DNA of 55,364 nucleotides from an uncultured Ignavibacteria bacterium (GTDB taxonomy: Bacteria > Bacteroidota > Ignavibacteria > Kapaibacteriales > UBA2268): NCBI GenBank assembly GCA_903862655.1, contig CAIOZA010000086.1:1-55364 (forward strand). The letters are read 5' to 3'. The translations under genes and the position numbers were made by a program. The notes under the pieces are model-generated. The model had not been told where the DNA came from. It saw nothing but the letters and a program-made list of their open reading frames with translations, and did not search any database. Below are positions 1-55,364 of this stretch, piece after piece (the first letter of the stretch is position 1; every line of letters starts with the position of its first letter).

Positions 1-13
1 GAATAATAAATAA

Positions 14-337
14 TCAATTCACAACAATACCTGTTTTTAGTATCTCGGCTAAAATACTGGCTGATTCTGCACTTTCAATTTCCTCAATGAAAAAGCATCT
101 TGGTTCAAACCTTAAATCAATATTCTGGGCAATTTTATAAAGATTTTTTGTTATAGCAAAACGACCTCCATTATTGCGACCATTGAGTACCACCGCTACA
201 TCAATATCGCTCATACTATTAGCATAACCTTTTGCATAAGATCCATAAAGTATCAACCTATTTACATCATATTCAGATGACACAAGTTTTAAAAACTTAG
301 GTATAAGTTCTTCAATTATGTATTCTTTTTCAGTCAT
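14..337 (-). CDS. MNT-type minimal nucleotidyltransferase domain protein
   Basis: This 107-residue protein is a stand-alone polymerase-beta-like nucleotidyltransferase. The fold signature is visible at about residues 30-50: LILYGSYAKG followed by SDIDVAVV, the GS-x(n)-DxD pattern that binds the nucleotide and metal. Members of this family (MntA type) usually pair with a HEPN-domain protein, either as a toxin-antitoxin pair in which the transferase AMPylates and silences the HEPN RNase, or as a housekeeping variant. The partner would lie beyond the left edge of the window or be absent; nothing HEPN-like is encoded upstream on this strand. The gene starts at an ATG and is complete. The fold is clear. 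The antitoxin role is only inferred from the family. Confidence 0.8.
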   Translation of the reverse strand: MTEKEYIIEELIPKFLKLVSSEYDVNRLILYGSYAKGYANSMSDIDVAVVLNGRNNGGRFAITKNLYKIAQNIDLRFEPRCFFIEEIESAESASILAEILKTGIVVN

Positions 338-507
338 TAATTGTATTTCTATTACTCAAGACCTATAAGTCATTGGTACACTACTAATAATAAGTTGCTA
401 TCATAGATGAAAATAAAATCTTTGTGTCATTCCGGGCTTGTCCCGGAATCTCATCTTGTTTTACGAGATTTCTGCATTCGTGATTGTGTGAAAAGTCTGA
501 TTTAGAG

Positions 508-590
508 GTCATTCCGAACGAAGTGAGGAATCTAGTCCGCATGAATACTGGATTCTCACGGTCGCTTCGCTCCCTCAGAATGACATAATC
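508..590. repeat. Dispersed REP-like element, copy 1
   Basis: The element begins gtcattccgaacgaagtgag and ends with ccctcagaatgac, so its ends are partly inverted copies of each other. A close copy lies at 36430-36510, and reverse-oriented partial copies lie at 11683-11716 and 11824-11851. All copies are intergenic. It belongs to the kind of short, palindromic, non-autonomous repeats found scattered in many bacterial genomes. Confidence 0.8.
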
Positions 591-668
591 GTAGTTTTCA
601 GACAGCCACATTCACAGGAATGACACCATTTTATGAAATATGAACCCTAGACTTGGAGAATAAAAAAA

Positions 669-700
669 AACTACCAGAAAGTTCAAACTCTCTGATAGTT
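669..700 (-). terminator. Rho-independent terminator of ftsH
   Basis: On the minus strand a 10-bp stem (aactatcaga pairing with tctggtagtt, one G-U pair) is followed by a run of eight T. It lies about 30 bp past the ftsH stop codon. Confidence 0.85.
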
Positions 701-726
701 TTTTATATTTTACTAATCACTAAACC

Positions 727-2748
727 CTAGGCATTATTAACTACATTACTTCCATTTACTTTAATCGATCTTAGAGCATTCAGCTTTTTCAGATTGATTG
801 GTGGAAGTTCTTCTTTGTTGATAATCATGTCAAGCTCATTGCCTTCCAAGGTTTCACGTTCGAGCAGAACCTTGCTCGTTTCGTGGAGCAGATCTATCTT
901 ATCTTTAAGGATTGTCTCTGCTCTTGAATAAGCCGAATATAATATCTTACGAACTTCGGTATCAATTGTCTGCGCAGTGGCTTCACTGTGATCTCTTGGC
1001 TGCGATAGCTCACGACCCAAGAAAACTTCTTCGTGTCTGTTGGCAAAAGTAACAGGACCAAGCACATCGCTCATACCCCAGTCACAAACCATCTTCTTTG
1101 CAAGCTGTGTGGCTCTTTCGAGGTCGTTTGATGCACCGGTTGACTGATTGTCGAAAACTAACTTTTCTGCTGCTCTGCCAGCCATTAGTATAGCTAATTG
1201 ACCTTCGACATATTCTCTGGAGAATGAATGATGATCCTCGGTTGGAAGCTGGTATGTTACACCCAAAGCTCTTCCGCGTGGAATAATAGTAACTTTGTGA
1301 ACAGGATCGGCATTTGGAGTAAATCTGCCTACGAGTGCATGCCCCATCTCATGATAAGCAGTATTTTCTTTTTCTTTATCGGATATAACCATACTCTTGC
1401 GTTCAACACCCATCATAACTTTATCTTTGGCATTCTCGAAGTCATACATTGTAACGCAGTCGCTGTTTCTACGGGCAGCAAAAAGAGCAGCTTCGTTACA
1501 GATATTTGCTATGTCAGCACCCGAGAAACCCGGTGTACCTTTAGCGAGAACTTCTAAATCAACATCATCGGATATAGGTAATTTCTTAGTGTGTACAGCG
1601 AAGATTCCAACTCTACCCTTAATGTCAGGTCTATCGACAACTATTTGTCTGTCAAATCTTCCCGGTCTGAGCAATGCAGGATCGAGTACGTCAGGTCTGT
1701 TAGTCGCAGCAATTATGATTGCGCTGTTATTCTGGTCAAAGCCATCCATCTCGACCAAAAGCTGATTAAGTGTTTGTTCGCGTTCATCGTGACCGCCGCC
1801 TAGTCCTGCGCCGCGGTGTCTTCCCACAGCATCAATTTCATCTATGAACACAATACAAGGAGCATTCTTCTTTGCCTGCTCGAATAAATCTCTTACTCTG
1901 CTTGCGCCAACGCCCACGAACATCTCAACAAAGTCAGCACCGGAAATTGAAAAGAAAGGCACTTTTGCTTCACCTGAGACTGCCCTGGCAAGAAGTGTTT
2001 TACCAGTTCCCGGAGGACCAAGCAACAGAACGCCTCTTGGAATTTTACCGCCTAATTTTTGGAATCTTGCAGGATCCTTCAAGAATTCGATTATTTCCTG
2101 AAGTTCGTACTTGGATTCATCGCAACCTGCAACATCGTCGAATGTGATCTTGTTCTGACCTTCGACCATAAGCTTAGCTTTGGACTTACCGAATGAAAAC
2201 AATCCTCCACGACCACCGCCGCCACCGGCACCACCATTTTGCATTCTACGGAGGAAAAATACATAAATACCAATGAGAAGTATCCAGGGAAGAATTGACA
2301 ATATTGCTCCCCACCAAGGATTGTCAGCCTGCTCATAGGTAAAGTAAATCTGTTTTTGCGTCCAGACTTCTTCTGTTTTAGAATCAACAACCCCGAGTCT
2401 AGTAGTAAAATGAGTTACAGATCTATCTTTGCCATCAATGTTCACATTTTCGGCAGACCTGAGTTCCCCTTTGAACTCATAATCATTCAATTGAGATTTG
2501 GCTATAACCGCATTCTTAATCTTATTTTCGGTCAGAAATTGCTGATATTTAGTATAAGATATGGGCCATTCAGGTTTTTGTGCAGTATTCACAAACATGT
2601 AAATCATTACAATACCGGCAAAGAGCATAATCCAGACTACAATGTTTCGCACAATTTTCATCTGATTATTATCATTGCCAGAACCCATTGGATTTCTGAA
2701 ATCATTAAAAGGATTTTTCGGTTTTTTATCGTTTGGTTTATCGCTCAT
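727..2748 (-). CDS. ftsH: ATP-dependent zinc metalloprotease FtsH
   Basis: This is a membrane-bound AAA+ protease that degrades misfolded membrane proteins and short-lived regulators. Two membrane segments (about residues 35-53 and 148-165) bracket a periplasmic domain; a glycine-rich linker (about 172-182) follows. The Walker A box GPPGTGKT is at 244-251, Walker B VFIDE ends at about 304, and the arginine-finger region [17 protein letters not shown] is present. The zinc site HEMGH is at 466-470, with the likely third ligand Asp542 in SNDLERAT. At 673 residues the length is normal. The ATG at 2748 is preferred over the TTG one codon upstream because AGGAAG lies at proper distance from it. HEMGH, rather than the more usual HEAGH, keeps all catalytic residues. 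The gene appears monocistronic with its own terminator. Confidence 0.97.
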
Positions 2749-3062
2749 CAATGCTTCCTAATTTACAATTATCTCTTTAAAATATATCGTTTAACAAAAG
2801 ACTATGACGAAAGCACTACATAATTAATTGCTGAACTAAAAAATAACTGTATTCATTTAAATTTTCAAAATTGAGAATAGACTGAATCAAATTCATTAAT
2901 AATCCTTGGATTAGCTTGCTGGTTTATGCGAATTCGTCTCGTTTAAAAAAAAATTATACCCCAAAAAAAACATCCGGAAAGTTAAGACTCACCGGATGTA
3001 TATTTATTTATTGTCTTATAGTGCTTACATTATTAATTATCAATTTTTAAATATTAATTAAA
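2749..3062. other. Intergenic region upstream of ftsH
   Basis: This AT-rich stretch separates ftsH from the gingipain-like gene. It holds the terminator of the upstream gene (2970-2999) and presumably the ftsH promoter, which I could not identify by eye. I see no gene or repeat in it. Confidence 0.6.
2963..2999 (-). terminator. Rho-independent terminator of the gingipain-like gene
   Basis: On the minus strand an 8-bp perfect stem (acatccgg/ccggatgt) with a 14-nt loop is followed by a run of T. It lies about 65 bp downstream of the stop codon at 3063. Confidence 0.88.
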
Positions 3063-5192
3063 TTAAGGCATTACAACAATTTTATCAACCTTCTTTGTTG
3101 ATAATGTTTCTAGTTTTACAAAATAAACGCCTGCGGGAACTTTTTCACCGTTGACTTGGGACAAATCCCACATAAATTCATGATTGCCGGGTGATAGGTT
3201 ATCTGCAATTATTTGCTTGATTTCAATTCCATTTACATCGCAAATAGTAATTTTTGTAAAAGAAGGGAAGCCAAGCACCAGAGATATATTTGACGATGTG
3301 AGTGCAGGATTTGGCTGACATTTTAAGGACACATTGTTGAAAGAATTATCTTTAACCTCAGTAACAGTAAGGCTTTTAAGTATACCTCTGCTCTGGTTGA
3401 TGAATGATCCAGTATTAGTTTTAGTAATTTTCTGGGTTCTAAGCATATAATAGACATCCCCTTCGAACAGGGAAGAGTCGGAATATGTATTAGTTTGAAG
3501 ATTGATAAGCTTAGAGTTAATTCTCACGAAAGGACCATCGGGACCATTTATTGACTTGTAAAGATTATAACCCATAATATCATCGGAGATCATGAAATTC
3601 CAGCTTATGGCAACAGGACTTCCCTGAGGCTGAAATACAGAAAGAGTTTTAGGAACAGATGGATCATTCATAAACATTCTTAAAGTAGGATCACCCATTA
3701 GAGCCTGTTGAATCTGCCCAATGCCCATTGTATAGATAATACCGCTTGGATAACTGGGTGTGTACAAATAGTTTGATTGATACATGGTTGAATTATTCTG
3801 CGTGACAACAGCTGAATATCCGATGGGCAACCCCATGCCCATGTGATGATAAAACCATTGAGGACGTCCTCCCCAGGAGCATGTCAGAACAGATGGGCTT
3901 GATGCAATTGCAGCCCTCATAAAAGCATTCTGAACATCCCAGTCACCGAAATAGGATCCGAACAACATTGTGAAAATCCCTTTAGGCGATTTTGCTACAA
4001 AATCTGCAGTACTACCGACACCACCAGCACCGGTAAAGTTACCACCGCCGCAACCATAAGCCCAAAGCATAGGAGTAGTTTCGAGGGAAGTAAAGAAGTC
4101 GTCAGCCTTTATGTTTGACGTACCGATCAGAGATGCGATTCTCCATCCTGAGGTTGAGAATCCTTCAATATAGCCGCCAAAATTATCATCAACGACGCAT
4201 GCATTCTGCGCACCAGATAGACCGATTCTGAAATTATGATTTTTATTTAAATAATTCTTGATTAGGTCTAATTCTGAGATTTTGAAATCGGTCATATTAT
4301 AGAAATCAATTCTTCCTACCTGAAGAGAAACAACGTCAGGTATCTTTGATTGGTCGAACTTGCCATCTTGAGGTATATTCTTGTTTTCGGCTCTGCCGGA
4401 AGTAGAATTATTAACTGAAAAATCAGTCCAATTATCTTCGCCAAAAGTTCCATAATACACATCGGCGGGCCATGCACCTTTGTGGTCATCATGACCATCA
4501 GGATTCAGATTGCCAGAATAAGGGACAGGTACACGCCCGATCAAAATAACAGCTTTTAATTTATCATATTCTTTGTCATTTTCATCGATGATAATCTGTT
4601 TAGTAGCTTTTACAGCTGCACCATCAAATTTTTCTGCTCTCTGAGTATTCTTAACGACAACATCCCATCCATCTAATACTAGATCAGCCTTAAATGTTTC
4701 CATTTCTGAAGTGATTGACGGAGCAATAGTATTATCGACTAGAATCAATACCTTACCAAAACTTGGAGGAATAATTCCATTTATTCCAGCACATACATAA
4801 CCGTAAGCATAGAACTGCTCAACCAGCACAGTATCCTTACCGTTAATATTTTCATTGAACTGACCGTAAGATTGAGCATAGATCTTGTATTCATAAATCT
4901 CACCAACCTGAACATCCCTATCCTCATAAGTATTGATTGATGAGTCCAATTTAGCCATATCTCCATCCCAACCGTCGGCATTCAGTAATTTACGCTGTAT
5001 TCTATATTTGACAGCAAGTTCATTCTTAACCCATTTTAATGTAATAAACGGCGGAGAGCCCACAGTAGCCTCGGCTTGAACAAGAATAGCTTGATCCTTA
5101 TTGTTTGCGGCGCGCATGCCTGACTCTGCATGACAAACAAATAGAAATGCAAGAATATATAATAATAATAATAATCGTATGCAATTTTTCAT
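3063..5192 (-). CDS. Gingipain-like (C25-type fold) T9SS cargo protein
   Basis: This 709-residue secreted protein has a signal peptide (about 1-22), an N-terminal beta region resembling fibronectin III (about 45-110), a central alpha/beta region (about 145-450), another fibronectin-like stretch, and a T9SS sorting domain over roughly the last 80 residues, starting at NPALTSS and ending KVDKIVVMP. The central region has features of C25 peptidases: AVILIGRVPVPYSG (214-227), PADVYYG (242-248), QVGRIDFYN (291-299), and YGCGGG (379-384), where the family has its catalytic cysteine. The usual NGHG-type catalytic histidine motif is not evident, so activity is uncertain. GGAG lies 5 bp upstream of the ATG. 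The gene stands alone with its own terminator. Secretion by T9SS is well supported; peptidase function is tentative. Confidence 0.75.
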   Translation of the reverse strand: MKNCIRLLLLLYILAFLFVCHAESGMRAANNKDQAILVQAEATVGSPPFITLKWVKNELAVKYRIQRKLLNADGWDGDMAKLDSSINTYEDRDVQVGEIYEYKIYAQSYGQFNENINGKDTVLVEQFYAYGYVCAGINGIIPPSFGKVLILVDNTIAPSITSEMETFKADLVLDGWDVVVKNTQRAEKFDGAAVKATKQIIIDENDKEYDKLKAVILIGRVPVPYSGNLNPDGHDDHKGAWPADVYYGTFGEDNWTDFSVNNSTSGRAENKNIPQDGKFDQSKIPDVVSLQVGRIDFYNMTDFKISELDLIKNYLNKNHNFRIGLSGAQNACVVDDNFGGYIEGFSTSGWRIASLIGTSNIKADDFFTSLETTPMLWAYGCGGGNFTGAGGVGSTADFVAKSPKGIFTMLFGSYFGDWDVQNAFMRAAIASSPSVLTCSWGGRPQWFYHHMGMGLPIGYSAVVTQNNSTMYQSNYLYTPSYPSGIIYTMGIGQIQQALMGDPTLRMFMNDPSVPKTLSVFQPQGSPVAISWNFMISDDIMGYNLYKSINGPDGPFVRINSKLINLQTNTYSDSSLFEGDVYYMLRTQKITKTNTGSFINQSRGILKSLTVTEVKDNSFNNVSLKCQPNPALTSSNISLVLGFPSFTKITICDVNGIEIKQIIADNLSPGNHEFMWDLSQVNGEKVPAGVYFVKLETLSTKKVDKIVVMP

Positions 5193-5316
5193 ATTTTCTC
5201 CACGTAGTTCTTGTGTAAAAATTCATTTTCTGGTATCTATTAACTTAATCTATTATTGATAATTTTCCAAGATTTAAATTGAACTACAATAATAACTATA
5301 GAATTAAAGCTAAACT

Positions 5317-5357
5317 AAAAGGACTAAGTCCGGTTGGTTTTCGAACTCAGTCCTTTT
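5317..5357. terminator. Probable terminator hairpin after the histidine kinase gene
   Basis: A 9-bp stem (aaaaggact/agtcctttt) closes a loop of about 23 nt between the kinase stop codon and the gingipain-like gene. Short T-rich runs lie on both sides, so it may act in either direction; it is weaker than the other terminators here. Confidence 0.6.
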
Positions 5358-5433
5358 AGAAATTTTTTTACTGTCGAACTTTTGGGGTGCAGATCAGTGA
5401 TATCGTTTTTTTAATTCTCAATTATTAAATGCT

Positions 5434-6981
5434 TTACTCCGGTTGGTCTAACGGGATCGAGAATGCAAACGTCGAACCAACCCCTAGCTTAGACTTTACC
5501 CAGACCCTGCCGTGATGATTCTCTACAAGCTTCTTAACGATCCAAAGCCCGAAACCGCTGGATGACTCACCTGCTGTTGGCTGTGCACTGAGTCTCGCCC
5601 CTCGCTGGAATGCCCGGTTAATATCGTCCTCCGAAAGTCCCAAGCCGTTATCACTTATTTCTACAATAACAAAATTGTCTTCCGTTTTGGTTGTTATCTT
5701 TATCTTGCCACCTATATGAGAGAATTTGATCGCATTAGAAAGTAAATTCTCAATAATTTCATCAATCTTCTGAGCATCCATCCTTGCATTTTGAATCTCA
5801 GGGGAAATATCCATCAATAGTTCTATCTCTTTGTTGTGTGCAGCTATCGAGTTACGTCTAAAAACGTCGGCAACAATTTCATTAATGTCTGCATGCTCGA
5901 AGTTAAGCATCATGCTTGAGCTTTCGAGAGCTAGTATCTTAGTAACTTCCTGTGATAAATTTACAATTTTCATAGAAGTTTCGAATATATTGTCAATTAT
6001 CTCAGATTGCTCTTGTGCATTAAGATCATAGGAACGCAATAAATCAATCAATGATTTAATGAGTGATGCCGGATTTTTAATATCATGAATAACAATTGTA
6101 AACAGATCATCCTTTTGCTGTTGTAGCAATTCTGCAACTTCCTGACTTTTGGAAAGGCGAGCTATCTGTTCTTTCAATTCATTGTTTTGAGACACAAGTT
6201 CATTAGTACGTGTACTCAGATTGTTGATCTGGGTGCGCAAAACATTAATTTCGTTTGCCAATTTTTTGTTTTCATTCTGGAGTTTTGTGTGCTCCTCTAT
6301 CGAAACTAAGTTTGTTTCTGACATTACACTACCACTATTATTATATAAATGATTTTCCTCTTCATAGGAATCATTGTCAATTATTGTGCCAGTATGGATC
6401 TTGTTCTTTTGACGGAACATTAAAACAATAACAAGAACAATAAGTCCTATACCTAATCCAATTAAACCGGATTTCCAATCCAATTTACACATATTATCGT
6501 TAATTTTTGAAGAAAACTTTAGTGAATCCTGAGAATTTATTTGTTTTTTTATTCTTGTAAGTTCATTCATCAGGCTTTTTTCGTGATTATTAACCCTAAT
6601 TGCCAGGAATAAAGTATCAGAAACCCATTTCAAACTAGGATCAAATGCCGATATCGATAAATGATAGACATTCTCAGGAAGATACTTATAAATTATAGTC
6701 TGATTATTAGTCGTGTATGTTGATTGCTGATCCTTATTGTTGATATTAATTCTGAAGAAATACCCGCTAGTCTGGTTGTCAGCGGTCTTCACAATGTAAT
6801 CAATACTAATAGAATCCTTTTCGGACAATACAATATTCCTGAAGTCATTTGAATCAATCTTAACTCCGCTAACGCTGATTGATTTAATTTTTATGGTGGC
6901 TTGCGGCACCTGACCAATAGCAAGGTTAGCGATTATCGCAAAAAGTATTGATACGATTAATAAGGATTTAACATTATTCAT
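5434..6981 (-). CDS. Membrane sensor histidine kinase (orphan)
   Basis: This 515-residue kinase has a signal peptide or first membrane anchor (1-23), a periplasmic beta-rich domain (about 30-133) resembling the 'three-Y' sensor repeats, one membrane segment (about 172-189), and a long coiled coil (about 225-290). The HisKA domain follows, with phospho-acceptor His299 in VIHDIKNPA. The HATPase domain shows the N box around ENLLSNAIKF (411-420), the G1 box ISDNGLGL (442-449), and the G2 box GFGLWIVKK (476-484). It would sense an envelope signal and pass phosphate to a response regulator, but none is encoded nearby, so its partner is unlinked. The phosphotransfer chemistry is secure; the signal is unknown. 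Confidence 0.93.
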   Translation of the reverse strand: MNNVKSLLIVSILFAIIANLAIGQVPQATIKIKSISVSGVKIDSNDFRNIVLSEKDSISIDYIVKTADNQTSGYFFRININNKDQQSTYTTNNQTIIYKYLPENVYHLSISAFDPSLKWVSDTLFLAIRVNNHEKSLMNELTRIKKQINSQDSLKFSSKINDNMCKLDWKSGLIGLGIGLIVLVIVLMFRQKNKIHTGTIIDNDSYEEENHLYNNSGSVMSETNLVSIEEHTKLQNENKKLANEINVLRTQINNLSTRTNELVSQNNELKEQIARLSKSQEVAELLQQQKDDLFTIVIHDIKNPASLIKSLIDLLRSYDLNAQEQSEIIDNIFETSMKIVNLSQEVTKILALESSSMMLNFEHADINEIVADVFRRNSIAAHNKEIELLMDISPEIQNARMDAQKIDEIIENLLSNAIKFSHIGGKIKITTKTEDNFVIVEISDNGLGLSEDDINRAFQRGARLSAQPTAGESSSGFGLWIVKKLVENHHGRVWVKSKLGVGSTFAFSIPLDQPE

Positions 6982-7086
6982 TTTATTATTCCAAAATTCT
7001 AAAATTTATTAAATATAATAGCAAACTATAAGTCAGTGTAATAAAGTATTATCGACAGAAAATTCAAAGAATTTAAAAATGAAAAT

Positions 7087-7800
7087 CTATTCTGTTTCAA
7101 ATGCTTTTTTTCTTTTGAGATAAGCCTGATGCCTGGGCTTAAGCCGCCCTTTCTTTTCGAGAGTTATCATCAGTTTATAAGCATCGAAAAAATTATGATA
7201 AGGATGATGCGGTACTTTAAACTCGTTACAGTATGCAGCCAGAGCTTTCTTAGCAAACACAATGTCTGCATGCTCCGCAGCACAGTAATCCGAGGCTCCG
7301 TCGCCTATGAATACTATGACTGTCTCAGCAGGCGTTGCAGCTAAAATAGTATTCCTCTTGCATGAAGCACAAAGACAGTTGCATGACTCGCTAGCGTTTG
7401 GGAATACAGGTTCAAATCCGTTACCCGTCTTGACTAACCTGTTACAATTCACCTCAATCCAGTCAAGTCCAATATGTGACATCAATGGTTTGATATAAGC
7501 ATCAAAACCGTCGCTTAGTATCTCAAGCTGATATCCTTGAGATTTACAGTAATTTGCGAACACAGGCAGATTGGTATCAGTCTCGAACTTAAGGGCATAT
7601 TCCCCAATTTCCTTCAAAGTCAGATTTGGATCAAGGGTAGAAATTACTTTTCGCCAATAACTACCTATATCCATAGTTCCTGCTTTGAGCATAGAGTGCC
7701 ACGGTTCGAATTCGCCGTAATCCCTGAACAGCTCGTCGCCAATATCCTTCTTGCTGATCGTCCCATCAAAATCGAGATATATTTTAACTTCTCTCTTCAA
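7087..7800 (-). CDS. MtnX-like HAD-IB family phosphatase
   Basis: This 237-residue cytoplasmic phosphatase shows all HAD motifs: nucleophile motif DFDGT with Asp10 and Asp12, motif II Ser96 in LSDGFD, Lys148 in the cysteine-rich cap stretch (CNCLCASCKR, 140-149), and the metal-binding acids in IGDGASD (165-171). The cap pattern and length match the MtnX-like group, which includes the methionine-salvage enzyme acting on hydroxy-ketomethylthiopentenyl phosphate, as well as phosphoserine-phosphatase relatives. No other methionine-salvage gene is nearby, so the substrate is not fixed. The first codon is TTG at 7800, since the DxD motif begins at residue 10 and no ATG precedes it in frame. Confidence 0.85.
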   Translation of the reverse strand: MKREVKIYLDFDGTISKKDIGDELFRDYGEFEPWHSMLKAGTMDIGSYWRKVISTLDPNLTLKEIGEYALKFETDTNLPVFANYCKSQGYQLEILSDGFDAYIKPLMSHIGLDWIEVNCNRLVKTGNGFEPVFPNASESCNCLCASCKRNTILAATPAETVIVFIGDGASDYCAAEHADIVFAKKALAAYCNEFKVPHHPYHNFFDAYKLMITLEKKGRLKPRHQAYLKRKKAFETE

Positions 7801-7897
7801 TCTATTATTTGCTTTTTGAATATATTTTTACAAAATTAGTCATAGAATTTGATAAATTTGCAATGCAGCATAATATTTTTCCTAAATAGTAACAACA

Positions 7898-8701
7898 ATG
7901 AAATCACAACCAAATGGATGGATGCTGAGAATTGTATTTTATACGCTCATTTGCGTAAATTTTACTCCATTTGTTCCTACGTATGTGCTTGCACAGTCGG
8001 ACGCAGGATCGTCATCAATATACGAATCAAGATTTATAGTTGATATGCCCACTGCCGGAGTATTACCAAAGAATACTTACTGCTTCGATGGGACTTATTT
8101 CACCAACGGCGGATTGCTTGCTTCGTTCACGATAGCTCCACTGAAAAATTTGAATCTTGGTATTAGTTATAGTGGCTCCAATATTATAGGAAGCGGAGAT
8201 ATAAAATTCCAGAAATGGCCCGGATTCCTACTAAACTGGCGTATAATAGACGAAACTAGATCAATTCCTGCGATTCTGATAGGTGCAAATACTCAGGGCA
8301 GAGGAGAATTCATCAGCAGGAAGAGTAGATACGTAACTTTAAGCCCAGGGATCTACGCTAGTGCCAGTAAAAGTTTTCGATGGGCTATCGGAAGTTTTTC
8401 ATGGCATACAGGACTGAACTATACTTTCGAACAACAGGCAGGTCAGCACACACCAAATTTTTGGATCGGATTCGAACATTCGATTGGAGCTTACGGGGCT
8501 TTTTATTTTGAATTGAATCCTAATCTAGCAGATAAGGACAGGCAGTTATCCACTGCCTCAGCACTTCTGAATATAGGAACTCGCTGGTCAATTGCCCGCG
8601 GAGTAACAATCGAGTTAAAAGTCAGGGATTTGCTGGAAAATTCAAGAATTCATCTTGGAATTGAGCGATGGGCGGGAATCAGTTACATTAGAAGATTTTA
8701 G
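7898..8701 (+). CDS. Secreted hypothetical protein, probable outer-membrane beta-barrel
   Basis: I do not recognise a named family. The 267-residue product has an N-terminal signal peptide that probably ends after VLAQS (about residue 30). The rest alternates short polar and hydrophobic strands (LGISYSG, FLLNWRII, GINTRWSI-like stretches), and the last residues, GISYIRRF, end in an aromatic, as in outer-membrane barrels. It has no lipobox and no T9SS tail. It is divergent from the HAD phosphatase with a 97-bp shared upstream region. Outer-membrane location is inferred from composition and the terminal strand. Confidence 0.6.
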   Translation: MKSQPNGWMLRIVFYTLICVNFTPFVPTYVLAQSDAGSSSIYESRFIVDMPTAGVLPKNTYCFDGTYFTNGGLLASFTIAPLKNLNLGISYSGSNIIGSGDIKFQKWPGFLLNWRIIDETRSIPAILIGANTQGRGEFISRKSRYVTLSPGIYASASKSFRWAIGSFSWHTGLNYTFEQQAGQHTPNFWIGFEHSIGAYGAFYFELNPNLADKDRQLSTASALLNIGTRWSIARGVTIELKVRDLLENSRIHLGIERWAGISYIRRF

Positions 8702-9040
8702 TGTGATTATCCAACTGTCAGAAAGATTACATCTTTTCGAAAGTGAATTGCATCTTTTGCATCAATTGCAATGTGTTTTTTTATTTTTCTAATTTTCTTC
8801 AAAAAGGATACAATTACACAGAGAGCCACAGAGTTTTGAATTTCTCTGTGTAACTCTTGTATTCCTCTGTGCAACTCTGTGAAATTTAAAAAAAGCCGTA
8901 GAGAACCACAGAGAAAAGACAGAATTAAGGTTTTTCAGAAATACAGAATTTTCCTCACCCTGACCATATCGGACATAAAAACAACTACCACCCCGTCTCG
9001 ACTGCGTCGAGCCACCCCTCCTTGGAAAGGAGGGGAAAAA
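8702..9040. other. Intergenic region rich in short repeats
   Basis: No gene is visible. Around 8818-8921 there are several alternating copies of cacagag and ctctgtg, as in 'cagagagccacagagttt', making possible hairpins. At 9012-9035 there is a palindrome, cccctccttggaaaggaggg. These look like dispersed non-coding repeats; open frames through them are not believable genes. Confidence 0.65.
9012..9035. repeat. Short GC-rich palindrome
   Basis: The arms cccctcctt and aaggagggg pair around a short centre, in an otherwise AT-rich region just past the stop codon of the Asp-box T9SS gene. It may double as a transcription stop for that gene but lacks a clear T run. Confidence 0.6.
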
Positions 9041-11197
9041 CTACAGCTTCACAAATTTGCTGACTCGATCACCAATACGGACAAAATAGATGCCGATAGC
9101 CAAGCTGGAGACATCTATTTGTAGGGGTAATTCATGAATTACCCCTACAGTCAATACAGTTTGTCCGAATATATTGAGGATTTTTATATCGCTTTGTAAG
9201 GGCGAACGGCCGTTCGCCCCTACAGATATTTCTATGAAGTCGGAAGCAGGATTGGGTGTTACGACTATCTCATCGCTTGGTTTTGGCTTTTCTTCTACTG
9301 ATACGAACTTATCTCTGGAGCGGTAGAGACCACCTTTCACTGCACCAACAAAATAGAAACCATTTGGAGATATAGATAATAAGTTGATACTGTTGTGGTT
9401 TATACCGGATGATATATTATCCCAAATAACACCTTTATTTGAAGACCTATATACCTGCCACTTTTGTTGCTTTGAATCCCAGTCCCATTTAACATAATTC
9501 CCAAGAGAATCAAAATTATTACTTGCATCCGATGAAAAAACATCGCTTTGAGCCCACTTTCTGCCATTATCGGTAGTCTTTAGGCATAAAGCAAATCCCT
9601 TTTCACCTCGGGGATCAAATGCGATAGCACCAATATCCCAAAAGCAGTTACCACCCCCATTGTAATAATCCGTCATTTTTTCCCAAGTATCACCATCATC
9701 TGTTGAACGGTAAACAATGCCACCATAGGCTCCTCTAAAGATATGTCCTTCAGAATTTGCAGAAAAACAATTGGTTACATCATCATCTGGTAGTGAATTC
9801 AATTGCCATGTTTCACCATGATCAGTAGAATAGAAATATCCACCTGCACCAATAGCACCAGCAAAGATATAACCTCTTTTGTTCTCAAACAAATCTGAAA
9901 TCAATGGAGAATAATTATTCGAACCTAAGTTAAAATGTACCCATGTATTTCCTTCATCAGTAGATCGAAAGATCCCACCAATATCATTTATTGATCCAAC
10001 ATTCCCTGAAGTATATACAAAACCATTACTAGCTACAAGGATATTAAAAAGTTGTTGGTCTCCTAGACCCATATATTGCCATGTTAACCCATTATCCGAA
10101 GATTTATGAACTCCATAGGCAACAGAATAAATATTATTTTTTTTATCATAAGACACATCATAAATATTCTGAGCAGAAATTCCTTTATCTTTCCTAATCC
10201 ATTCTTTTTTTAATGTGTCAAAAATAAATACAGATCTAATATTAGAGTTCCAAAGTGATTTTTTGTTAGTGTAAACACCATAACCCAAACTTATATTATT
10301 TTTATATAATCCTTTCCAGGATTTTCCATAATTGTAACTTATATAAATTGAATCGTCTAAAACATTAGGAAATAATAAAAGTAAACTGTCTTTTTTAAAA
10401 AATTTACCTTTACTTTTCAATGAAATATCCCAGGATTTACCAAAGTCACCGGAAAAGTAAGTTAACTTATTATCACCACAAGATCCAGCTATATTGCTAT
10501 CTGAAATACTAACATACCAAATGCGGGGAGATTTAATAATTCTTAAATTTGATAAATTTAAATCATAAACTAAAATAAAAGAGTACTGATCATTAGTAAT
10601 GTAATTTACCGCTAGAATTACAATAGAAATATTGTTTTCTTGAATTTTAATTTCAGAAATTAGAAGTGAGTATTTTGGATCTTTTTCTAACAAAGTCCTG
10701 ATAATTTTAGAAGAATCAATTTTTAAACTAATAGGATTGATAGAGTAAACATTTATGGTATCATCTCCCTGATCATATTGTTCAACAAATAACATTCTGT
10801 TAGAGGCATCAATATCAAAAAAAAGAGCTTCATTTATTCCATTATCAGTGTTTATTTTATCAAAATATTTTATACCTTGAGTAGAATCAGTCATATAAAT
10901 GATACTTGTTTTATAAGTTTTATTGTTTTTTAATGCACCAATGATTGATCCTTTTGAATTAACTTGTAAGTTACTTACTCTTGAATCAAAAAAGTATAAA
11001 AACCAATTTTCACCTTCATCAATAGATTTATAAACTCCATTCGAAGTGTTAACAAAAAAATTTCCATTAGTCTCATTGTATGAAATTTTTGTGCAATAAC
11101 CACCATTTGGTCCACCAACATAGTCCCAAAAAGGCTCAGTAGCTTTGAGGGCTGAGACAGAGAATAGTAAAGTCAATATAATGAGGAGCTTTTTCAT
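9041..11197 (-). CDS. Asp-box (BNR) repeat T9SS cargo protein
   Basis: This 718-residue protein has a signal peptide (about 1-19), then at least eight Asp-box turns of the S-x-D-x-G-x-x-W type, such as SIDEGENWF (58-66), SSDNGLTWQ, STDEGNTWV, STDHGETWQ and STDDGDTWE. These form beta-propeller blades as in sialidases and VPS10-like photosystem proteins. The C-terminus (about 640-718) is a T9SS sorting domain ending VGDRVSKFVKL-like (IGDRVSKFVKL). Enzymatic sialidase residues are not evident, so it is more likely a structural or binding surface protein. Its sorting domain contains two translated DNA palindromes, encoding GANGRSPLQ and GVIHELPLQ. Base composition is more AT-rich in the first two thirds than at the 3' end. 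No strong ribosome binding site precedes the ATG. Confidence 0.85.
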   Translation of the reverse strand: MKKLLIILTLLFSVSALKATEPFWDYVGGPNGGYCTKISYNETNGNFFVNTSNGVYKSIDEGENWFLYFFDSRVSNLQVNSKGSIIGALKNNKTYKTSIIYMTDSTQGIKYFDKINTDNGINEALFFDIDASNRMLFVEQYDQGDDTINVYSINPISLKIDSSKIIRTLLEKDPKYSLLISEIKIQENNISIVILAVNYITNDQYSFILVYDLNLSNLRIIKSPRIWYVSISDSNIAGSCGDNKLTYFSGDFGKSWDISLKSKGKFFKKDSLLLLFPNVLDDSIYISYNYGKSWKGLYKNNISLGYGVYTNKKSLWNSNIRSVFIFDTLKKEWIRKDKGISAQNIYDVSYDKKNNIYSVAYGVHKSSDNGLTWQYMGLGDQQLFNILVASNGFVYTSGNVGSINDIGGIFRSTDEGNTWVHFNLGSNNYSPLISDLFENKRGYIFAGAIGAGGYFYSTDHGETWQLNSLPDDDVTNCFSANSEGHIFRGAYGGIVYRSTDDGDTWEKMTDYYNGGGNCFWDIGAIAFDPRGEKGFALCLKTTDNGRKWAQSDVFSSDASNNFDSLGNYVKWDWDSKQQKWQVYRSSNKGVIWDNISSGINHNSINLLSISPNGFYFVGAVKGGLYRSRDKFVSVEEKPKPSDEIVVTPNPASDFIEISVGANGRSPLQSDIKILNIFGQTVLTVGVIHELPLQIDVSSLAIGIYFVRIGDRVSKFVKL
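9120..9149. repeat. Perfect 30-bp palindrome translated within a T9SS sorting domain
   Basis: The sequence tgtaggggtaattcatgaat followed by its mirror half is a perfect inverted repeat. Read on the minus strand it encodes VGVIHELPLQ in frame in the sorting domain. A degenerate form lies at 33673-33702. It shares the ends gtagggg/cccctac with the palindrome at 9196-9223. Confidence 0.9.
9196..9223. repeat. Palindrome encoding NGRSPL within a T9SS sorting domain
   Basis: The core gggcgaacggccgttcgccc (9200-9219) is a perfect 20-bp palindrome. With its flank it is identical over 44 bp (9180-9223) to 33734-33777, which lies in another T9SS sorting domain. On the minus strand it is translated as GANGRSPLQ. 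Confidence 0.9.
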
Positions 11198-11310
11198 AAA
11201 TTATAATATTCATATTGCTAATTATTACAAAACACAATATAAGGTAAAAAGTTTCAATGATTTAAATATATAATTCAATATTTTTTGTAATTCATATACG
11301 CTGTAAATTT

Positions 11311-11592
11311 TTAATTATCGATTGGTTTCAGCATTTCTCTCAGATAATCGCCTTTTCGGGTGAGACGTGACCAGCTGCAATGCTCCCAACCCAGTACTGT
11401 ACCACGAAGATAACCATGATTGATCAGGTAGCGGGCACCGATATTGATCTCACGATCATTATATTTTGGGATATAATTCATCTTACCTGCTGCATTCTCG
11501 AGTATCCACAAGGCAAGCTCATCGCCACTCTTGGGCTCAGGCGGCAAATCATCGTAACTATTTGCTTCAAAATTAATATCGATTTTTAGCAT
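11311..11592 (-). CDS. Small hypothetical protein, possibly winged-helix
   Basis: I do not recognise this 93-residue protein with certainty. It has an acidic N-terminal half (SYDDLPPEPKSGDELALWIL) and a C-terminal half with the look of a winged helix: GARYLINHGYLRG, then a short beta hairpin, then SRLTRKGDYLREM, similar to small regulators whose wing ends with 'LTxKG'. It has no signal peptide. It is flanked by repeats and stands alone. DNA binding is a guess from the helix pattern. Confidence 0.6.
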   Translation of the reverse strand: MLKIDINFEANSYDDLPPEPKSGDELALWILENAAGKMNYIPKYNDREINIGARYLINHGYLRGTVLGWEHCSWSRLTRKGDYLREMLKPIDN

Positions 11593-11637
11593 GTGTTGGT
11601 TTAATTGGTTTTTGTTGATTGTACTTCAATTCAAAAT

Positions 11638-11716
11638 ACTGGATTCACTACGTCAAGCCTACGTAGTAAATCCAGTATTAATGCGGACTGGATTCCTCAC
11701 TTCGTTCGGAATGACA
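11638..11716. repeat. Hairpin and reverse-oriented REP-like repeat
   Basis: At 11638-11677 an imperfect palindrome (actggatt ... aatccagt with cactacgt/acgtag inside) precedes a reverse-oriented partial copy (gattcctcacttcgttcgga) of the element at 508-590. All lies between the small hypothetical gene and the S24 gene. Confidence 0.75.
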
Positions 11717-11782
11717 CGCTCAAGAGATTCCTGCATTAGCTTCGCTTTTTCCTAGTTGCTAACATACGATGACACCGAGACA

Positions 11783-11851
11783 AGGGCACAGTTCGCTGTG
11801 CCCCTACGGAAATACAAAATACAACTGATTCTTCACTTCGTTCAGAATGAC
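11783..11851. repeat. Further palindromic repeats in the same intergenic region
   Basis: A palindrome, gggcacagttcgctgtgccc, with the terminal cccctac shared with the translated palindromes at 9120 and 9196, is followed at 11824-11851 by a second partial REP-like copy (gattcttcacttcgttcaga). Here the gtagggg-type palindrome is non-coding. Confidence 0.75.
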
Positions 11852-11866
11852 AGCCAGCAAAAATTA

Positions 11867-12490
11867 TTAATTAACAGAATGCAGTGTCATCTTAACGACT
11901 CCAATCACATTCAAATCCATATCTTTTTCGATTTTCACGGGTGAAAAGTTTGGATTACCCGAATATAGCCATCTATCACCATCGATTATCCTCAATCTTT
12001 TAACAAACAGCACTTTATCCAATTCTGCGACGATCACTCTGCCATCGGCAGCTTTCTCAGTTCTATCGACTATCAGCACATCACCGTTATGAATATTTTC
12101 CTCAATCATCGATTCGCCGGTTACCTTGCAGATGAATAGCTGATCGGGTGCTATTCCAATAAGGCTTTCGATAGAATCGGATTTACCTGATGTGTTTGCA
12201 AGAATTTCTCTTGTTTCCTCTGGTGACATCAGTTCAGGTCTGAAAATTTCATCGACAAAGAGACTGCTGTAACCAATTTTAAACTTATCGGCAAGATAAG
12301 CTGCATCCTCCATTGCCGAAGTGTAGAGAGAATCTTTGCCACGCTGATAACATTCTTCGGCAAGAGATTCCAACTTCCACTGGGAGTAGCTCAGACCTAA
12401 AAACTGAGAACTCAGGATTGATTTAAGCATTTGATAAAGTTCGTGGTCGCTCGCCGAAACAATCAAATCTTTAAACTCGGCTCGAAGCAT
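11867..12490 (-). CDS. S24-family (LexA/CI/UmuD-like) peptidase
   Basis: This 207-residue protein has a C-terminal S24 domain (about 118-200). The nucleophile Ser127 is in VTGESM, and the general-base Lys164 is in LFVKRL; the 37-residue spacing is exactly that of LexA and UmuD. The N-terminal 85 residues are helical and show no helix-turn-helix. A clear Ala-Gly or Cys-Gly self-cleavage bond is not seen about 35 residues before the serine, so autocleavage is unproven. The gene starts 2 bp after the upstream XRE gene, so the two are translated together. The family senses DNA damage through RecA; here the peptidase and DNA-binding parts seem split between two genes. Confidence 0.88.
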   Translation of the reverse strand: MLRAEFKDLIVSASDHELYQMLKSILSSQFLGLSYSQWKLESLAEECYQRGKDSLYTSAMEDAAYLADKFKIGYSSLFVDEIFRPELMSPEETREILANTSGKSDSIESLIGIAPDQLFICKVTGESMIEENIHNGDVLIVDRTEKAADGRVIVAELDKVLFVKRLRIIDGDRWLYSGNPNFSPVKIEKDMDLNVIGVVKMTLHSVN

Positions 12491-12492
12491 AA

Positions 12493-12918
12493 TCAGACCT
12501 TACTTTCTGCAGATTTCTCCTTGAGAATTTTCTGAATGTCGCCAGCTGCTGCACTATACTGGGAGGCTCTCACATATATTTCGCCGAATGACCTTCCTAC
12601 GTGAATATCGATTGGAACGACAGATGCCCGTCGATTGGATGCAATTTTTATTTTTGATTTTAATGATTTACCGGCTTCGTTATCAGCAAAGATTTCACCT
12701 TCACCTGTTAGTATATAAACAGGATTGACGCCTCTATAGTAGAGATTAACCAAAAGCTGAAGAGAAATTGCAGCACGACCGTTTTCGTAATTCAGAATTT
12801 TGTCCTGAGTTTCGTCGAGCAGATAAGCGAATTGCTTAGCCGATAGTTTATCGCCCTCGTTGAATATATGCCTCACTTCCCGAAGCCTGTTGCCTGCATT
12901 TTTAATTAAATTATCCAT
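12493..12918 (-). CDS. XRE-family (CI-like) repressor
   Basis: This is a 141-residue DNA-binding protein with a helix-turn-helix at about residues 20-60 (KQFAYLLDETQDKILNYENG) and the segment NPVYILTGEGEIF, which in phage CI-type repressors joins the DNA-binding part to the S24 part. Here the rest is a short basic tail and the S24 peptidase is the next gene. The ATG at 12918 is chosen over an upstream TTG-type extension because the extension adds only hydrophobic residues unrelated to the family. It probably binds the palindrome at 12951-12987 just upstream, repressing itself and the divergent Mor-like gene. Confidence 0.85.
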   Translation of the reverse strand: MDNLIKNAGNRLREVRHIFNEGDKLSAKQFAYLLDETQDKILNYENGRAAISLQLLVNLYYRGVNPVYILTGEGEIFADNEAGKSLKSKIKIASNRRASVVPIDIHVGRSFGEIYVRASQYSAAAGDIQKILKEKSAESKV

Positions 12919-12941
12919 AATCAAAAAAAAGAATAAATAAT

Positions 12942-12972
12942 TTTGCAAATATGTAATTTCTGCTTATATTTG
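12942..12972 (+). promoter_or_regulatory. Bacteroidetes-type promoter for the Mor-like gene
   Basis: TTTG at 12942-12945 and TATATTTG at 12965-12972, 19 bp apart, fit the TTTG-N(17-23)-TAnnTTTG consensus of Bacteroidota housekeeping promoters. It lies about 120 bp upstream of the Mor-like start codon and overlaps the palindrome at 12951-12987. Confidence 0.5.
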
Positions 12973-12987
12973 CAGTAGATATTACAT
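12951..12987. promoter_or_regulatory. Palindromic operator candidate
   Basis: The arms atgtaatttctgc and gcagtagatattacat are inverted copies with a 3-nt insertion on one side. A third half-site, attacatt, lies at 13003-13010. The position between the repressor and the divergent gene, overlapping a promoter, is as expected for a phage-type operator. Confidence 0.6.
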
Positions 12988-13091
12988 TAATTTTACGTAG
13001 TTATTACATTTCAAAATTAATGATTATTTGGATAACAAACAAATATAAAATAATGAAACAGATAATTTAAAGTTATATATCGGGTAGAAAA

Positions 13092-13382
13092 ATGACAGAG
13101 AACAGCAATCAAACAGAGTTAACAGACATTTTCAATTTGATAGGAGAAAATGATTTAACACCAGATTTAGTGTTAATGGCAGATATTTGCGGTTTGGAAG
13201 CAGTACGGCAGATGCTAAGACAATTTCCGGGAATGGGATTCTACATACCGAAGCTAAGCAGACTTGACGGATTTGTTAACCGCTACATAAAGGAGAATAC
13301 AGATAAGCCAGTAAAGATTTTAGCAAAGGATTTGAAAGTCTCGGAACAATATCTAAAAAAAATATGCAGAGAACGAAGATAA
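13092..13382 (+). CDS. Mor-like transcription activator
   Basis: This 96-residue protein resembles the Mor/C activators of Mu-like phages. It has a dimerisation-type segment GLEAVRQMLRQFPG followed by the beta element FYIPKLS (about 33-57), then a C-terminal helix-turn-helix (KILAKDLKVSEQYLKKICRE, about 75-95). Mor binds as a dimer and switches on middle genes. It is divergent from the XRE/S24 pair with about 170 bp between them. No phage structural or transposase gene is near, so it may be a relic or an adopted switch. The family call is from pattern memory; the helix-turn-helix is clear. Confidence 0.7.
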   Translation: MTENSNQTELTDIFNLIGENDLTPDLVLMADICGLEAVRQMLRQFPGMGFYIPKLSRLDGFVNRYIKENTDKPVKILAKDLKVSEQYLKKICRERR

Positions 13383-13490
13383 TTGGTGAAAAGTTGAAAG
13401 ATATAGGGTGGGAAAAAATAAAATAATAATATGCAATTGAATTAAACGTTATAACATAGATTAAATAAAAAACTATTTGAAAGAGATAAG

Positions 13491-13934
13491 ATGAAATTAG
13501 AAGAAGAAATCCAGCAAACCACATTCAAAAGTGAACATCAGAAACTTTTGATCAATATAATCTATACAGGCAACTGGATAAACCAGAAATCCGTTAGATT
13601 ACTCAAAAAGCACAATCTGACCCCACAACAGTTCAATATTCTGAGAATACTGCGCGGTCAGAGGCCTAATACATCCACAATTATGCTTCTACAAGCCAGA
13701 ATGTTAGATAGAATGTCGAATGCATCAAGACTAGTCGAGAAATTGCTAGGAAAAGGTTTAGTTGACAGACAGATGAATGATGTAGACAGAAGACGAGTCG
13801 ATGTTACGATTACAGACAAAGGCCTTGCCCTACTAAAAGTAATAGATGGTCTTCCACTTGATGATTTGCTCACAACAATATCAATTGAAGATGCACAGAC
13901 GGTTAACAGTCTGCTGGACAAGATGCGCGGTTAG
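13491..13934 (+). CDS. MarR-family transcriptional regulator
   Basis: This 147-residue winged-helix regulator has the full MarR layout: an N-terminal dimer helix, then LTPQQFNILRILRG, the recognition helix region with SNASRLVEKLLGKGLV, and the wing DVDRRRVDVTITDKG (about 97-111), in which the DxRR motif is diagnostic. MarR proteins usually repress nearby stress or efflux genes in answer to small molecules or oxidation. The following genes encode a thioredoxin-like lipoprotein and an EVE protein, and could be its targets. An inverted repeat at 13958-13999 lies between this gene and them. Confidence 0.93.
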   Translation: MKLEEEIQQTTFKSEHQKLLINIIYTGNWINQKSVRLLKKHNLTPQQFNILRILRGQRPNTSTIMLLQARMLDRMSNASRLVEKLLGKGLVDRQMNDVDRRRVDVTITDKGLALLKVIDGLPLDDLLTTISIEDAQTVNSLLDKMRG

Positions 13935-13957
13935 AATTTTCAATAAAATAACAAATT

Positions 13958-13999
13958 TTCAATATTGATTCGTCTACGATAACTTGAATCAGTATTGAA
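13958..13999. other. Long inverted repeat between the MarR gene and the lipoprotein gene
   Basis: The arms ttcaatattgattc and gaatcagtattgaa pair over 14 bp with one G-U, around a 14-nt loop. No T run follows directly. It may end the marR transcript or control the lipoprotein gene, whose start codon lies about 20 bp downstream. Confidence 0.65.
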
Positions 14000-14019
14000 T
14001 AATTATGCTTAATGGTGAA

Positions 14020-14571
14020 ATGATGAAACTCAGCAACCAATCATATATATCGTACAAACTAATTTCTTCTTTAATGTTTGTTTTAAGCATGTTGCTTCTT
14101 GGCTCATGCAGTAATACATCTGAGCCTAGAGATGCACAATTGACACAGCTGAACACGCTCAGGACGTCACCCGGATTCGAGTGGTTCGATCCCTATTATA
14201 ATTCATATACACCCAATCCGACTGCAATCAGTCAGATATCAACATTGCTCAAAAAGGATTCATTGTATTTCATAATGTTCGTGAATCCATCATGTTCGTG
14301 CACCGGCACCCAGCAAGACTTTCCAGCGACAATGAAGATTCTTCAAGCCGCCGGAATAAAGGAAGCACAATATGGAATATACACAATGATAGGTCAAGGG
14401 GACAAGCACCCTTACATGGATAGATTTAAGGTTAATAAACTTCCAAGCCTTTGCCTTATGACTGGCTCAACTTTAAAATATTCTGTTATGGATTCACTGA
14501 ATTATTACGAATTGATGTATCCTGACACATCCTATACCATTGAAGATTTTGTTTTTAAGGCATTAAAGTAA
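14020..14571 (+). CDS. Thioredoxin-fold lipoprotein
   Basis: A signal peptide ending in the lipobox LLGSC (about residues 27-31) makes this 183-residue product a lipoprotein facing the periplasm or surface. The body shows a thioredoxin-like outline: strand YFIMFVNPSCSCTG, with a CSC pair where the redox motif belongs, and VNKLPSLCLM, with the cis-proline. Thus it may be a disulfide reductase or peroxiredoxin-like protein, or a structural variant, since the motif is CxC rather than CxxC. GGTGA lies just upstream of the paired ATG codons at 14020/14023. The next gene starts 2 bp after its stop, suggesting one transcript. Confidence 0.75.
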   Translation: MMKLSNQSYISYKLISSLMFVLSMLLLGSCSNTSEPRDAQLTQLNTLRTSPGFEWFDPYYNSYTPNPTAISQISTLLKKDSLYFIMFVNPSCSCTGTQQDFPATMKILQAAGIKEAQYGIYTMIGQGDKHPYMDRFKVNKLPSLCLMTGSTLKYSVMDSLNYYELMYPDTSYTIEDFVFKALK

Positions 14572-14573
14572 GT

Positions 14574-14978
14574 ATGGGATATTGGATATTGAAGAGCGAT
14601 CCGGAATCCTACGACTGGGATTCCCTTGAGAAGGACAAAACAACTGTCTGGGACGGCGTGAGGAACTATCAGGCTCGCATCAATCTCAATGCTATGAAGA
14701 AGAATGACAAAGCACTAATTTATCACAGCAACAGCGACAAAGCAATCATAGGTACGGCAAAGATAACAAAAGAAGCCTTTCCCGACAAGACAAGCACAGA
14801 CGAAGGATGGGTTGCTGTGGAAATAACGGTAGGAACGAAGCTTAACAAACCTGTTGCTTTAAGCCAGATCAAAGCGAATATTATGCTGAAGGATATTGGA
14901 CTTGTCAGAAATTCACGTTTATCTGTAATTCCACTGACAGAACAGGAATACGAAATCATAACCGAAATGGGTTCATAA
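14574..14978 (+). CDS. EVE-domain protein
   Basis: This 134-residue protein is a single EVE domain, the PUA-like fold that binds modified bases. The hallmarks are the N-terminal YWILKSDPESY (3-13), WDGVRNYQARINL (26-38), and VDD-like basic strands ending with VIPLTEQEYEII. EVE proteins of this size (thymocyte nuclear protein type) are widespread and often sit with redox or RNA-modification genes. It starts 2 bp after the thioredoxin-like lipoprotein gene. Confidence 0.93.
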   Translation: MGYWILKSDPESYDWDSLEKDKTTVWDGVRNYQARINLNAMKKNDKALIYHSNSDKAIIGTAKITKEAFPDKTSTDEGWVAVEITVGTKLNKPVALSQIKANIMLKDIGLVRNSRLSVIPLTEQEYEIITEMGS

Positions 14979-15003
14979 TCGAAGCAGAGTTATACTAAAC
15001 CTT

Positions 15004-16002
15004 ATGAGAAAAAAGCTAAAGATATATTTCACAGATTTCTGGCCTAACTTCAACAATTCAGATAACTTCTTCACACAATTATTAATCAAAGAATACGATA
15101 TAGAGATAACGGATAATAATCCCGACGTTCTTTTTTATTCAGTATTTGGAATAAGGCATCAGTATTTCAACTGCAAGCGAATTTTCTTCACCGGAGAAAA
15201 CATAAAGCCAGACTTAAGGAATACCGATTTTAGCATTACATTCGATTTTGATGATCATGAGGGCAGAAACATAAGATTACCACTCTATGCCCTATTCGAT
15301 GACGTGAGCAAGCTAATTAAGCCCAAGAATACAGACGAGATCATCAGCCAGAAGACAAAATTCTGTAATTTTATCTATTCAAACCCGAACTGCGAAACGA
15401 GAAACAAATTCTTTAGAGAATTGTCGAAGTACAAAAAGGTTGATTCTGCCGGCAGACTCTATAATAATGTCGGGAGACCGATAGAAGATAAGTTACAATT
15501 CATGAGTGAATATAAGTTCTCAATAGCATTCGAGAATGAATCGGCAACAGGATATACGACCGAGAAAATCTTCGAACCAATGCTAGTGAACAGCATTCCG
15601 ATATATTGGGGTAATCCAATTATAGCAAAAGATTTCAATCCTAAAAGCTTCATAAGTTACCATGATTTCAATTCGATGGAAGAAATTATCGAACAAATTA
15701 TCAAAGCTGACCAGAGCGAAGAACTATACAGAGAGTATCTCTCAGAGCCATGGTTTGAAGATAATAAAATCAATGCCTTCGTCGATAACGACAAGATCAG
15801 GCTGAAGCTTGCAAATATGATCGAATCACCAATCACACCAATATCCACCAGCTCCAAAATTTTCAGCAGCAGTCCTCTGACCAGGAATGTTACAAGATCA
15901 AAACTAGAGATTACCTACAGAATCAAACAACTGATAAAAAAGATCAGAATATTCAGACCATACAAATTGAAGATCAAGATAAATAAATTGCTCGGTAATT
16001 AG
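15004..16002 (+). CDS. GT10 alpha-1,3-fucosyltransferase-like glycosyltransferase
   Basis: The 332-residue enzyme carries the GT10 signatures: FTGEN (62-66), the donor-binding segment GYTTEKIFEPMLVNSIPIYW (183-202), followed by GNP. It would transfer fucose (or a related sugar) from GDP to a glycan such as LPS O-antigen. The C-terminal about 45 residues are rich in Arg, Lys and Ile (LIKKIRIFRPYKLKIKINKL), like the membrane-binding amphipathic tails of Helicobacter fucosyltransferases. Its stop codon is one base from that of the convergent heptosyltransferase. No GDP-fucose synthesis genes are in the window. Confidence 0.92.
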   Translation: MRKKLKIYFTDFWPNFNNSDNFFTQLLIKEYDIEITDNNPDVLFYSVFGIRHQYFNCKRIFFTGENIKPDLRNTDFSITFDFDDHEGRNIRLPLYALFDDVSKLIKPKNTDEIISQKTKFCNFIYSNPNCETRNKFFRELSKYKKVDSAGRLYNNVGRPIEDKLQFMSEYKFSIAFENESATGYTTEKIFEPMLVNSIPIYWGNPIIAKDFNPKSFISYHDFNSMEEIIEQIIKADQSEELYREYLSEPWFEDNKINAFVDNDKIRLKLANMIESPITPISTSSKIFSSSPLTRNVTRSKLEITYRIKQLIKKIRIFRPYKLKIKINKLLGN

Positions 16003-16003
16003 T

Positions 16004-17056
16004 TTAGTCAGTTGGAAGTATAGATTGAATTGCCTCGTAAACCTGCTTGGGATAGAGATTCTCCATACATTCATGTGTTTTGACCGGACATATTTTTGCT
16101 CCATGGATTGAGCATGGTTTACATTTCAGATCGGATAATTCAAGACTGATATCTTTCACGCCTAAAGGACCAAAGCCAAAGATCGGTGAAGTCGGTCCAA
16201 ATATCGTTATAGTTGGCGTACCAACCAATCCTGCAAAGTGAGTTGGGGCACTATCGTTAGTCACCAGAACAGAAGCCAGCGACAGAAGATGCAATGTCTG
16301 TGGGATAGTGAGTTTTCCTGCTAAATTGTACCCATTTTCACCAGTTATTCTTCTGCACAAATCCTTGTCATCTTCAGAGCCTATGGCAACCACTGAAAAT
16401 CCTTCGGATCTGAGCATAGCCGCTAAATTTGCAAAATGATACTCTTTCCATCTTTTGGTTTCCCAGACTGAGCCGGGAGCCAGAATGACAAGTTTTGTAT
16501 TATCGGATATTTTGCTCTGAATCAATCGAGATTCGACAAAAGATTTATCACCGTCATGCACATCAATTGCAACAGAAGAACCGGATTTGATAATATCATC
16601 ATAATCGGAGAAAGCCTGAAGAAGATCGAGATTACGATCAATTTCGTGATGCTGGCGAACATATTTGATTCTTCTTCTGTAAAGCTGGGCGAGAGAAGCC
16701 TTGTCGAATCCGACAGAATACCGTGCACCAGTCAATAAAGAGACCAATGTAGATCGTAGAGAACGATGAGGCGATATGATACAATCTACTTCCTGCGCTC
16801 TCAGATGTTGAGCCAGGAACTTAATACCATCAAATCCACGACGTATTCCACGTTTATCGTAGGTTACAATATAATCAATTGCTTTAGCAGAAATCGTTAC
16901 TCCGGCGGCAACAGGAGTAGAAACGAAACTAATCTGAATATTAGGATTATAATTTTTTATTGCCTGAGCCAGAGGCAACGTAAGCACTACATCGCCGAGG
17001 AAAGCAGTTTGAATAATACAAACATGTCTGAACTCGTTAATTGATGGTTTACGCAT
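16004..17056 (-). CDS. waaF: GT9 lipopolysaccharide heptosyltransferase (WaaF-like)
   Basis: This 350-residue glycosyltransferase of family GT9 adds heptose from ADP-heptose to the LPS inner core. The N-terminal IIQTAFLGDVVLTLPL (14-29) and the C-terminal ADP-binding stretch LVTNDSAPTHFAGLVGTPT (about 258-276), followed by IFGPTSP, are typical. The segment CKPC-x-(5)-C near residue 315 is also common in heptosyltransferases. It overlaps the preceding lpxL-like gene by 8 bp, so they are translated together as part of a lipid A/core operon. Which heptose position it serves cannot be told. Confidence 0.9.
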   Translation of the reverse strand: MRKPSINEFRHVCIIQTAFLGDVVLTLPLAQAIKNYNPNIQISFVSTPVAAGVTISAKAIDYIVTYDKRGIRRGFDGIKFLAQHLRAQEVDCIISPHRSLRSTLVSLLTGARYSVGFDKASLAQLYRRRIKYVRQHHEIDRNLDLLQAFSDYDDIIKSGSSVAIDVHDGDKSFVESRLIQSKISDNTKLVILAPGSVWETKRWKEYHFANLAAMLRSEGFSVVAIGSEDDKDLCRRITGENGYNLAGKLTIPQTLHLLSLASVLVTNDSAPTHFAGLVGTPTITIFGPTSPIFGFGPLGVKDISLELSDLKCKPCSIHGAKICPVKTHECMENLYPKQVYEAIQSILPTD

Positions 17057-17954
17057 TGTTAGTTACCTGAGGTGGTTGATGTTTCCAGCGTTTATGCATC
17101 CATGCCCATTGATCGGGATGTTCACGGATAGCATCCTCAAGCATCTTTACATGTCGTTTTGTGAATTCCTCAATTCCATGTTTGTCATACTTAAGATCGT
17201 CGTGGGGTATCTGTTTCAAATCAACAAGATAGGTACCATCGGTTTGACGTACAGCAACACCATAAATAACCGGCACATTAAATCTGAGAGCCAAACTTGC
17301 CGGAGCTTCATAAGTTGCTGCTGGTCTGCCAAAGAAGTCAACAAATATATCCTTATTGCTCGTGGCACTCTGATCAACGAGAAGAGCAACAATCTGATTC
17401 TTCTTGATAGCATTAACTATCTCACGAGCGGCTTGATAACGTGAGGTAGTCATGTTGCCAAATTTTGTTCTCATTCTATACATGTCATTACTCATATATT
17501 TATTACGCTGAGGTTCGACTACCATAATTATTGGTAGAGGAACTTGAATGCCTCCACCAAGTGCAAGGATTTCCCAATTACCCAAATGGCCAGAAAGCAT
17601 TAATATTCCTAAATTCTGCTTAGCTAATTCTTCAACTAATTCCAGATGATTAAACCTGATATATTTGTTCAGTTTTGATTTAGAAATAGTCCTTAACAAA
17701 AGTATTTCGAGAAGTACAATCCCAAGATTTCTGAAACAACCGTTTGTTGTTTCGTTTACCCAACTTGAGGATTTGTCAGGAAAAGCTTGAGAAAGATTCC
17801 TGGAAGCAATTTGAACCCGTTTTGGAATAAACAGAGCGATCAGCCTGCCGAATATAGCTCCCAGCCGTGTTCTCATCTTGATTGTGAGGGCATTTGTCAG
17901 AAAGCTAAGGCAGACCAAAAAGCTATATATTATGTAGTTTAGTAATTTTTGCAT
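17049..17954 (-). CDS. Lipid A late acyltransferase (LpxL/HtrB family)
   Basis: A 301-residue membrane-bound acyltransferase. After a hydrophobic N-terminal anchor (about 5-25) comes the catalytic HX4E motif HLGNWE (His123, Glu128), followed by the conserved VEPQRNKYMSND, VALLVDQS, DFFGRPA and APASLALRF segments. It adds secondary acyl chains to lipid A precursors at the inner membrane. It lies between a GWxTD gene (23-bp gap) and the heptosyltransferase gene (8-bp overlap), which supports an envelope operon. Confidence 0.92.
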   Translation of the reverse strand: MQKLLNYIIYSFLVCLSFLTNALTIKMRTRLGAIFGRLIALFIPKRVQIASRNLSQAFPDKSSSWVNETTNGCFRNLGIVLLEILLLRTISKSKLNKYIRFNHLELVEELAKQNLGILMLSGHLGNWEILALGGGIQVPLPIIMVVEPQRNKYMSNDMYRMRTKFGNMTTSRYQAAREIVNAIKKNQIVALLVDQSATSNKDIFVDFFGRPAATYEAPASLALRFNVPVIYGVAVRQTDGTYLVDLKQIPHDDLKYDKHGIEEFTKRHVKMLEDAIREHPDQWAWMHKRWKHQPPQVTNNA

Positions 17955-17977
17955 GGAGATATTTATTAATTTCCCGG

Positions 17978-19390
17978 CTAATAACCGCCGGATGATTTTC
18001 GGATTTTCTGTTCGATGTATTGCTCTTTCCAGGTATCATTAATGACTTCACCGGAAGCAGTAGAATGTACCTGAAGATAACTTCCATTGTTAGAGAAATC
18101 AATAAAGACAAACTGAACACCACCCTGAATTTCATCGTAATGCCAGATTTCGTAGGCAGGTTGTTCAGCTTTTTGAGGGACCCGGTCAATAGTTGTCGGG
18201 TACTTATATTTGATAAGTACTCTTCCCCTATCGGTCTTCCAACCTTCCTTCATTAGTCCAATTTTATATTTTTCATTAGCAAAGTCGACTCTTTGCCTGA
18301 AATCTTCAAGTTCTTTGTTGACGAAAGCAGTAGTATCGGGATTTCGTTTTTTCCAGAAAGCAAACAGGAACCTCTGCTTTGCAGGAGTGGATGAACACCG
18401 TTCGAATATATCCTTTTCGTAATCATCAGTTATCCATTTTATCTGTTGAAATGATATTTCTACTTTCTCAGGACCCATGGTAGAGAATTCGCTTCTCTCG
18501 AATGAATAATTTTCAAGGAAAGGAGTTAGTTCCTGTAGTTTAATGTCAGCATTAAGAATAAAAATTTTCTTTGTCGACGACACAGAATCGTCATCGGAAT
18601 CTCTTGATTTTACAGTAATACGATAAAAGTAAACTCCTCCGCCAAGAGCTTCGAGCGGTATCGAAATTATGTCGACAAACGAATCACCCTGAGGTTTTTT
18701 GTCACGTTCATATTTAAATACTTCAGAATTGGTAGCATCGAAGAGCTGATAAAGGATTCTTACACCATTTTTTCCAAATTTATTCAATCGATAAATTTCT
18801 GCATAAGAGTTCAATGGTTCTTTATTTGCCAAAATCTCAGCTTTGGGATTGGGGACAACAAACAGGCCTTTCTTTTTGAAAGAATCACTCCAGTCAGCAG
18901 ATTTATTACGTTCACTTTCTATGGCAATGGATAACTGGATATCACTGATATCAATATTGTTTTGCTTAATTTTTCTGGAATTTAAATCCAGTTTTTTTGT
19001 ATTTGTATTACTCTGATTGGATGAATCGGAGGCTGACAATAGCAACTTATATTTCCCTATTGGGATATTGAAGCGATAAATACTTATGAAATCGGAGGTG
19101 TATCCACTAATTTCCTTGCTAGAGAAAATAGGTTGTTCCCATTTAAGGGAATCAATGGCTATGTTATCTTTTAGGATAAGAAGTTTCATGAATACCATAG
19201 CCCGATATCCGTTGGATTCCATATGATATGTTACTGAATTATCGGGAAATGAATAATACACCTCACAAATTGATTTTGCATCGTCGAGATAAAAAGATGC
19301 AGCATCAAAGTCAAGCTTTATCTGTGCTTCGGAATTTGAAGTAATTAAGGATAAAGCCAAAATAAGCAGACATATTGAATATTTAATCAT
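17978..19390 (-). CDS. GWxTD-domain secreted protein
   Basis: The 470-residue product has a signal peptide (about 1-22) and two beta-sandwich stretches. It ends in a GWxTD domain: EDFRQRVDFANEKY, then EGWKTDRGRVLIKYKYP (about 382-398), which holds the namesake motif, and a closing YEIWHYDEIQGG. GWxTD proteins are common in Bacteroidota, Acidobacteriota and relatives; their role is not established and they tend to be periplasmic or surface-bound. It begins just after the terminator of the PorV-like gene and seems to head the operon with lpxL and waaF genes. Confidence 0.88.
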   Translation of the reverse strand: MIKYSICLLILALSLITSNSEAQIKLDFDAASFYLDDAKSICEVYYSFPDNSVTYHMESNGYRAMVFMKLLILKDNIAIDSLKWEQPIFSSKEISGYTSDFISIYRFNIPIGKYKLLLSASDSSNQSNTNTKKLDLNSRKIKQNNIDISDIQLSIAIESERNKSADWSDSFKKKGLFVVPNPKAEILANKEPLNSYAEIYRLNKFGKNGVRILYQLFDATNSEVFKYERDKKPQGDSFVDIISIPLEALGGGVYFYRITVKSRDSDDDSVSSTKKIFILNADIKLQELTPFLENYSFERSEFSTMGPEKVEISFQQIKWITDDYEKDIFERCSSTPAKQRFLFAFWKKRNPDTTAFVNKELEDFRQRVDFANEKYKIGLMKEGWKTDRGRVLIKYKYPTTIDRVPQKAEQPAYEIWHYDEIQGGVQFVFIDFSNNGSYLQVHSTASGEVINDTWKEQYIEQKIRKSSGGY

Positions 19391-19416
19391 TAATCCAAAT
19401 ATTATAGTAAAAAAAA

Positions 19417-19448
19417 AATTGCCGTTGTATCATTATACAACGGCAATT
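19417..19448 (-). terminator. Rho-independent terminator of the PorV-like gene
   Basis: A 13-bp perfect stem (aattgccgttgta and its mirror) with a short loop is followed on the minus strand by ten T. It closes the long sigma-to-PorV gene block. Confidence 0.95.
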
Positions 19449-19473
19449 TAATCATATAATTTGAAATAAAGAA

Positions 19474-20520
19474 TTATTTCATTTTAACACTAACACCTAT
19501 TCTGTTAACCAGACCGAGATTGGAAGTCGGAGTAATTGAATAATCAAGCGATCCATCGATACCGCCACCAATGTACTTTATGCCGACACCACCACAAATA
19601 TTAAATTGTGACTGGCCAAATACATACCCACCGCGAAGTGAAAGAAGATCGTTCCATGTGTACTCAGCACCAACAATGTACTGTTCAGAAATATCGGACA
19701 TAGTAACGAAATCAAATGCAGCAGTGAGAACATGTTCTTCAGATTTGATAACCTCGGAAGAAATACCAGCACGGAAAGTTAAAGGCAACTGGAAAGGATA
19801 TGCCAGAAGAGCATAATCCTGAGGAGCCTGTTTGAAAGCTTGATCAATTTTCATAGTTTTCTGTAGGTCTGAACCAGAATATTGCTGTTCTGTTCCAAGG
19901 TTCATGATAGCAAATCCAATTTTTATACCCTGAACACCTGTTTCATATTTAGTACCGATATCGAATGCAAGTCCACCAGCACTAAGATTGGCAATGCCAT
20001 TGCTAACATATTTAGCAGTAACGCCAAAGGAGAACTGATCGGTAAGGAAACCACTCAGAGTGATTCCACCGGATAGATCCTGAACTTTGTAGAAAAGTCC
20101 AGTACCATCGGGTTGATCGAAAGTTGTAATTTCAATATTCTGACTAGAGAGAGAAATAATTTGTGCAGCAATCTGGAAGTTTGTTCCAATAGGCATAGTA
20201 GCTGCAGCAAACATGTGGGAATAGCCATAGAACCAGGAAGTATAGGAAAATGATCCTGATACGCCCTTAACGTCGGCTAAACCAGCAGGATTCCAATAGA
20301 GAGCAGTGAGATCGTTTGCAACAGATGAATAAGCTCCACCCATACCAGCAGCACGCGCTCCAACACCAATTTTCAAGAACTGGCCACCGGCTGCTCCGAC
20401 CTTAACAAACTGGCCACCGGATGAACCTTTGATTGCACTTACCGGATCGACTGCAAGAGCAGGCAAAACGATTATAACCATCAGAAGTGCAATTAAATTA
20501 AATTTAAATATTTTTTTCAT
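19474..20520 (-). CDS. PorV/PorQ-family outer-membrane protein
   Basis: The 348-residue protein has a signal peptide (about 1-23) and the family's N-terminal mark: GQFLKIGVGARAAGMGGAYS (about 46-65), then ALYWNPAGLA, followed by a FadL-like 14-strand barrel pattern ending in IGVSVKMK. In T9SS, PorV carries cargo from the translocon to the sortase PorU; PorQ-like members have related roles. GGAG lies 10 bp upstream of the ATG. It is preceded by the giant 1567-residue gene and followed by a strong terminator. A specific PorV assignment would need comparison with other family copies in the genome. Confidence 0.88.
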   Translation of the reverse strand: MKKIFKFNLIALLMVIIVLPALAVDPVSAIKGSSGGQFVKVGAAGGQFLKIGVGARAAGMGGAYSSVANDLTALYWNPAGLADVKGVSGSFSYTSWFYGYSHMFAAATMPIGTNFQIAAQIISLSSQNIEITTFDQPDGTGLFYKVQDLSGGITLSGFLTDQFSFGVTAKYVSNGIANLSAGGLAFDIGTKYETGVQGIKIGFAIMNLGTEQQYSGSDLQKTMKIDQAFKQAPQDYALLAYPFQLPLTFRAGISSEVIKSEEHVLTAAFDFVTMSDISEQYIVGAEYTWNDLLSLRGGYVFGQSQFNICGGVGIKYIGGGIDGSLDYSITPTSNLGLVNRIGVSVKMK

Positions 20521-20557
20521 AATTATATATCTCCAATTTTATTGTTCCGATTGTTAA

Positions 20558-23500
20558 TTAATTTTCAGGTATTAAACGGAATCCACCGACTACGACTGAG
20601 AAATGCACTACTGACTCAACGCCATTATCGGCTTTGATGACAGCTATGAATGCCTGACTCTGGACTCTCTGCTGGTTGCTTGAAAGTAAATTCCAAACAT
20701 CAAGAGCGTGCTTGGTTGCATCTGTCGCATTAGTTTCATCGTGATTTACTACCTGAACAAGATCGCCTGCTACAGTAAATATGCTGATTGTGCATCGCTT
20801 TGGAAGCTTAGTAAAGTATAACTTTGCATCGTAAGGCGAAGCCTGCATCTGATGTGTAATGTAGTAAGGATTCGGAACAACCGTAATCTTGTCTAGCATT
20901 TCTTTAGTATAATCATTGTTAGTTACTTCTGAACCGGATACTTTTACTCTAACCTTTGCACCGGGCATAGGCAGACCGAAAGCACCACCGCTAACTTTTA
21001 GTGTAACGTTATCACCGGCTTTGAAGTCAGTTCCATAGACATAAGCAGTGTCGGGGATATTAGGCCATTGTCTAATACCTGTTTTTTCGAATTGTCCTTT
21101 GTTGGCATAATCGAAATTGAAGGAGACACCAGCAATGCTAATTTGATTTGTAAAATCGACAGTATCGACACCATCTGTTGAGATACCTGAGAGATAGTAT
21201 CTGCCCTGTTGTCCTGCAATAAGCTCTTTGTATTTTGCAACACTGTCGGAAGGTACGGCTCTTTGATCAGGCATTTTAAGAGTTTTGCTGTTATATCTTG
21301 AGTTAACCCAAGCCATAGCGCATAGGTTAAATTTGCCAATAAAATCATCACTCTTTAGACCTAAACTCTTCAAGTATGGAGTTCCTTTATGTCTGACTTC
21401 ACCTGGCTGAGCTACTCCATCATCAATTGGGAATGACATGTGTTCAAAAGGTACATTGTATTTAACAATTGAAGAATCCCCAAATTCATTTGGTCTTCTG
21501 TAGCTTCTAGCATTTGCAACAGTTGCAGTCAAATAAGGCACTTTGAAAGTCTTAGTCATTTGAGGACCAGGAGTCTTTTTGCCGAAGGTCAAAGTCATAT
21601 CTTCTGTACCGCCTGGTTGGAATGTGAGAACAAAATCACCTCCACCATTGTTAAAGCTGCCATAAGACGGCTGACCATAAGCTGTATAAGTTCCAAAAAC
21701 TCCTTTGTCGCCATAGCCAATTTCTTTGCCATAACTAATAAAACCATTCATATATGTTGTATTGATATATGTCGGGTCGTTCCAATTAGAGCCAAGATGA
21801 GGATAATATGGTGTCATGCCAATTGTTGTTCTCTTGCTGTTTGTATCCGGTCTGAAGGCACCGCCATTCTGCTGAAGAGAATAATTGAATGAGAACCCAA
21901 AAGTATTCTCATAGGGCATCACAAATGGCTGAGAATAGCAATAACCATACTGACGGAAGTCACCTGTTGTGAAATAACCGCTTCTTTGGAATACTTCATT
22001 GTTATGGAATAAACCAAATGATGAGGATCTTTCCGGATGAACAGGGTCTATAATGGTTGTATCAGACATATACCAGGATTGAGCATTCTCGGTAAATCCG
22101 CCTCTGTAAGACCAATTGCATGGATCGGATTCGAAAATTGTTCTGCCTGAGAATACAAGTCTACCTGTTGTAATATCTGTTACGACAACATTACGATAGT
22201 AAAGACCAAATTCTATTGTTCTTATAGGAGTTGTTTCAGGAAGAGGAACTTCTGATAATTGCCAATATGGAGAGAATACAAGTTCGAGCTCATGTCCGGC
22301 AAGTAATTGATTAACTCTGTCCTGATTAGTACCATAGAATTTAAAGTCATAAAGTCCACCAATTTTTGCACTGTCGACATAGGTAACAGTAAATTGTGAT
22401 TGGTTGCCAGCAGGTGAAGCTGCAGGATGTGTACGCTTTTGATTAGGGAGGCCTTCGGAAGCATCATTCAATTTACCTGGTGTAGGCTGATTGAATGCAC
22501 CTTCGTCAAAAGCTAAAATTCTATAATTATAATCAACAGAATTTAGAAGTTTTTCTGTTTTTGTAGGATCACTGTTAGTAGATATGAAACCGTCCCGGTT
22601 GTCATCGCCGATGTCAGTGAATGTACGACCGTTAGTAATTAATGACATGAAGGGAGCGATAACATTTATACGAACAGAATCAGATTGTTCAAATTTGCTG
22701 AATTTTACTTTAGCATATCCGGCTTTGATAAAGTTATATACCTGATCGAGTACCTGTTTGATTTTATTGGTATCGTTCATGCATTTATTTATTCCAAGTG
22801 GAAGAGGTATAATTCTATCAATAAGCAACTGTGGCTTTCCATTGATGACAGCATTCCTGTAAGTATTCTTAAGATACAATGTATCTGCAACTCTCTTTAA
22901 TAGGAGTGCCGTATCAAGCGGATTGATATTAATAGTCTCTAACTGAGTCAGCAATGGATTGTATGGAACAGTAGCAGGATCGAGCTTAATTTGTCCAATC
23001 AAAACATCAGTCAGCAGTTTATTTGTATTTGACGATGGCTTGAAAGGATTGTAATAAAGCGGCAGAGCTGCATTATTAAGCACTTTCTCATAGTATTTGC
23101 CCCAAGGTGCACTAACAGAACCGGTATCGATAAGACCGATAACAGGTAAATAGGCACCACTGAAAGGCTGAGTACTGAACATATTCCAAGCCTTGACAAT
23201 TGAGTCTCTGAACAATTTAACACCACGACCGACGCGCATAACGCAAATGGAAGTAGAGTCTATTGTTCCATCAGGAAGATAAACAGGACCTACGATTCTC
23301 AAAGAATCGATCATAGGCAGATCGGCTACTTTTAAATCGCTGCGACCAGCTTTGTAATCTGATTTGTAGCATGGTGTTGGAATGCTCCATGCTGCTACTT
23401 GTTTCCAGCCGAGAGGACCTTTAGTTTTCGGATCATCGGGTGTGGTTGTAGCAATAACATTTGTATTGAATGTGTCAATGTCAGTTCTACGGGCACGATA

Positions 23501-25261
23501 GATTCTGTAGCCCATAAAAGCAAGACCCATTTCCAGATCATCGACGGACATTTCGGACGTGCTGTCGAATTCAATCTGAACTGCGTTGTTCAGAGGTGTC
23601 CATTTTGTGATGATAGTTCTATCCGGAGGCTGAGGAGCACGGAAGTTATCATCATAGACAGCCTGAGCAAATTTGTCTTTTTTGACGAGTTCGGCTAAGT
23701 CGGCAACTGAACCATCAGCTTCATCACGAACGGCCGGTGATGCGAGTATCATACCCACAACAACACGTGCTGTATCGCCGGGAAGCATGTTGAATGGACC
23801 AGTAGACATCATGAATCTTTTATCACCGGAACCATTATCACCGTCGCGGGATTTGGAAGACATAAAGTTATATCTTTCGTCATCACCATTTTTGTCTTCG
23901 GTGATTGGCCAGTTACGGAAAGTCTGAAGGCCAAGCTGTTCTCTATTTCTGTAGAATTTCTTATCTCTTCTGATATTGTCAACTATATTGAATAACTGAT
24001 TAACAACAGTGTCAAGCTTGCCACTATTGTCAGTTATGGTCATTGTTGAATGTTTAACTAATGTGTCTGACAGTACAATCAATGAATCTCTGCTTCCAGT
24101 TATAGTGCTGTCCTTCCAGACAGGAACAACAACAGTAGTATCTGTCATGATCATGTATTCTTTAATTTCGTAGGTCGATACGTTACCGACTGTTGTAAGA
24201 GTAATCTTTTTAGGAAGGTTTACAACATAAACAGCGGGGCTTTCGAGGAAGTCGAATCCAAGATAACCGAATCCCTGACCTTTTTCGCCCTGATCTGTCA
24301 TAGACCACTGAACAGCAAGGTTCAATGAAGGATCTTCTTCGTAATACCGGCAACGGTCATTACCAGCACCGTTCTGGGAGTTAGTAGCAACTGCGATATC
24401 AACGTCCATAACAGGAGCCATCCAGCATTGCTGTAGAGTATCCTTAGAATAATTAGTAATTTCATACTTCAAAAATATAAAATCACGATAATCACCGAAA
24501 CCCCATGAGTAGATCATCTGTTCGAACTGAAGACGCAGAGGATAGCCAAGATTCTTACGCTGACTTGCACCACCATCATAAAGACTCAGATCAGTATCCT
24601 TATAAGTACTGAAAATATCTTCACCGGAAATGAATGCAGGACCTTTTGCATAAGTTGCTCTACTTCTTGCGGCCTTGTCATCAATATATCTACCGAAATA
24701 CCTGTCAACCTTGATTGTGTCTTCCTTTGCAATATCCCAAATGGGCCAGCTTTCGCCGTCATCCGGCAATACAGGAGCGCCGTCTCCAGCCTTAAAATCG
24801 GTTGAGAAATAAGTTCTGTACTTTGTAATTTCATTATTATCGGGAAGATCTTTAGCTGTTGAAGTAGGATCCATACGACCCGGAGCCATCCATGATTTTC
24901 CGTTGTTCGGGTTGTAAGTTATTGTGCAATATTTTCTTGTTGTTGTGTCACCTGGTCTTACCTTGATAGCAGCTAACCAAACACCGCCGGCAAAGATATA
25001 CTGGTTCTGTGAACCACGGGGCCAATAGCCACCGCCTCTGTTTCTAGCGACGTCCAACCCAAAAATACCATAATTAGTTGTATAGAACTGAATATTACTA
25101 ACAGTATTTTTCTGGAGATCGTAGATCTGTGAAACTTTACGTAGTTCTTCATCGCTTTTCCCTTTTTCATTTTCTATTGGTCTGGCATTGAGACCGAAAG
25201 AAGAAAAAGCAAAAACGATAAACCATAGTACCAGAACTACTCCTATGTTTTTCTTTAACAT
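20558..25261 (-). CDS. Giant secreted protein with a FlgD-like C-terminus
   Basis: This 1567-residue protein has a signal peptide (about 1-27). Near residues 70-100 it carries the motif YWPRGSQNQYIFAGGVWLAA, which I associate with large secreted proteins of Ignavibacteria-type genomes. Long beta-rich stretches follow, with fibronectin-like parts around 555-640. The last about 100 residues (from VVPNPYY) have an Ig fold similar to the FlgD/T9SS type, with LYFTKLPKRCTISIFTVAGD. The end, VVVGGFRLIPEN, is not a canonical sorting tail, so export by T9SS is possible but unproven. It sits between the TonB-receptor and PorV-like genes, suggesting a shared surface function. I cannot assign a biochemical activity. 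Confidence 0.75.
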   Translation of the reverse strand: MLKKNIGVVLVLWFIVFAFSSFGLNARPIENEKGKSDEELRKVSQIYDLQKNTVSNIQFYTTNYGIFGLDVARNRGGGYWPRGSQNQYIFAGGVWLAAIKVRPGDTTTRKYCTITYNPNNGKSWMAPGRMDPTSTAKDLPDNNEITKYRTYFSTDFKAGDGAPVLPDDGESWPIWDIAKEDTIKVDRYFGRYIDDKAARSRATYAKGPAFISGEDIFSTYKDTDLSLYDGGASQRKNLGYPLRLQFEQMIYSWGFGDYRDFIFLKYEITNYSKDTLQQCWMAPVMDVDIAVATNSQNGAGNDRCRYYEEDPSLNLAVQWSMTDQGEKGQGFGYLGFDFLESPAVYVVNLPKKITLTTVGNVSTYEIKEYMIMTDTTVVVPVWKDSTITGSRDSLIVLSDTLVKHSTMTITDNSGKLDTVVNQLFNIVDNIRRDKKFYRNREQLGLQTFRNWPITEDKNGDDERYNFMSSKSRDGDNGSGDKRFMMSTGPFNMLPGDTARVVVGMILASPAVRDEADGSVADLAELVKKDKFAQAVYDDNFRAPQPPDRTIITKWTPLNNAVQIEFDSTSEMSVDDLEMGLAFMGYRIYRARRTDIDTFNTNVIATTTPDDPKTKGPLGWKQVAAWSIPTPCYKSDYKAGRSDLKVADLPMIDSLRIVGPVYLPDGTIDSTSICVMRVGRGVKLFRDSIVKAWNMFSTQPFSGAYLPVIGLIDTGSVSAPWGKYYEKVLNNAALPLYYNPFKPSSNTNKLLTDVLIGQIKLDPATVPYNPLLTQLETININPLDTALLLKRVADTLYLKNTYRNAVINGKPQLLIDRIIPLPLGINKCMNDTNKIKQVLDQVYNFIKAGYAKVKFSKFEQSDSVRINVIAPFMSLITNGRTFTDIGDDNRDGFISTNSDPTKTEKLLNSVDYNYRILAFDEGAFNQPTPGKLNDASEGLPNQKRTHPAASPAGNQSQFTVTYVDSAKIGGLYDFKFYGTNQDRVNQLLAGHELELVFSPYWQLSEVPLPETTPIRTIEFGLYYRNVVVTDITTGRLVFSGRTIFESDPCNWSYRGGFTENAQSWYMSDTTIIDPVHPERSSSFGLFHNNEVFQRSGYFTTGDFRQYGYCYSQPFVMPYENTFGFSFNYSLQQNGGAFRPDTNSKRTTIGMTPYYPHLGSNWNDPTYINTTYMNGFISYGKEIGYGDKGVFGTYTAYGQPSYGSFNNGGGDFVLTFQPGGTEDMTLTFGKKTPGPQMTKTFKVPYLTATVANARSYRRPNEFGDSSIVKYNVPFEHMSFPIDDGVAQPGEVRHKGTPYLKSLGLKSDDFIGKFNLCAMAWVNSRYNSKTLKMPDQRAVPSDSVAKYKELIAGQQGRYYLSGISTDGVDTVDFTNQISIAGVSFNFDYANKGQFEKTGIRQWPNIPDTAYVYGTDFKAGDNVTLKVSGGAFGLPMPGAKVRVKVSGSEVTNNDYTKEMLDKITVVPNPYYITHQMQASPYDAKLYFTKLPKRCTISIFTVAGDLVQVVNHDETNATDATKHALDVWNLLSSNQQRVQSQAFIAVIKADNGVESVVHFSVVVGGFRLIPEN

Positions 25262-25314
25262 TTAATTTACCCTTTTTATTGTAATTATTTTTTTCATTTT
25301 CAATTATTTGTCAA

Positions 25315-28300
25315 TTAAAACCGGAACATAAGTCCGCAATAAACTGTAATAGGTGCCATGAAATTTCCTTTGAAACTTCTTATTACCTCGAGATATTCTT
25401 CAAATCTCTGGGCTTTTTCTGCTAAGGTAACAACACCATTTTTGTCAACATCACCATTTATTCCATAGTATCTTTCACCATAGATGTTATACTGTTCGGC
25501 TGAGAATGATTCTGCAATACCATAATTACCATATCTGTAATATTCAGTAGGGCTGAAGTCGGTAATAGGCTTGTAGAAGTTAGTACCATCATCAATAGGA
25601 TCACCTGTTCTAGCAAACACAGAAGCTGCCTGTCTGTTATTGAACATATTGTCAATATCGACAAAGAAGGTCAGGCTGGATTTACCAGCTGATTCGCCAA
25701 ACCAATCTTTTAGATCGAATGTTCTCTGGAATCTGAAGTTAGTGTTCCAGAATGAAGGCTGTCTTTCGGCATTTTCATCACCGATAGCGTTACCAGCTTT
25801 ATCGAGTTTAGTATAAGGTGTTCCTGTTTGGAACCAAGCTGTGAAATTGATCGAAGTATTTTCGAGCAGGTTAATTCCACCAATAGAAGGACCTTCGCCT
25901 CTTCCCCAGACTGCGTTGAGAATAGCGTTGATTCTGTGGAGTCTATCCACACCAGTAGCGAAAGGTGCAAGAGGATAAGCAGATTGATCGGTGAAAGGAT
26001 CAACAGGTCTGTTATAATTTGAACCCGGACCAGCTGCTGTTGCAACACTTTGCGACAGGTTATAATTAAGAGTGAATCCAAAATGATCAATTGGACGTTT
26101 TCTTAATTCAATTTCTAATCCTTTTGAGTTGCCATAATCAGATACTGTATAAAGGAAGTATGGATTAGGAACTGCCTCAACTGCGGAAATACCCAGCTGA
26201 TTATAAATGTCTTTGTAGTAAGCTGAAATATCGAGAGCGAAATCATCGGTCATCTGATTCTTGTATTCAATTGAATATTGATTAACTCTCTGTGCTTCAA
26301 GATTAGGATTACCAATAGGCTGATTGCCTCTGAGCTCGCTGACGTTGAAACCATCGAACATATAGCCCATCTGTGGCATCATGAATAAAAGACCATAAGA
26401 CAATGATACGTTAGAACGGTCAGTTATAGGATAAGTAACGTTAATTCTTGGACTAATCTGGAATTTTGCATTAACGTCAGCAAAACCACTGTCAGAAGAA
26501 ATTGACTGGAATTTATCAAGAATTGTTCTGTATCTGGAATTAGGATTGAAATAATCGAATCTCAAGCCCGGGGTGAAGATAATTCCTTTGTAAGTAATCT
26601 GATCCTGAACGTAAGCTGAAATATTCAGAGGATTGAAACCTTTGCTAGTAACGTCATACACAGCAGGTTCATCATATTTATAAAGGTTTCCACCATATTG
26701 GTCTGTATAAACATCGAAGAATGGATTACCGTCCCAAGGAAGACCGTTTTCAGATCTCTTGATAGAATATAAGCGGACTTCAAATCCAGTCTTGAATGAA
26801 TGTTCCCAATCACCGGTAATATCATAATTGTAGTTACCATCGACCTGCCAGTAGTTACCATTTCTGAAGTCGAAACCACTACCATTACCATGGTTCATGA
26901 AATAATTAACCAATCCCCATGCATTTTCACCAGTAGCAGCGGAACCGGAACCTTCGTAGTATCCAGTTAAAGGATTTAACAAGGCATTGTCACCTTGGAG
27001 ATAACCATCATTAGTGAATCTTGATCCAGTCAGGAATTCGTAATGATCGATAACCTTATCTCTTCCAAGAGTGAGCTTGCTATTAATAACCTCATATTTA
27101 TCCTGGGGTTCAATAATCTGAAATCCAGAGAAATAACCCGGAGCATCAAAATTTGCTCTTTTGCCCTGTGCATCGCTATTGGTATTATTTGAAATATTTA
27201 ATTCATAGAAACTGTTTGAACTTAATCTGTGGTTAAGTTTTGCCATAATATTTATAACTGTCTGGTTAGCAACCGGCTGTTTTGCAATGTTTTCGGCTAC
27301 ACCAAAAGTATTAAGACCTTCGATGGCACCAGGGGTAGTAGCATAAAGCCAGCTCATTCCACCTGTTTCGACGTTGGTCATACCAAATGAACCACCAACA
27401 ACCAAGTCGATATCGGCAGTGACAGCAAATTTCATTCTGCCAGTGATGTTCTTAACCCAAGATTGATTATTGTCATACTGTCCCAAATTATTCTGGGATA
27501 AATTTCCCTGAAGATCATAATGAAGAGGGTCATAGATTTTATAGCTATTTCCGCGGTATTTTTCGTAGAAATATCTGGAAGAAATATAAAAAGTTGATTT
27601 ATTTAAACCTGGAAGAGGACCACCAACACCGAAATCGAGACCGGTTTCCTGAGAACCCTGAAGCTGAGCACCCGAACCATTTTCAGTATAATTTAATCTG
27701 TCGCCCTCGCGATAAAGCTGTAATCCTGATTTCTGAGAACCGAAAAGGAACGGGACATCAGTTCTCCAACGGAGTAAACCTTCGTAAGCATCGGTTCTAC
27801 CTGATTTTGTGCTTGTATTAACAAAACCACCTAGAGCATTACCGTATTCAGCTGAGAAACCACCGGTGAGAACCTGAACTTCTTCTGCGGCGAATGAGCT
27901 GATCATAGGATAGTAGCTTGAACCCATGATACCAAAACTACCGGTAAATTGATTACCAACATCGGTTCCGTCAACACGGATCTGAGATTCATTTTCTCTG
28001 GATCCACGAATAACAAATCCACCGCCAGTATTGAACACACCAGCACTAAGACCAACGATAGACTGGATACCTTCACGACCGATATTCTCTAAACCGGCTT
28101 TATCCTGACCTCTAATCAAACCAATCTGTTTGTTATTGACAAGTTTATCGGCTGTAATTTCAACTACGCCAGTAGTTACATCTCCGCCTTCTTGCTTCAA
28201 AGTAACATTAACCTCAGTAGGTTCGTCAGCAGAAATTTTTACCTGAGTTGAGTGTGGCTTCATACCAACGAAAGAGATTTTTACAACCCAAGTGCCAGGA

Positions 28301-28500
28301 CTGATGTTATTAATAACAAATCGTCCTTCTGATTTTGTAAAACCACCTAGTCTAGAGCCTTCAATTTTAATTGAAGCTCCAACTATCGGTTTACCTTCGT
28401 TGTCGAGAACTTTACCTTTAAGGGTACCATAAATACCAGCTTGAAGGGAATTAGCCGCAACAAAGATCATAAGTGAAAATATAATAAATATTTTTTTCAT
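25315..28500 (-). CDS. TonB-dependent receptor with carboxypeptidase-regulatory-like domain
   Basis: This 1061-residue outer-membrane receptor has a signal peptide (about 1-22), a carboxypeptidase-regulatory-like beta-sandwich (about 26-105, GKVLDNEGKPIVGASIKIEG), a plug (about 120-235, with GGGFVIRGSRENESQIRVDG and GGFSAEYGNALGG) and a 22-strand barrel ending VYCGLMFRF, whose last residue is the usual Phe. It imports a ligand using proton-motive force through TonB, or, as in some relatives, serves surface export. The ATG at 28500 has GGAG 7 bp upstream; an earlier in-frame start overlapping the upstream gene lacks a signal peptide. The ligand is unknown; an ECF sigma/anti-sigma pair lies upstream in the same block. 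Confidence 0.93.
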   Translation of the reverse strand: MKKIFIIFSLMIFVAANSLQAGIYGTLKGKVLDNEGKPIVGASIKIEGSRLGGFTKSEGRFVINNISPGTWVVKISFVGMKPHSTQVKISADEPTEVNVTLKQEGGDVTTGVVEITADKLVNNKQIGLIRGQDKAGLENIGREGIQSIVGLSAGVFNTGGGFVIRGSRENESQIRVDGTDVGNQFTGSFGIMGSSYYPMISSFAAEEVQVLTGGFSAEYGNALGGFVNTSTKSGRTDAYEGLLRWRTDVPFLFGSQKSGLQLYREGDRLNYTENGSGAQLQGSQETGLDFGVGGPLPGLNKSTFYISSRYFYEKYRGNSYKIYDPLHYDLQGNLSQNNLGQYDNNQSWVKNITGRMKFAVTADIDLVVGGSFGMTNVETGGMSWLYATTPGAIEGLNTFGVAENIAKQPVANQTVINIMAKLNHRLSSNSFYELNISNNTNSDAQGKRANFDAPGYFSGFQIIEPQDKYEVINSKLTLGRDKVIDHYEFLTGSRFTNDGYLQGDNALLNPLTGYYEGSGSAATGENAWGLVNYFMNHGNGSGFDFRNGNYWQVDGNYNYDITGDWEHSFKTGFEVRLYSIKRSENGLPWDGNPFFDVYTDQYGGNLYKYDEPAVYDVTSKGFNPLNISAYVQDQITYKGIIFTPGLRFDYFNPNSRYRTILDKFQSISSDSGFADVNAKFQISPRINVTYPITDRSNVSLSYGLLFMMPQMGYMFDGFNVSELRGNQPIGNPNLEAQRVNQYSIEYKNQMTDDFALDISAYYKDIYNQLGISAVEAVPNPYFLYTVSDYGNSKGLEIELRKRPIDHFGFTLNYNLSQSVATAAGPGSNYNRPVDPFTDQSAYPLAPFATGVDRLHRINAILNAVWGRGEGPSIGGINLLENTSINFTAWFQTGTPYTKLDKAGNAIGDENAERQPSFWNTNFRFQRTFDLKDWFGESAGKSSLTFFVDIDNMFNNRQAASVFARTGDPIDDGTNFYKPITDFSPTEYYRYGNYGIAESFSAEQYNIYGERYYGINGDVDKNGVVTLAEKAQRFEEYLEVIRSFKGNFMAPITVYCGLMFRF

Positions 28501-28540
28501 ATTTAACTCCGAAAAATGCATCTTATCATGATTAGATGAT

Positions 28541-30457
28541 TTATTTAACAATATTAATTAATCTTGTTTCATTTGCGCCATTGTATTCTACTTTTACGAA
28601 GTAAGCTCCGGATGCTACGTTAGACACATCAAATCTGAATGTGTTCGATCCGGCTCCAGCAATGTTGGTATAAGGAGCTACGACATTTCTTCCGAACATA
28701 TCGCAGAGTTTAATTGTAACACTAGCAGAGGATGGCAACATAGCGTCGACATAAATCTCGGTTGAAGCCGGGTTGGGATAGACTCCCGGAATTGAGAATG
28801 CCGATCCTTTTTCTTCTTGCTCCACTCCCGTGAGTAAGTTAGCGTCGAAATTACCAACCAACACATACTGAGCAACGGTTTCAAGGGAGAGCTGGTTGAG
28901 AGCTGCGGCTTCAGGAGTATCGCCGGGATTGGGAATGGATTCGAGCTTTAGAACCGGAACCGATTTTAAATCATTAGGTATATAATTGGGAATCCAAGTA
29001 ATTCTGTCGTAAATTTCACTTTCAGAAATATCACGAGGGTTGGACCAATTTTTTGAATCTTTCATGCGAATGGCTGCCATGATGTCTGTTGTATAATTAC
29101 GAATAGTGTCGCCATTAACATCAGTAGCATTTACGAAATCAACCCATTTAACAAGAAGAGCCGATCCGTCAACAGTTCTTGAAACCATAAGCTCATCTCC
29201 CATTTGGTTATTAGAATTGGCACCGTTATATCTTAGTGCATAACCAGTAATATTCGCTATTGGTCTCAAACCGAACTGACCTTTTTCTTTGTAAAGCTCA
29301 ACAATTTGGTGGAGAGCACTAGCATAAGGTTTGAAAGTTTTTGTAGTATCTTCGAATAATGAGACGACAAAGCTATAATCACCGCCTGCGAAAGGAACGA
29401 AATCCCTGTTGGAGATATACACAACATTAGGATCTAAAGAAAGACCGGTTATGTAATTATTAAGAACAGAACGAGGGAAAATTTCGAAATCGCTCCACGT
29501 GTTACCTAAATCTGTTGATTTTGATACACCCGGTATTGAGGCTGTGATAACATCCGCAGCTGTAAATCTGCCATAAACAGCAGAATATAAAATTTTATCT
29601 GTTTCTTCCATTTTGAGAGCCATTACGGAGGAATTGCTCAAACTGTCAGTATAGGTTGCATCTGGAATAGGAGTAACAAAGTTGCTAGAAGCCCAGGCAG
29701 CAGGGATTTCAGAAGTCCAGTCCACAAACGTTGTTGAAGAACGCTTTCCAATGGATGAATTGTCGACTAATGGTAATCCGCTAGGAGGCATAATACCGCC
29801 TGTTGCAATGGCATAAGCATCCGATCCTTTAATAGAACCAAAAATCTTAGAGTCAGTGCCACTCCAGCCATAAGCTTTACCGCCGATTGTTTCATTATAA
29901 GTAAATGAAAAAGCTGAGTTGCCAGCAGTGTAGATACCATTGATGAAACCTTGCCAGCCGTTTGCCTGATTAGCTGGGGCAGTAAAGACATAAGCCATTT
30001 GACTTTCAAATTCGAAGCCATAGATACTGGGATAACGAGCCAAATTACCAGCAGTGGCAGTATAAATAAGCTCAGCAGGATTCCAGGTGACGCCCCAATT
30101 ATTTGAGGTACGAACATAAAGGTCATTAAGAGTATTTTGACCAGCAGTAGCAGCTAATGCACCTCTTTTAATCGTAATAAGAGTGTTAGTTGGTGCATAA
30201 TATACAAAAGGCTGTTGGTCATTTGTAAAGTATGAATAAGCATTGGCAAGAGAATCAATAATATTGAAACTGCCGATTGCGGCCTGCATTTTATCAACAG
30301 GATGTTTGATAGTAACTGATTGATAAGCAGGAACAATTTCTTTTTGCAGGTGATTATAACCTGTGGCTGGTAACTCTCTAGAGTTGGCTGATTCTACAGA
30401 AACAGCTAAGCAAAAGATTAATATGGAAATACTTACGAAAACTCGTAACAATTTCAT
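28541..30457 (-). CDS. T9SS cargo protein with sialidase-like Asp-box turns
   Basis: This 638-residue secreted protein has a signal peptide (about 1-23), an all-beta body with Asp-box-like turns (RTSNNWGVTWNPAE near 107-120; STDLGNTWSDF near 313-323), and a T9SS sorting domain over the last about 80 residues, starting at YPNPASTEIYV and ending RLINIVK. The body suggests a beta-propeller; no sialidase catalytic residues are apparent. A very strong Shine-Dalgarno site, AGGAGG, lies 7 bp before the ATG, so it is likely made in quantity. It follows the anti-sigma gene with a 177-bp gap that may hold its own promoter. Confidence 0.85.
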   Translation of the reverse strand: MKLLRVFVSISILIFCLAVSVESANSRELPATGYNHLQKEIVPAYQSVTIKHPVDKMQAAIGSFNIIDSLANAYSYFTNDQQPFVYYAPTNTLITIKRGALAATAGQNTLNDLYVRTSNNWGVTWNPAELIYTATAGNLARYPSIYGFEFESQMAYVFTAPANQANGWQGFINGIYTAGNSAFSFTYNETIGGKAYGWSGTDSKIFGSIKGSDAYAIATGGIMPPSGLPLVDNSSIGKRSSTTFVDWTSEIPAAWASSNFVTPIPDATYTDSLSNSSVMALKMEETDKILYSAVYGRFTAADVITASIPGVSKSTDLGNTWSDFEIFPRSVLNNYITGLSLDPNVVYISNRDFVPFAGGDYSFVVSLFEDTTKTFKPYASALHQIVELYKEKGQFGLRPIANITGYALRYNGANSNNQMGDELMVSRTVDGSALLVKWVDFVNATDVNGDTIRNYTTDIMAAIRMKDSKNWSNPRDISESEIYDRITWIPNYIPNDLKSVPVLKLESIPNPGDTPEAAALNQLSLETVAQYVLVGNFDANLLTGVEQEEKGSAFSIPGVYPNPASTEIYVDAMLPSSASVTIKLCDMFGRNVVAPYTNIAGAGSNTFRFDVSNVASGAYFVKVEYNGANETRLINIVK

Positions 30458-30634
30458 AGCGCGCCTCCTATTATGTTGAAAGTTTATATAAAGTTATTGT
30501 TTATTAATTTTGTCTTTTTTTACAATTTTCATAACTTCAAATATAGAAACAATTTTTGAATTTTTTAAATGATAATTAGAAAAACATCTGTACATTAACA
30601 TCGCAAAAGAGTATAAGTTGTTTAAAATCAGGCT

Positions 30635-32128
30635 TTACATCTTCAATTTGAATCCATATATTATAGAGAGAGAAGACTTCCAGTCATTTACCTGCGATTT
30701 TTGTGGGTTAAGTACTGTTTTGAAATAGCGTCCATCTGCTCCTGCTGTGAAGGACAGCCAAGTGAAAATATCAAATTGAGTATATAAACGAGCATAGCTA
30801 AGGAGTCCGTCGTTTGTTCCGCCAAGACCTAGCCTTCCTGTTATCGATATTTTATTGAAATCAACAAAAACCTGTTCGTAGAAGGCTGAGCCCCAAAGTA
30901 TCTGTTTGTTTACATTGACAGTATATGGAAATGTGATACCTGTTCCATCGGAACCAGTACCAAATTCCTGGATTTTAGGATGACTTGAGGAATAATCAGA
31001 AATTTTCAGAATCCCTGACGATGGAATGCGACCGATTCTTTGATCATCGAAGGAAAATTGAGTGAAACCAAGTTCTAAACCAACTCTCTGAGACTTTGAT
31101 ATTTCGCAGGCAATGCTCTGAGAGAAATTTGAAACCACAGAAGCATTTTTGAGATTCGTGTTGTCGAATCCTGTGTTAACGAGATTAGTCCCAAAGAAAG
31201 AACCAAGCTGAATATTGGTAGTATTGCCATAGTAGTTTTGCTGATTGAATGAATTAGGCATATTCATCGATCCAACCGGCTGTTGTGTATTGACTATCAT
31301 TTGTTTTGGAAGCGGATTCAACTGAACTGCACTATTTCCTGCATCAGGCTGAAAATCTAAGTTAGAAGCTTTAGAGTTAGATGGCATTGGGGCTAAATTC
31401 TGCTTTAACTGGATATTAGCACCACCAGAAGAAATCCTTGAGTCATTGTTTTGCTGGATCATGGGTTGAAGCGGTGCAAATTCTTCAGAAACAGATTCTG
31501 TTGCTATAGTATTTACCGTGTTATCTGCCGACCTCAAGCCATATTCTGCATTTTCTGCAGGGCTGGAAGCAAGAATAATAGAGTGTGAATTTGTTTCAGC
31601 TGCCACATTTTCTTTAATCGATTGTGCAGCTGGCAATAATGAACGTGAAGCTCTATCGAAAGAAACTTCTCTTGGATTAAGCATGGTAAGATCTTCCGGT
31701 GCATCCGTTTCAATTTGGGAGTCATTGAATGATTTGTCCAGAGTATGTCTTTCCTGCTCAAGAATAAGAGCCATTCCGGTTTTGTCGTTAAACATCTGAA
31801 AATCGTTTATTCTGAGAAAACCGAAAAGCATTACAGCCAGAACTGCTGTAGCAAAAGCATATCTTCTTTTGCGGGGATAGACTGTATCGCCAACGATTGG
31901 CTGATTAGCCAGGATCTTCATCAGAATTTTATCTTCAGTTTCACCAAGCAGAATGGTTGATGGTCTGATGTTCTTAGCTTCTTCCTTAATAGCGGAATGA
32001 ATAAACACGTCGGTATCGAAGGCTTCCCTAGCGGAATTGTCTTCGGACAGAATGTTTCTCAGCTCGCTATCCTCCTGAGGAGTTAGTTCACTATCGACGT
32101 ATTTCGATATTAAATCATCGAGATTCAT
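30635..32128 (-). CDS. Anti-sigma factor fused to an outer-membrane barrel-like domain
   Basis: The 497-residue protein begins with a cytoplasmic anti-sigma region (about 1-85: LISKYVDSELTPQEDSELRN), has one membrane segment (about 90-106), then a long low-complexity, Asn/Gln/Ser-rich periplasmic stretch (about 115-305). The last about 190 residues alternate hydrophobic and polar in short strands (ISITGRLGLGG, SFTAGADGRYF) and end SIIYGFKLKM, as in small outer-membrane barrels. It overlaps the end of the ECF sigma gene by 14 bp, so it should hold that sigma in check. AGGA lies 6 bp before the ATG. The anti-sigma part is well supported by context; the barrel-like end is inferred. Confidence 0.78.
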   Translation of the reverse strand: MNLDDLISKYVDSELTPQEDSELRNILSEDNSAREAFDTDVFIHSAIKEEAKNIRPSTILLGETEDKILMKILANQPIVGDTVYPRKRRYAFATAVLAVMLFGFLRINDFQMFNDKTGMALILEQERHTLDKSFNDSQIETDAPEDLTMLNPREVSFDRASRSLLPAAQSIKENVAAETNSHSIILASSPAENAEYGLRSADNTVNTIATESVSEEFAPLQPMIQQNNDSRISSGGANIQLKQNLAPMPSNSKASNLDFQPDAGNSAVQLNPLPKQMIVNTQQPVGSMNMPNSFNQQNYYGNTTNIQLGSFFGTNLVNTGFDNTNLKNASVVSNFSQSIACEISKSQRVGLELGFTQFSFDDQRIGRIPSSGILKISDYSSSHPKIQEFGTGSDGTGITFPYTVNVNKQILWGSAFYEQVFVDFNKISITGRLGLGGTNDGLLSYARLYTQFDIFTWLSFTAGADGRYFKTVLNPQKSQVNDWKSSLSIIYGFKLKM

Positions 32129-32681
32129 AAATTTCCTTAACCAAAGGTTGTAACATTTGTCTTAAAATCAGCCTTGCCCGGTGAACCCGGACCTTAGCCA
32201 ATGAAATATCAATATCTAAAATTTCTGCAATTTCCTGATAGGAGCATTCTTCATACTCGCGCAGGACTAAAGTTTCGCGCAAGGACAGAGGCAGAGCTGC
32301 AATTGCTTTTTCGATAAACTGTTTTGCACCGAAGTCTTGATCGCTTTCAAAAACGGGAGCCTGATAATCTTCTTCGAATGATACATTCTCTTTTTTGGTA
32401 CGAAGATAATTCAGACAGGTTCTGTGGGCTATTGTATAGACCCAGGACTGGAAGTTAGAACCTTTGAATTCGAGCCTGTGCTCATAGACTTTAATGAAGG
32501 TTTCCTGGAAAGCATCATCGGCAATGTCTTTGTCGTTGAGAATTTTGAAACAGTAGCGGTAGATAGACTGGCTGTACTTATTATACAATAAATGAAAAGC
32601 CTGAGCGCTTCCTTTCTGCATCTCGGAAACAGCTTTCGTAACGGCTTTATCATCGATTATATTTGATTTTTTAAAAAACAT
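32115..32681 (-). CDS. ECF-type RNA polymerase sigma factor
   Basis: This 188-residue sigma-70 relative has only regions 2 and 4, as in ECF factors. Region 2 (about 22-95) includes YRYCFKILNDKDIADDAFQE and the -10-binding FQSWVYTIAHRTCLNYLR; region 4 (about 125-180) includes LPLSLRETLVLREYEECSYQ and EIAEILDIDISLAKVRVHRA. It directs RNA polymerase to envelope-related genes once its anti-sigma partner, encoded by the next overlapping gene, lets go. The T9SS cargo, TonB receptor, giant protein and PorV-like genes downstream on the same strand are the obvious candidates for control. Confidence 0.95.
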   Translation of the reverse strand: MFFKKSNIIDDKAVTKAVSEMQKGSAQAFHLLYNKYSQSIYRYCFKILNDKDIADDAFQETFIKVYEHRLEFKGSNFQSWVYTIAHRTCLNYLRTKKENVSFEEDYQAPVFESDQDFGAKQFIEKAIAALPLSLRETLVLREYEECSYQEIAEILDIDISLAKVRVHRARLILRQMLQPLVKEIYESR

Positions 32682-32856
32682 TTCTATCTACGATTTTCAA
32701 ACTTTTACCATTGTTTAATACTAAGACACATCATAATAATAAAAAGTTACAAATTTTATTAAAAAATATTTATCAAAATTAATTAATTATGGGGTGAAAT
32801 CATAAGAAATAATAATATAAGGCACTTAGGAGGATATTTATTTGGGGGGATGGGGA

Positions 32857-32886
32857 AAAGAAAAAAAGGGGTGATTAACCCCTTTT
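32857..32886 (-). terminator. Rho-independent terminator beyond the HigBA cassette
   Basis: An 8-bp stem (aaaagggg/cccctttt) with a 7-nt loop is followed on the minus strand by seven T. It lies just past a leftover of a T9SS sorting domain and seems to have been that gene's original terminator, now also serving higBA. Confidence 0.88.
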
Positions 32887-32891
32887 GCTCA

Positions 32892-32976
32892 ATATTTAAT
32901 AAACTTTTGAACTTTATCCCCAATCCGAACAAAATACATGCCCGGAGGCAAGCCGGAAACATCAAGAATTGGTAAA
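32892..32976 (-). pseudogene. Remnant of a T9SS sorting-domain 3' end (distal copy)
   Basis: Read on the minus strand this encodes PILDVSGLPPGMYFVRIGDK followed by VQKFIKY and a stop: the last strands of a T9SS sorting domain with nothing before it. It matches 33616-33669 over 54 bp with two mismatches (32910-32963). The antitoxin stop codon lies inside it at 32962-32964, in another frame. Confidence 0.85.
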
Positions 32977-33246
32977 GAGTACCTCTGGATTCCTTTCTGC
33001 GATTAGGAGGAGAACATTTGCAGGACCAGTAGGCTTTCTTCTCCCTTGTTCCCAATTTTTTAAAGTACCGACACTAATGCCGAGAAGATCGGCAAATTTA
33101 TCCTGAGATAGATTGTGTTTTAGTCTGATTCCCTTTATTTCATTTGATTTTATTTCAAATCTTCGTGAAGGCTTGATTTCATTTTTTAATATTTTGCCGG
33201 CATCATGAAGGCTTTCGACAAGATCATCGAACATTTCTTTCTTCAT
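32962..33246 (-). CDS. HigA/NadS-like XRE antitoxin
   Basis: This 94-residue antitoxin has a helix-turn-helix over about residues 38-70: IKGIRLKHNLSQDKFADLLG, then VGTLKNWEQGRRKPTGPA, the ending typical of the HigA/NadS group. It would bind and neutralise the toxin encoded just upstream and repress the operon. Its start overlaps the toxin stop by 4 bp (ATGA). Its last codons run into the copied piece of a T9SS sorting domain, so the antitoxin C-terminus may have changed on insertion. Confidence 0.92.
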   Translation of the reverse strand: MKKEMFDDLVESLHDAGKILKNEIKPSRRFEIKSNEIKGIRLKHNLSQDKFADLLGISVGTLKNWEQGRRKPTGPANVLLLIAERNPEVLFTNS

Positions 33247-33563
33247 TTTGAGAATTCCTCTTCAATAATTTTATTTAATATTTTTATTTGCTTTTGAGAT
33301 AAATCAATACGTTCCGATTTTGAATATGCAAATAACATTAGAATAGTATCTTTCAAATCGACCCAAAAATAAATAATCCTGATTCCACCACTTTTTCCTT
33401 TTGCTTTGGTTTTCCATCTGACTTTTCTTAAGCTATATGTTCCTTTAATAACCTTACCAAAAGCCGGTTCATTTACTATGAAATTTTGAAAATCCCGATA
33501 TTCTTCGCTGTTCAATAAGTCAAGAATTTGTTTCGTAAATATTTTTGTTTCAACTATTATCAT
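33243..33563 (-). CDS. HigB-like RelE-superfamily toxin
   Basis: The 106-residue product resembles the HigB2/YgjN type of RelE-fold toxins, ribosome-dependent mRNA interferases. Visible features are the N-terminal TKIFTKQILDLLNSEEYRDF, the strand pair KVRWKTKAKGKSGGIRIIYF and LMLFAYSKSERIDLS. The toxin-first gene order fits HigBA. It starts 28 bp after the stop codon of a broken T9SS gene and is probably co-transcribed with that gene's promoter unless it keeps its own. Confidence 0.92.
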   Translation of the reverse strand: MIIVETKIFTKQILDLLNSEEYRDFQNFIVNEPAFGKVIKGTYSLRKVRWKTKAKGKSGGIRIIYFWVDLKDTILMLFAYSKSERIDLSQKQIKILNKIIEEEFSK

Positions 33564-33591
33564 GTAAGTCTCTGACGTAGTAGACTAAAAA

Positions 33592-33985
33592 TTATTTAAT
33601 TTTTATAAACTTCCCAACTTTATCCCCAATCCGAACAAAATACATGCCCGGAGCCAAGCCCGAAACATCGAAACGTAGTGGCAATTCATGGATTGCCTCT
33701 ACAGAGAATACGGTTTGTCCATAAATATTATAGATTTTTATATCGCTTTGTAAGGGCGAACGGCCGTTCGCCCCTACGGATATTTCTATGAAATCTGAGG
33801 AAGGATTGGGAGAAACAATCAATATCGATGTTATTATTTTCTTCAACAAATGTTGGTTCTTCAGTAAAAATTGATTCAAAAAATGAAGGTCTTCCACCGT
33901 TTGAATCAGCCAAAAATAAATTACAAAAAGTAGGATGTTTGGATTTACCTGCTATTAATATTCAAAATATCTTTTCTAAAATTTG
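33592..33985 (-). pseudogene. Broken 3' end of a T9SS cargo gene (proximal copy)
   Basis: A complete T9SS sorting domain, from VSPNPSSDFIEIS to VRIGDKVGKFIKIK, is preserved, but only a little of the protein ahead of it. That part, ending in GGRPSFFESIFTEEPTFVEE, lies in another frame, with the shift near 33815-33835, and an in-frame TGA stands about 80 bp before it. The piece is thus a truncated and frameshifted remnant. The sorting domain carries both palindromic insertions (NGRSPL and IHELPL) seen in the gene at 9041-11197. Confidence 0.8.
33734..33777. repeat. 44-bp repeat containing the NGRSPL palindrome, second copy
   Basis: This stretch is identical to 9180-9223 and includes the perfect palindrome gggcgaacggccgttcgccc. 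Both copies lie at the same place in a T9SS sorting domain and are read in the same frame. Confidence 0.92.
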
Positions 33986-34107
33986 TCACACTCGTATATA
34001 CTAAGACACATCAAATCGCAAAACGTCTCACAGAAAATAAAAATACATTGCTATTGTGCTTTGTGTGCGACGATACAGACTTTGAGAAAAACAGCTAAAA
34101 ATCAAAA

Positions 34108-34127
34108 AATCCCGTCGAAACGGGATT
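34108..34127 (-). terminator. Rho-independent terminator of the double-OmpA gene
   Basis: On the minus strand aatcccg/cgggatt forms a 7-bp stem with a 6-nt loop followed by a T run. It lies 12 bp after the stop codon. Confidence 0.9.
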
Positions 34128-34138
34128 CTTTATTTTGT

Positions 34139-36313
34139 TTATTTATTCATCGGTGTCTCAATTACAATTTTGACTGTTCGGCAGTAGCTTCTGCCCTGCG
34201 GTTTATCGTTGGGATAGAGCAGTTCTGAACTACCCACAGGATTGAGCACGAGATTGTTATCCGGCACCTGAAGTGTGCGTTGCGTTTCCTGAATTCTTCG
34301 CAGAGCCAGATCCTTGTTGTACTCTGCCTCACCGGTCTTATCGGCATAACCGGAGATTGTTACTTTTGAGTTAGGCTTGATGCTTGATTTGATTTCCTTC
34401 AGAGCTTCCATCTGCAGTTTGGTGAGATCAGCCTTGTCGAAATCAAAGAGAATAAGCGAGAAACGCTCGATAAGAGTATCGTTCTTCAGCTCTTCCCTCT
34501 TGACGCGGATAGTCTTCTGCTTGATAACAAAAGATGTATCTGCTGTGCGCTTCTGGTTGAAGTCATCCAGAGCTGTGAATTGCAGTTTTACATCAGAATC
34601 GAGTCGAGGCATTGGTTCCTGCTCGACAAACCAAAGAAGTGAATCGGGGACAGCCTGCCCCTTGAAGTTACGCAGATTCTGACCGGACTGATCGATGTCC
34701 AGATTCCAGGATTTAACGCCGACTTCAGCTACAGCAGAAGGAATGATCTTGATAACAGGTGGATTGGATTTTCTGAAAATTTCTTTTAGCTTCACCCATT
34801 TGATGACGTCGAGATTGTCGGAGGAAAGCTCGGCTCTGCGGTTTTCCTCGATGCCTTCGGGTTCAGTGATCTTACCGGGATTTGTCGGCAGATTTTGTTT
34901 CTTTGTCTTTATCTGTGAGGATTGAACACCCCAGACAGAAGTTAGATAATCACGAATGGCATTAGCCCGATCCTGAGATAGTTTCTGGTTGCCTTTTTCG
35001 ATTCCAATCCCATTATTACAGCCTGTTATAATCATTGAGGAAGAAGGTATCTTTTTCAAACGGGAACCCATGATATTTAAGAGATCGGCATATATATCCA
35101 GTGTATTCCATTTCAGCTTGGATTCATCGAATGATCGTGCTTGATCGGAGCTTATAAGATTCATACCGGCATCTTTAAGGTCGGCTGAGCCATCCTTGAA
35201 GAACACATGAGGAAGCAGGGGGAATCCCTCTTCTACTTCTGTTTCTTCGATAAGGATAACAGGATTGTTAACTCGTGTATTGGTGTTATCAACGCCATAA
35301 GCTGTGAGAGCAACATTGAAAGCAGCATCCTTTGCTATTGTTTTCTGGTAATGCTCATTAATTGTCGTGCTGATAAGGAAATAATCACCCTTATCAAGTT
35401 TATCGATATTTTTGTCTGAATTCAGATATTCGACAGCACCCATAGCACCAAGCTTAGCTATAACAACAGTGTCACGATTGACAACAGAATCGCGGAATAC
35501 AGGCTTGGGCGGCGGAGGTGCAAACACAGGCACTCTCAATGATGCACCAAACTGAAATGTTGATGCTTTCCATGGAACTTCGATATTTGTTGTGACATTA
35601 GAGAAAGGAATATAATATCTTATCTCGGGAACGAGGAACAAGTCTTTGCCAATCTTCAGCTCATAGCCTGCACCGATTACTCCGAAAGTCTGGAGAGTGT
35701 TTGATTCAGGGATTTTCTCATTGCTGACAACATGCTGAGATGTCGTTTCATTCAAAAAGGTTATATTTTCCGGAGAAACGATCTGTTCCCGTTGATTGAA
35801 TCTCGAGGTGAACATATATCCGATTTTGAATCCAATATTAAGCACAAAGTTATCGAAGAATTTAAAGTCCAAAGTTGGTTCGATGTTGACCATCATTAAC
35901 TTGGCCTCGACAAGATGATTAACAATCACCATAGTATCTTTGAGTCTGGTCGTATTGCCTGATTTGTCAAGGATAGTCGTATTGCCAATATTTTCATCTT
36001 TTGAGAAAGATGCACTAACGTCGGAAAAACCGATTCTTGTACCAAAGGAGAGATTGGGTGCTATTGCAAAGTTAACCAAACCGCCGACCGTCCAGCCCCA
36101 GCCTTTGCCATCTCCATATTGTGGCGGGCAACAACTTGGAAAAGGCGGAATCTTACTAAAATCGGCAAAATGGTAATTATAATTCAATCCAGCATAAGGG
36201 CCCATCCAGAAGAGAGGCTTCTGCTCTACCTTGCGAAGGAGAAAAGAATCATCCGAAAAAGCTGAATTAGAAATGAGAATAAAAAATAAAGCAATAGTAA
36301 ACCATCTAGTCAT
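34139..36313 (-). CDS. Outer-membrane protein with two OmpA-like domains
   Basis: The 724-residue protein has a signal peptide (about 1-20), an eight-strand-type outer-membrane barrel (about 35-262), and a proline-rich hinge (APPPPKP). A first OmpA domain spans about 365-500 (PHVFFKDGSADL ... LSQDRANAIRDYL ... ENRRAEL), then a beta-sandwich linker, then a second OmpA domain at about 618-724 (LILFDFDKADL ... GYADKTGEAEYNKDLALRR). OmpA domains bind peptidoglycan, so it likely ties the outer membrane to the wall. The second domain has SYCRTVKI in place of the usual NRRVEI, so its diaminopimelate-binding arginine may differ. GGAA lies upstream of the ATG. Confidence 0.92.
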   Translation of the reverse strand: MTRWFTIALFFILISNSAFSDDSFLLRKVEQKPLFWMGPYAGLNYNYHFADFSKIPPFPSCCPPQYGDGKGWGWTVGGLVNFAIAPNLSFGTRIGFSDVSASFSKDENIGNTTILDKSGNTTRLKDTMVIVNHLVEAKLMMVNIEPTLDFKFFDNFVLNIGFKIGYMFTSRFNQREQIVSPENITFLNETTSQHVVSNEKIPESNTLQTFGVIGAGYELKIGKDLFLVPEIRYYIPFSNVTTNIEVPWKASTFQFGASLRVPVFAPPPPKPVFRDSVVNRDTVVIAKLGAMGAVEYLNSDKNIDKLDKGDYFLISTTINEHYQKTIAKDAAFNVALTAYGVDNTNTRVNNPVILIEETEVEEGFPLLPHVFFKDGSADLKDAGMNLISSDQARSFDESKLKWNTLDIYADLLNIMGSRLKKIPSSSMIITGCNNGIGIEKGNQKLSQDRANAIRDYLTSVWGVQSSQIKTKKQNLPTNPGKITEPEGIEENRRAELSSDNLDVIKWVKLKEIFRKSNPPVIKIIPSAVAEVGVKSWNLDIDQSGQNLRNFKGQAVPDSLLWFVEQEPMPRLDSDVKLQFTALDDFNQKRTADTSFVIKQKTIRVKREELKNDTLIERFSLILFDFDKADLTKLQMEALKEIKSSIKPNSKVTISGYADKTGEAEYNKDLALRRIQETQRTLQVPDNNLVLNPVGSSELLYPNDKPQGRSYCRTVKIVIETPMNK

Positions 36314-36561
36314 AATATTTCCAATAATTTTTGAGTTAATTTTTAAATATATATTTTTTGTTAGGTCAAGCAGGATGCGTGACCTACTATCTTAGGGGCT
36401 GTATAAAAAAGAACTTAATATCTAAACTTGTCATTCCGAACGAAGTGAGGAATCTAAACTTTATAAATACTGGATTCTCACGGTCTCTGCGCTCCCTCAG
36501 AATGACAAAATCAGAGAAAATGACACTTTTAAGACAACCTCATTTCATCATTTTTTATAAT
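36314..36561. other. Intergenic region with REP-like repeat
   Basis: No gene is seen. It holds the second close copy of the REP-like element at 36430-36510 and lies between a giant T9SS cargo gene and the double-OmpA gene on the same strand. Confidence 0.7.
36430..36510. repeat. Dispersed REP-like element, copy 2
   Basis: It begins gtcattccgaacgaagtgag and ends ccctcagaatgac, matching 508-590 along its length with a few changes in the middle. Confidence 0.82.
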
Positions 36562-39500
36562 CTATTTAACGATCATCAGAGTTTCACCAAAAACTCTGGA
36601 TGGCGTTTTCACAAGAATATAATAGAATCCTGACGAGAATTTACCAAGATCAAGATTATATTCAAATTCTTTGATCCCACCTCTTGCAACAACGAAATCA
36701 TCAATTGTTACGGCTTCACCGTTGAGATTGAATATTTCGAGAACATGCCTTCCTGCCTCGAGCAGAGATAACTTGAGATTAACTTCATCCCCAGCAGGAT
36801 TAGGAGAAAGCAAAAGTTGATTTGGAATACCTGACTTAAGTAGTCTCGGAGTTGTATCCCTGCAAACTTTGGTTCTGATCAGCCCATTGAGCGTGATTGC
36901 AGATCCGAACGTATTCTTATCCTTCCAATCAAATTTTTCCCATTTAACGATTGTCGTATCGGTATTACCTAGTAATGCATAACCGACCAGTTCTGTTACA
37001 ATGGAAGTATCGGTATTTAAGCTGATATCCTTAACATTGAATTCTATATAACGAACTGTTGCAGAGAAAGTATCGAGAACGATGGTACCCTTAGTGATTG
37101 ACTTTGGATCGAACAGATTGGGATTGAAACTCACAGCACCGGTGAATTCTGCTCCGGTAACACTACCCAGGACAGTATTTATTTTTCCATAAACAGGAAG
37201 GTGGAAATTTGTCCAGCGTGGATCGACAAGTGTATCAGGAATCCACATGGTGGTTGAAAGCAGAGGCAGTCCCTTACCATTCAGGTGAATATATACTGTG
37301 TCCAAACAGCTTGATGCATTTGATATTACAGCAAAGCTGTCAGGATAACTAATCTCATTTGAAGGTGAGAACCTAACTTTGAATGATGGTTTATCGGAAA
37401 CATTCAAACTAGTCAAGGATGGATCCGGAATCAATGTATAGACTGAGCTGTTAACCGGTGGAATAACAGCTGTGATGTTAATAGTTGAATTTCCCATATT
37501 ACTTAGAGTATAATCCAGATCCTTGAAGCTGGAAGTCACTACGCCCTGGAAGTCCAGAAGCAGAGGATTGGCAGCTAAAAAATGTCGTTTTTCGGCAGTG
37601 AGCTGTGTTATGATGGATACAGTTTTACCACCAACGTTGATGTAAGATGTAACATCAGCCTGCTTAACTCCAAATGGAGCCGACCCTGGCATATAGGAGA
37701 TTTTTCGAGATAATACCATTGCTGTATCTAAAGTCAGAGGAAGTATAATTCCATCAGAGAAAGAGAACAGAGCTGCATCGGTGCCGCTTATAATCATACT
37801 ATCAACTGATATCTTAGCAATTCCGGTATTAGATATCATTACACTATCAAGATTATTATTGCAATAAGGCAGAAGCTTAAAGTTCACCTTAGGAGTAACT
37901 GTTACTGATCCTGCGATACCGTTTGCTATGACAGGAATTTCGAAGCTATCAGAACAATTCGGGAAGAATATGAATCTGAGATTAGTGTTACCATTGCCTG
38001 CGATTGTCGGTTGATAAGTCACAGTTAGCAGAAGCGATCCTCCTCCTGCATTGAGATCACCCTTCAGAGGACTGACAGTAACATCAGGATTGAATGAAAT
38101 AACATTGTCCAACTTTCGATTGATTCTGCCATTATTTGTGAGAGTAACGGTCAGATTCTTAGAATTTCCGATAGGTACAGAGGCAAAATCCAATGAGGTT
38201 GGATCAGCAGAAATTTTGATATTCTCCTGTTCGCCTTCAAGTTTTACTTCGATCCTTAAGTTCTTTGCATCTGAAGTATAGATAACAAGCTTAGCTTTTT
38301 TTACTCCATCAGGACCTGCTTTAGGAGAAAAAGTTATATAGAACACCGATGTGCCATCGGGAGGAATCACCGTTTTACCGCTCTGGGAAATAACAAAATA
38401 GCCATCGTTTGGTACTATTGCAGGTGCACTCGGTATATTAGTAATATACACAGTATCAGCCGTCGGATTGGTGATTACAACGGAATCCTGCCTATTATCA
38501 CAATGTTCAAGCAATCCGAAATAGATAGAATCGACTGAAGCCGTAATATGTGTATTGGAAGCCGTTCCTCTAAGAAAAATCTTAGCAGAATCAAGGCATG
38601 TTGAAGTTAACACACTGACATCAGTTTTAAGAGAATCAATAAACTTACCTTCAGCCTGAGGGAAAAATTCGAGCTTTACCCAAACAGTATCCCCTTTATT
38701 CAGAGTTTTCGGCAAACCGGGATTAGTGCTTATCACCCTAAATGGTGGAGCAACCGGAAAAAAGTTCAGCAGATGAACAGGTGCATCGCCTTCATTTTGG
38801 ACAGAAACATCGATAGTATCGCGAAATCCAATTTTAATATTTTTGAAAATACCTGTACCGGTTGTAGTCAGCCTAGGCTGAACGCCGAATACGAGAATAA
38901 TAAGTTTATTAGTGACACCGGCACATTCATTGGATTTAAAGGATACTTCGGTTGAAATCAGCCCTTTTCTCAGAGGAATCATCTCACATTTTATAGTATC
39001 CCAATCATTTTTGAGGGCAAATCCGTTGGAAATTATTTTAAGATCAAATTCCGATGGAGATGGTGCGAAAGAAGAACTATAATTAATCTCTGTATTACCA
39101 TGAGGATGGAGATAAACAAGGTCAGAGATTCTCTCTCCAATACATTGATTGCCAAGATTAAGAGTGTCAATGAGTTTAAATTGCGGCTTTTCAATAGCAA
39201 AATCACCTGATATTCCGGATCCCTTGAAATAAAGAGTGTCGACATTATACTTGCAATCAAGGCTGCTCACTGCCAGGTATCCGGTAAAATCACCAAGAGT
39301 ATCAGGTGTAAAAGTAATGTCACCGACAGCATAATTATTAAATTGAATCTGCTGAGATTGACTGAGTGAATAGCTAAATCCTTTGGGAGCCATCAACGTA
39401 TCGGCTTTAACAGACAATGGAGAACTCGAATTATTTAATATCCTGAATGGTAGCGTCTTTGTGCCGTTTAAGCAGACTTCACCGAAATCTAAGGTATCAG

Positions 39501-41598
39501 TCTTGGCGCCATTAACATCTGTGAAATAATAATCGGTAGAATCAAGATCTACATTCATGAACAAACGCCATGGCTTATAGATGGCATTCGGATCATTGTG
39601 GGAGACAAGAAGGAAGTCTGTGATTCTTCCTTTTTGACCAGGTATATAATTATATCTGATAATAACCTTAACTGTATCATTAGGCTGGAGAATTTGATTA
39701 GTTTTGGGAGATTCGAGTGTGAAACCTCTGGTATCGAAGAAGAAAGAACTCGCAGCGAAATACAAATCGAGTGGTGCATCACCAATATTTGTTAACTTAA
39801 AAGTATCCCTGACAACCAGATCCTTGCAAGCAATAGCGCGGGATGTTTTGACTGAATCTCCATCAATTATCGGCAACAGCTCTTTACGCAAAATATTTGC
39901 AGATGACTGGGACATGACATATTGCAGAGTGTTTGTATATGTCTGCTCTGATGAAGTCTGCCTGTCTGAAATAGCAACAAGATAATAGAGAGAATCAAGT
40001 CCGACAAGATTATAATTCCTGCTCCAGTCAGTTCTACCAATTAGTCCGGCAAGAATAGTATCCAAAGCCCATTGTGAAGATTGAGATTTAATATATATTC
40101 TAACAATATCAACATCAGAAGGCTTGCCACCTTTTAAAGTGAATTTTCTTTTCACAAAATTTGAAGTATCAGTACTAACAATTCTTGTTGGTATAATTCC
40201 GGTTGGCAAAAAATTCAAACTACTTGAAGAAATACTTGAAACTGTAACAAGACCATTCCCACCAAGTCCAGAATTACCGCCTTGGACAGAGGCAGATGAA
40301 GAATTTAAATTCTGTTTGGATTCCAATCCTGCAAAACCACCTGAGCCTGCACCACCGGGACCGTAAGAGGAACTACCCCCACTTGCGCCATTAGCATTTA
40401 TATTAATACTTGATATTTCACGACCAAATAATTTTACAGCAGCACCACCTCCACCACCATTTCCAGAACAATTATTCGGTGAGTTAGGATTGCCACTTGC
40501 ACCACCAGAACCGCCGGCAATAGGTATTCCATCAATATTGCCAATAATAAAACCACCATTTTGGTTACCTGTATTTGAGCCATTGGTTCTATATCCACCT
40601 GAACCTCCACGTTGATTTTGCCTATAACCAGAACCACCACTATACCCACCTACAGGATCACATGTAATTCCATCTCCACATCCAAAACCAGGAGATCCAA
40701 AAGGATGTCCAGTTCCACCACCTGAAGACTCAAACCAAGCCTTGGAAGGAGAAGGAACTCCATTTATGCTTGAATCGCTAGCACCTGATGTAATCCCTGG
40801 ATTCTTCCAAATATTACTAAATAAACCACTACCATTGCGTCCTCCTGCCCCGCCACCAGTAAAACCGGCTCCCCCATCTTCGCCGATCAAAGCAAGGTCA
40901 CAGAATCTTCCGCCACCACCACCCCCACCGGGTCCAGCATCTTTCCCATTTCCATTTCCATTGATTATCGTTAAAGATCCACCCTCAACTTTGCCTTTAC
41001 TTAGAAAAACGAAGGGAAGATAACCCTGATTGCCGGTTGTAGTGAGGTCACAATCATTAATAGAGGCTGTATAAGCTGCGTTAGCAAATTTGATTGAATC
41101 AACAATCATAGCACCACGTTTGGAGCGGATACCAAGAGAATTTTGTCCAAGAGTTCTATCAATATTTGATGTTATATCACCAAGATGAGTAGGTTTGACA
41201 ATATAGAAAGTATCGACATTGCTGTAGCTACCATTGTTATAGACTCTAACAGGGATTCTAAAGGAACTTGTTAATAGATTCCAATTATCGGAATTAGGTT
41301 GGCATTTGGGATTGATGAATGCCTGAGAAGAAATCATTCTTCCACCCCAGCTGACAATGAGTGGTCCGAATGTGATATTGACGCTATCGGCAGGTCTGAC
41401 TAGTTCAATTCTGACAGCATCACCGGGATTATTGAGATAAAGTCCATTTGAACCAAAATTGCTGTTGATGTTAGGAGGACCAATGATTTCAATATAAGTA
41501 TTCATGTTTGGAGAACCAATATCAGGAATAATATAGGAGATTTGCTGAGACAGCAGACTAGAAGACATTATGACAAATAATAAAAGAATTTTGCGCAT
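36562..41598 (-). CDS. Giant T9SS cargo with glycine-rich domain and choice-of-anchor repeats
   Basis: This 1678-residue surface protein has a signal peptide (about 1-20), an N-terminal beta domain, and a glycine-rich region (about 200-460, coding 40.2-41.0 kb) with runs of GGGGG and several cysteines, like the glycine-rich domain of ALK-type receptors. It then has a long series of Ig-like repeats of the choice-of-anchor D/HYDIN kind, seen as recurring LDFGxV and VTLTNNG-type strands. The T9SS sorting domain starts at LSPNPAGDE and ends GETLMIVK. Such proteins are likely adhesins or matrix proteins. The ATG at 41598 has GGAG 5 bp upstream; the ATG one codon earlier is too close to it. Confidence 0.87.
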   Translation of the reverse strand: MRKILLLFVIMSSSLLSQQISYIIPDIGSPNMNTYIEIIGPPNINSNFGSNGLYLNNPGDAVRIELVRPADSVNITFGPLIVSWGGRMISSQAFINPKCQPNSDNWNLLTSSFRIPVRVYNNGSYSNVDTFYIVKPTHLGDITSNIDRTLGQNSLGIRSKRGAMIVDSIKFANAAYTASINDCDLTTTGNQGYLPFVFLSKGKVEGGSLTIINGNGNGKDAGPGGGGGGGRFCDLALIGEDGGAGFTGGGAGGRNGSGLFSNIWKNPGITSGASDSSINGVPSPSKAWFESSGGGTGHPFGSPGFGCGDGITCDPVGGYSGGSGYRQNQRGGSGGYRTNGSNTGNQNGGFIIGNIDGIPIAGGSGGASGNPNSPNNCSGNGGGGGAAVKLFGREISSININANGASGGSSSYGPGGAGSGGFAGLESKQNLNSSSASVQGGNSGLGGNGLVTVSSISSSSLNFLPTGIIPTRIVSTDTSNFVKRKFTLKGGKPSDVDIVRIYIKSQSSQWALDTILAGLIGRTDWSRNYNLVGLDSLYYLVAISDRQTSSEQTYTNTLQYVMSQSSANILRKELLPIIDGDSVKTSRAIACKDLVVRDTFKLTNIGDAPLDLYFAASSFFFDTRGFTLESPKTNQILQPNDTVKVIIRYNYIPGQKGRITDFLLVSHNDPNAIYKPWRLFMNVDLDSTDYYFTDVNGAKTDTLDFGEVCLNGTKTLPFRILNNSSSPLSVKADTLMAPKGFSYSLSQSQQIQFNNYAVGDITFTPDTLGDFTGYLAVSSLDCKYNVDTLYFKGSGISGDFAIEKPQFKLIDTLNLGNQCIGERISDLVYLHPHGNTEINYSSSFAPSPSEFDLKIISNGFALKNDWDTIKCEMIPLRKGLISTEVSFKSNECAGVTNKLIILVFGVQPRLTTTGTGIFKNIKIGFRDTIDVSVQNEGDAPVHLLNFFPVAPPFRVISTNPGLPKTLNKGDTVWVKLEFFPQAEGKFIDSLKTDVSVLTSTCLDSAKIFLRGTASNTHITASVDSIYFGLLEHCDNRQDSVVITNPTADTVYITNIPSAPAIVPNDGYFVISQSGKTVIPPDGTSVFYITFSPKAGPDGVKKAKLVIYTSDAKNLRIEVKLEGEQENIKISADPTSLDFASVPIGNSKNLTVTLTNNGRINRKLDNVISFNPDVTVSPLKGDLNAGGGSLLLTVTYQPTIAGNGNTNLRFIFFPNCSDSFEIPVIANGIAGSVTVTPKVNFKLLPYCNNNLDSVMISNTGIAKISVDSMIISGTDAALFSFSDGIILPLTLDTAMVLSRKISYMPGSAPFGVKQADVTSYINVGGKTVSIITQLTAEKRHFLAANPLLLDFQGVVTSSFKDLDYTLSNMGNSTINITAVIPPVNSSVYTLIPDPSLTSLNVSDKPSFKVRFSPSNEISYPDSFAVISNASSCLDTVYIHLNGKGLPLLSTTMWIPDTLVDPRWTNFHLPVYGKINTVLGSVTGAEFTGAVSFNPNLFDPKSITKGTIVLDTFSATVRYIEFNVKDISLNTDTSIVTELVGYALLGNTDTTIVKWEKFDWKDKNTFGSAITLNGLIRTKVCRDTTPRLLKSGIPNQLLLSPNPAGDEVNLKLSLLEAGRHVLEIFNLNGEAVTIDDFVVARGGIKEFEYNLDLGKFSSGFYYILVKTPSRVFGETLMIVK

Positions 41599-41675
41599 CA
41601 TTACTCCGATAAGCCAAAACATTAATGATTTATTCGATCGTTCATATATAAACTACTAATGCATGAAATCGCTTA

Positions 41676-41700
41676 AAGTTAAAGTTAAAGTTAAATTTAA
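41676..41700. repeat. Hexamer tandem repeat
   Basis: The unit ttaaag is repeated about four times upstream of the giant T9SS cargo gene and the xer gene. It could be a variable-number site in their shared upstream region. Confidence 0.7.
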
Positions 41701-41792
41701 AAAATACGATTAGCCATACTTTATTTTAGACGTGACAGACAATTAATTGACGTAAATTCGATAAATTTGTAATAAAATTTTTAATAAGAGCA

Positions 41793-42689
41793 ATGGATTT
41801 TTCAGAAGCGTTAAATGATTTTCTCGGATTTTGCGAGACAGAGAAGAACTACTCCCCAAAAACGGTAGAAACCTACAGGATTGCTCTCTCTCAATTTTTT
41901 GATAGTCTGAAGGATTCATACGACGAAAAAATTGAAATTGAGAATATAAAGGCACAGGATATCCGATTATTCCTTGGTCAGCTACACGATAGTAAATACT
42001 CAAAAAAAACAATTAAACTGAAGATTTCTGCAATCAAATCTTTGTTTAAATTCTGCACAAAGAAAAATCTGATTGACAAGAATCCTGCAAGCCTTATACT
42101 GACACCCAAGACCGACAAAAAACTACCATCATTCATGCTCGAAAAAGAAGTTACAGCCCTGATGGATATATTCGATAAGACAAAGCCTATTGATTGCCGT
42201 AACTTGGCTCTGATAGAGCTGCTTTACAGTTCCGGGTTGAGAATATCGGAAGCTTTGCAGTTAAATGTGAATGATATCAATAATTCTCAGCATATTGTGA
42301 AAGTTAAGGGTAAAGGTAACAAAGAGAGAATCGTACCAGTCGGATCTAAAGCACTTGAGGCTGTCAAACAATATAAGAGTGTTAGGAGTGAAATCGGAAA
42401 AATTCTCGATCCAGATGCTTTGTTTCTCTCGCGAAAAGGTAACAGAATGACATCGGTAGAAGCTTACAGAATGGTTCATAAATATATGTCGCTTGTAACT
42501 GACACTAAGCAGAAAAGTCCGCATGTTCTTCGACATACATTCGCAACACATCTGCTTGACGAAGGAGCGGACATCCAATCAGTGAGCGAAATGCTTGGAC
42601 ATTCATCATTATCGACTACACAAATTTATACACATGTTTCGATTGAAAGACTGAAGGAAACATACAAGAAGTCTCACCCTAAAGCATAA
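41793..42689 (+). CDS. xerC: XerC/XerD-type tyrosine recombinase
   Basis: This 298-residue recombinase has an N-terminal SAM-like DNA-binding domain (about 1-85) and a catalytic domain with all active residues: Arg150 in GLRISEAL, Lys174 in KGKGNKER, His244 and Arg247 in HVLRHTF, His270 in LGHSS, and the nucleophile Tyr279 in TQIYTHVS. The size and motifs fit the housekeeping recombinase that resolves chromosome dimers at dif, not a phage integrase. No attachment site or mobile element flanks it. XerC versus XerD cannot be settled here. A TAAATTTG motif lies about 23 bp upstream of the ATG. Confidence 0.93.
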   Translation: MDFSEALNDFLGFCETEKNYSPKTVETYRIALSQFFDSLKDSYDEKIEIENIKAQDIRLFLGQLHDSKYSKKTIKLKISAIKSLFKFCTKKNLIDKNPASLILTPKTDKKLPSFMLEKEVTALMDIFDKTKPIDCRNLALIELLYSSGLRISEALQLNVNDINNSQHIVKVKGKGNKERIVPVGSKALEAVKQYKSVRSEIGKILDPDALFLSRKGNRMTSVEAYRMVHKYMSLVTDTKQKSPHVLRHTFATHLLDEGADIQSVSEMLGHSSLSTTQIYTHVSIERLKETYKKSHPKA

Positions 42690-42856
42690 AATTACACTTA
42701 ATGGAACCTTCGATAAACGAGCCACTATAGTTTCTGCTCATATAAGTTTCAGAAGCAAAGAAAAATTATTTTTTTATCGTACTTTATTGTTTAAACTTAA
42801 ATAATTCTTAATTTTGAATTCAATCAATTCACTATTTATTAAAATTCAGGAGTCTT

Positions 42857-43399
42857 ATGAAAAAGATCTACTTACTACCATTATTGGTTCTATCAATGGC
42901 CATTGTTCTCATGAGTTGCGGCGGCGGCAAGCCAAGCATTACACCAAAAGAATACAACAATAAAGTTATTGACATACAGTTAACTGTAATCAATAAAATT
43001 CTTGCATTAAATAAAGCATTTGAGAAACTGGTACCAGCAGAATTGGATGCCGGTTTAAAAGGTTTCCAGGAATCATCAGAAAAAGCAGTAGCTGATATTT
43101 CTAAATTTGAAGCTTACGAAGGCAGCACAACTTTGAAGGACGCTGCTTTGAATTTGTTTAAATTCTATCAGGCAGCATCAATAAATGAATACAAGAAGAT
43201 GATCGATATCCTGAAAAAGGGTGCAGCTATGACACCAGAAGATCAGACTACACTAGGTACTCTTGCAGCTCAGGTCGGCACTAACGAAAAAGGTTTTGAT
43301 GAAGCCTTTAAGAATGCTCAGCAGGCTTTCTCCAAGCAATACAATCTTCCAATCGAAGCCAATGAAAAGCAAAAAGAAATTGACAATATGGGAAAATAA
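42857..43399 (+). CDS. Lipoprotein with helical bundle (LIC11966-like)
   Basis: The 180-residue product has a signal peptide ending in a lipobox, VLMSC (about residues 17-21), followed by GGG. The mature part is almost wholly helical (about 30-175) with few aromatic residues, suggesting a four-helix bundle. The pattern resembles small surface lipoproteins of the LIC11966 type, but I hold that loosely. AGGAG lies 8 bp upstream of the ATG and a strong terminator follows, so it is a single-gene unit with good expression signals. Confidence 0.75.
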   Translation: MKKIYLLPLLVLSMAIVLMSCGGGKPSITPKEYNNKVIDIQLTVINKILALNKAFEKLVPAELDAGLKGFQESSEKAVADISKFEAYEGSTTLKDAALNLFKFYQAASINEYKKMIDILKKGAAMTPEDQTTLGTLAAQVGTNEKGFDEAFKNAQQAFSKQYNLPIEANEKQKEIDNMGK

Positions 43400-43427
43400 C
43401 ATTTTCGAAAATTGTTACAAACTATAC

Positions 43428-43468
43428 AAAACCTCTTATCATTTTGCGATAAGAGGTTTTTTTTTATC
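43428..43468 (+). terminator. Rho-independent terminator of the helical lipoprotein gene
   Basis: A 13-bp perfect stem (aaaacctcttatc and its mirror) with a 7-nt loop is followed by a run of nine or more T. Confidence 0.96.
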
Positions 43469-43569
43469 TACACCAATTCAAAATATATTTCGTTTATTTA
43501 TTAAATAGTAATATTTTTGTTTCTGAATCCAATTACAAATATTTTCTCAAATAAATTGAAGGTAGTATT

Positions 43570-44028
43570 ATGAGAACGATTTTAATAAGTGTTGCACTGA
43601 TGCTTGCATTAACACTTGGTGGTATGGCTCAATCAGACACAATTGTTATCAACCTGAAGGATGGAAGTTCAGTTAGTTATTCAATATCGCAGCTTCAAAA
43701 GATTAGTTTTGAGAATATCACAGCAATTGATGAGCAATTGCAGCCGAGCAACAATCTAGCTATCAGCGGAAACTATCCTAATCCATTCGGTGAGCAGACA
43801 AACATAGAATTTGAAATTGCCCAAACAGGAAATGTTGAGGTAATGATCTACGATAATTCAGGTAATCAAATCAAAAATCTAGAATGTAATAATTGTCAGG
43901 TCGGCAAAAATTCAATACAGTGGAATTGCACAGACAAACTCAACAATCGTGTTCAGAGCGGAACTTACTTCTACGAAGTCAGATTCAATAATGAGGTTCA
44001 GTCAAAGAAAATGATTGTGATTCAGTAG
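43570..44028 (+). CDS. Minimal T9SS cargo protein
   Basis: This 152-residue protein is little more than a signal peptide (about 1-20), a 40-residue segment (DTIVINLKDGSSVSYSISQL, then QKISFEN), and a FlgD-like T9SS sorting domain (about 65-152, from SGNYPNPFGEQTNIEF to SKKMIVIQ). The middle segment resembles a short strand motif (LKDGxxxSYxIxxIxKIxF) found ahead of sorting tails in Bacteroidota. With almost no passenger, it may be a small surface peptide or an anchor for something else. A T-poor upstream region precedes the ATG. Confidence 0.8.
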   Translation: MRTILISVALMLALTLGGMAQSDTIVINLKDGSSVSYSISQLQKISFENITAIDEQLQPSNNLAISGNYPNPFGEQTNIEFEIAQTGNVEVMIYDNSGNQIKNLECNNCQVGKNSIQWNCTDKLNNRVQSGTYFYEVRFNNEVQSKKMIVIQ

Positions 44029-44121
44029 GAAGTATAAAGTAGAAAGTTGAAAGTATAAAGTTCTAAAGTGAAGTTTCATTCTCTTTGGAACTTATTTTTT
44101 GAATAAATATAAGAATTTCAA

Positions 44122-45108
44122 ATGGTAAACAAAATTAAAATCGGTGTTGTTGGAACAGGGCATCTGGGAACAATACACACAAGACTCTGGAAGACACACT
44201 CGAATGTGGCGCTTATAGGAATTTATGATGTTGATACAGAAAGAGCTTCAAAGCTAGCCGAAGAGCACAGTTTGATATCATTTACATCGCTCGATGAGGC
44301 GATTACTAACTGCGATGCTTTGACAATCGCCGCACCAACATCCATTCATTATGAGATCGCCAAGAAGTGCATAGAACATAATGTACACTGTCTGATCGAA
44401 AAGCCAATAACAGAGAATTATTCAGAAGCCCTAGATCTCATCCATACAGCAAAAGAAAGAAATCTGGTAATTCAGGTTGGACATGTCGAAAGATTCAATC
44501 CTGCACTTGCGGCAATCAAACAGTACAATATTGCCCCACAATTTATTGAGGCACACAGACTTAGCCAGTTTAAACCAAGAGCAACAGACGTATCGGTAAT
44601 TCACGATCTTATGATTCATGATATCGACATTATGCTATGGCTGATAGATTCTAAAGTCAGTAAAATAGATGCTAACGGTGTGGCTATATTGACTGACAAC
44701 ATTGATATTGCTAATGCCAGAATAACATTCGAAAATGGAGCAGTCGCCAATCTCACAGCATCCAGAATTTCTGCGAAACCGATGAGAAAAATGAGAATTT
44801 TCCAGAAGAATGCTTATATATCAATAGATTTTGGGAATCAGGATGTAGAAGTATTCAGAATTAAAGAAGACAGCGAAACATCAACCGGCACTGAGATCCC
44901 GGCAGCAATGCTTGGAACAATCGACTCTGCTTTGGATGGGAAATCTATTGTTTATGAAAAGCCAATAGTAGTAGAAAGCAATGCAATATTTGAGGAACAG
45001 AAGGCATTCGTTGAGGCAATACTGAATCATTCACCTGTTGCAGTGAGTGCGGAAGAAGCCGCAGAAGCACTTAATATAGCAGAACAGATAAACAATATGA
45101 TAAAATAA
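44122..45108 (+). CDS. Gfo/Idh/MocA-family oxidoreductase
   Basis: The 328-residue enzyme has an N-terminal Rossmann domain with the NAD-binding motif GVVGTGHLGTIH (about 8-19) and the family lysine in CLIEKPITENY (EKP at about 93-95), then VGHVERFNPAL, and the catalytic-type histidine segment VIHDLMIHDIDIM. The VERFNPA and IHDLMIHD pattern is like that of oxidoreductases near lipid A genes (GnnA type, which oxidises the 3-hydroxyl of UDP-GlcNAc), but the GnnB transaminase and lpxA partner genes are not here. So the sugar substrate is open. Confidence 0.88.
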   Translation: MVNKIKIGVVGTGHLGTIHTRLWKTHSNVALIGIYDVDTERASKLAEEHSLISFTSLDEAITNCDALTIAAPTSIHYEIAKKCIEHNVHCLIEKPITENYSEALDLIHTAKERNLVIQVGHVERFNPALAAIKQYNIAPQFIEAHRLSQFKPRATDVSVIHDLMIHDIDIMLWLIDSKVSKIDANGVAILTDNIDIANARITFENGAVANLTASRISAKPMRKMRIFQKNAYISIDFGNQDVEVFRIKEDSETSTGTEIPAAMLGTIDSALDGKSIVYEKPIVVESNAIFEEQKAFVEAILNHSPVAVSAEEAAEALNIAEQINNMIK

Positions 45109-45133
45109 TTTCGAATTACGAATTACCTATACT

Positions 45134-45166
45134 ATGGGATGGTTTAATCAACTATCCCATTTTTTT
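45134..45166 (+). terminator. Rho-independent terminator of the oxidoreductase gene
   Basis: An 11-bp stem (atgggatggtt/aactatcccat, one G-U) with a short loop is followed by seven T, 25 bp past the stop codon. Confidence 0.9.
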
Positions 45167-45207
45167 ATAAATTATAATCTATCATTAATAAAACACCAAA
45201 AAATACT

Positions 45208-45239
45208 TTTGCTAAATTCCTTTATGCTTATTAAATTTG
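45208..45239 (+). promoter_or_regulatory. Bacteroidetes-type promoter for the lipocalin-like lipoprotein
   Basis: TTTG at 45208-45211 and TAAATTTG at 45232-45239 are 20 bp apart, a full match to TTTG-N(17-23)-TAnnTTTG. It lies 45 bp before the ATG at 45285 and after the previous gene's terminator. Confidence 0.65.
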
Positions 45240-45284
45240 ATTTGTGTCAACTTTCGCTTTTTTTATTTCTTATAAGAGGGAAAA

Positions 45285-45746
45285 ATGAAATCGTCAAACC
45301 GTTTTTTAACCGCATTATTACTAGTAACCAGCACGTTTCTATTCTTATCATGTAGTAGTGATAATCCAACATCAGCCAATCTAAAAACTGACTTAGCCGG
45401 TACTTGGCTTGTTACAAGAACAATTGTTACTCCAACTGTAGATTTCCCTGCAGGATACCAAGATCAGCAAACGTGGAAATTCACAGTGAATGGCGATCAA
45501 GCTACAATCACAACGACTTCAGGTTCAATGAACGGAACTTGGGGAAAATCAACTGATTTCAATTATGACCACTGGATATTCGAAGCAATAGGGCAAGACC
45601 CGAGATTCGGAATTCAAATCAAAGTCAGAGTTGAGATAATTAATGTAGATAAGCTTAAGGGAACTAACGAGACATATACCTGGGATGCTTATTCTTCCAG
45701 ATATTTGATTTCTGATGCTTTTAGTATTGAGGGTGTACGACAATAG
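45285..45746 (+). CDS. Lipocalin-like lipoprotein
   Basis: The 153-residue product has a signal peptide with lipobox FLSC (about residues 20-23), then CSSDNPT. The mature part looks like a small beta-barrel of the lipocalin-like type common in Bacteroidota: LAGTWLVTRTIV near the start, then alternating strands (QQTWKFTVNGDQATITTTSG, SMNGTWG) and a closing strand. Its function is unknown; such proteins bind hydrophobic ligands or act as envelope stress factors. It has its own promoter and terminator. Confidence 0.78.
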   Translation: MKSSNRFLTALLLVTSTFLFLSCSSDNPTSANLKTDLAGTWLVTRTIVTPTVDFPAGYQDQQTWKFTVNGDQATITTTSGSMNGTWGKSTDFNYDHWIFEAIGQDPRFGIQIKVRVEIINVDKLKGTNETYTWDAYSSRYLISDAFSIEGVRQ

Positions 45747-45753
45747 AAATGGG

Positions 45754-45796
45754 TTGGTCAATCAGTAAAGTGCACTACTGATTGACCAATATTTTT
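45754..45796. terminator. Bidirectional terminator between convergent genes
   Basis: A 14-bp perfect stem (ttggtcaatcagta and its mirror) with an 8-nt loop is followed on the plus strand by tattttta. It lies between the lipoprotein gene and the convergent DUF302 gene. Confidence 0.9.
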
Positions 45797-46181
45797 ATAA
45801 ACTATCGATAACCTTCTTTAGCTTGGTTCTAACATCCAGAGCTACATCACCGAGTGCTTCATTCTGCACTGACATCATCGATGCCATTGGATCGATTGCA
45901 GCTATTTCAGTCTGACCATCATTAACTTCCTGAACAATTACATTGCAGGGGAGCATAGTTCCTATTTTATCTTCAGCAATAAGTGCTTTGTATGCATGGC
46001 TAGGACTGCAAGCACCAAGAATGCGATATTTTTTGAAATCAACATCCAATTTTTTCTTGAAAGTTGCTGTTACATCAATTTCTGAAATGATTCCGAATCC
46101 TTCATTGGCAAGAGATTCAGTAATTATAATGATGGCTTCATCGAAACCCTTGTCTATAGTTTTTGCAAAATAATAGCTCAT
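45795..46181 (-). CDS. DUF302 domain protein
   Basis: This 128-residue protein is a single DUF302 domain, seen in the order DEAIIIITESLANEGFGIIS, then EIDVTATFKKKLDVDFKKYR, then ILGACSPSHAYKAL and GTMLPCNVIVQE. The conserved cysteine of GACSP and the PCN segment are family marks. The family's role is not established; members are often small cytosolic proteins linked to redox or metal genes. It is convergent with the lipocalin-like gene. Confidence 0.9.
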   Translation of the reverse strand: MSYYFAKTIDKGFDEAIIIITESLANEGFGIISEIDVTATFKKKLDVDFKKYRILGACSPSHAYKALIAEDKIGTMLPCNVIVQEVNDGQTEIAAIDPMASMMSVQNEALGDVALDVRTKLKKVIDSL

Positions 46182-46330
46182 TTATCACCTAGATTTAGTT
46201 GTTAAAAAAAAACATTAACGATCGAAACAACTTATTATTTTACCTTTTAGCAATACACTTACTACTTTGATTTAATTCAATATTTCAATAAATTAAAAGT
46301 TGCTTAATTTACAAATTTGCGATATTATTT

Positions 46331-46687
46331 ATGAATCTTAATATTCAAATATTTGGCACTCCAAAGTGCCAGGAAACGAACAAAGCTCTAAGATTTTTCA
46401 AGGAACGAGGAATCAAAGTTCATTCAGTGGACTTACGTGAAAAACCACTCGCAAAAGGTGAGTTGGACAATATCTCACGATCTGTACCAATTGAAAAGCT
46501 AATTGACAGAGAATCCAAAGAGTACGACAGACTAGGATTAGAACACATGATTTACGATACTTTTGAAAAATTACTAGAGTATCCTTTGCTAATAAAAACA
46601 CCGATAGTCAGAAACGGCAAGATTTCGACTTCGGGCTATTGTCCTGAGATCTGGAAAGAGTGGATTAATTCAGCAAAAGCAAAATAA
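46331..46687 (+). CDS. ArsC/Spx-family protein
   Basis: The 118-residue product has the ArsC/Spx thioredoxin fold: GTPKCQETNKALRFFKERGI at the N-terminus, with the single redox cysteine, then HSVDLREKPL, and the cis-proline segment LLIKTPIVRNGK. It lacks the CxxC of Spx, so it is closer to ArsC-type reductases or YffB-like proteins; a role as arsenate reductase is not supported by neighbours. It is followed 18 bp later by an APC permease gene on the same strand. Confidence 0.88.
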   Translation: MNLNIQIFGTPKCQETNKALRFFKERGIKVHSVDLREKPLAKGELDNISRSVPIEKLIDRESKEYDRLGLEHMIYDTFEKLLEYPLLIKTPIVRNGKISTSGYCPEIWKEWINSAKAK

Positions 46688-46705
46688 ATTCAGAATAAAG
46701 ATACA

Positions 46706-48169
46706 ATGATAGATACTAAAGCAAAACTATTACAAAAACTTGGACTCTTCACAACAATAGCACTTGTTGTAGGAGCAATGATAGGTTCCGGTATTTTCAA
46801 AAAACCGGCTGTAATGGCATCGCAGCTTGGATCACCTGAATTGTTGCTAATAGTTTGGGTTGTTGCTGGAATAATAACATTTTTTGGTGCACTGACAAAT
46901 ACTGAGATAGCAGGAATGATCTCAGAAACTGGCGGACAGTATATATACTTTCAAAAAATGTACGGAGATTTTACGGCTTATCTGTATGGCTGGGCGATGT
47001 TCTCGATTGTGCAGGCAGGATCAATTGCCTCGATTACCTACGTTTTTGCTGAATACACACAGTATTTCTTTGTTTTACCCCGATTTCCGATAGCTGTTGA
47101 GAATGCGTGGATACTACATATTCCATTTATTGGAGATATTTATCCAATACAAAACTTAGGGGTAAAAGTATTAGCAATAATTGTAATAAATTTTCTTAGT
47201 GCGGTGAATTATTTTGGAGTAGTTTTTGGCGGTAGAGTTGCAAACTTCTTTTCGACAATGAAAGTTGCCGCAATTCTTCTTTTGGTTGTACTTGGGTTCA
47301 CTATTGGTAATGGTTCATTTGATCATTTCACTTTGCAGTCAACTGTTACACATCACGCTAACTCCTTCTCACTTATCCTTGCGATTACAGCCGCACTGTC
47401 AGGGGCATTCTGGGCTTATGACGGATGGAACAATATAACTTATATTGCAGGAGAAGTGAAAAACGCACAGAAGAACATTCCGCTTGGCTTATTTTGGGGA
47501 ACAATAATCGTTGTCATAGTCTATATCCTGATCAATCTTGCATATTTATATATTTTGCCAATTGATGTGATGAGTAAATCTACTCTAGTGGCTGCTGATG
47601 CTGCCCGGACATTCCTGGGCAACTTCGGCGGTGCCTTTGTTGCAGCTTCTGTAATGATTTCAACTTTCGGCACATCTAATGGAACGATAATGGTATCGGC
47701 ACGAGTTTACTATGCCATGGCCGATAAGAAAATGTTTTTTCCATCGCTGGCATCAGTTCATCCAAAGTTTCAAACCCCGGGAGTATCGCTCATTGTTCAG
47801 GCATTATGGTCTAGTCTACTCATATTAAGCGGAACGTTCGACACATTGACAGATATGTTGATTTTTGTCAGCTGGATATTTTATGGTATGGGTGCTTATG
47901 GTGTATTCATACTGAGGAAGAAGATGCCTGATACTTTTAGACCATATAAAGTATGGGGCTATCCCTATGTACCAGCAATATTTGTTATTTTTTCTGCATT
48001 TTTTCTTGGGATAACTTTGTACAATGACATTAATAATTATGTCCTGAATAATTTTGCTAAGGGCGAACCCAGAATCATAAAATCGCTCTTCGGACTTATG
48101 TTTGTAGCAATAGGAATCCCGTTTTATATATATTTTAAGAAAAGACTAAATAAGAATCAAAATGTATAA
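46706..48169 (+). CDS. APC-superfamily amino acid permease
   Basis: The 487-residue membrane protein has about twelve hydrophobic segments. The first carries the substrate-binding signature [20 protein letters not shown] (about 23-42), and [16 protein letters not shown] follows. The order and GSGIF motif match L-type amino acid exchangers and related bacterial transporters. It probably moves amino acids across the inner membrane; specificity is unknown. It lies between the ArsC/Spx-like and Sua5/YciO genes, all on the plus strand and closely spaced. Confidence 0.92.
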
Positions 48170-48189
48170 AGATAGAACGAGAAGTTGAA

Positions 48190-48834
48190 ATGGACACAGA
48201 AATTCTAACGATTCATTCGGAAACACCTGAACTGAGGAAGATCAGAAAGGTTGTCGATGCATTAAAATCGGGAGCTGTAATTCTTTATCCGACTGACACA
48301 GGATTCACACTTGGCTGTGAGCTTTCGAACAAAAATGCAATCGAAAGAATCAGACAAATTCGTAATCTTCCTCCCAACAAAGAGATGACTTTTTTGTGCT
48401 CTTCTTTGGCTAACATAGCAGAATTTGCTACAGTATCGAATTTTGCATACAGAACAATTAAGAGGCTGATTCCCGGACCTTATACTTTGATTCTTCCTGC
48501 TTCGAGATTAGTGCCAAAATTTGCTGTAGATATGAAGAGGAAAACATCTGGTATTCGTGTTCCTGACAACATACTCTCCCAGCTGCTGCTCCAGGAAATG
48601 GAGGAACCTCTAATATCCATCAGTGCCAGATCAAATGATGGCGACGCTTATTCTGATCCGGATGATTTGTTTGAAAAATTTGCACCTATGGTAGATGTAG
48701 CTGTAAATTCGGATACCTATTACTTTCAGGGGGAATCGACTGTTATAGACATGACAACCGATAATTTTAAAATAATCCGACAGGGTGCCGGAATTACTAA
48801 GGCACTGGAATATATCGATATTACAGAAGAATAA
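48190..48834 (+). CDS. Sua5/YciO/YrdC/YwlC-family protein
   Basis: This 214-residue protein is a YrdC-fold enzyme, the domain that makes threonylcarbamoyl-AMP for the tRNA modification t6A. Marks are GAVILYPTDTGFTLGCELSN (28-47), the RIRQIRNLPPNKEMTFLC segment, and PGPYTLILPAS. The region SGIRVPDN and the closing DIIRQGAG-like sequence (IIRQGAG) are also typical. The general sequence, with NLPPNKEMTFLC, is nearer to the YciO subgroup, which binds the same ligands but does not always make t6A. A true TsaC/Sua5 may be elsewhere. Confidence 0.87.
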   Translation: MDTEILTIHSETPELRKIRKVVDALKSGAVILYPTDTGFTLGCELSNKNAIERIRQIRNLPPNKEMTFLCSSLANIAEFATVSNFAYRTIKRLIPGPYTLILPASRLVPKFAVDMKRKTSGIRVPDNILSQLLLQEMEEPLISISARSNDGDAYSDPDDLFEKFAPMVDVAVNSDTYYFQGESTVIDMTTDNFKIIRQGAGITKALEYIDITEE

Positions 48835-48844
48835 ATCATTCTAA

Positions 48845-48868
48845 AATATTTTTCAATTGAAAAATATT
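48845..48868. promoter_or_regulatory. Perfect 24-bp AT-rich palindrome upstream of clpB
   Basis: The sequence aatatttttcaattg and its mirror half form a perfect inverted repeat, 52 bp ahead of the clpB-like start. It has no T run to act as a simple terminator of the Sua5/YciO gene on the plus strand. It is not a CIRCE element. It may be a regulator site. Confidence 0.5.
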
Positions 48869-48919
48869 AATTAAACGTCTAACAGATAGTAAATATGATC
48901 TTTGTTCATAGGAGATAAA

Positions 48920-50227
48920 ATGGACTTTCAGAAATTGACTATTAAAGCGCAGAACGCTGTGGCTACTGCTCAGGAAATTGCATCGAATTACGACAATCAG
49001 GCTTTGGAGATTATTCATCTGTTTGCAGCATTAATTCAGGATTCAGCCGGTGTATCTTCTGATCTGATACAAAAGCAGGGTACAAACCTCAATCACCTGA
49101 AAATTAAAATCAACGAGGAACTTGAAAAAATGCCGAAAGTTGCTGGCGGATCAGGTCAGTACATGTCGCCACAGCTATCCACATTAATAGATAATTCAAT
49201 CAAGATCGCCAAAACAATGCATGATGAGTACGTGAGTACTGAACATCTTTTGATAGCAATACTAGAAAGCAGTTCGAATGCCGGCAAGATATTAAAAGAA
49301 CAGGGTATAACAAGTGACGGTCTGAAGCAGGCTGTGGTTCAGATCAGAGGCGGCAGAGCAGTAACAGATCAGAATCAGGAAGAAACATACAATGCGTTGC
49401 GTAAATATGGAATTATGCTTAACGAAGTGGCTAAGGAAGGCAAGATTGATCCGGTAATCGGCAGACAGGAAGAAATACGGCGTGTACTGCAAGTTCTTTC
49501 ACGAAGAACAAAGAACAACCCGATATTGATAGGTGAGCCCGGTGTGGGCAAAACAGCTATTGTTGAAGGGATAGCCCAGAGAATAGTTTCAGGCGATGTA
49601 CCGGAATCCCTGAAAACAAAGCAGGTGGTAACGTTAGACATGGGAGCTCTTGTTGCAGGGACACAATTCCGTGGACAGTTCGAAGAAAGATTGAAAGCCG
49701 TGATTAAGGAAGTTACAGATTCAAACGGACAGATAATTCTCTTCATTGATGAAATTCATACTCTTATAGGAGCCGGGGCAACAACAGGTAGTATGGATGC
49801 AGCAAATATACTGAAACCGGCCCTTGCTCGCGGGGATCTGAGATGCATCGGTGCAACAACAATCGATGAATACCACAAGTATTTGGAAAAGGATGCTGCA
49901 TTGGAGAGAAGATTTCAGAAAGTAATTATTGATGAACCTAATGTCGATGATACTATTTCAATTCTGCGGGGATTGAAGGAACGTTATGAAGTTCATCATG
50001 GTGTCAGGATAACTGACGCATCACTTATTGCAGCGGCAGAACTATCAAACAGATATATCACCGATAGATTTTTACCCGATAAAGCGATAGATTTGGTTGA
50101 TGAAGCAGCAAGCAGACTTAGGCTTGAGATAGATTCAATGCCCGAAGAACTTGACACAATCGAAAGAAAAATCAGACAATTGGAGATCGAAAAGCAGGCA
50201 TTGATTAGAGAGATAAATATAAAATAA
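48920..50227 (+). CDS. clpB: ClpB-like disaggregase, truncated after the first ATPase domain
   Basis: The 435 residues cover only the first half of ClpB (normally about 860). Present are the N-terminal Clp repeat domain (about 1-145), the first AAA+ domain with Walker A GEPGVGKT (205-212), Walker B LFIDE (about 274-278) and arginine-finger ALERRFQ (328-334), and the first few turns of the middle-domain coiled coil ([17 protein letters not shown]). Then comes a stop. The middle domain and second AAA+ domain are missing, and no trace of them lies downstream. AGGAG precedes the ATG at 48920. It could not disaggregate by itself; it may be a relic, or a partial protein alongside a full ClpB elsewhere. 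The last 64 bp are repeated at 51026-51089. Confidence 0.88.
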
Positions 50228-50231
50228 AAAG
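50168..50231 (+). repeat. 64-bp direct repeat, copy at the clpB 3' end
   Basis: This covers the last 20 codons of the truncated clpB gene, the stop codon and four bases. It matches 51026-51089 at 61 of 64 positions. The PIN toxin-antitoxin cassette lies between the two copies. Confidence 0.95.
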
Positions 50232-50277
50232 TATTGAATCATCTCTTATAAATTGTAACGAATTTTTTTCTGGATGA

Positions 50278-50775
50278 TTGGTGGATAAAAAGCTTAAAAT
50301 ATATTTAGATACTTCCGTGATAAATTTTCTGTTTGCTGATGATGCACCAGAGAAAAAGGAAGTGACTATTGATTTTTTTGAGAATTATGTTTTGAAAGAA
50401 ACATATCTCGTCTATATTTCTTCTATCGTTATTGAAGAAATTGAGAGAACAAATGATTTAATTAAACGTGAAAAATTGCTAAATATTCTTAAAAGATATC
50501 CAATAAAATTTATAGAAAATATAGATTCCGAAGAAGTACTTTTTTTAGCCAAAGAATATTTAAATAATAATATTCTTCCAAGGAATTCCGAAGCAGATGC
50601 TTTGCATGTGGCAATTTCGACTATAAATCAAATTGACATTTTATTATCATGGAATTTCAAGCATTTAGCGAATTACCAGAGAAAGAAGAAAATTCAGATA
50701 GTAAATTTACAAAATAATTACACGTACCCTATCGATATTTTAACTCCAATGGAGGTTCTAAATGAAAACGCATAA
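50278..50775 (+). CDS. PIN-domain toxin
   Basis: A 165-residue PIN-fold RNase. The acidic active-site residues are visible: Asp in IYLDTSVINFLF (about 9-20), Glu in IVIEEIERT (about 48-56), and Asp in NSEADALHVAIS (about 103-114) and IDILLSWNFKHLANY. The WNFKHL ending is typical of the subgroup that pairs with a small antitoxin. The start codon is TTG at 50278 or GTG at 50281; no ATG is in frame. It overlaps the following small gene by 14 bp. Its base composition is more AT-rich than clpB and it sits between direct repeats, so it was probably acquired. Confidence 0.88.
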   Translation: MVDKKLKIYLDTSVINFLFADDAPEKKEVTIDFFENYVLKETYLVYISSIVIEEIERTNDLIKREKLLNILKRYPIKFIENIDSEEVLFLAKEYLNNNILPRNSEADALHVAISTINQIDILLSWNFKHLANYQRKKKIQIVNLQNNYTYPIDILTPMEVLNENA

Positions 50776-50947
50776 TCATTGTGAGATATCTAAATCGCAA
50801 ATTGAAGTTTGGGAATGGAAAGAATCCATTCATGAAGAAGTAAAAGACTTGAGTATTGAGGACGGTTTGAAATACATTATCAAGAAATCCATCAAAACGA
50901 AAGAAATATTTTTAGATGAGATAGAAAATGCTCTAGCAACTGCATAG
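50762..50947 (+). CDS. Putative antitoxin partner of the PIN toxin
   Basis: The 61-residue product has the order VWEWKESIHEEVKDLSIEDG, then LKYIIKKS, a helix-rich sequence like the small partners found next to PIN toxins of this type. It has no clear DNA-binding domain. GGAGG lies 7 bp before the ATG, a far better ribosome site than that of the toxin, which fits more abundant antitoxin. Function is inferred from the overlap with the toxin and family resemblance. Confidence 0.75.
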   Translation: MKTHNHCEISKSQIEVWEWKESIHEEVKDLSIEDGLKYIIKKSIKTKEIFLDEIENALATA

Positions 50948-51019
50948 ATTGTTGAAATATTTTGGATTGTTCTTTTATTTTTCATTTAATTAGTAGATTG
51001 CATTTTATATATTAATTCA

Positions 51020-51089
51020 ATGGACAAAATCAGACAACCGGAGATCAAAAAGCAGGCATTGATTAGAGAGATAAATATAAAATAAAAAG
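51020..51089 (+). repeat. Direct repeat of the clpB 3' end beyond the PIN cassette
   Basis: This is the second copy (51026-51089) of the repeat at 50168-50231, with changes at three positions. It opens a short frame from the ATG at 51020 that would encode [20 protein letters not shown] and one more residue before the same stop codon. It is probably not a real gene but a relic of the duplication. A terminator follows directly. Confidence 0.92.
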
Positions 51090-51096
51090 GTAAAAA

Positions 51097-51158
51097 TTCA
51101 GGGATTATCTGAAGATACTTTGTAAGACTGATTCAGCAATACATTCAGACAATCCCTT
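51097..51158. terminator. Terminator-like hairpin between convergent units
   Basis: The arms agggattatctga and tcagacaatccct pair with one G-U around a long loop, and the plus strand continues with tttaattt while the minus strand runs into attttta. It lies between the repeat copy and the TldE-like gene, so it can serve both. Confidence 0.65.
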
Positions 51159-51163
51159 TTAAT

Positions 51164-52921
51164 TTACTTTTTCATTGTTAAAGGATTTTTTAGAAACGGA
51201 AGCTTGGGAAAATCCTGTTCCACGGGCTTCAGTTCACTATCTTCAAATAAAAGTGCCGGAACTACTACAGATGCTTCCACATACTGACTTCCACCTGAAA
51301 TATATGGCGAAGTAACGGCAGGTGCCAGCAAATTCAGCGCATAAGGAGTATCACCAACTGAAAGGATATCCTTAAATGACTGAGGTGTAAAGCCCTTAAG
51401 TTCGCATCCTCTAATCAACTCTTCCTTTCCGTCGGGAGAAATTTTATATGCTTCCAGAACGGGAATACTTGTTTGGAACTGTCCCATTGGATAATTTCCG
51501 GATGTTAGCCTGAAAATTGTAGTAAACAAGATATTTGGATCCATAATTTTTTTGATGATTATGCCGAAAGGAAGTTCCCGATCCTTGCAGAGTTTCATCA
51601 TTTGTTCTTTTAGCTCATCATACGATTGAGTTTTGCTCTTGTCGCCACTCAAAATTAAGTTACCAAACATTGGTGCTCCACCCCTTTGATGTCCGTTTGA
51701 CTGCCGAACACGCTTTGTGGGAACACGGGATGAGAGCAGACTTCTAAGAAAACCATTATCGACCAAATCAACATTTTCAGCCTGCAAACCGTCATCATCA
51801 ATAACGAAATTTCCCATCAATTCTGTATTTCCATATTTGGTAAGTAATGGCTGTTCTTTTACTGAAATAAATTCAGGCAGTACACGACCGCCGATTTTAT
51901 TCTGGAAAGCAGTGTAACGCTCGTTGTCCTGAAAACCCTGATCAGTAATTTGTTCACGTTGTGTGACCAAATTTGGAGCAAATACGTTTGCAAAGAGCTG
52001 GGCTGATGCATAGCTATCAAACATTATCGGACCAGAGTAAGGCTCGTCGAGAGATTTTGAAGTGTTAGTTGCCGAAATTTTGCTTGCAAGATTATTAGAA
52101 GCAGAAAGAATTGAATCAACCGAAGGAAGATCCTGGGGATTCTTTGAAAAGAAAGTTATGAAATTTGCAATCGGCATTCCATCCTCTGCTTGCGAGGAGG
52201 CTACAATTTCCACCCCAGTATGGTAGTCAGTTTTGATATACTCAATTCCTTCGCTATTCACATAATAAACTGTCTCGGGTAAATATTCTACACTAGCTGT
52301 AGTCATCTGTAAATCAGAATATTTATTGAACTGAGCGGAGATCAGTTTTGTAAGATTCTCAAATTTCTTTACATCAAATGCCGGGCATTCCGACATATCG
52401 AAATGCTTCTGGGGTGGCACCTGAAGAAAATCATAAGTCGTATCCTTGCGTACACGATTCTTGATTGTTGTCATCTTTTTTGTATAAGTCTCAGTAACCT
52501 GTTTGTAAGCTGCGTCAGTAGCAAGCCACAACTCTCTTCTGAGTGACTGATAATCAGCTTCTACAGGGAGGCTTCTGCCTTTGAAACGTTCTTCCTCATC
52601 GCCACTTCCGAAGAAGCTAAGTCCAAAATCAAAGAAGTTTGAATTGTCGAACTTGTAGCTTCCTACACGAAGTCCAACACTTACATGAGCGGTTTTACTG
52701 TTATTGGATTCAATCAAACTGCCATTTGCAGCTCTGATTGAGTAATTGTTACCCATTGTAACCTTATACTCAATGTAGTATGGTTTTTCGAGATTACCGA
52801 TAGTGAGTTCGGTCATCGAGCGTTTGATTTCGTCTCTCATTGCCCGCATAAGTTCATCGTTTGCGACAGCAATATAAGTAGCAGAACAGAATATAGCGAG
52901 AATTAAATATTTTTTTAACAT
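51164..52921 (-). CDS. Secreted TldE/PmbA-like protein
   Basis: The 585-residue product has a signal peptide (about 1-20) and the TldD/PmbA fold. The middle segment SGPIMFDSYASAQLFANVF lies where TldD has its HExxxH metal site, and here there is none, so this is the catalytically silent partner (TldE type). The C-terminal part has GFTPQSFKDILSVGD and SPYISGGSQYVEASVVVPAL, the usual order of the family. In the cytosolic TldD/TldE complex, TldD cuts unfolded peptides; this pair would work outside the cytoplasm. It starts 11 bp after a PH-like membrane gene, which in turn follows the TldD gene. Confidence 0.88.
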   Translation of the reverse strand: MLKKYLILAIFCSATYIAVANDELMRAMRDEIKRSMTELTIGNLEKPYYIEYKVTMGNNYSIRAANGSLIESNNSKTAHVSVGLRVGSYKFDNSNFFDFGLSFFGSGDEEERFKGRSLPVEADYQSLRRELWLATDAAYKQVTETYTKKMTTIKNRVRKDTTYDFLQVPPQKHFDMSECPAFDVKKFENLTKLISAQFNKYSDLQMTTASVEYLPETVYYVNSEGIEYIKTDYHTGVEIVASSQAEDGMPIANFITFFSKNPQDLPSVDSILSASNNLASKISATNTSKSLDEPYSGPIMFDSYASAQLFANVFAPNLVTQREQITDQGFQDNERYTAFQNKIGGRVLPEFISVKEQPLLTKYGNTELMGNFVIDDDGLQAENVDLVDNGFLRSLLSSRVPTKRVRQSNGHQRGGAPMFGNLILSGDKSKTQSYDELKEQMMKLCKDRELPFGIIIKKIMDPNILFTTIFRLTSGNYPMGQFQTSIPVLEAYKISPDGKEELIRGCELKGFTPQSFKDILSVGDTPYALNLLAPAVTSPYISGGSQYVEASVVVPALLFEDSELKPVEQDFPKLPFLKNPLTMKK

Positions 52922-52932
52922 AATGGTTTCCG

Positions 52933-53463
52933 TTATTGTTTTCCTAGAATTTGATTGATAGCGTGCAACAAATCATGTGGTTTTTGAGAACCGAGAAGCA
53001 GCTTCTTACCGTTAGCCAGCTCCAGATATACACCCATATTTCCTCTTACGTTATAGCAGGAAGTACGGGTTTTCATGTTATATCTTATTCCCCATCCGCC
53101 AAAGTCTCTGAGTGGCTTGTAAACACGGGATTCGCAGAATAAAATCTGTATCGCTTCAATCTTTCTGAATTTATTTATAAATGGTACGTAGCGATAGTAT
53201 AGTCCTTCTTTTGCAACAATGATAACCAGATTGCTTTTGATAAATAGGACGAATAGTGCTGTTGTTATTGTTACAACAAAAAATCCTACAAGAATGAGAC
53301 CGAAATCAGGCATTGGATGTGTTCCGAATGGAATATCGAGCACAATCTGGAGGTAGAATCCATAAACATAAAGAAAATTCATAAAAACCCACAAAAAAGT
53401 AGCAACCACAATCATGAATGTATTGCGGAATCTCTGTTCTTCTTTGTAGATTATTTCTGTCAT
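52933..53463 (-). CDS. Membrane protein with PH-like domain
   Basis: This 176-residue protein has two membrane segments (about 14-38 and 50-75) followed by a PH-like domain (about 80-172), marked by VAKEGLYYRYVPFIN, GGWGIRYNMKTRTSCYNVRG and the strand VYLELANGKKLLLGSQ. Its ATG at 53463 is one base after the stop codon of the TldD gene (coupled translation), and an upstream start within the TldD gene is unlikely. It may anchor or assist the secreted TldD/TldE pair. The family is not one I can name firmly. Confidence 0.75.
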   Translation of the reverse strand: MTEIIYKEEQRFRNTFMIVVATFLWVFMNFLYVYGFYLQIVLDIPFGTHPMPDFGLILVGFFVVTITTALFVLFIKSNLVIIVAKEGLYYRYVPFINKFRKIEAIQILFCESRVYKPLRDFGGWGIRYNMKTRTSCYNVRGNMGVYLELANGKKLLLGSQKPHDLLHAINQILGKQ

Positions 53464-53464
53464 A

Positions 53465-55147
53465 TTATCTTGCAGTCTTAGTATCTGGTGATTCCAAAAT
53501 AGGTAGTTTAGCTTGCGATTTTGCTTTTTTCTGTGCTTCAATCAGCGATACCAACAAACTTGGTGAGCTAGCCGAGACCGGAACTCCACCTGATTCTGCA
53601 CCACAAACACCGTTGAAAATGCCGATGTCATCACCGGCAGCTATTACATTCGAAAATGTTGTTAACGGTGTACCGATCAGATCCACACCCCGGACAATTT
53701 CATCGGGTCTGCCATCAACGAAAATCTTGTAAACCAATAATGGAAGCACGTTGAAAGAGTTAGGAACAGTTCTGCCAGTAAAAGTAAAACCACCCTGAAC
53801 TACGCTGAAATACAGACCGAATTCTTTATCCTGCTTTTTACATTCATCACGCAACATATTCTTTAACTCTGCAACTGGCTTGGTTTTTTTGGCAATTACC
53901 ATTAGATTTGACTGGCGAGATACGGCTGAATATCCCGGTTGCTTTCTACCATGACCATTTGAATTCGAGAATCCCTCAATCGGTGATCTAGACATCAGGA
54001 AACCCTTGAAGATACCATCTTTTACGGTCACAACTTTTTGTCCCTTTACTCCCTGATCATCGTAAATATAGTATCCGGCAAGAGGTTTATTGTTGAGTAT
54101 TTTAGCACTTGGATCGAATACAACATCAATGAAATCGGGAAGAATTTTTTTATCTGTATAACCCTTAAATGTCTGGCTGGAGTTTGGATCCTTCTGACGA
54201 TGCCCCTCTACCCTATGACCGAAAATTTCGTGGAAGAACACACCAGAGGCCTCTCCAGATAAAATCGCAGGACCTGAGAATGTGGACATCAAAGGTGCTG
54301 TCCTTAGCGCCTGCAGAGTAGTTACCATCTGATTAAGGTCATTAATCATTTCTGTTTCAGAAGGCATATCTTCGGGCTTATAAGCGAAGTAACTTTTATA
54401 TAGCGGTAGATTCATTCCATCTTCGGCTTTGGTTCTACCCGATATGAAAACCCGAACTGTGGGTTCCCATGACTCAAGTTCTGTTCCCTCGTTTGACACA
54501 AAAATCTTATGCAAAAGTTCGGCATTGAAGGATACCTGTCCATCATATATCCATGGATATTGAATAAATACAGCTGAAAGCTTGCGAAGACGATCCGACC
54601 AGTAAGCCGTATCAACCTGCATGGTAACCTTATCACCGAAATATTTTGCAGGACCCTCATGGCTGAAGTCAGCTGAGCTGTCCTCTTCTGCAACTTTCAC
54701 AGCCTTGTTAGTCTGTGCCTTTTCGTATGTCTCGATTGCTTTTTTGTAAGTTCTGTCTGTCGCATACCAGATTGCAAGCTTAATAGGAGCAACATCATCT
54801 TCGATAGGCAGATCCACTGATGTTCGTCCTGAGCCGAAGCTGAACGAAGCTCCACGAATAATATGTGTATTATCAAACTTGTAATCTCCAACGCGAAGAT
54901 CGATATCAAGTATTCTTTTCTTATCGATAATGCCAACTTCAATTTTACCAAAAGAAGCGACCAGAGTGGTATGGCTTACATCGCCAATGGAATACGAAAG
55001 GTAATACGGAGGTTTATCCTCCTTTTTTAGCTCATTAATTGAGCGGTTCAGTTCTTCTTTTGTTGTTTGCATGATAACCGATTCGGCAGCAAAAGCTGGA
55101 AGTGACAGGCAAAACGCAAGGATTGATATAATAAACTTATTTCTCAT
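53465..55147 (-). CDS. Secreted TldD-like metalloprotease
   Basis: The 560-residue protein has a signal peptide (about 1-20) and the catalytic TldD segment FFHEIFGHRVEGHRQKD (304-320), whose His306, Glu307 and His311 form the HExxxH zinc site. The rest follows the family order, with GGFTFTGRTVPNSFNVLPLL and GVCGAESGGVPVSASSPSLL near the end. TldD with TldE hydrolyses unfolded or linear peptides such as microcin precursors; with a signal peptide, this one would act in the periplasm or outside. It heads an operon with the PH-like membrane protein and the TldE-like gene. Confidence 0.93.
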   Translation of the reverse strand: MRNKFIISILAFCLSLPAFAAESVIMQTTKEELNRSINELKKEDKPPYYLSYSIGDVSHTTLVASFGKIEVGIIDKKRILDIDLRVGDYKFDNTHIIRGASFSFGSGRTSVDLPIEDDVAPIKLAIWYATDRTYKKAIETYEKAQTNKAVKVAEEDSSADFSHEGPAKYFGDKVTMQVDTAYWSDRLRKLSAVFIQYPWIYDGQVSFNAELLHKIFVSNEGTELESWEPTVRVFISGRTKAEDGMNLPLYKSYFAYKPEDMPSETEMINDLNQMVTTLQALRTAPLMSTFSGPAILSGEASGVFFHEIFGHRVEGHRQKDPNSSQTFKGYTDKKILPDFIDVVFDPSAKILNNKPLAGYYIYDDQGVKGQKVVTVKDGIFKGFLMSRSPIEGFSNSNGHGRKQPGYSAVSRQSNLMVIAKKTKPVAELKNMLRDECKKQDKEFGLYFSVVQGGFTFTGRTVPNSFNVLPLLVYKIFVDGRPDEIVRGVDLIGTPLTTFSNVIAAGDDIGIFNGVCGAESGGVPVSASSPSLLVSLIEAQKKAKSQAKLPILESPDTKTAR

Positions 55148-55307
55148 CTATACCCTAAAATAATAATATTCGATTTTTATTAAGAAAAAATTAGACGAAT
55201 AAGTGGGCTAATTAGGATAAATTTTCGGATTTTATGTAACTTTTTGTAGTTTTAAGTTATATTAATAATGTAAGATTGACATTATCAATAATTCTATTAG
55301 TAGTATT

Positions 55308-55364
55308 ATGAAAAAAGTACTTTTAATCATCTTTATTATTCTTTGCTCTTCTAAACTCTATTCA
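55308..55364 (+). CDS. Start of a secreted protein gene (cut by window end)
   Basis: The ATG at 55308 opens 19 codons that run to the end of the window, encoding MKKVLLIIFIILCSSKLYS, which reads as an N-terminal signal peptide. It is divergent from the TldD gene with 160 bp between. Nothing can be said about the mature protein. Confidence 0.65.
   Translation, partial: MKKVLLIIFIILCSSKLYS

Follow-up and report, generated by a model that had tools for sequence, protein, structure and literature searches.

Toxin-antitoxin pairs between duplicated pieces of neighbouring sequence in a Kapabacteria-like family of bacteria

Toxin-antitoxin (TA) pairs of a Kapabacteria-like family are found with duplicated neighbouring sequence on their two sides, an association that is well supported when their loci are compared with ordinary windows of the same genomes: the flanking-repeat signature is present at about 30% of the TA loci examined and at fewer than 1% of the ordinary control windows, and it can be tested by counting, by strain comparison and by transformation assays. 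The layout occurs in the 55,364-nucleotide stretch of DNA analysed here (the window), contig CAIOZA010000086.1 of an uncultured Ignavibacteria bacterium, where a higBA pair lies between two T9SS sorting-domain tails. We consider it rather probable that TA pairs with flanking duplicated neighbour sequence, the higBA pair of the window included, are one phenomenon, in which a TA unit is added at a gene end through additive recombination with a gene stub.

In the window only higB and higA stand between the two copies of the direct repeat, which are 91% identical and spaced by 706 nt (Table 1), and neither the open reading frames nor a domain search placed a transposase or integrase in the inserted unit. 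The TGA stop codon of higA overlaps the first bases of the distal repeat copy. An earlier reading of this DNA, made from the sequence only, had counted 52 matches over 54 positions of the repeat (32910-32963 and 33616-33669), about 700 bp from copy to copy with higBA between them, and had noted that the distal copy is followed by a strong terminator, and all of this was borne out: that stretch has two differing positions, and a terminator stem (32886-32864) is followed by a T run, the RNA of 32963-32850 having a folding energy of -34.8 kcal/mol (z -3.1). The same reading took the proximal copy for the 3' end of a host gene, which it is not, as an intact gene is absent; the sorting-domain ORF there is a remnant of 101 aa without a cargo domain, and the frames upstream of it are broken, none being longer.

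Table 1. Features of the two TA loci of the window (window coordinates).
Feature	Coordinates	Strand	Evidence or remark
T9SS C-terminal sorting domain remnant, no cargo domain, proximal "host" copy	33592..33897	-	Por_Secre_tail 44.7 bits
Proximal repeat copy	33601..33669	-	69-nt direct repeat
higB, RelE/HigB-like putative toxin, 106 aa	33243..33563	-	RelE PF06296 22.8 bits, cut-off 27
higA, NadS/HigA-type HTH antitoxin, 94 aa	32962..33246	-	NF041265.1 NadS 61.7 bits; HTH_3
Distal repeat copy, orphan sorting-domain tail	32895..32963	-	69-nt direct repeat
Intrinsic terminator 3' of distal copy	32864..32886	-	stem and T run
Left copy of 64-nt repeat, end of truncated clpB	50168..50231	+	95% to 51026-51089
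PIN-domain putative toxin	50278..50775	+	PF01850 E 3.6e-4, 21.6 bits, slightly under cut-off 23.6
Putative antitoxin, 61 aa	50762..50947	+	small ORF overlapping PIN gene
Right copy of 64-nt repeat	51026..51089	+	95% to left copy

HigBA is a putative NadS-type type II TA system as judged from its domain matches: HigA scores barely over the NCBIfam NadS cut-off of 60 bits and also over that of Pfam HTH_3, while the toxin is a weak RelE match that stays under its cut-off and has no match in NCBIfam. Relatives of HigB in other genomes adjoin a HigA/NadS-like gene.

The two tails of the window are alike, but is the distal one a copy of its neighbour or a member of a dispersed family? The genome holds at least 150 sorting-domain matches (150 of 304 candidates were scored) and 95 matches to the last 27 residues of the domain; 65 tails from among these 95, the eight weakest being among those left out, were compared in 2080 pairs, and the distal copy was compared with the 64 others. 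Its identity is 91.3% over 69 nt to the proximal neighbour, 90.1% over 71 nt to a tail on another contig (C15:65412) and 89.7% over 68 nt to a further tail there (C15:68281). By identity the window pair ranks 95th among the 2080 pairs, and in a FastTree tree C15:65412 and the distal copy fall together (support 0.88). Because the 3' ends of T9SS sorting domains are so alike genome-wide, the distal copy fits unlinked tails as well as it fits its neighbour, and the genome-wide comparison gave no support for the distal tail as a demonstrated copy of the proximal one, except that their longest identical stretch, at 38 nt, is the fourth longest of the 2080 pairs. The sorting-domain copy at 9041, which the sequence-only reading had used as its yardstick, was therefore a poor choice; the window pair really is alike, but the unlinked C15 tails match equally well. 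That reading had also named an unrelated sorting-domain gene as a source of the distal piece that would speak against it, and this came part of the way true, in that the piece could, by the C15 identities, the rank and the tree, derive from another sorting-domain gene.

On these comparisons a duplication at the higBA locus of the window is possible. The chances are finely balanced, leaning slightly against, that the window copies instead belong independently to a dispersed family of sorting-domain tails, higBA lying by chance with a decayed T9SS gene on one side and a stray tail on the other, and local gene conversion having made the copies alike. The 38-nt identical stretch is hard to place in such an account, as is the recurrence of the same sandwich between sorting-domain ends, seen again in this genome around a DUF2442 gene for which no partner was recognised (L060) and around the pairs at L161 and L172 (presumably DUF4258/DUF2283 pairs), and around a higBA pair at L032; the clustering of the distal copy with the C15 tail and the modest identity rank are what it would predict, and only two of 18 short-frame tails elsewhere, again L161 and L172, are preceded by a TA-like pair by eye. 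The other short-frame tails are preceded by unrelated genes, other repeats or a contig end (L173, L176 and L177 are near one).

Two further candidates for this layout were rejected, since the spacers of about 500 bp between two sorting-domain ends at L168 and L171 are a non-coding dispersed repeat and not a TA pair. A non-coding dispersed repeat of about 400 nt stands directly upstream of the sorting-domain tail at L168, L171 and L173 in genome G000 (L168 and L171 are 90% identical), and at L160, L162-L167, L169, L174 and L175 of the same genome stray sorting-domain tails, about 75 nt long and in many cases with an abrupt upstream boundary, lie between unrelated genes. The window at 33690-33780 (-) and many sorting domains of G000 also carry in-frame palindromic repeats with the peptides VGANGRSPLQ and VEAIHELPLR, and the VGANGRSPLQ palindrome has inverted matches in other copies as well.

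The second locus of the window is a PIN pair behind clpB, which had been described as having the same design. The 64-nt repeat around the pair agrees with this description, but the host gene encodes a ClpB that breaks off after 441 aa (48902-50227 (+), covering residues 1-428 of 853) and its end is therefore an abnormal gene end. As a genome query the truncated clpB gave one other match, a Clp-like protein (50% over residues 102-439). The 61-aa putative antitoxin had no Pfam, PADLOC or NCBIfam match at the thresholds used.

How general this layout is was estimated by a survey for direct repeats on the two sides of the toxin, at cut-offs of E<=1e-8 and E<=1e-3, as follows: HigB relatives in 54 genomes of the Kapabacteria-like family gave 14 loci in 12 genomes, all 14 of which were examined, and PIN loci were taken in sets of 30 and 40 among about 150 matches listed, of which 26 and 38 have 700 bp on both sides (six were dropped). 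The labels HepT, MNT, VapB, UPF0175 and DUF3368 of genes in the surveyed loci are putative. At the stricter cut-off flanking repeats were found at 8/14 HigB/RelE loci and at 7/26 and 8/38 PIN loci (9/14, 11/26 and 12/38 at the other), which gives 23/78 combined at E<=1e-8; 46 of the 78 have no flanking repeat even at E<=1e-3. Among the controls, repeats were found at that stricter cut-off in 5 of 840 sliding windows, which overlap and whose five hits are three repeats (12/840 at E<=1e-3), and in 0/60 ORF-centred windows; these controls come from 20 stretches of 20 kb hand-chosen from the same genomes and are ordinary windows, not other insertions. The comparison is close to the check that the sequence-only reading had proposed, and it came out as that reading expected. 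Its wider idea of a common way for TA cassettes to enter behind gene ends held in so far as flanking duplications are in excess, but "behind gene ends" is too narrow, since 5' ends (L033, L110 and L200) and intergenic stretches are duplicated too.

The excess was also counted with repeat classes assigned by hand, on 75 sites in which L038-L040 and L041/L042 each count as one and removed loci stay in the denominator as misses. When sorting-domain, Rhs-like, TA-derived and dispersed repeats are taken out, 11/75 sites are left (Fisher p 1.7e-9), among them the intergenic repeats at L044, L101, L118, L188, L195 and L211, which are possibly dispersed in their genomes; when only pieces of named neighbouring genes are counted, the value is 5/75 (p 6e-4; L033, L110, L200, L038-L040 and L183). 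According to the relevant part of PMC2884548, direct repeats bound 10-18% of all small variable segments in E. coli, S. aureus and S. pyogenes, and 66-94% of those repeats are shorter than 30 bp. Against a baseline of 10% or 18% the 23/78 is still high (p 1e-6 and 0.009), whereas the 11/75 is not (p 0.13 and 0.81), so that the TA excess holds against ordinary windows and not yet against other small insertions.

Some loci were set aside in the course of this work. MazF loci from across the phylum (30 taken and 25 compared, two being too short and three left out) gave 6/25 at E<=1e-8, but they were rejected as support, the repeats being dispersed ones at L228, L229 and L242, flanking paralogues at L232, an Rhs-like piece at L247 and ambiguous at L239. 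The repeat at L042 was rejected as a target duplication; it sits within the antitoxin gene and is an old TA copy. At L104, L109, L112, L189 and L215 TA pairs lie between fragments that resemble gene ends of what we take, from motifs, to be the Rhs/YD-repeat type. Outside the family, HigB relatives are present in Campylobacterota (51-52% identity; Sulfurovum, Sulfuricurvum and two others) and in Treponema parvum (43%), a distribution across phyla pointing to transfer; of these five loci (L155-L159), the one in Sulfurovum (L155) has a flanking repeat of 88 nt at 72%, and the other four have none.

At the clean loci the repeat is a piece of a gene next to the TA pair, and that gene is still present in one intact copy. 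Where the piece is a 5' end, as for a glycosyltransferase (L033; 129 bp, 94.6%), a DNA methylase (L110; 102 bp, 91%) and a periplasmic binding protein (L200; 138 bp, 90%), the fragment precedes the TA pair, which is followed directly by the intact gene; 3' ends are duplicated at a helicase gene (L038-L040, one site), at mnmG (L183) and at a BCCP gene, where the repeat is 24 bp only (L041; E 1.7e-5). Where HigB and PIN loci have repeats, these measure 24 to 154 bp in most cases, with 273 nt at L034, a complex sorting-domain locus, and the repeats that are at least 94% identical still range from 24 to 129 bp. By eye there is no sequence common to the repeats of different loci, apart from the sorting-domain and Rhs-like families, and no linked transposase or integrase appears in the inserted units of the clean loci as judged by eye from ORF lists.

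The position of the repeats was measured in 24 hand-curated loci, a set from which the HigB/PIN loci L034, L097, L103, L118, L119, L181, L184, L195 and L196 and six MazF loci are omitted. The gap between the TA stop codon and the repeat is at most 30 bp in 14/24 (median 20.5), and it is negative in 9/24, where the similarity extends into the region of the TA stop; the median gap on the promoter side is 76. The TA pair is co-oriented with the gene at 16/16 hand-curated HigB/PIN/DUF sites (the higBA and PIN loci of the window, L032, L033, L034, L038-40, L041, L110, L112, the first pair of L154, L161, L172, L183, L189, L200 and L215), against a background of 203/282 (p about 0.005), which is compatible with the idea that the TA pair would share the transcript of the host gene. 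One MazF locus outside this count, L247, has the opposite orientation. Arrays occur as well: at L153 three copies of a sorting-domain end surround two TA pairs, and at L154 three consecutive TA pairs are accompanied by two distinct duplications, both clear, and by a third repeat that is weaker.

Alleles with and without the insert can be compared at mnmG in genus g27, where MNT/HepT and VapB are putative labels. Genome G050 (L183) has the order mnmG, VapBC, second mnmG tail, MNT/HepT, whereas VapBC is absent from G053 and G051, which have mnmG followed by MNT/HepT and a single tail copy (the query flanks overlap by 172 and 97 bp), and G052 has mnmG and VapBC without MNT/HepT. The repeat is therefore single in the allele without the insert in two sister species. 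For the higBA locus of the window, whose repeat is one of a dispersed family, no such allele was obtained. The alleles at mnmG are observed, whereas the direction of change, gain or precise loss, is an inference. The joint in G050 is at the VapC stop codon, in an mnmG-like stretch. Between G050 and G052 VapBC is 79.4% identical and mnmG also 79.4%; since VapBC has diverged exactly as mnmG has, the genus may have had it for a long time, and precise loss may have produced the empty alleles. The coding parts of the two mnmG copies of G050 are 85.1% identical, as are the distal copy and G053. Within the distal tail the 5' half has bases in common with its own mnmG that are absent in the other three species, and the 3' half is nearer G053, a mixed signal of which the first part favours a younger copy or conversion. 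No clean empty allele was seen at the BCCP site L041 in genus g27, nor an empty site in genus g23 for L039, where the G043 contig ends within the helicase gene, or for L118, where the flanks are rearranged: they are 3.4 kb apart in G040, and G042 has the repeat and the right-hand gene with a different left neighbour.

By the additive route that we prefer, a compact TA unit (about 75 bp of upstream sequence, the two genes and few bases downstream) would join at or within a gene end and would leave 25-150 bp of gene-end sequence on both sides, with one intact gene copy in the clean cases. The TA pair would arrive on a DNA fragment together with a stub of the adjacent gene, and this fragment would recombine with the resident copy of that gene, either by a single crossover of the circularised fragment or by one-sided homology, an illegitimate joint would fall close to the TA stop codon, and repeated rounds would build arrays of the form TA - gene stub - TA; higBA of the window would have come to its place in the same manner. 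Random fragment ends give no reason for a joint so near the TA stop. A comparable outcome is described in the pertinent part of PMC3240628 for E. coli, in which plasmids intended as linear DNA, one end of which carried homology, gave 56/60 clones with a PCR product diagnostic of duplication. The 14 of these that were sequenced, as that part reports, had duplications of 109-950 bp ascribed to a single crossover, and the remaining four clones were one-sided events with deletions (PMC3240628).

More tentatively, and as something that we hold to be less likely than not, we suggest that unrelated TA types may share the form of a minimal enzyme-free mobile cassette. Such a unit would run from promoter to stop, its TA genes spanning about 530-700 bp, and its stop codon would mark the joint with a stub of the target gene; it would keep the target intact by a long duplication, could be removed precisely between the repeats, and would form arrays with gene-end stubs. 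To our knowledge the movement of chromosomal TA pairs without a carrier element is an old open question. The duplication would also account for the survival of a core gene when a TA pair arrives within it or next to it, and the direct repeats offer a path to precise TA loss and to the building of arrays.

Other origins of the repeats have to be weighed against additive recombination. A broken replication fork could copy the TA unit by microhomology and re-enter upstream of its exit, thereby duplicating the stretch between; such template switching in DNA repair, which we hold to be unlikely but a serious rival, would account for the variable repeat length and for the similarity that runs into the TA stop region (the negative gaps; microhomology was taken from blast ends, without a shuffle comparison), but alone it does not explain why sister species have different TA pairs next to one and the same gene. 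It is also improbable, in our estimation, that the duplications are old, that TA-free alleles arose by deletion between the direct repeats and that the repeats are marks of reversible excision rather than of entry. The duplication itself would still require an origin under this account, and the bases that the 5' half of the distal tail in G050 shares with its own mnmG only do not suit it, though the signal is mixed by the G053-like 3' half; the equal divergence of VapBC and mnmG between G050 and G052 does suit it, and PMC2884548, where it treats small variable segments of other species, appeals to deletion between the repeats that border them.

Transposition with target-site duplication by an enzyme acting in trans would give flanking direct repeats around a compact unit, as observed, but we give it very little credence. 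The repeat lengths, from 24 bp to the single 273 nt at L034 and still variable among the most similar repeats, do not fit a transposition of fixed length, and the repeats of different loci look unrelated by eye outside the two families named above. A transposon with a fixed target-site duplication was rejected on the same inconstancy of length, and integron gene cassettes were rejected because the repeats, by eye, differ from locus to locus where a common attC-like site would be expected.

By analogy, the duplication around TA pairs resembles the "insertion with long target duplication" of restriction-modification systems, of which the original reports are said to be those of Nobusato 2000 and Furuta 2010. 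Repeat size is of the same order, about 100 bp and variable, both in the window (69 bp) and in the family survey. The insertion of restriction-modification systems with a long and variable target duplication is described in the parts of PMC3874152 and PMC1643837 that concern it; a selfish gene pair with no tie to a known mobile element and a variable duplication of the order of 100 bp are common to both, the duplicated sequence here being probably target sequence as well, but there strains of one species were compared and here several TA types at genus level. A ParDE-like TA pair of Microcystis likewise lies behind a gene and between two direct repeats, of 152 bp (PMC7935541); those repeats, unlike ours, are identical, contain an inverted repeat and start 14 bp past the gene end, and the passages concerned do not read them as a target duplication.

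In Vibrio T6SS immunity-gene arrays, as the section on them in PMC5361080 relates, successive insertions displace old gene 3' ends downstream, and homology-facilitated illegitimate recombination was proposed. The process may be a related one, with gene 3' ends pushed downstream, but there effector genes are displaced, whereas in our clean cases the neighbouring gene is intact. Chromosomal integron cassettes, too, are small gene units, TA pairs included, separated by repeats (so described in the portion of PMC2654758 that deals with them), but the repeats found here are pieces of neighbouring sequence and not a common site. Literature searches that paired toxin-antitoxin with target duplication, with flanking repeats or with Kapabacteria gave no such survey among the best matches as judged by titles and abstract openings, with few subscription papers covered.

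Two other features of the window were noted. The sequence TGATGTGTCTTAGTAT is present at 32718-32733 and at 33998-34013 (-) and has five exact copies in the genome; with up to two mismatches it has 16, against 4 for the reversed control. It stands upstream of an ECF sigma gene (32115-32681) and of the sorting-domain remnant, several other copies are near sorting-domain genes, and from these positions it is possible that it is a sigma-factor promoter for T9SS cargo. The other feature is an 83-nt repeat that begins GTCATTCCGAACGAAGTGAGGAATC and is found at 508-590 and 36430-36512 with 89% identity.
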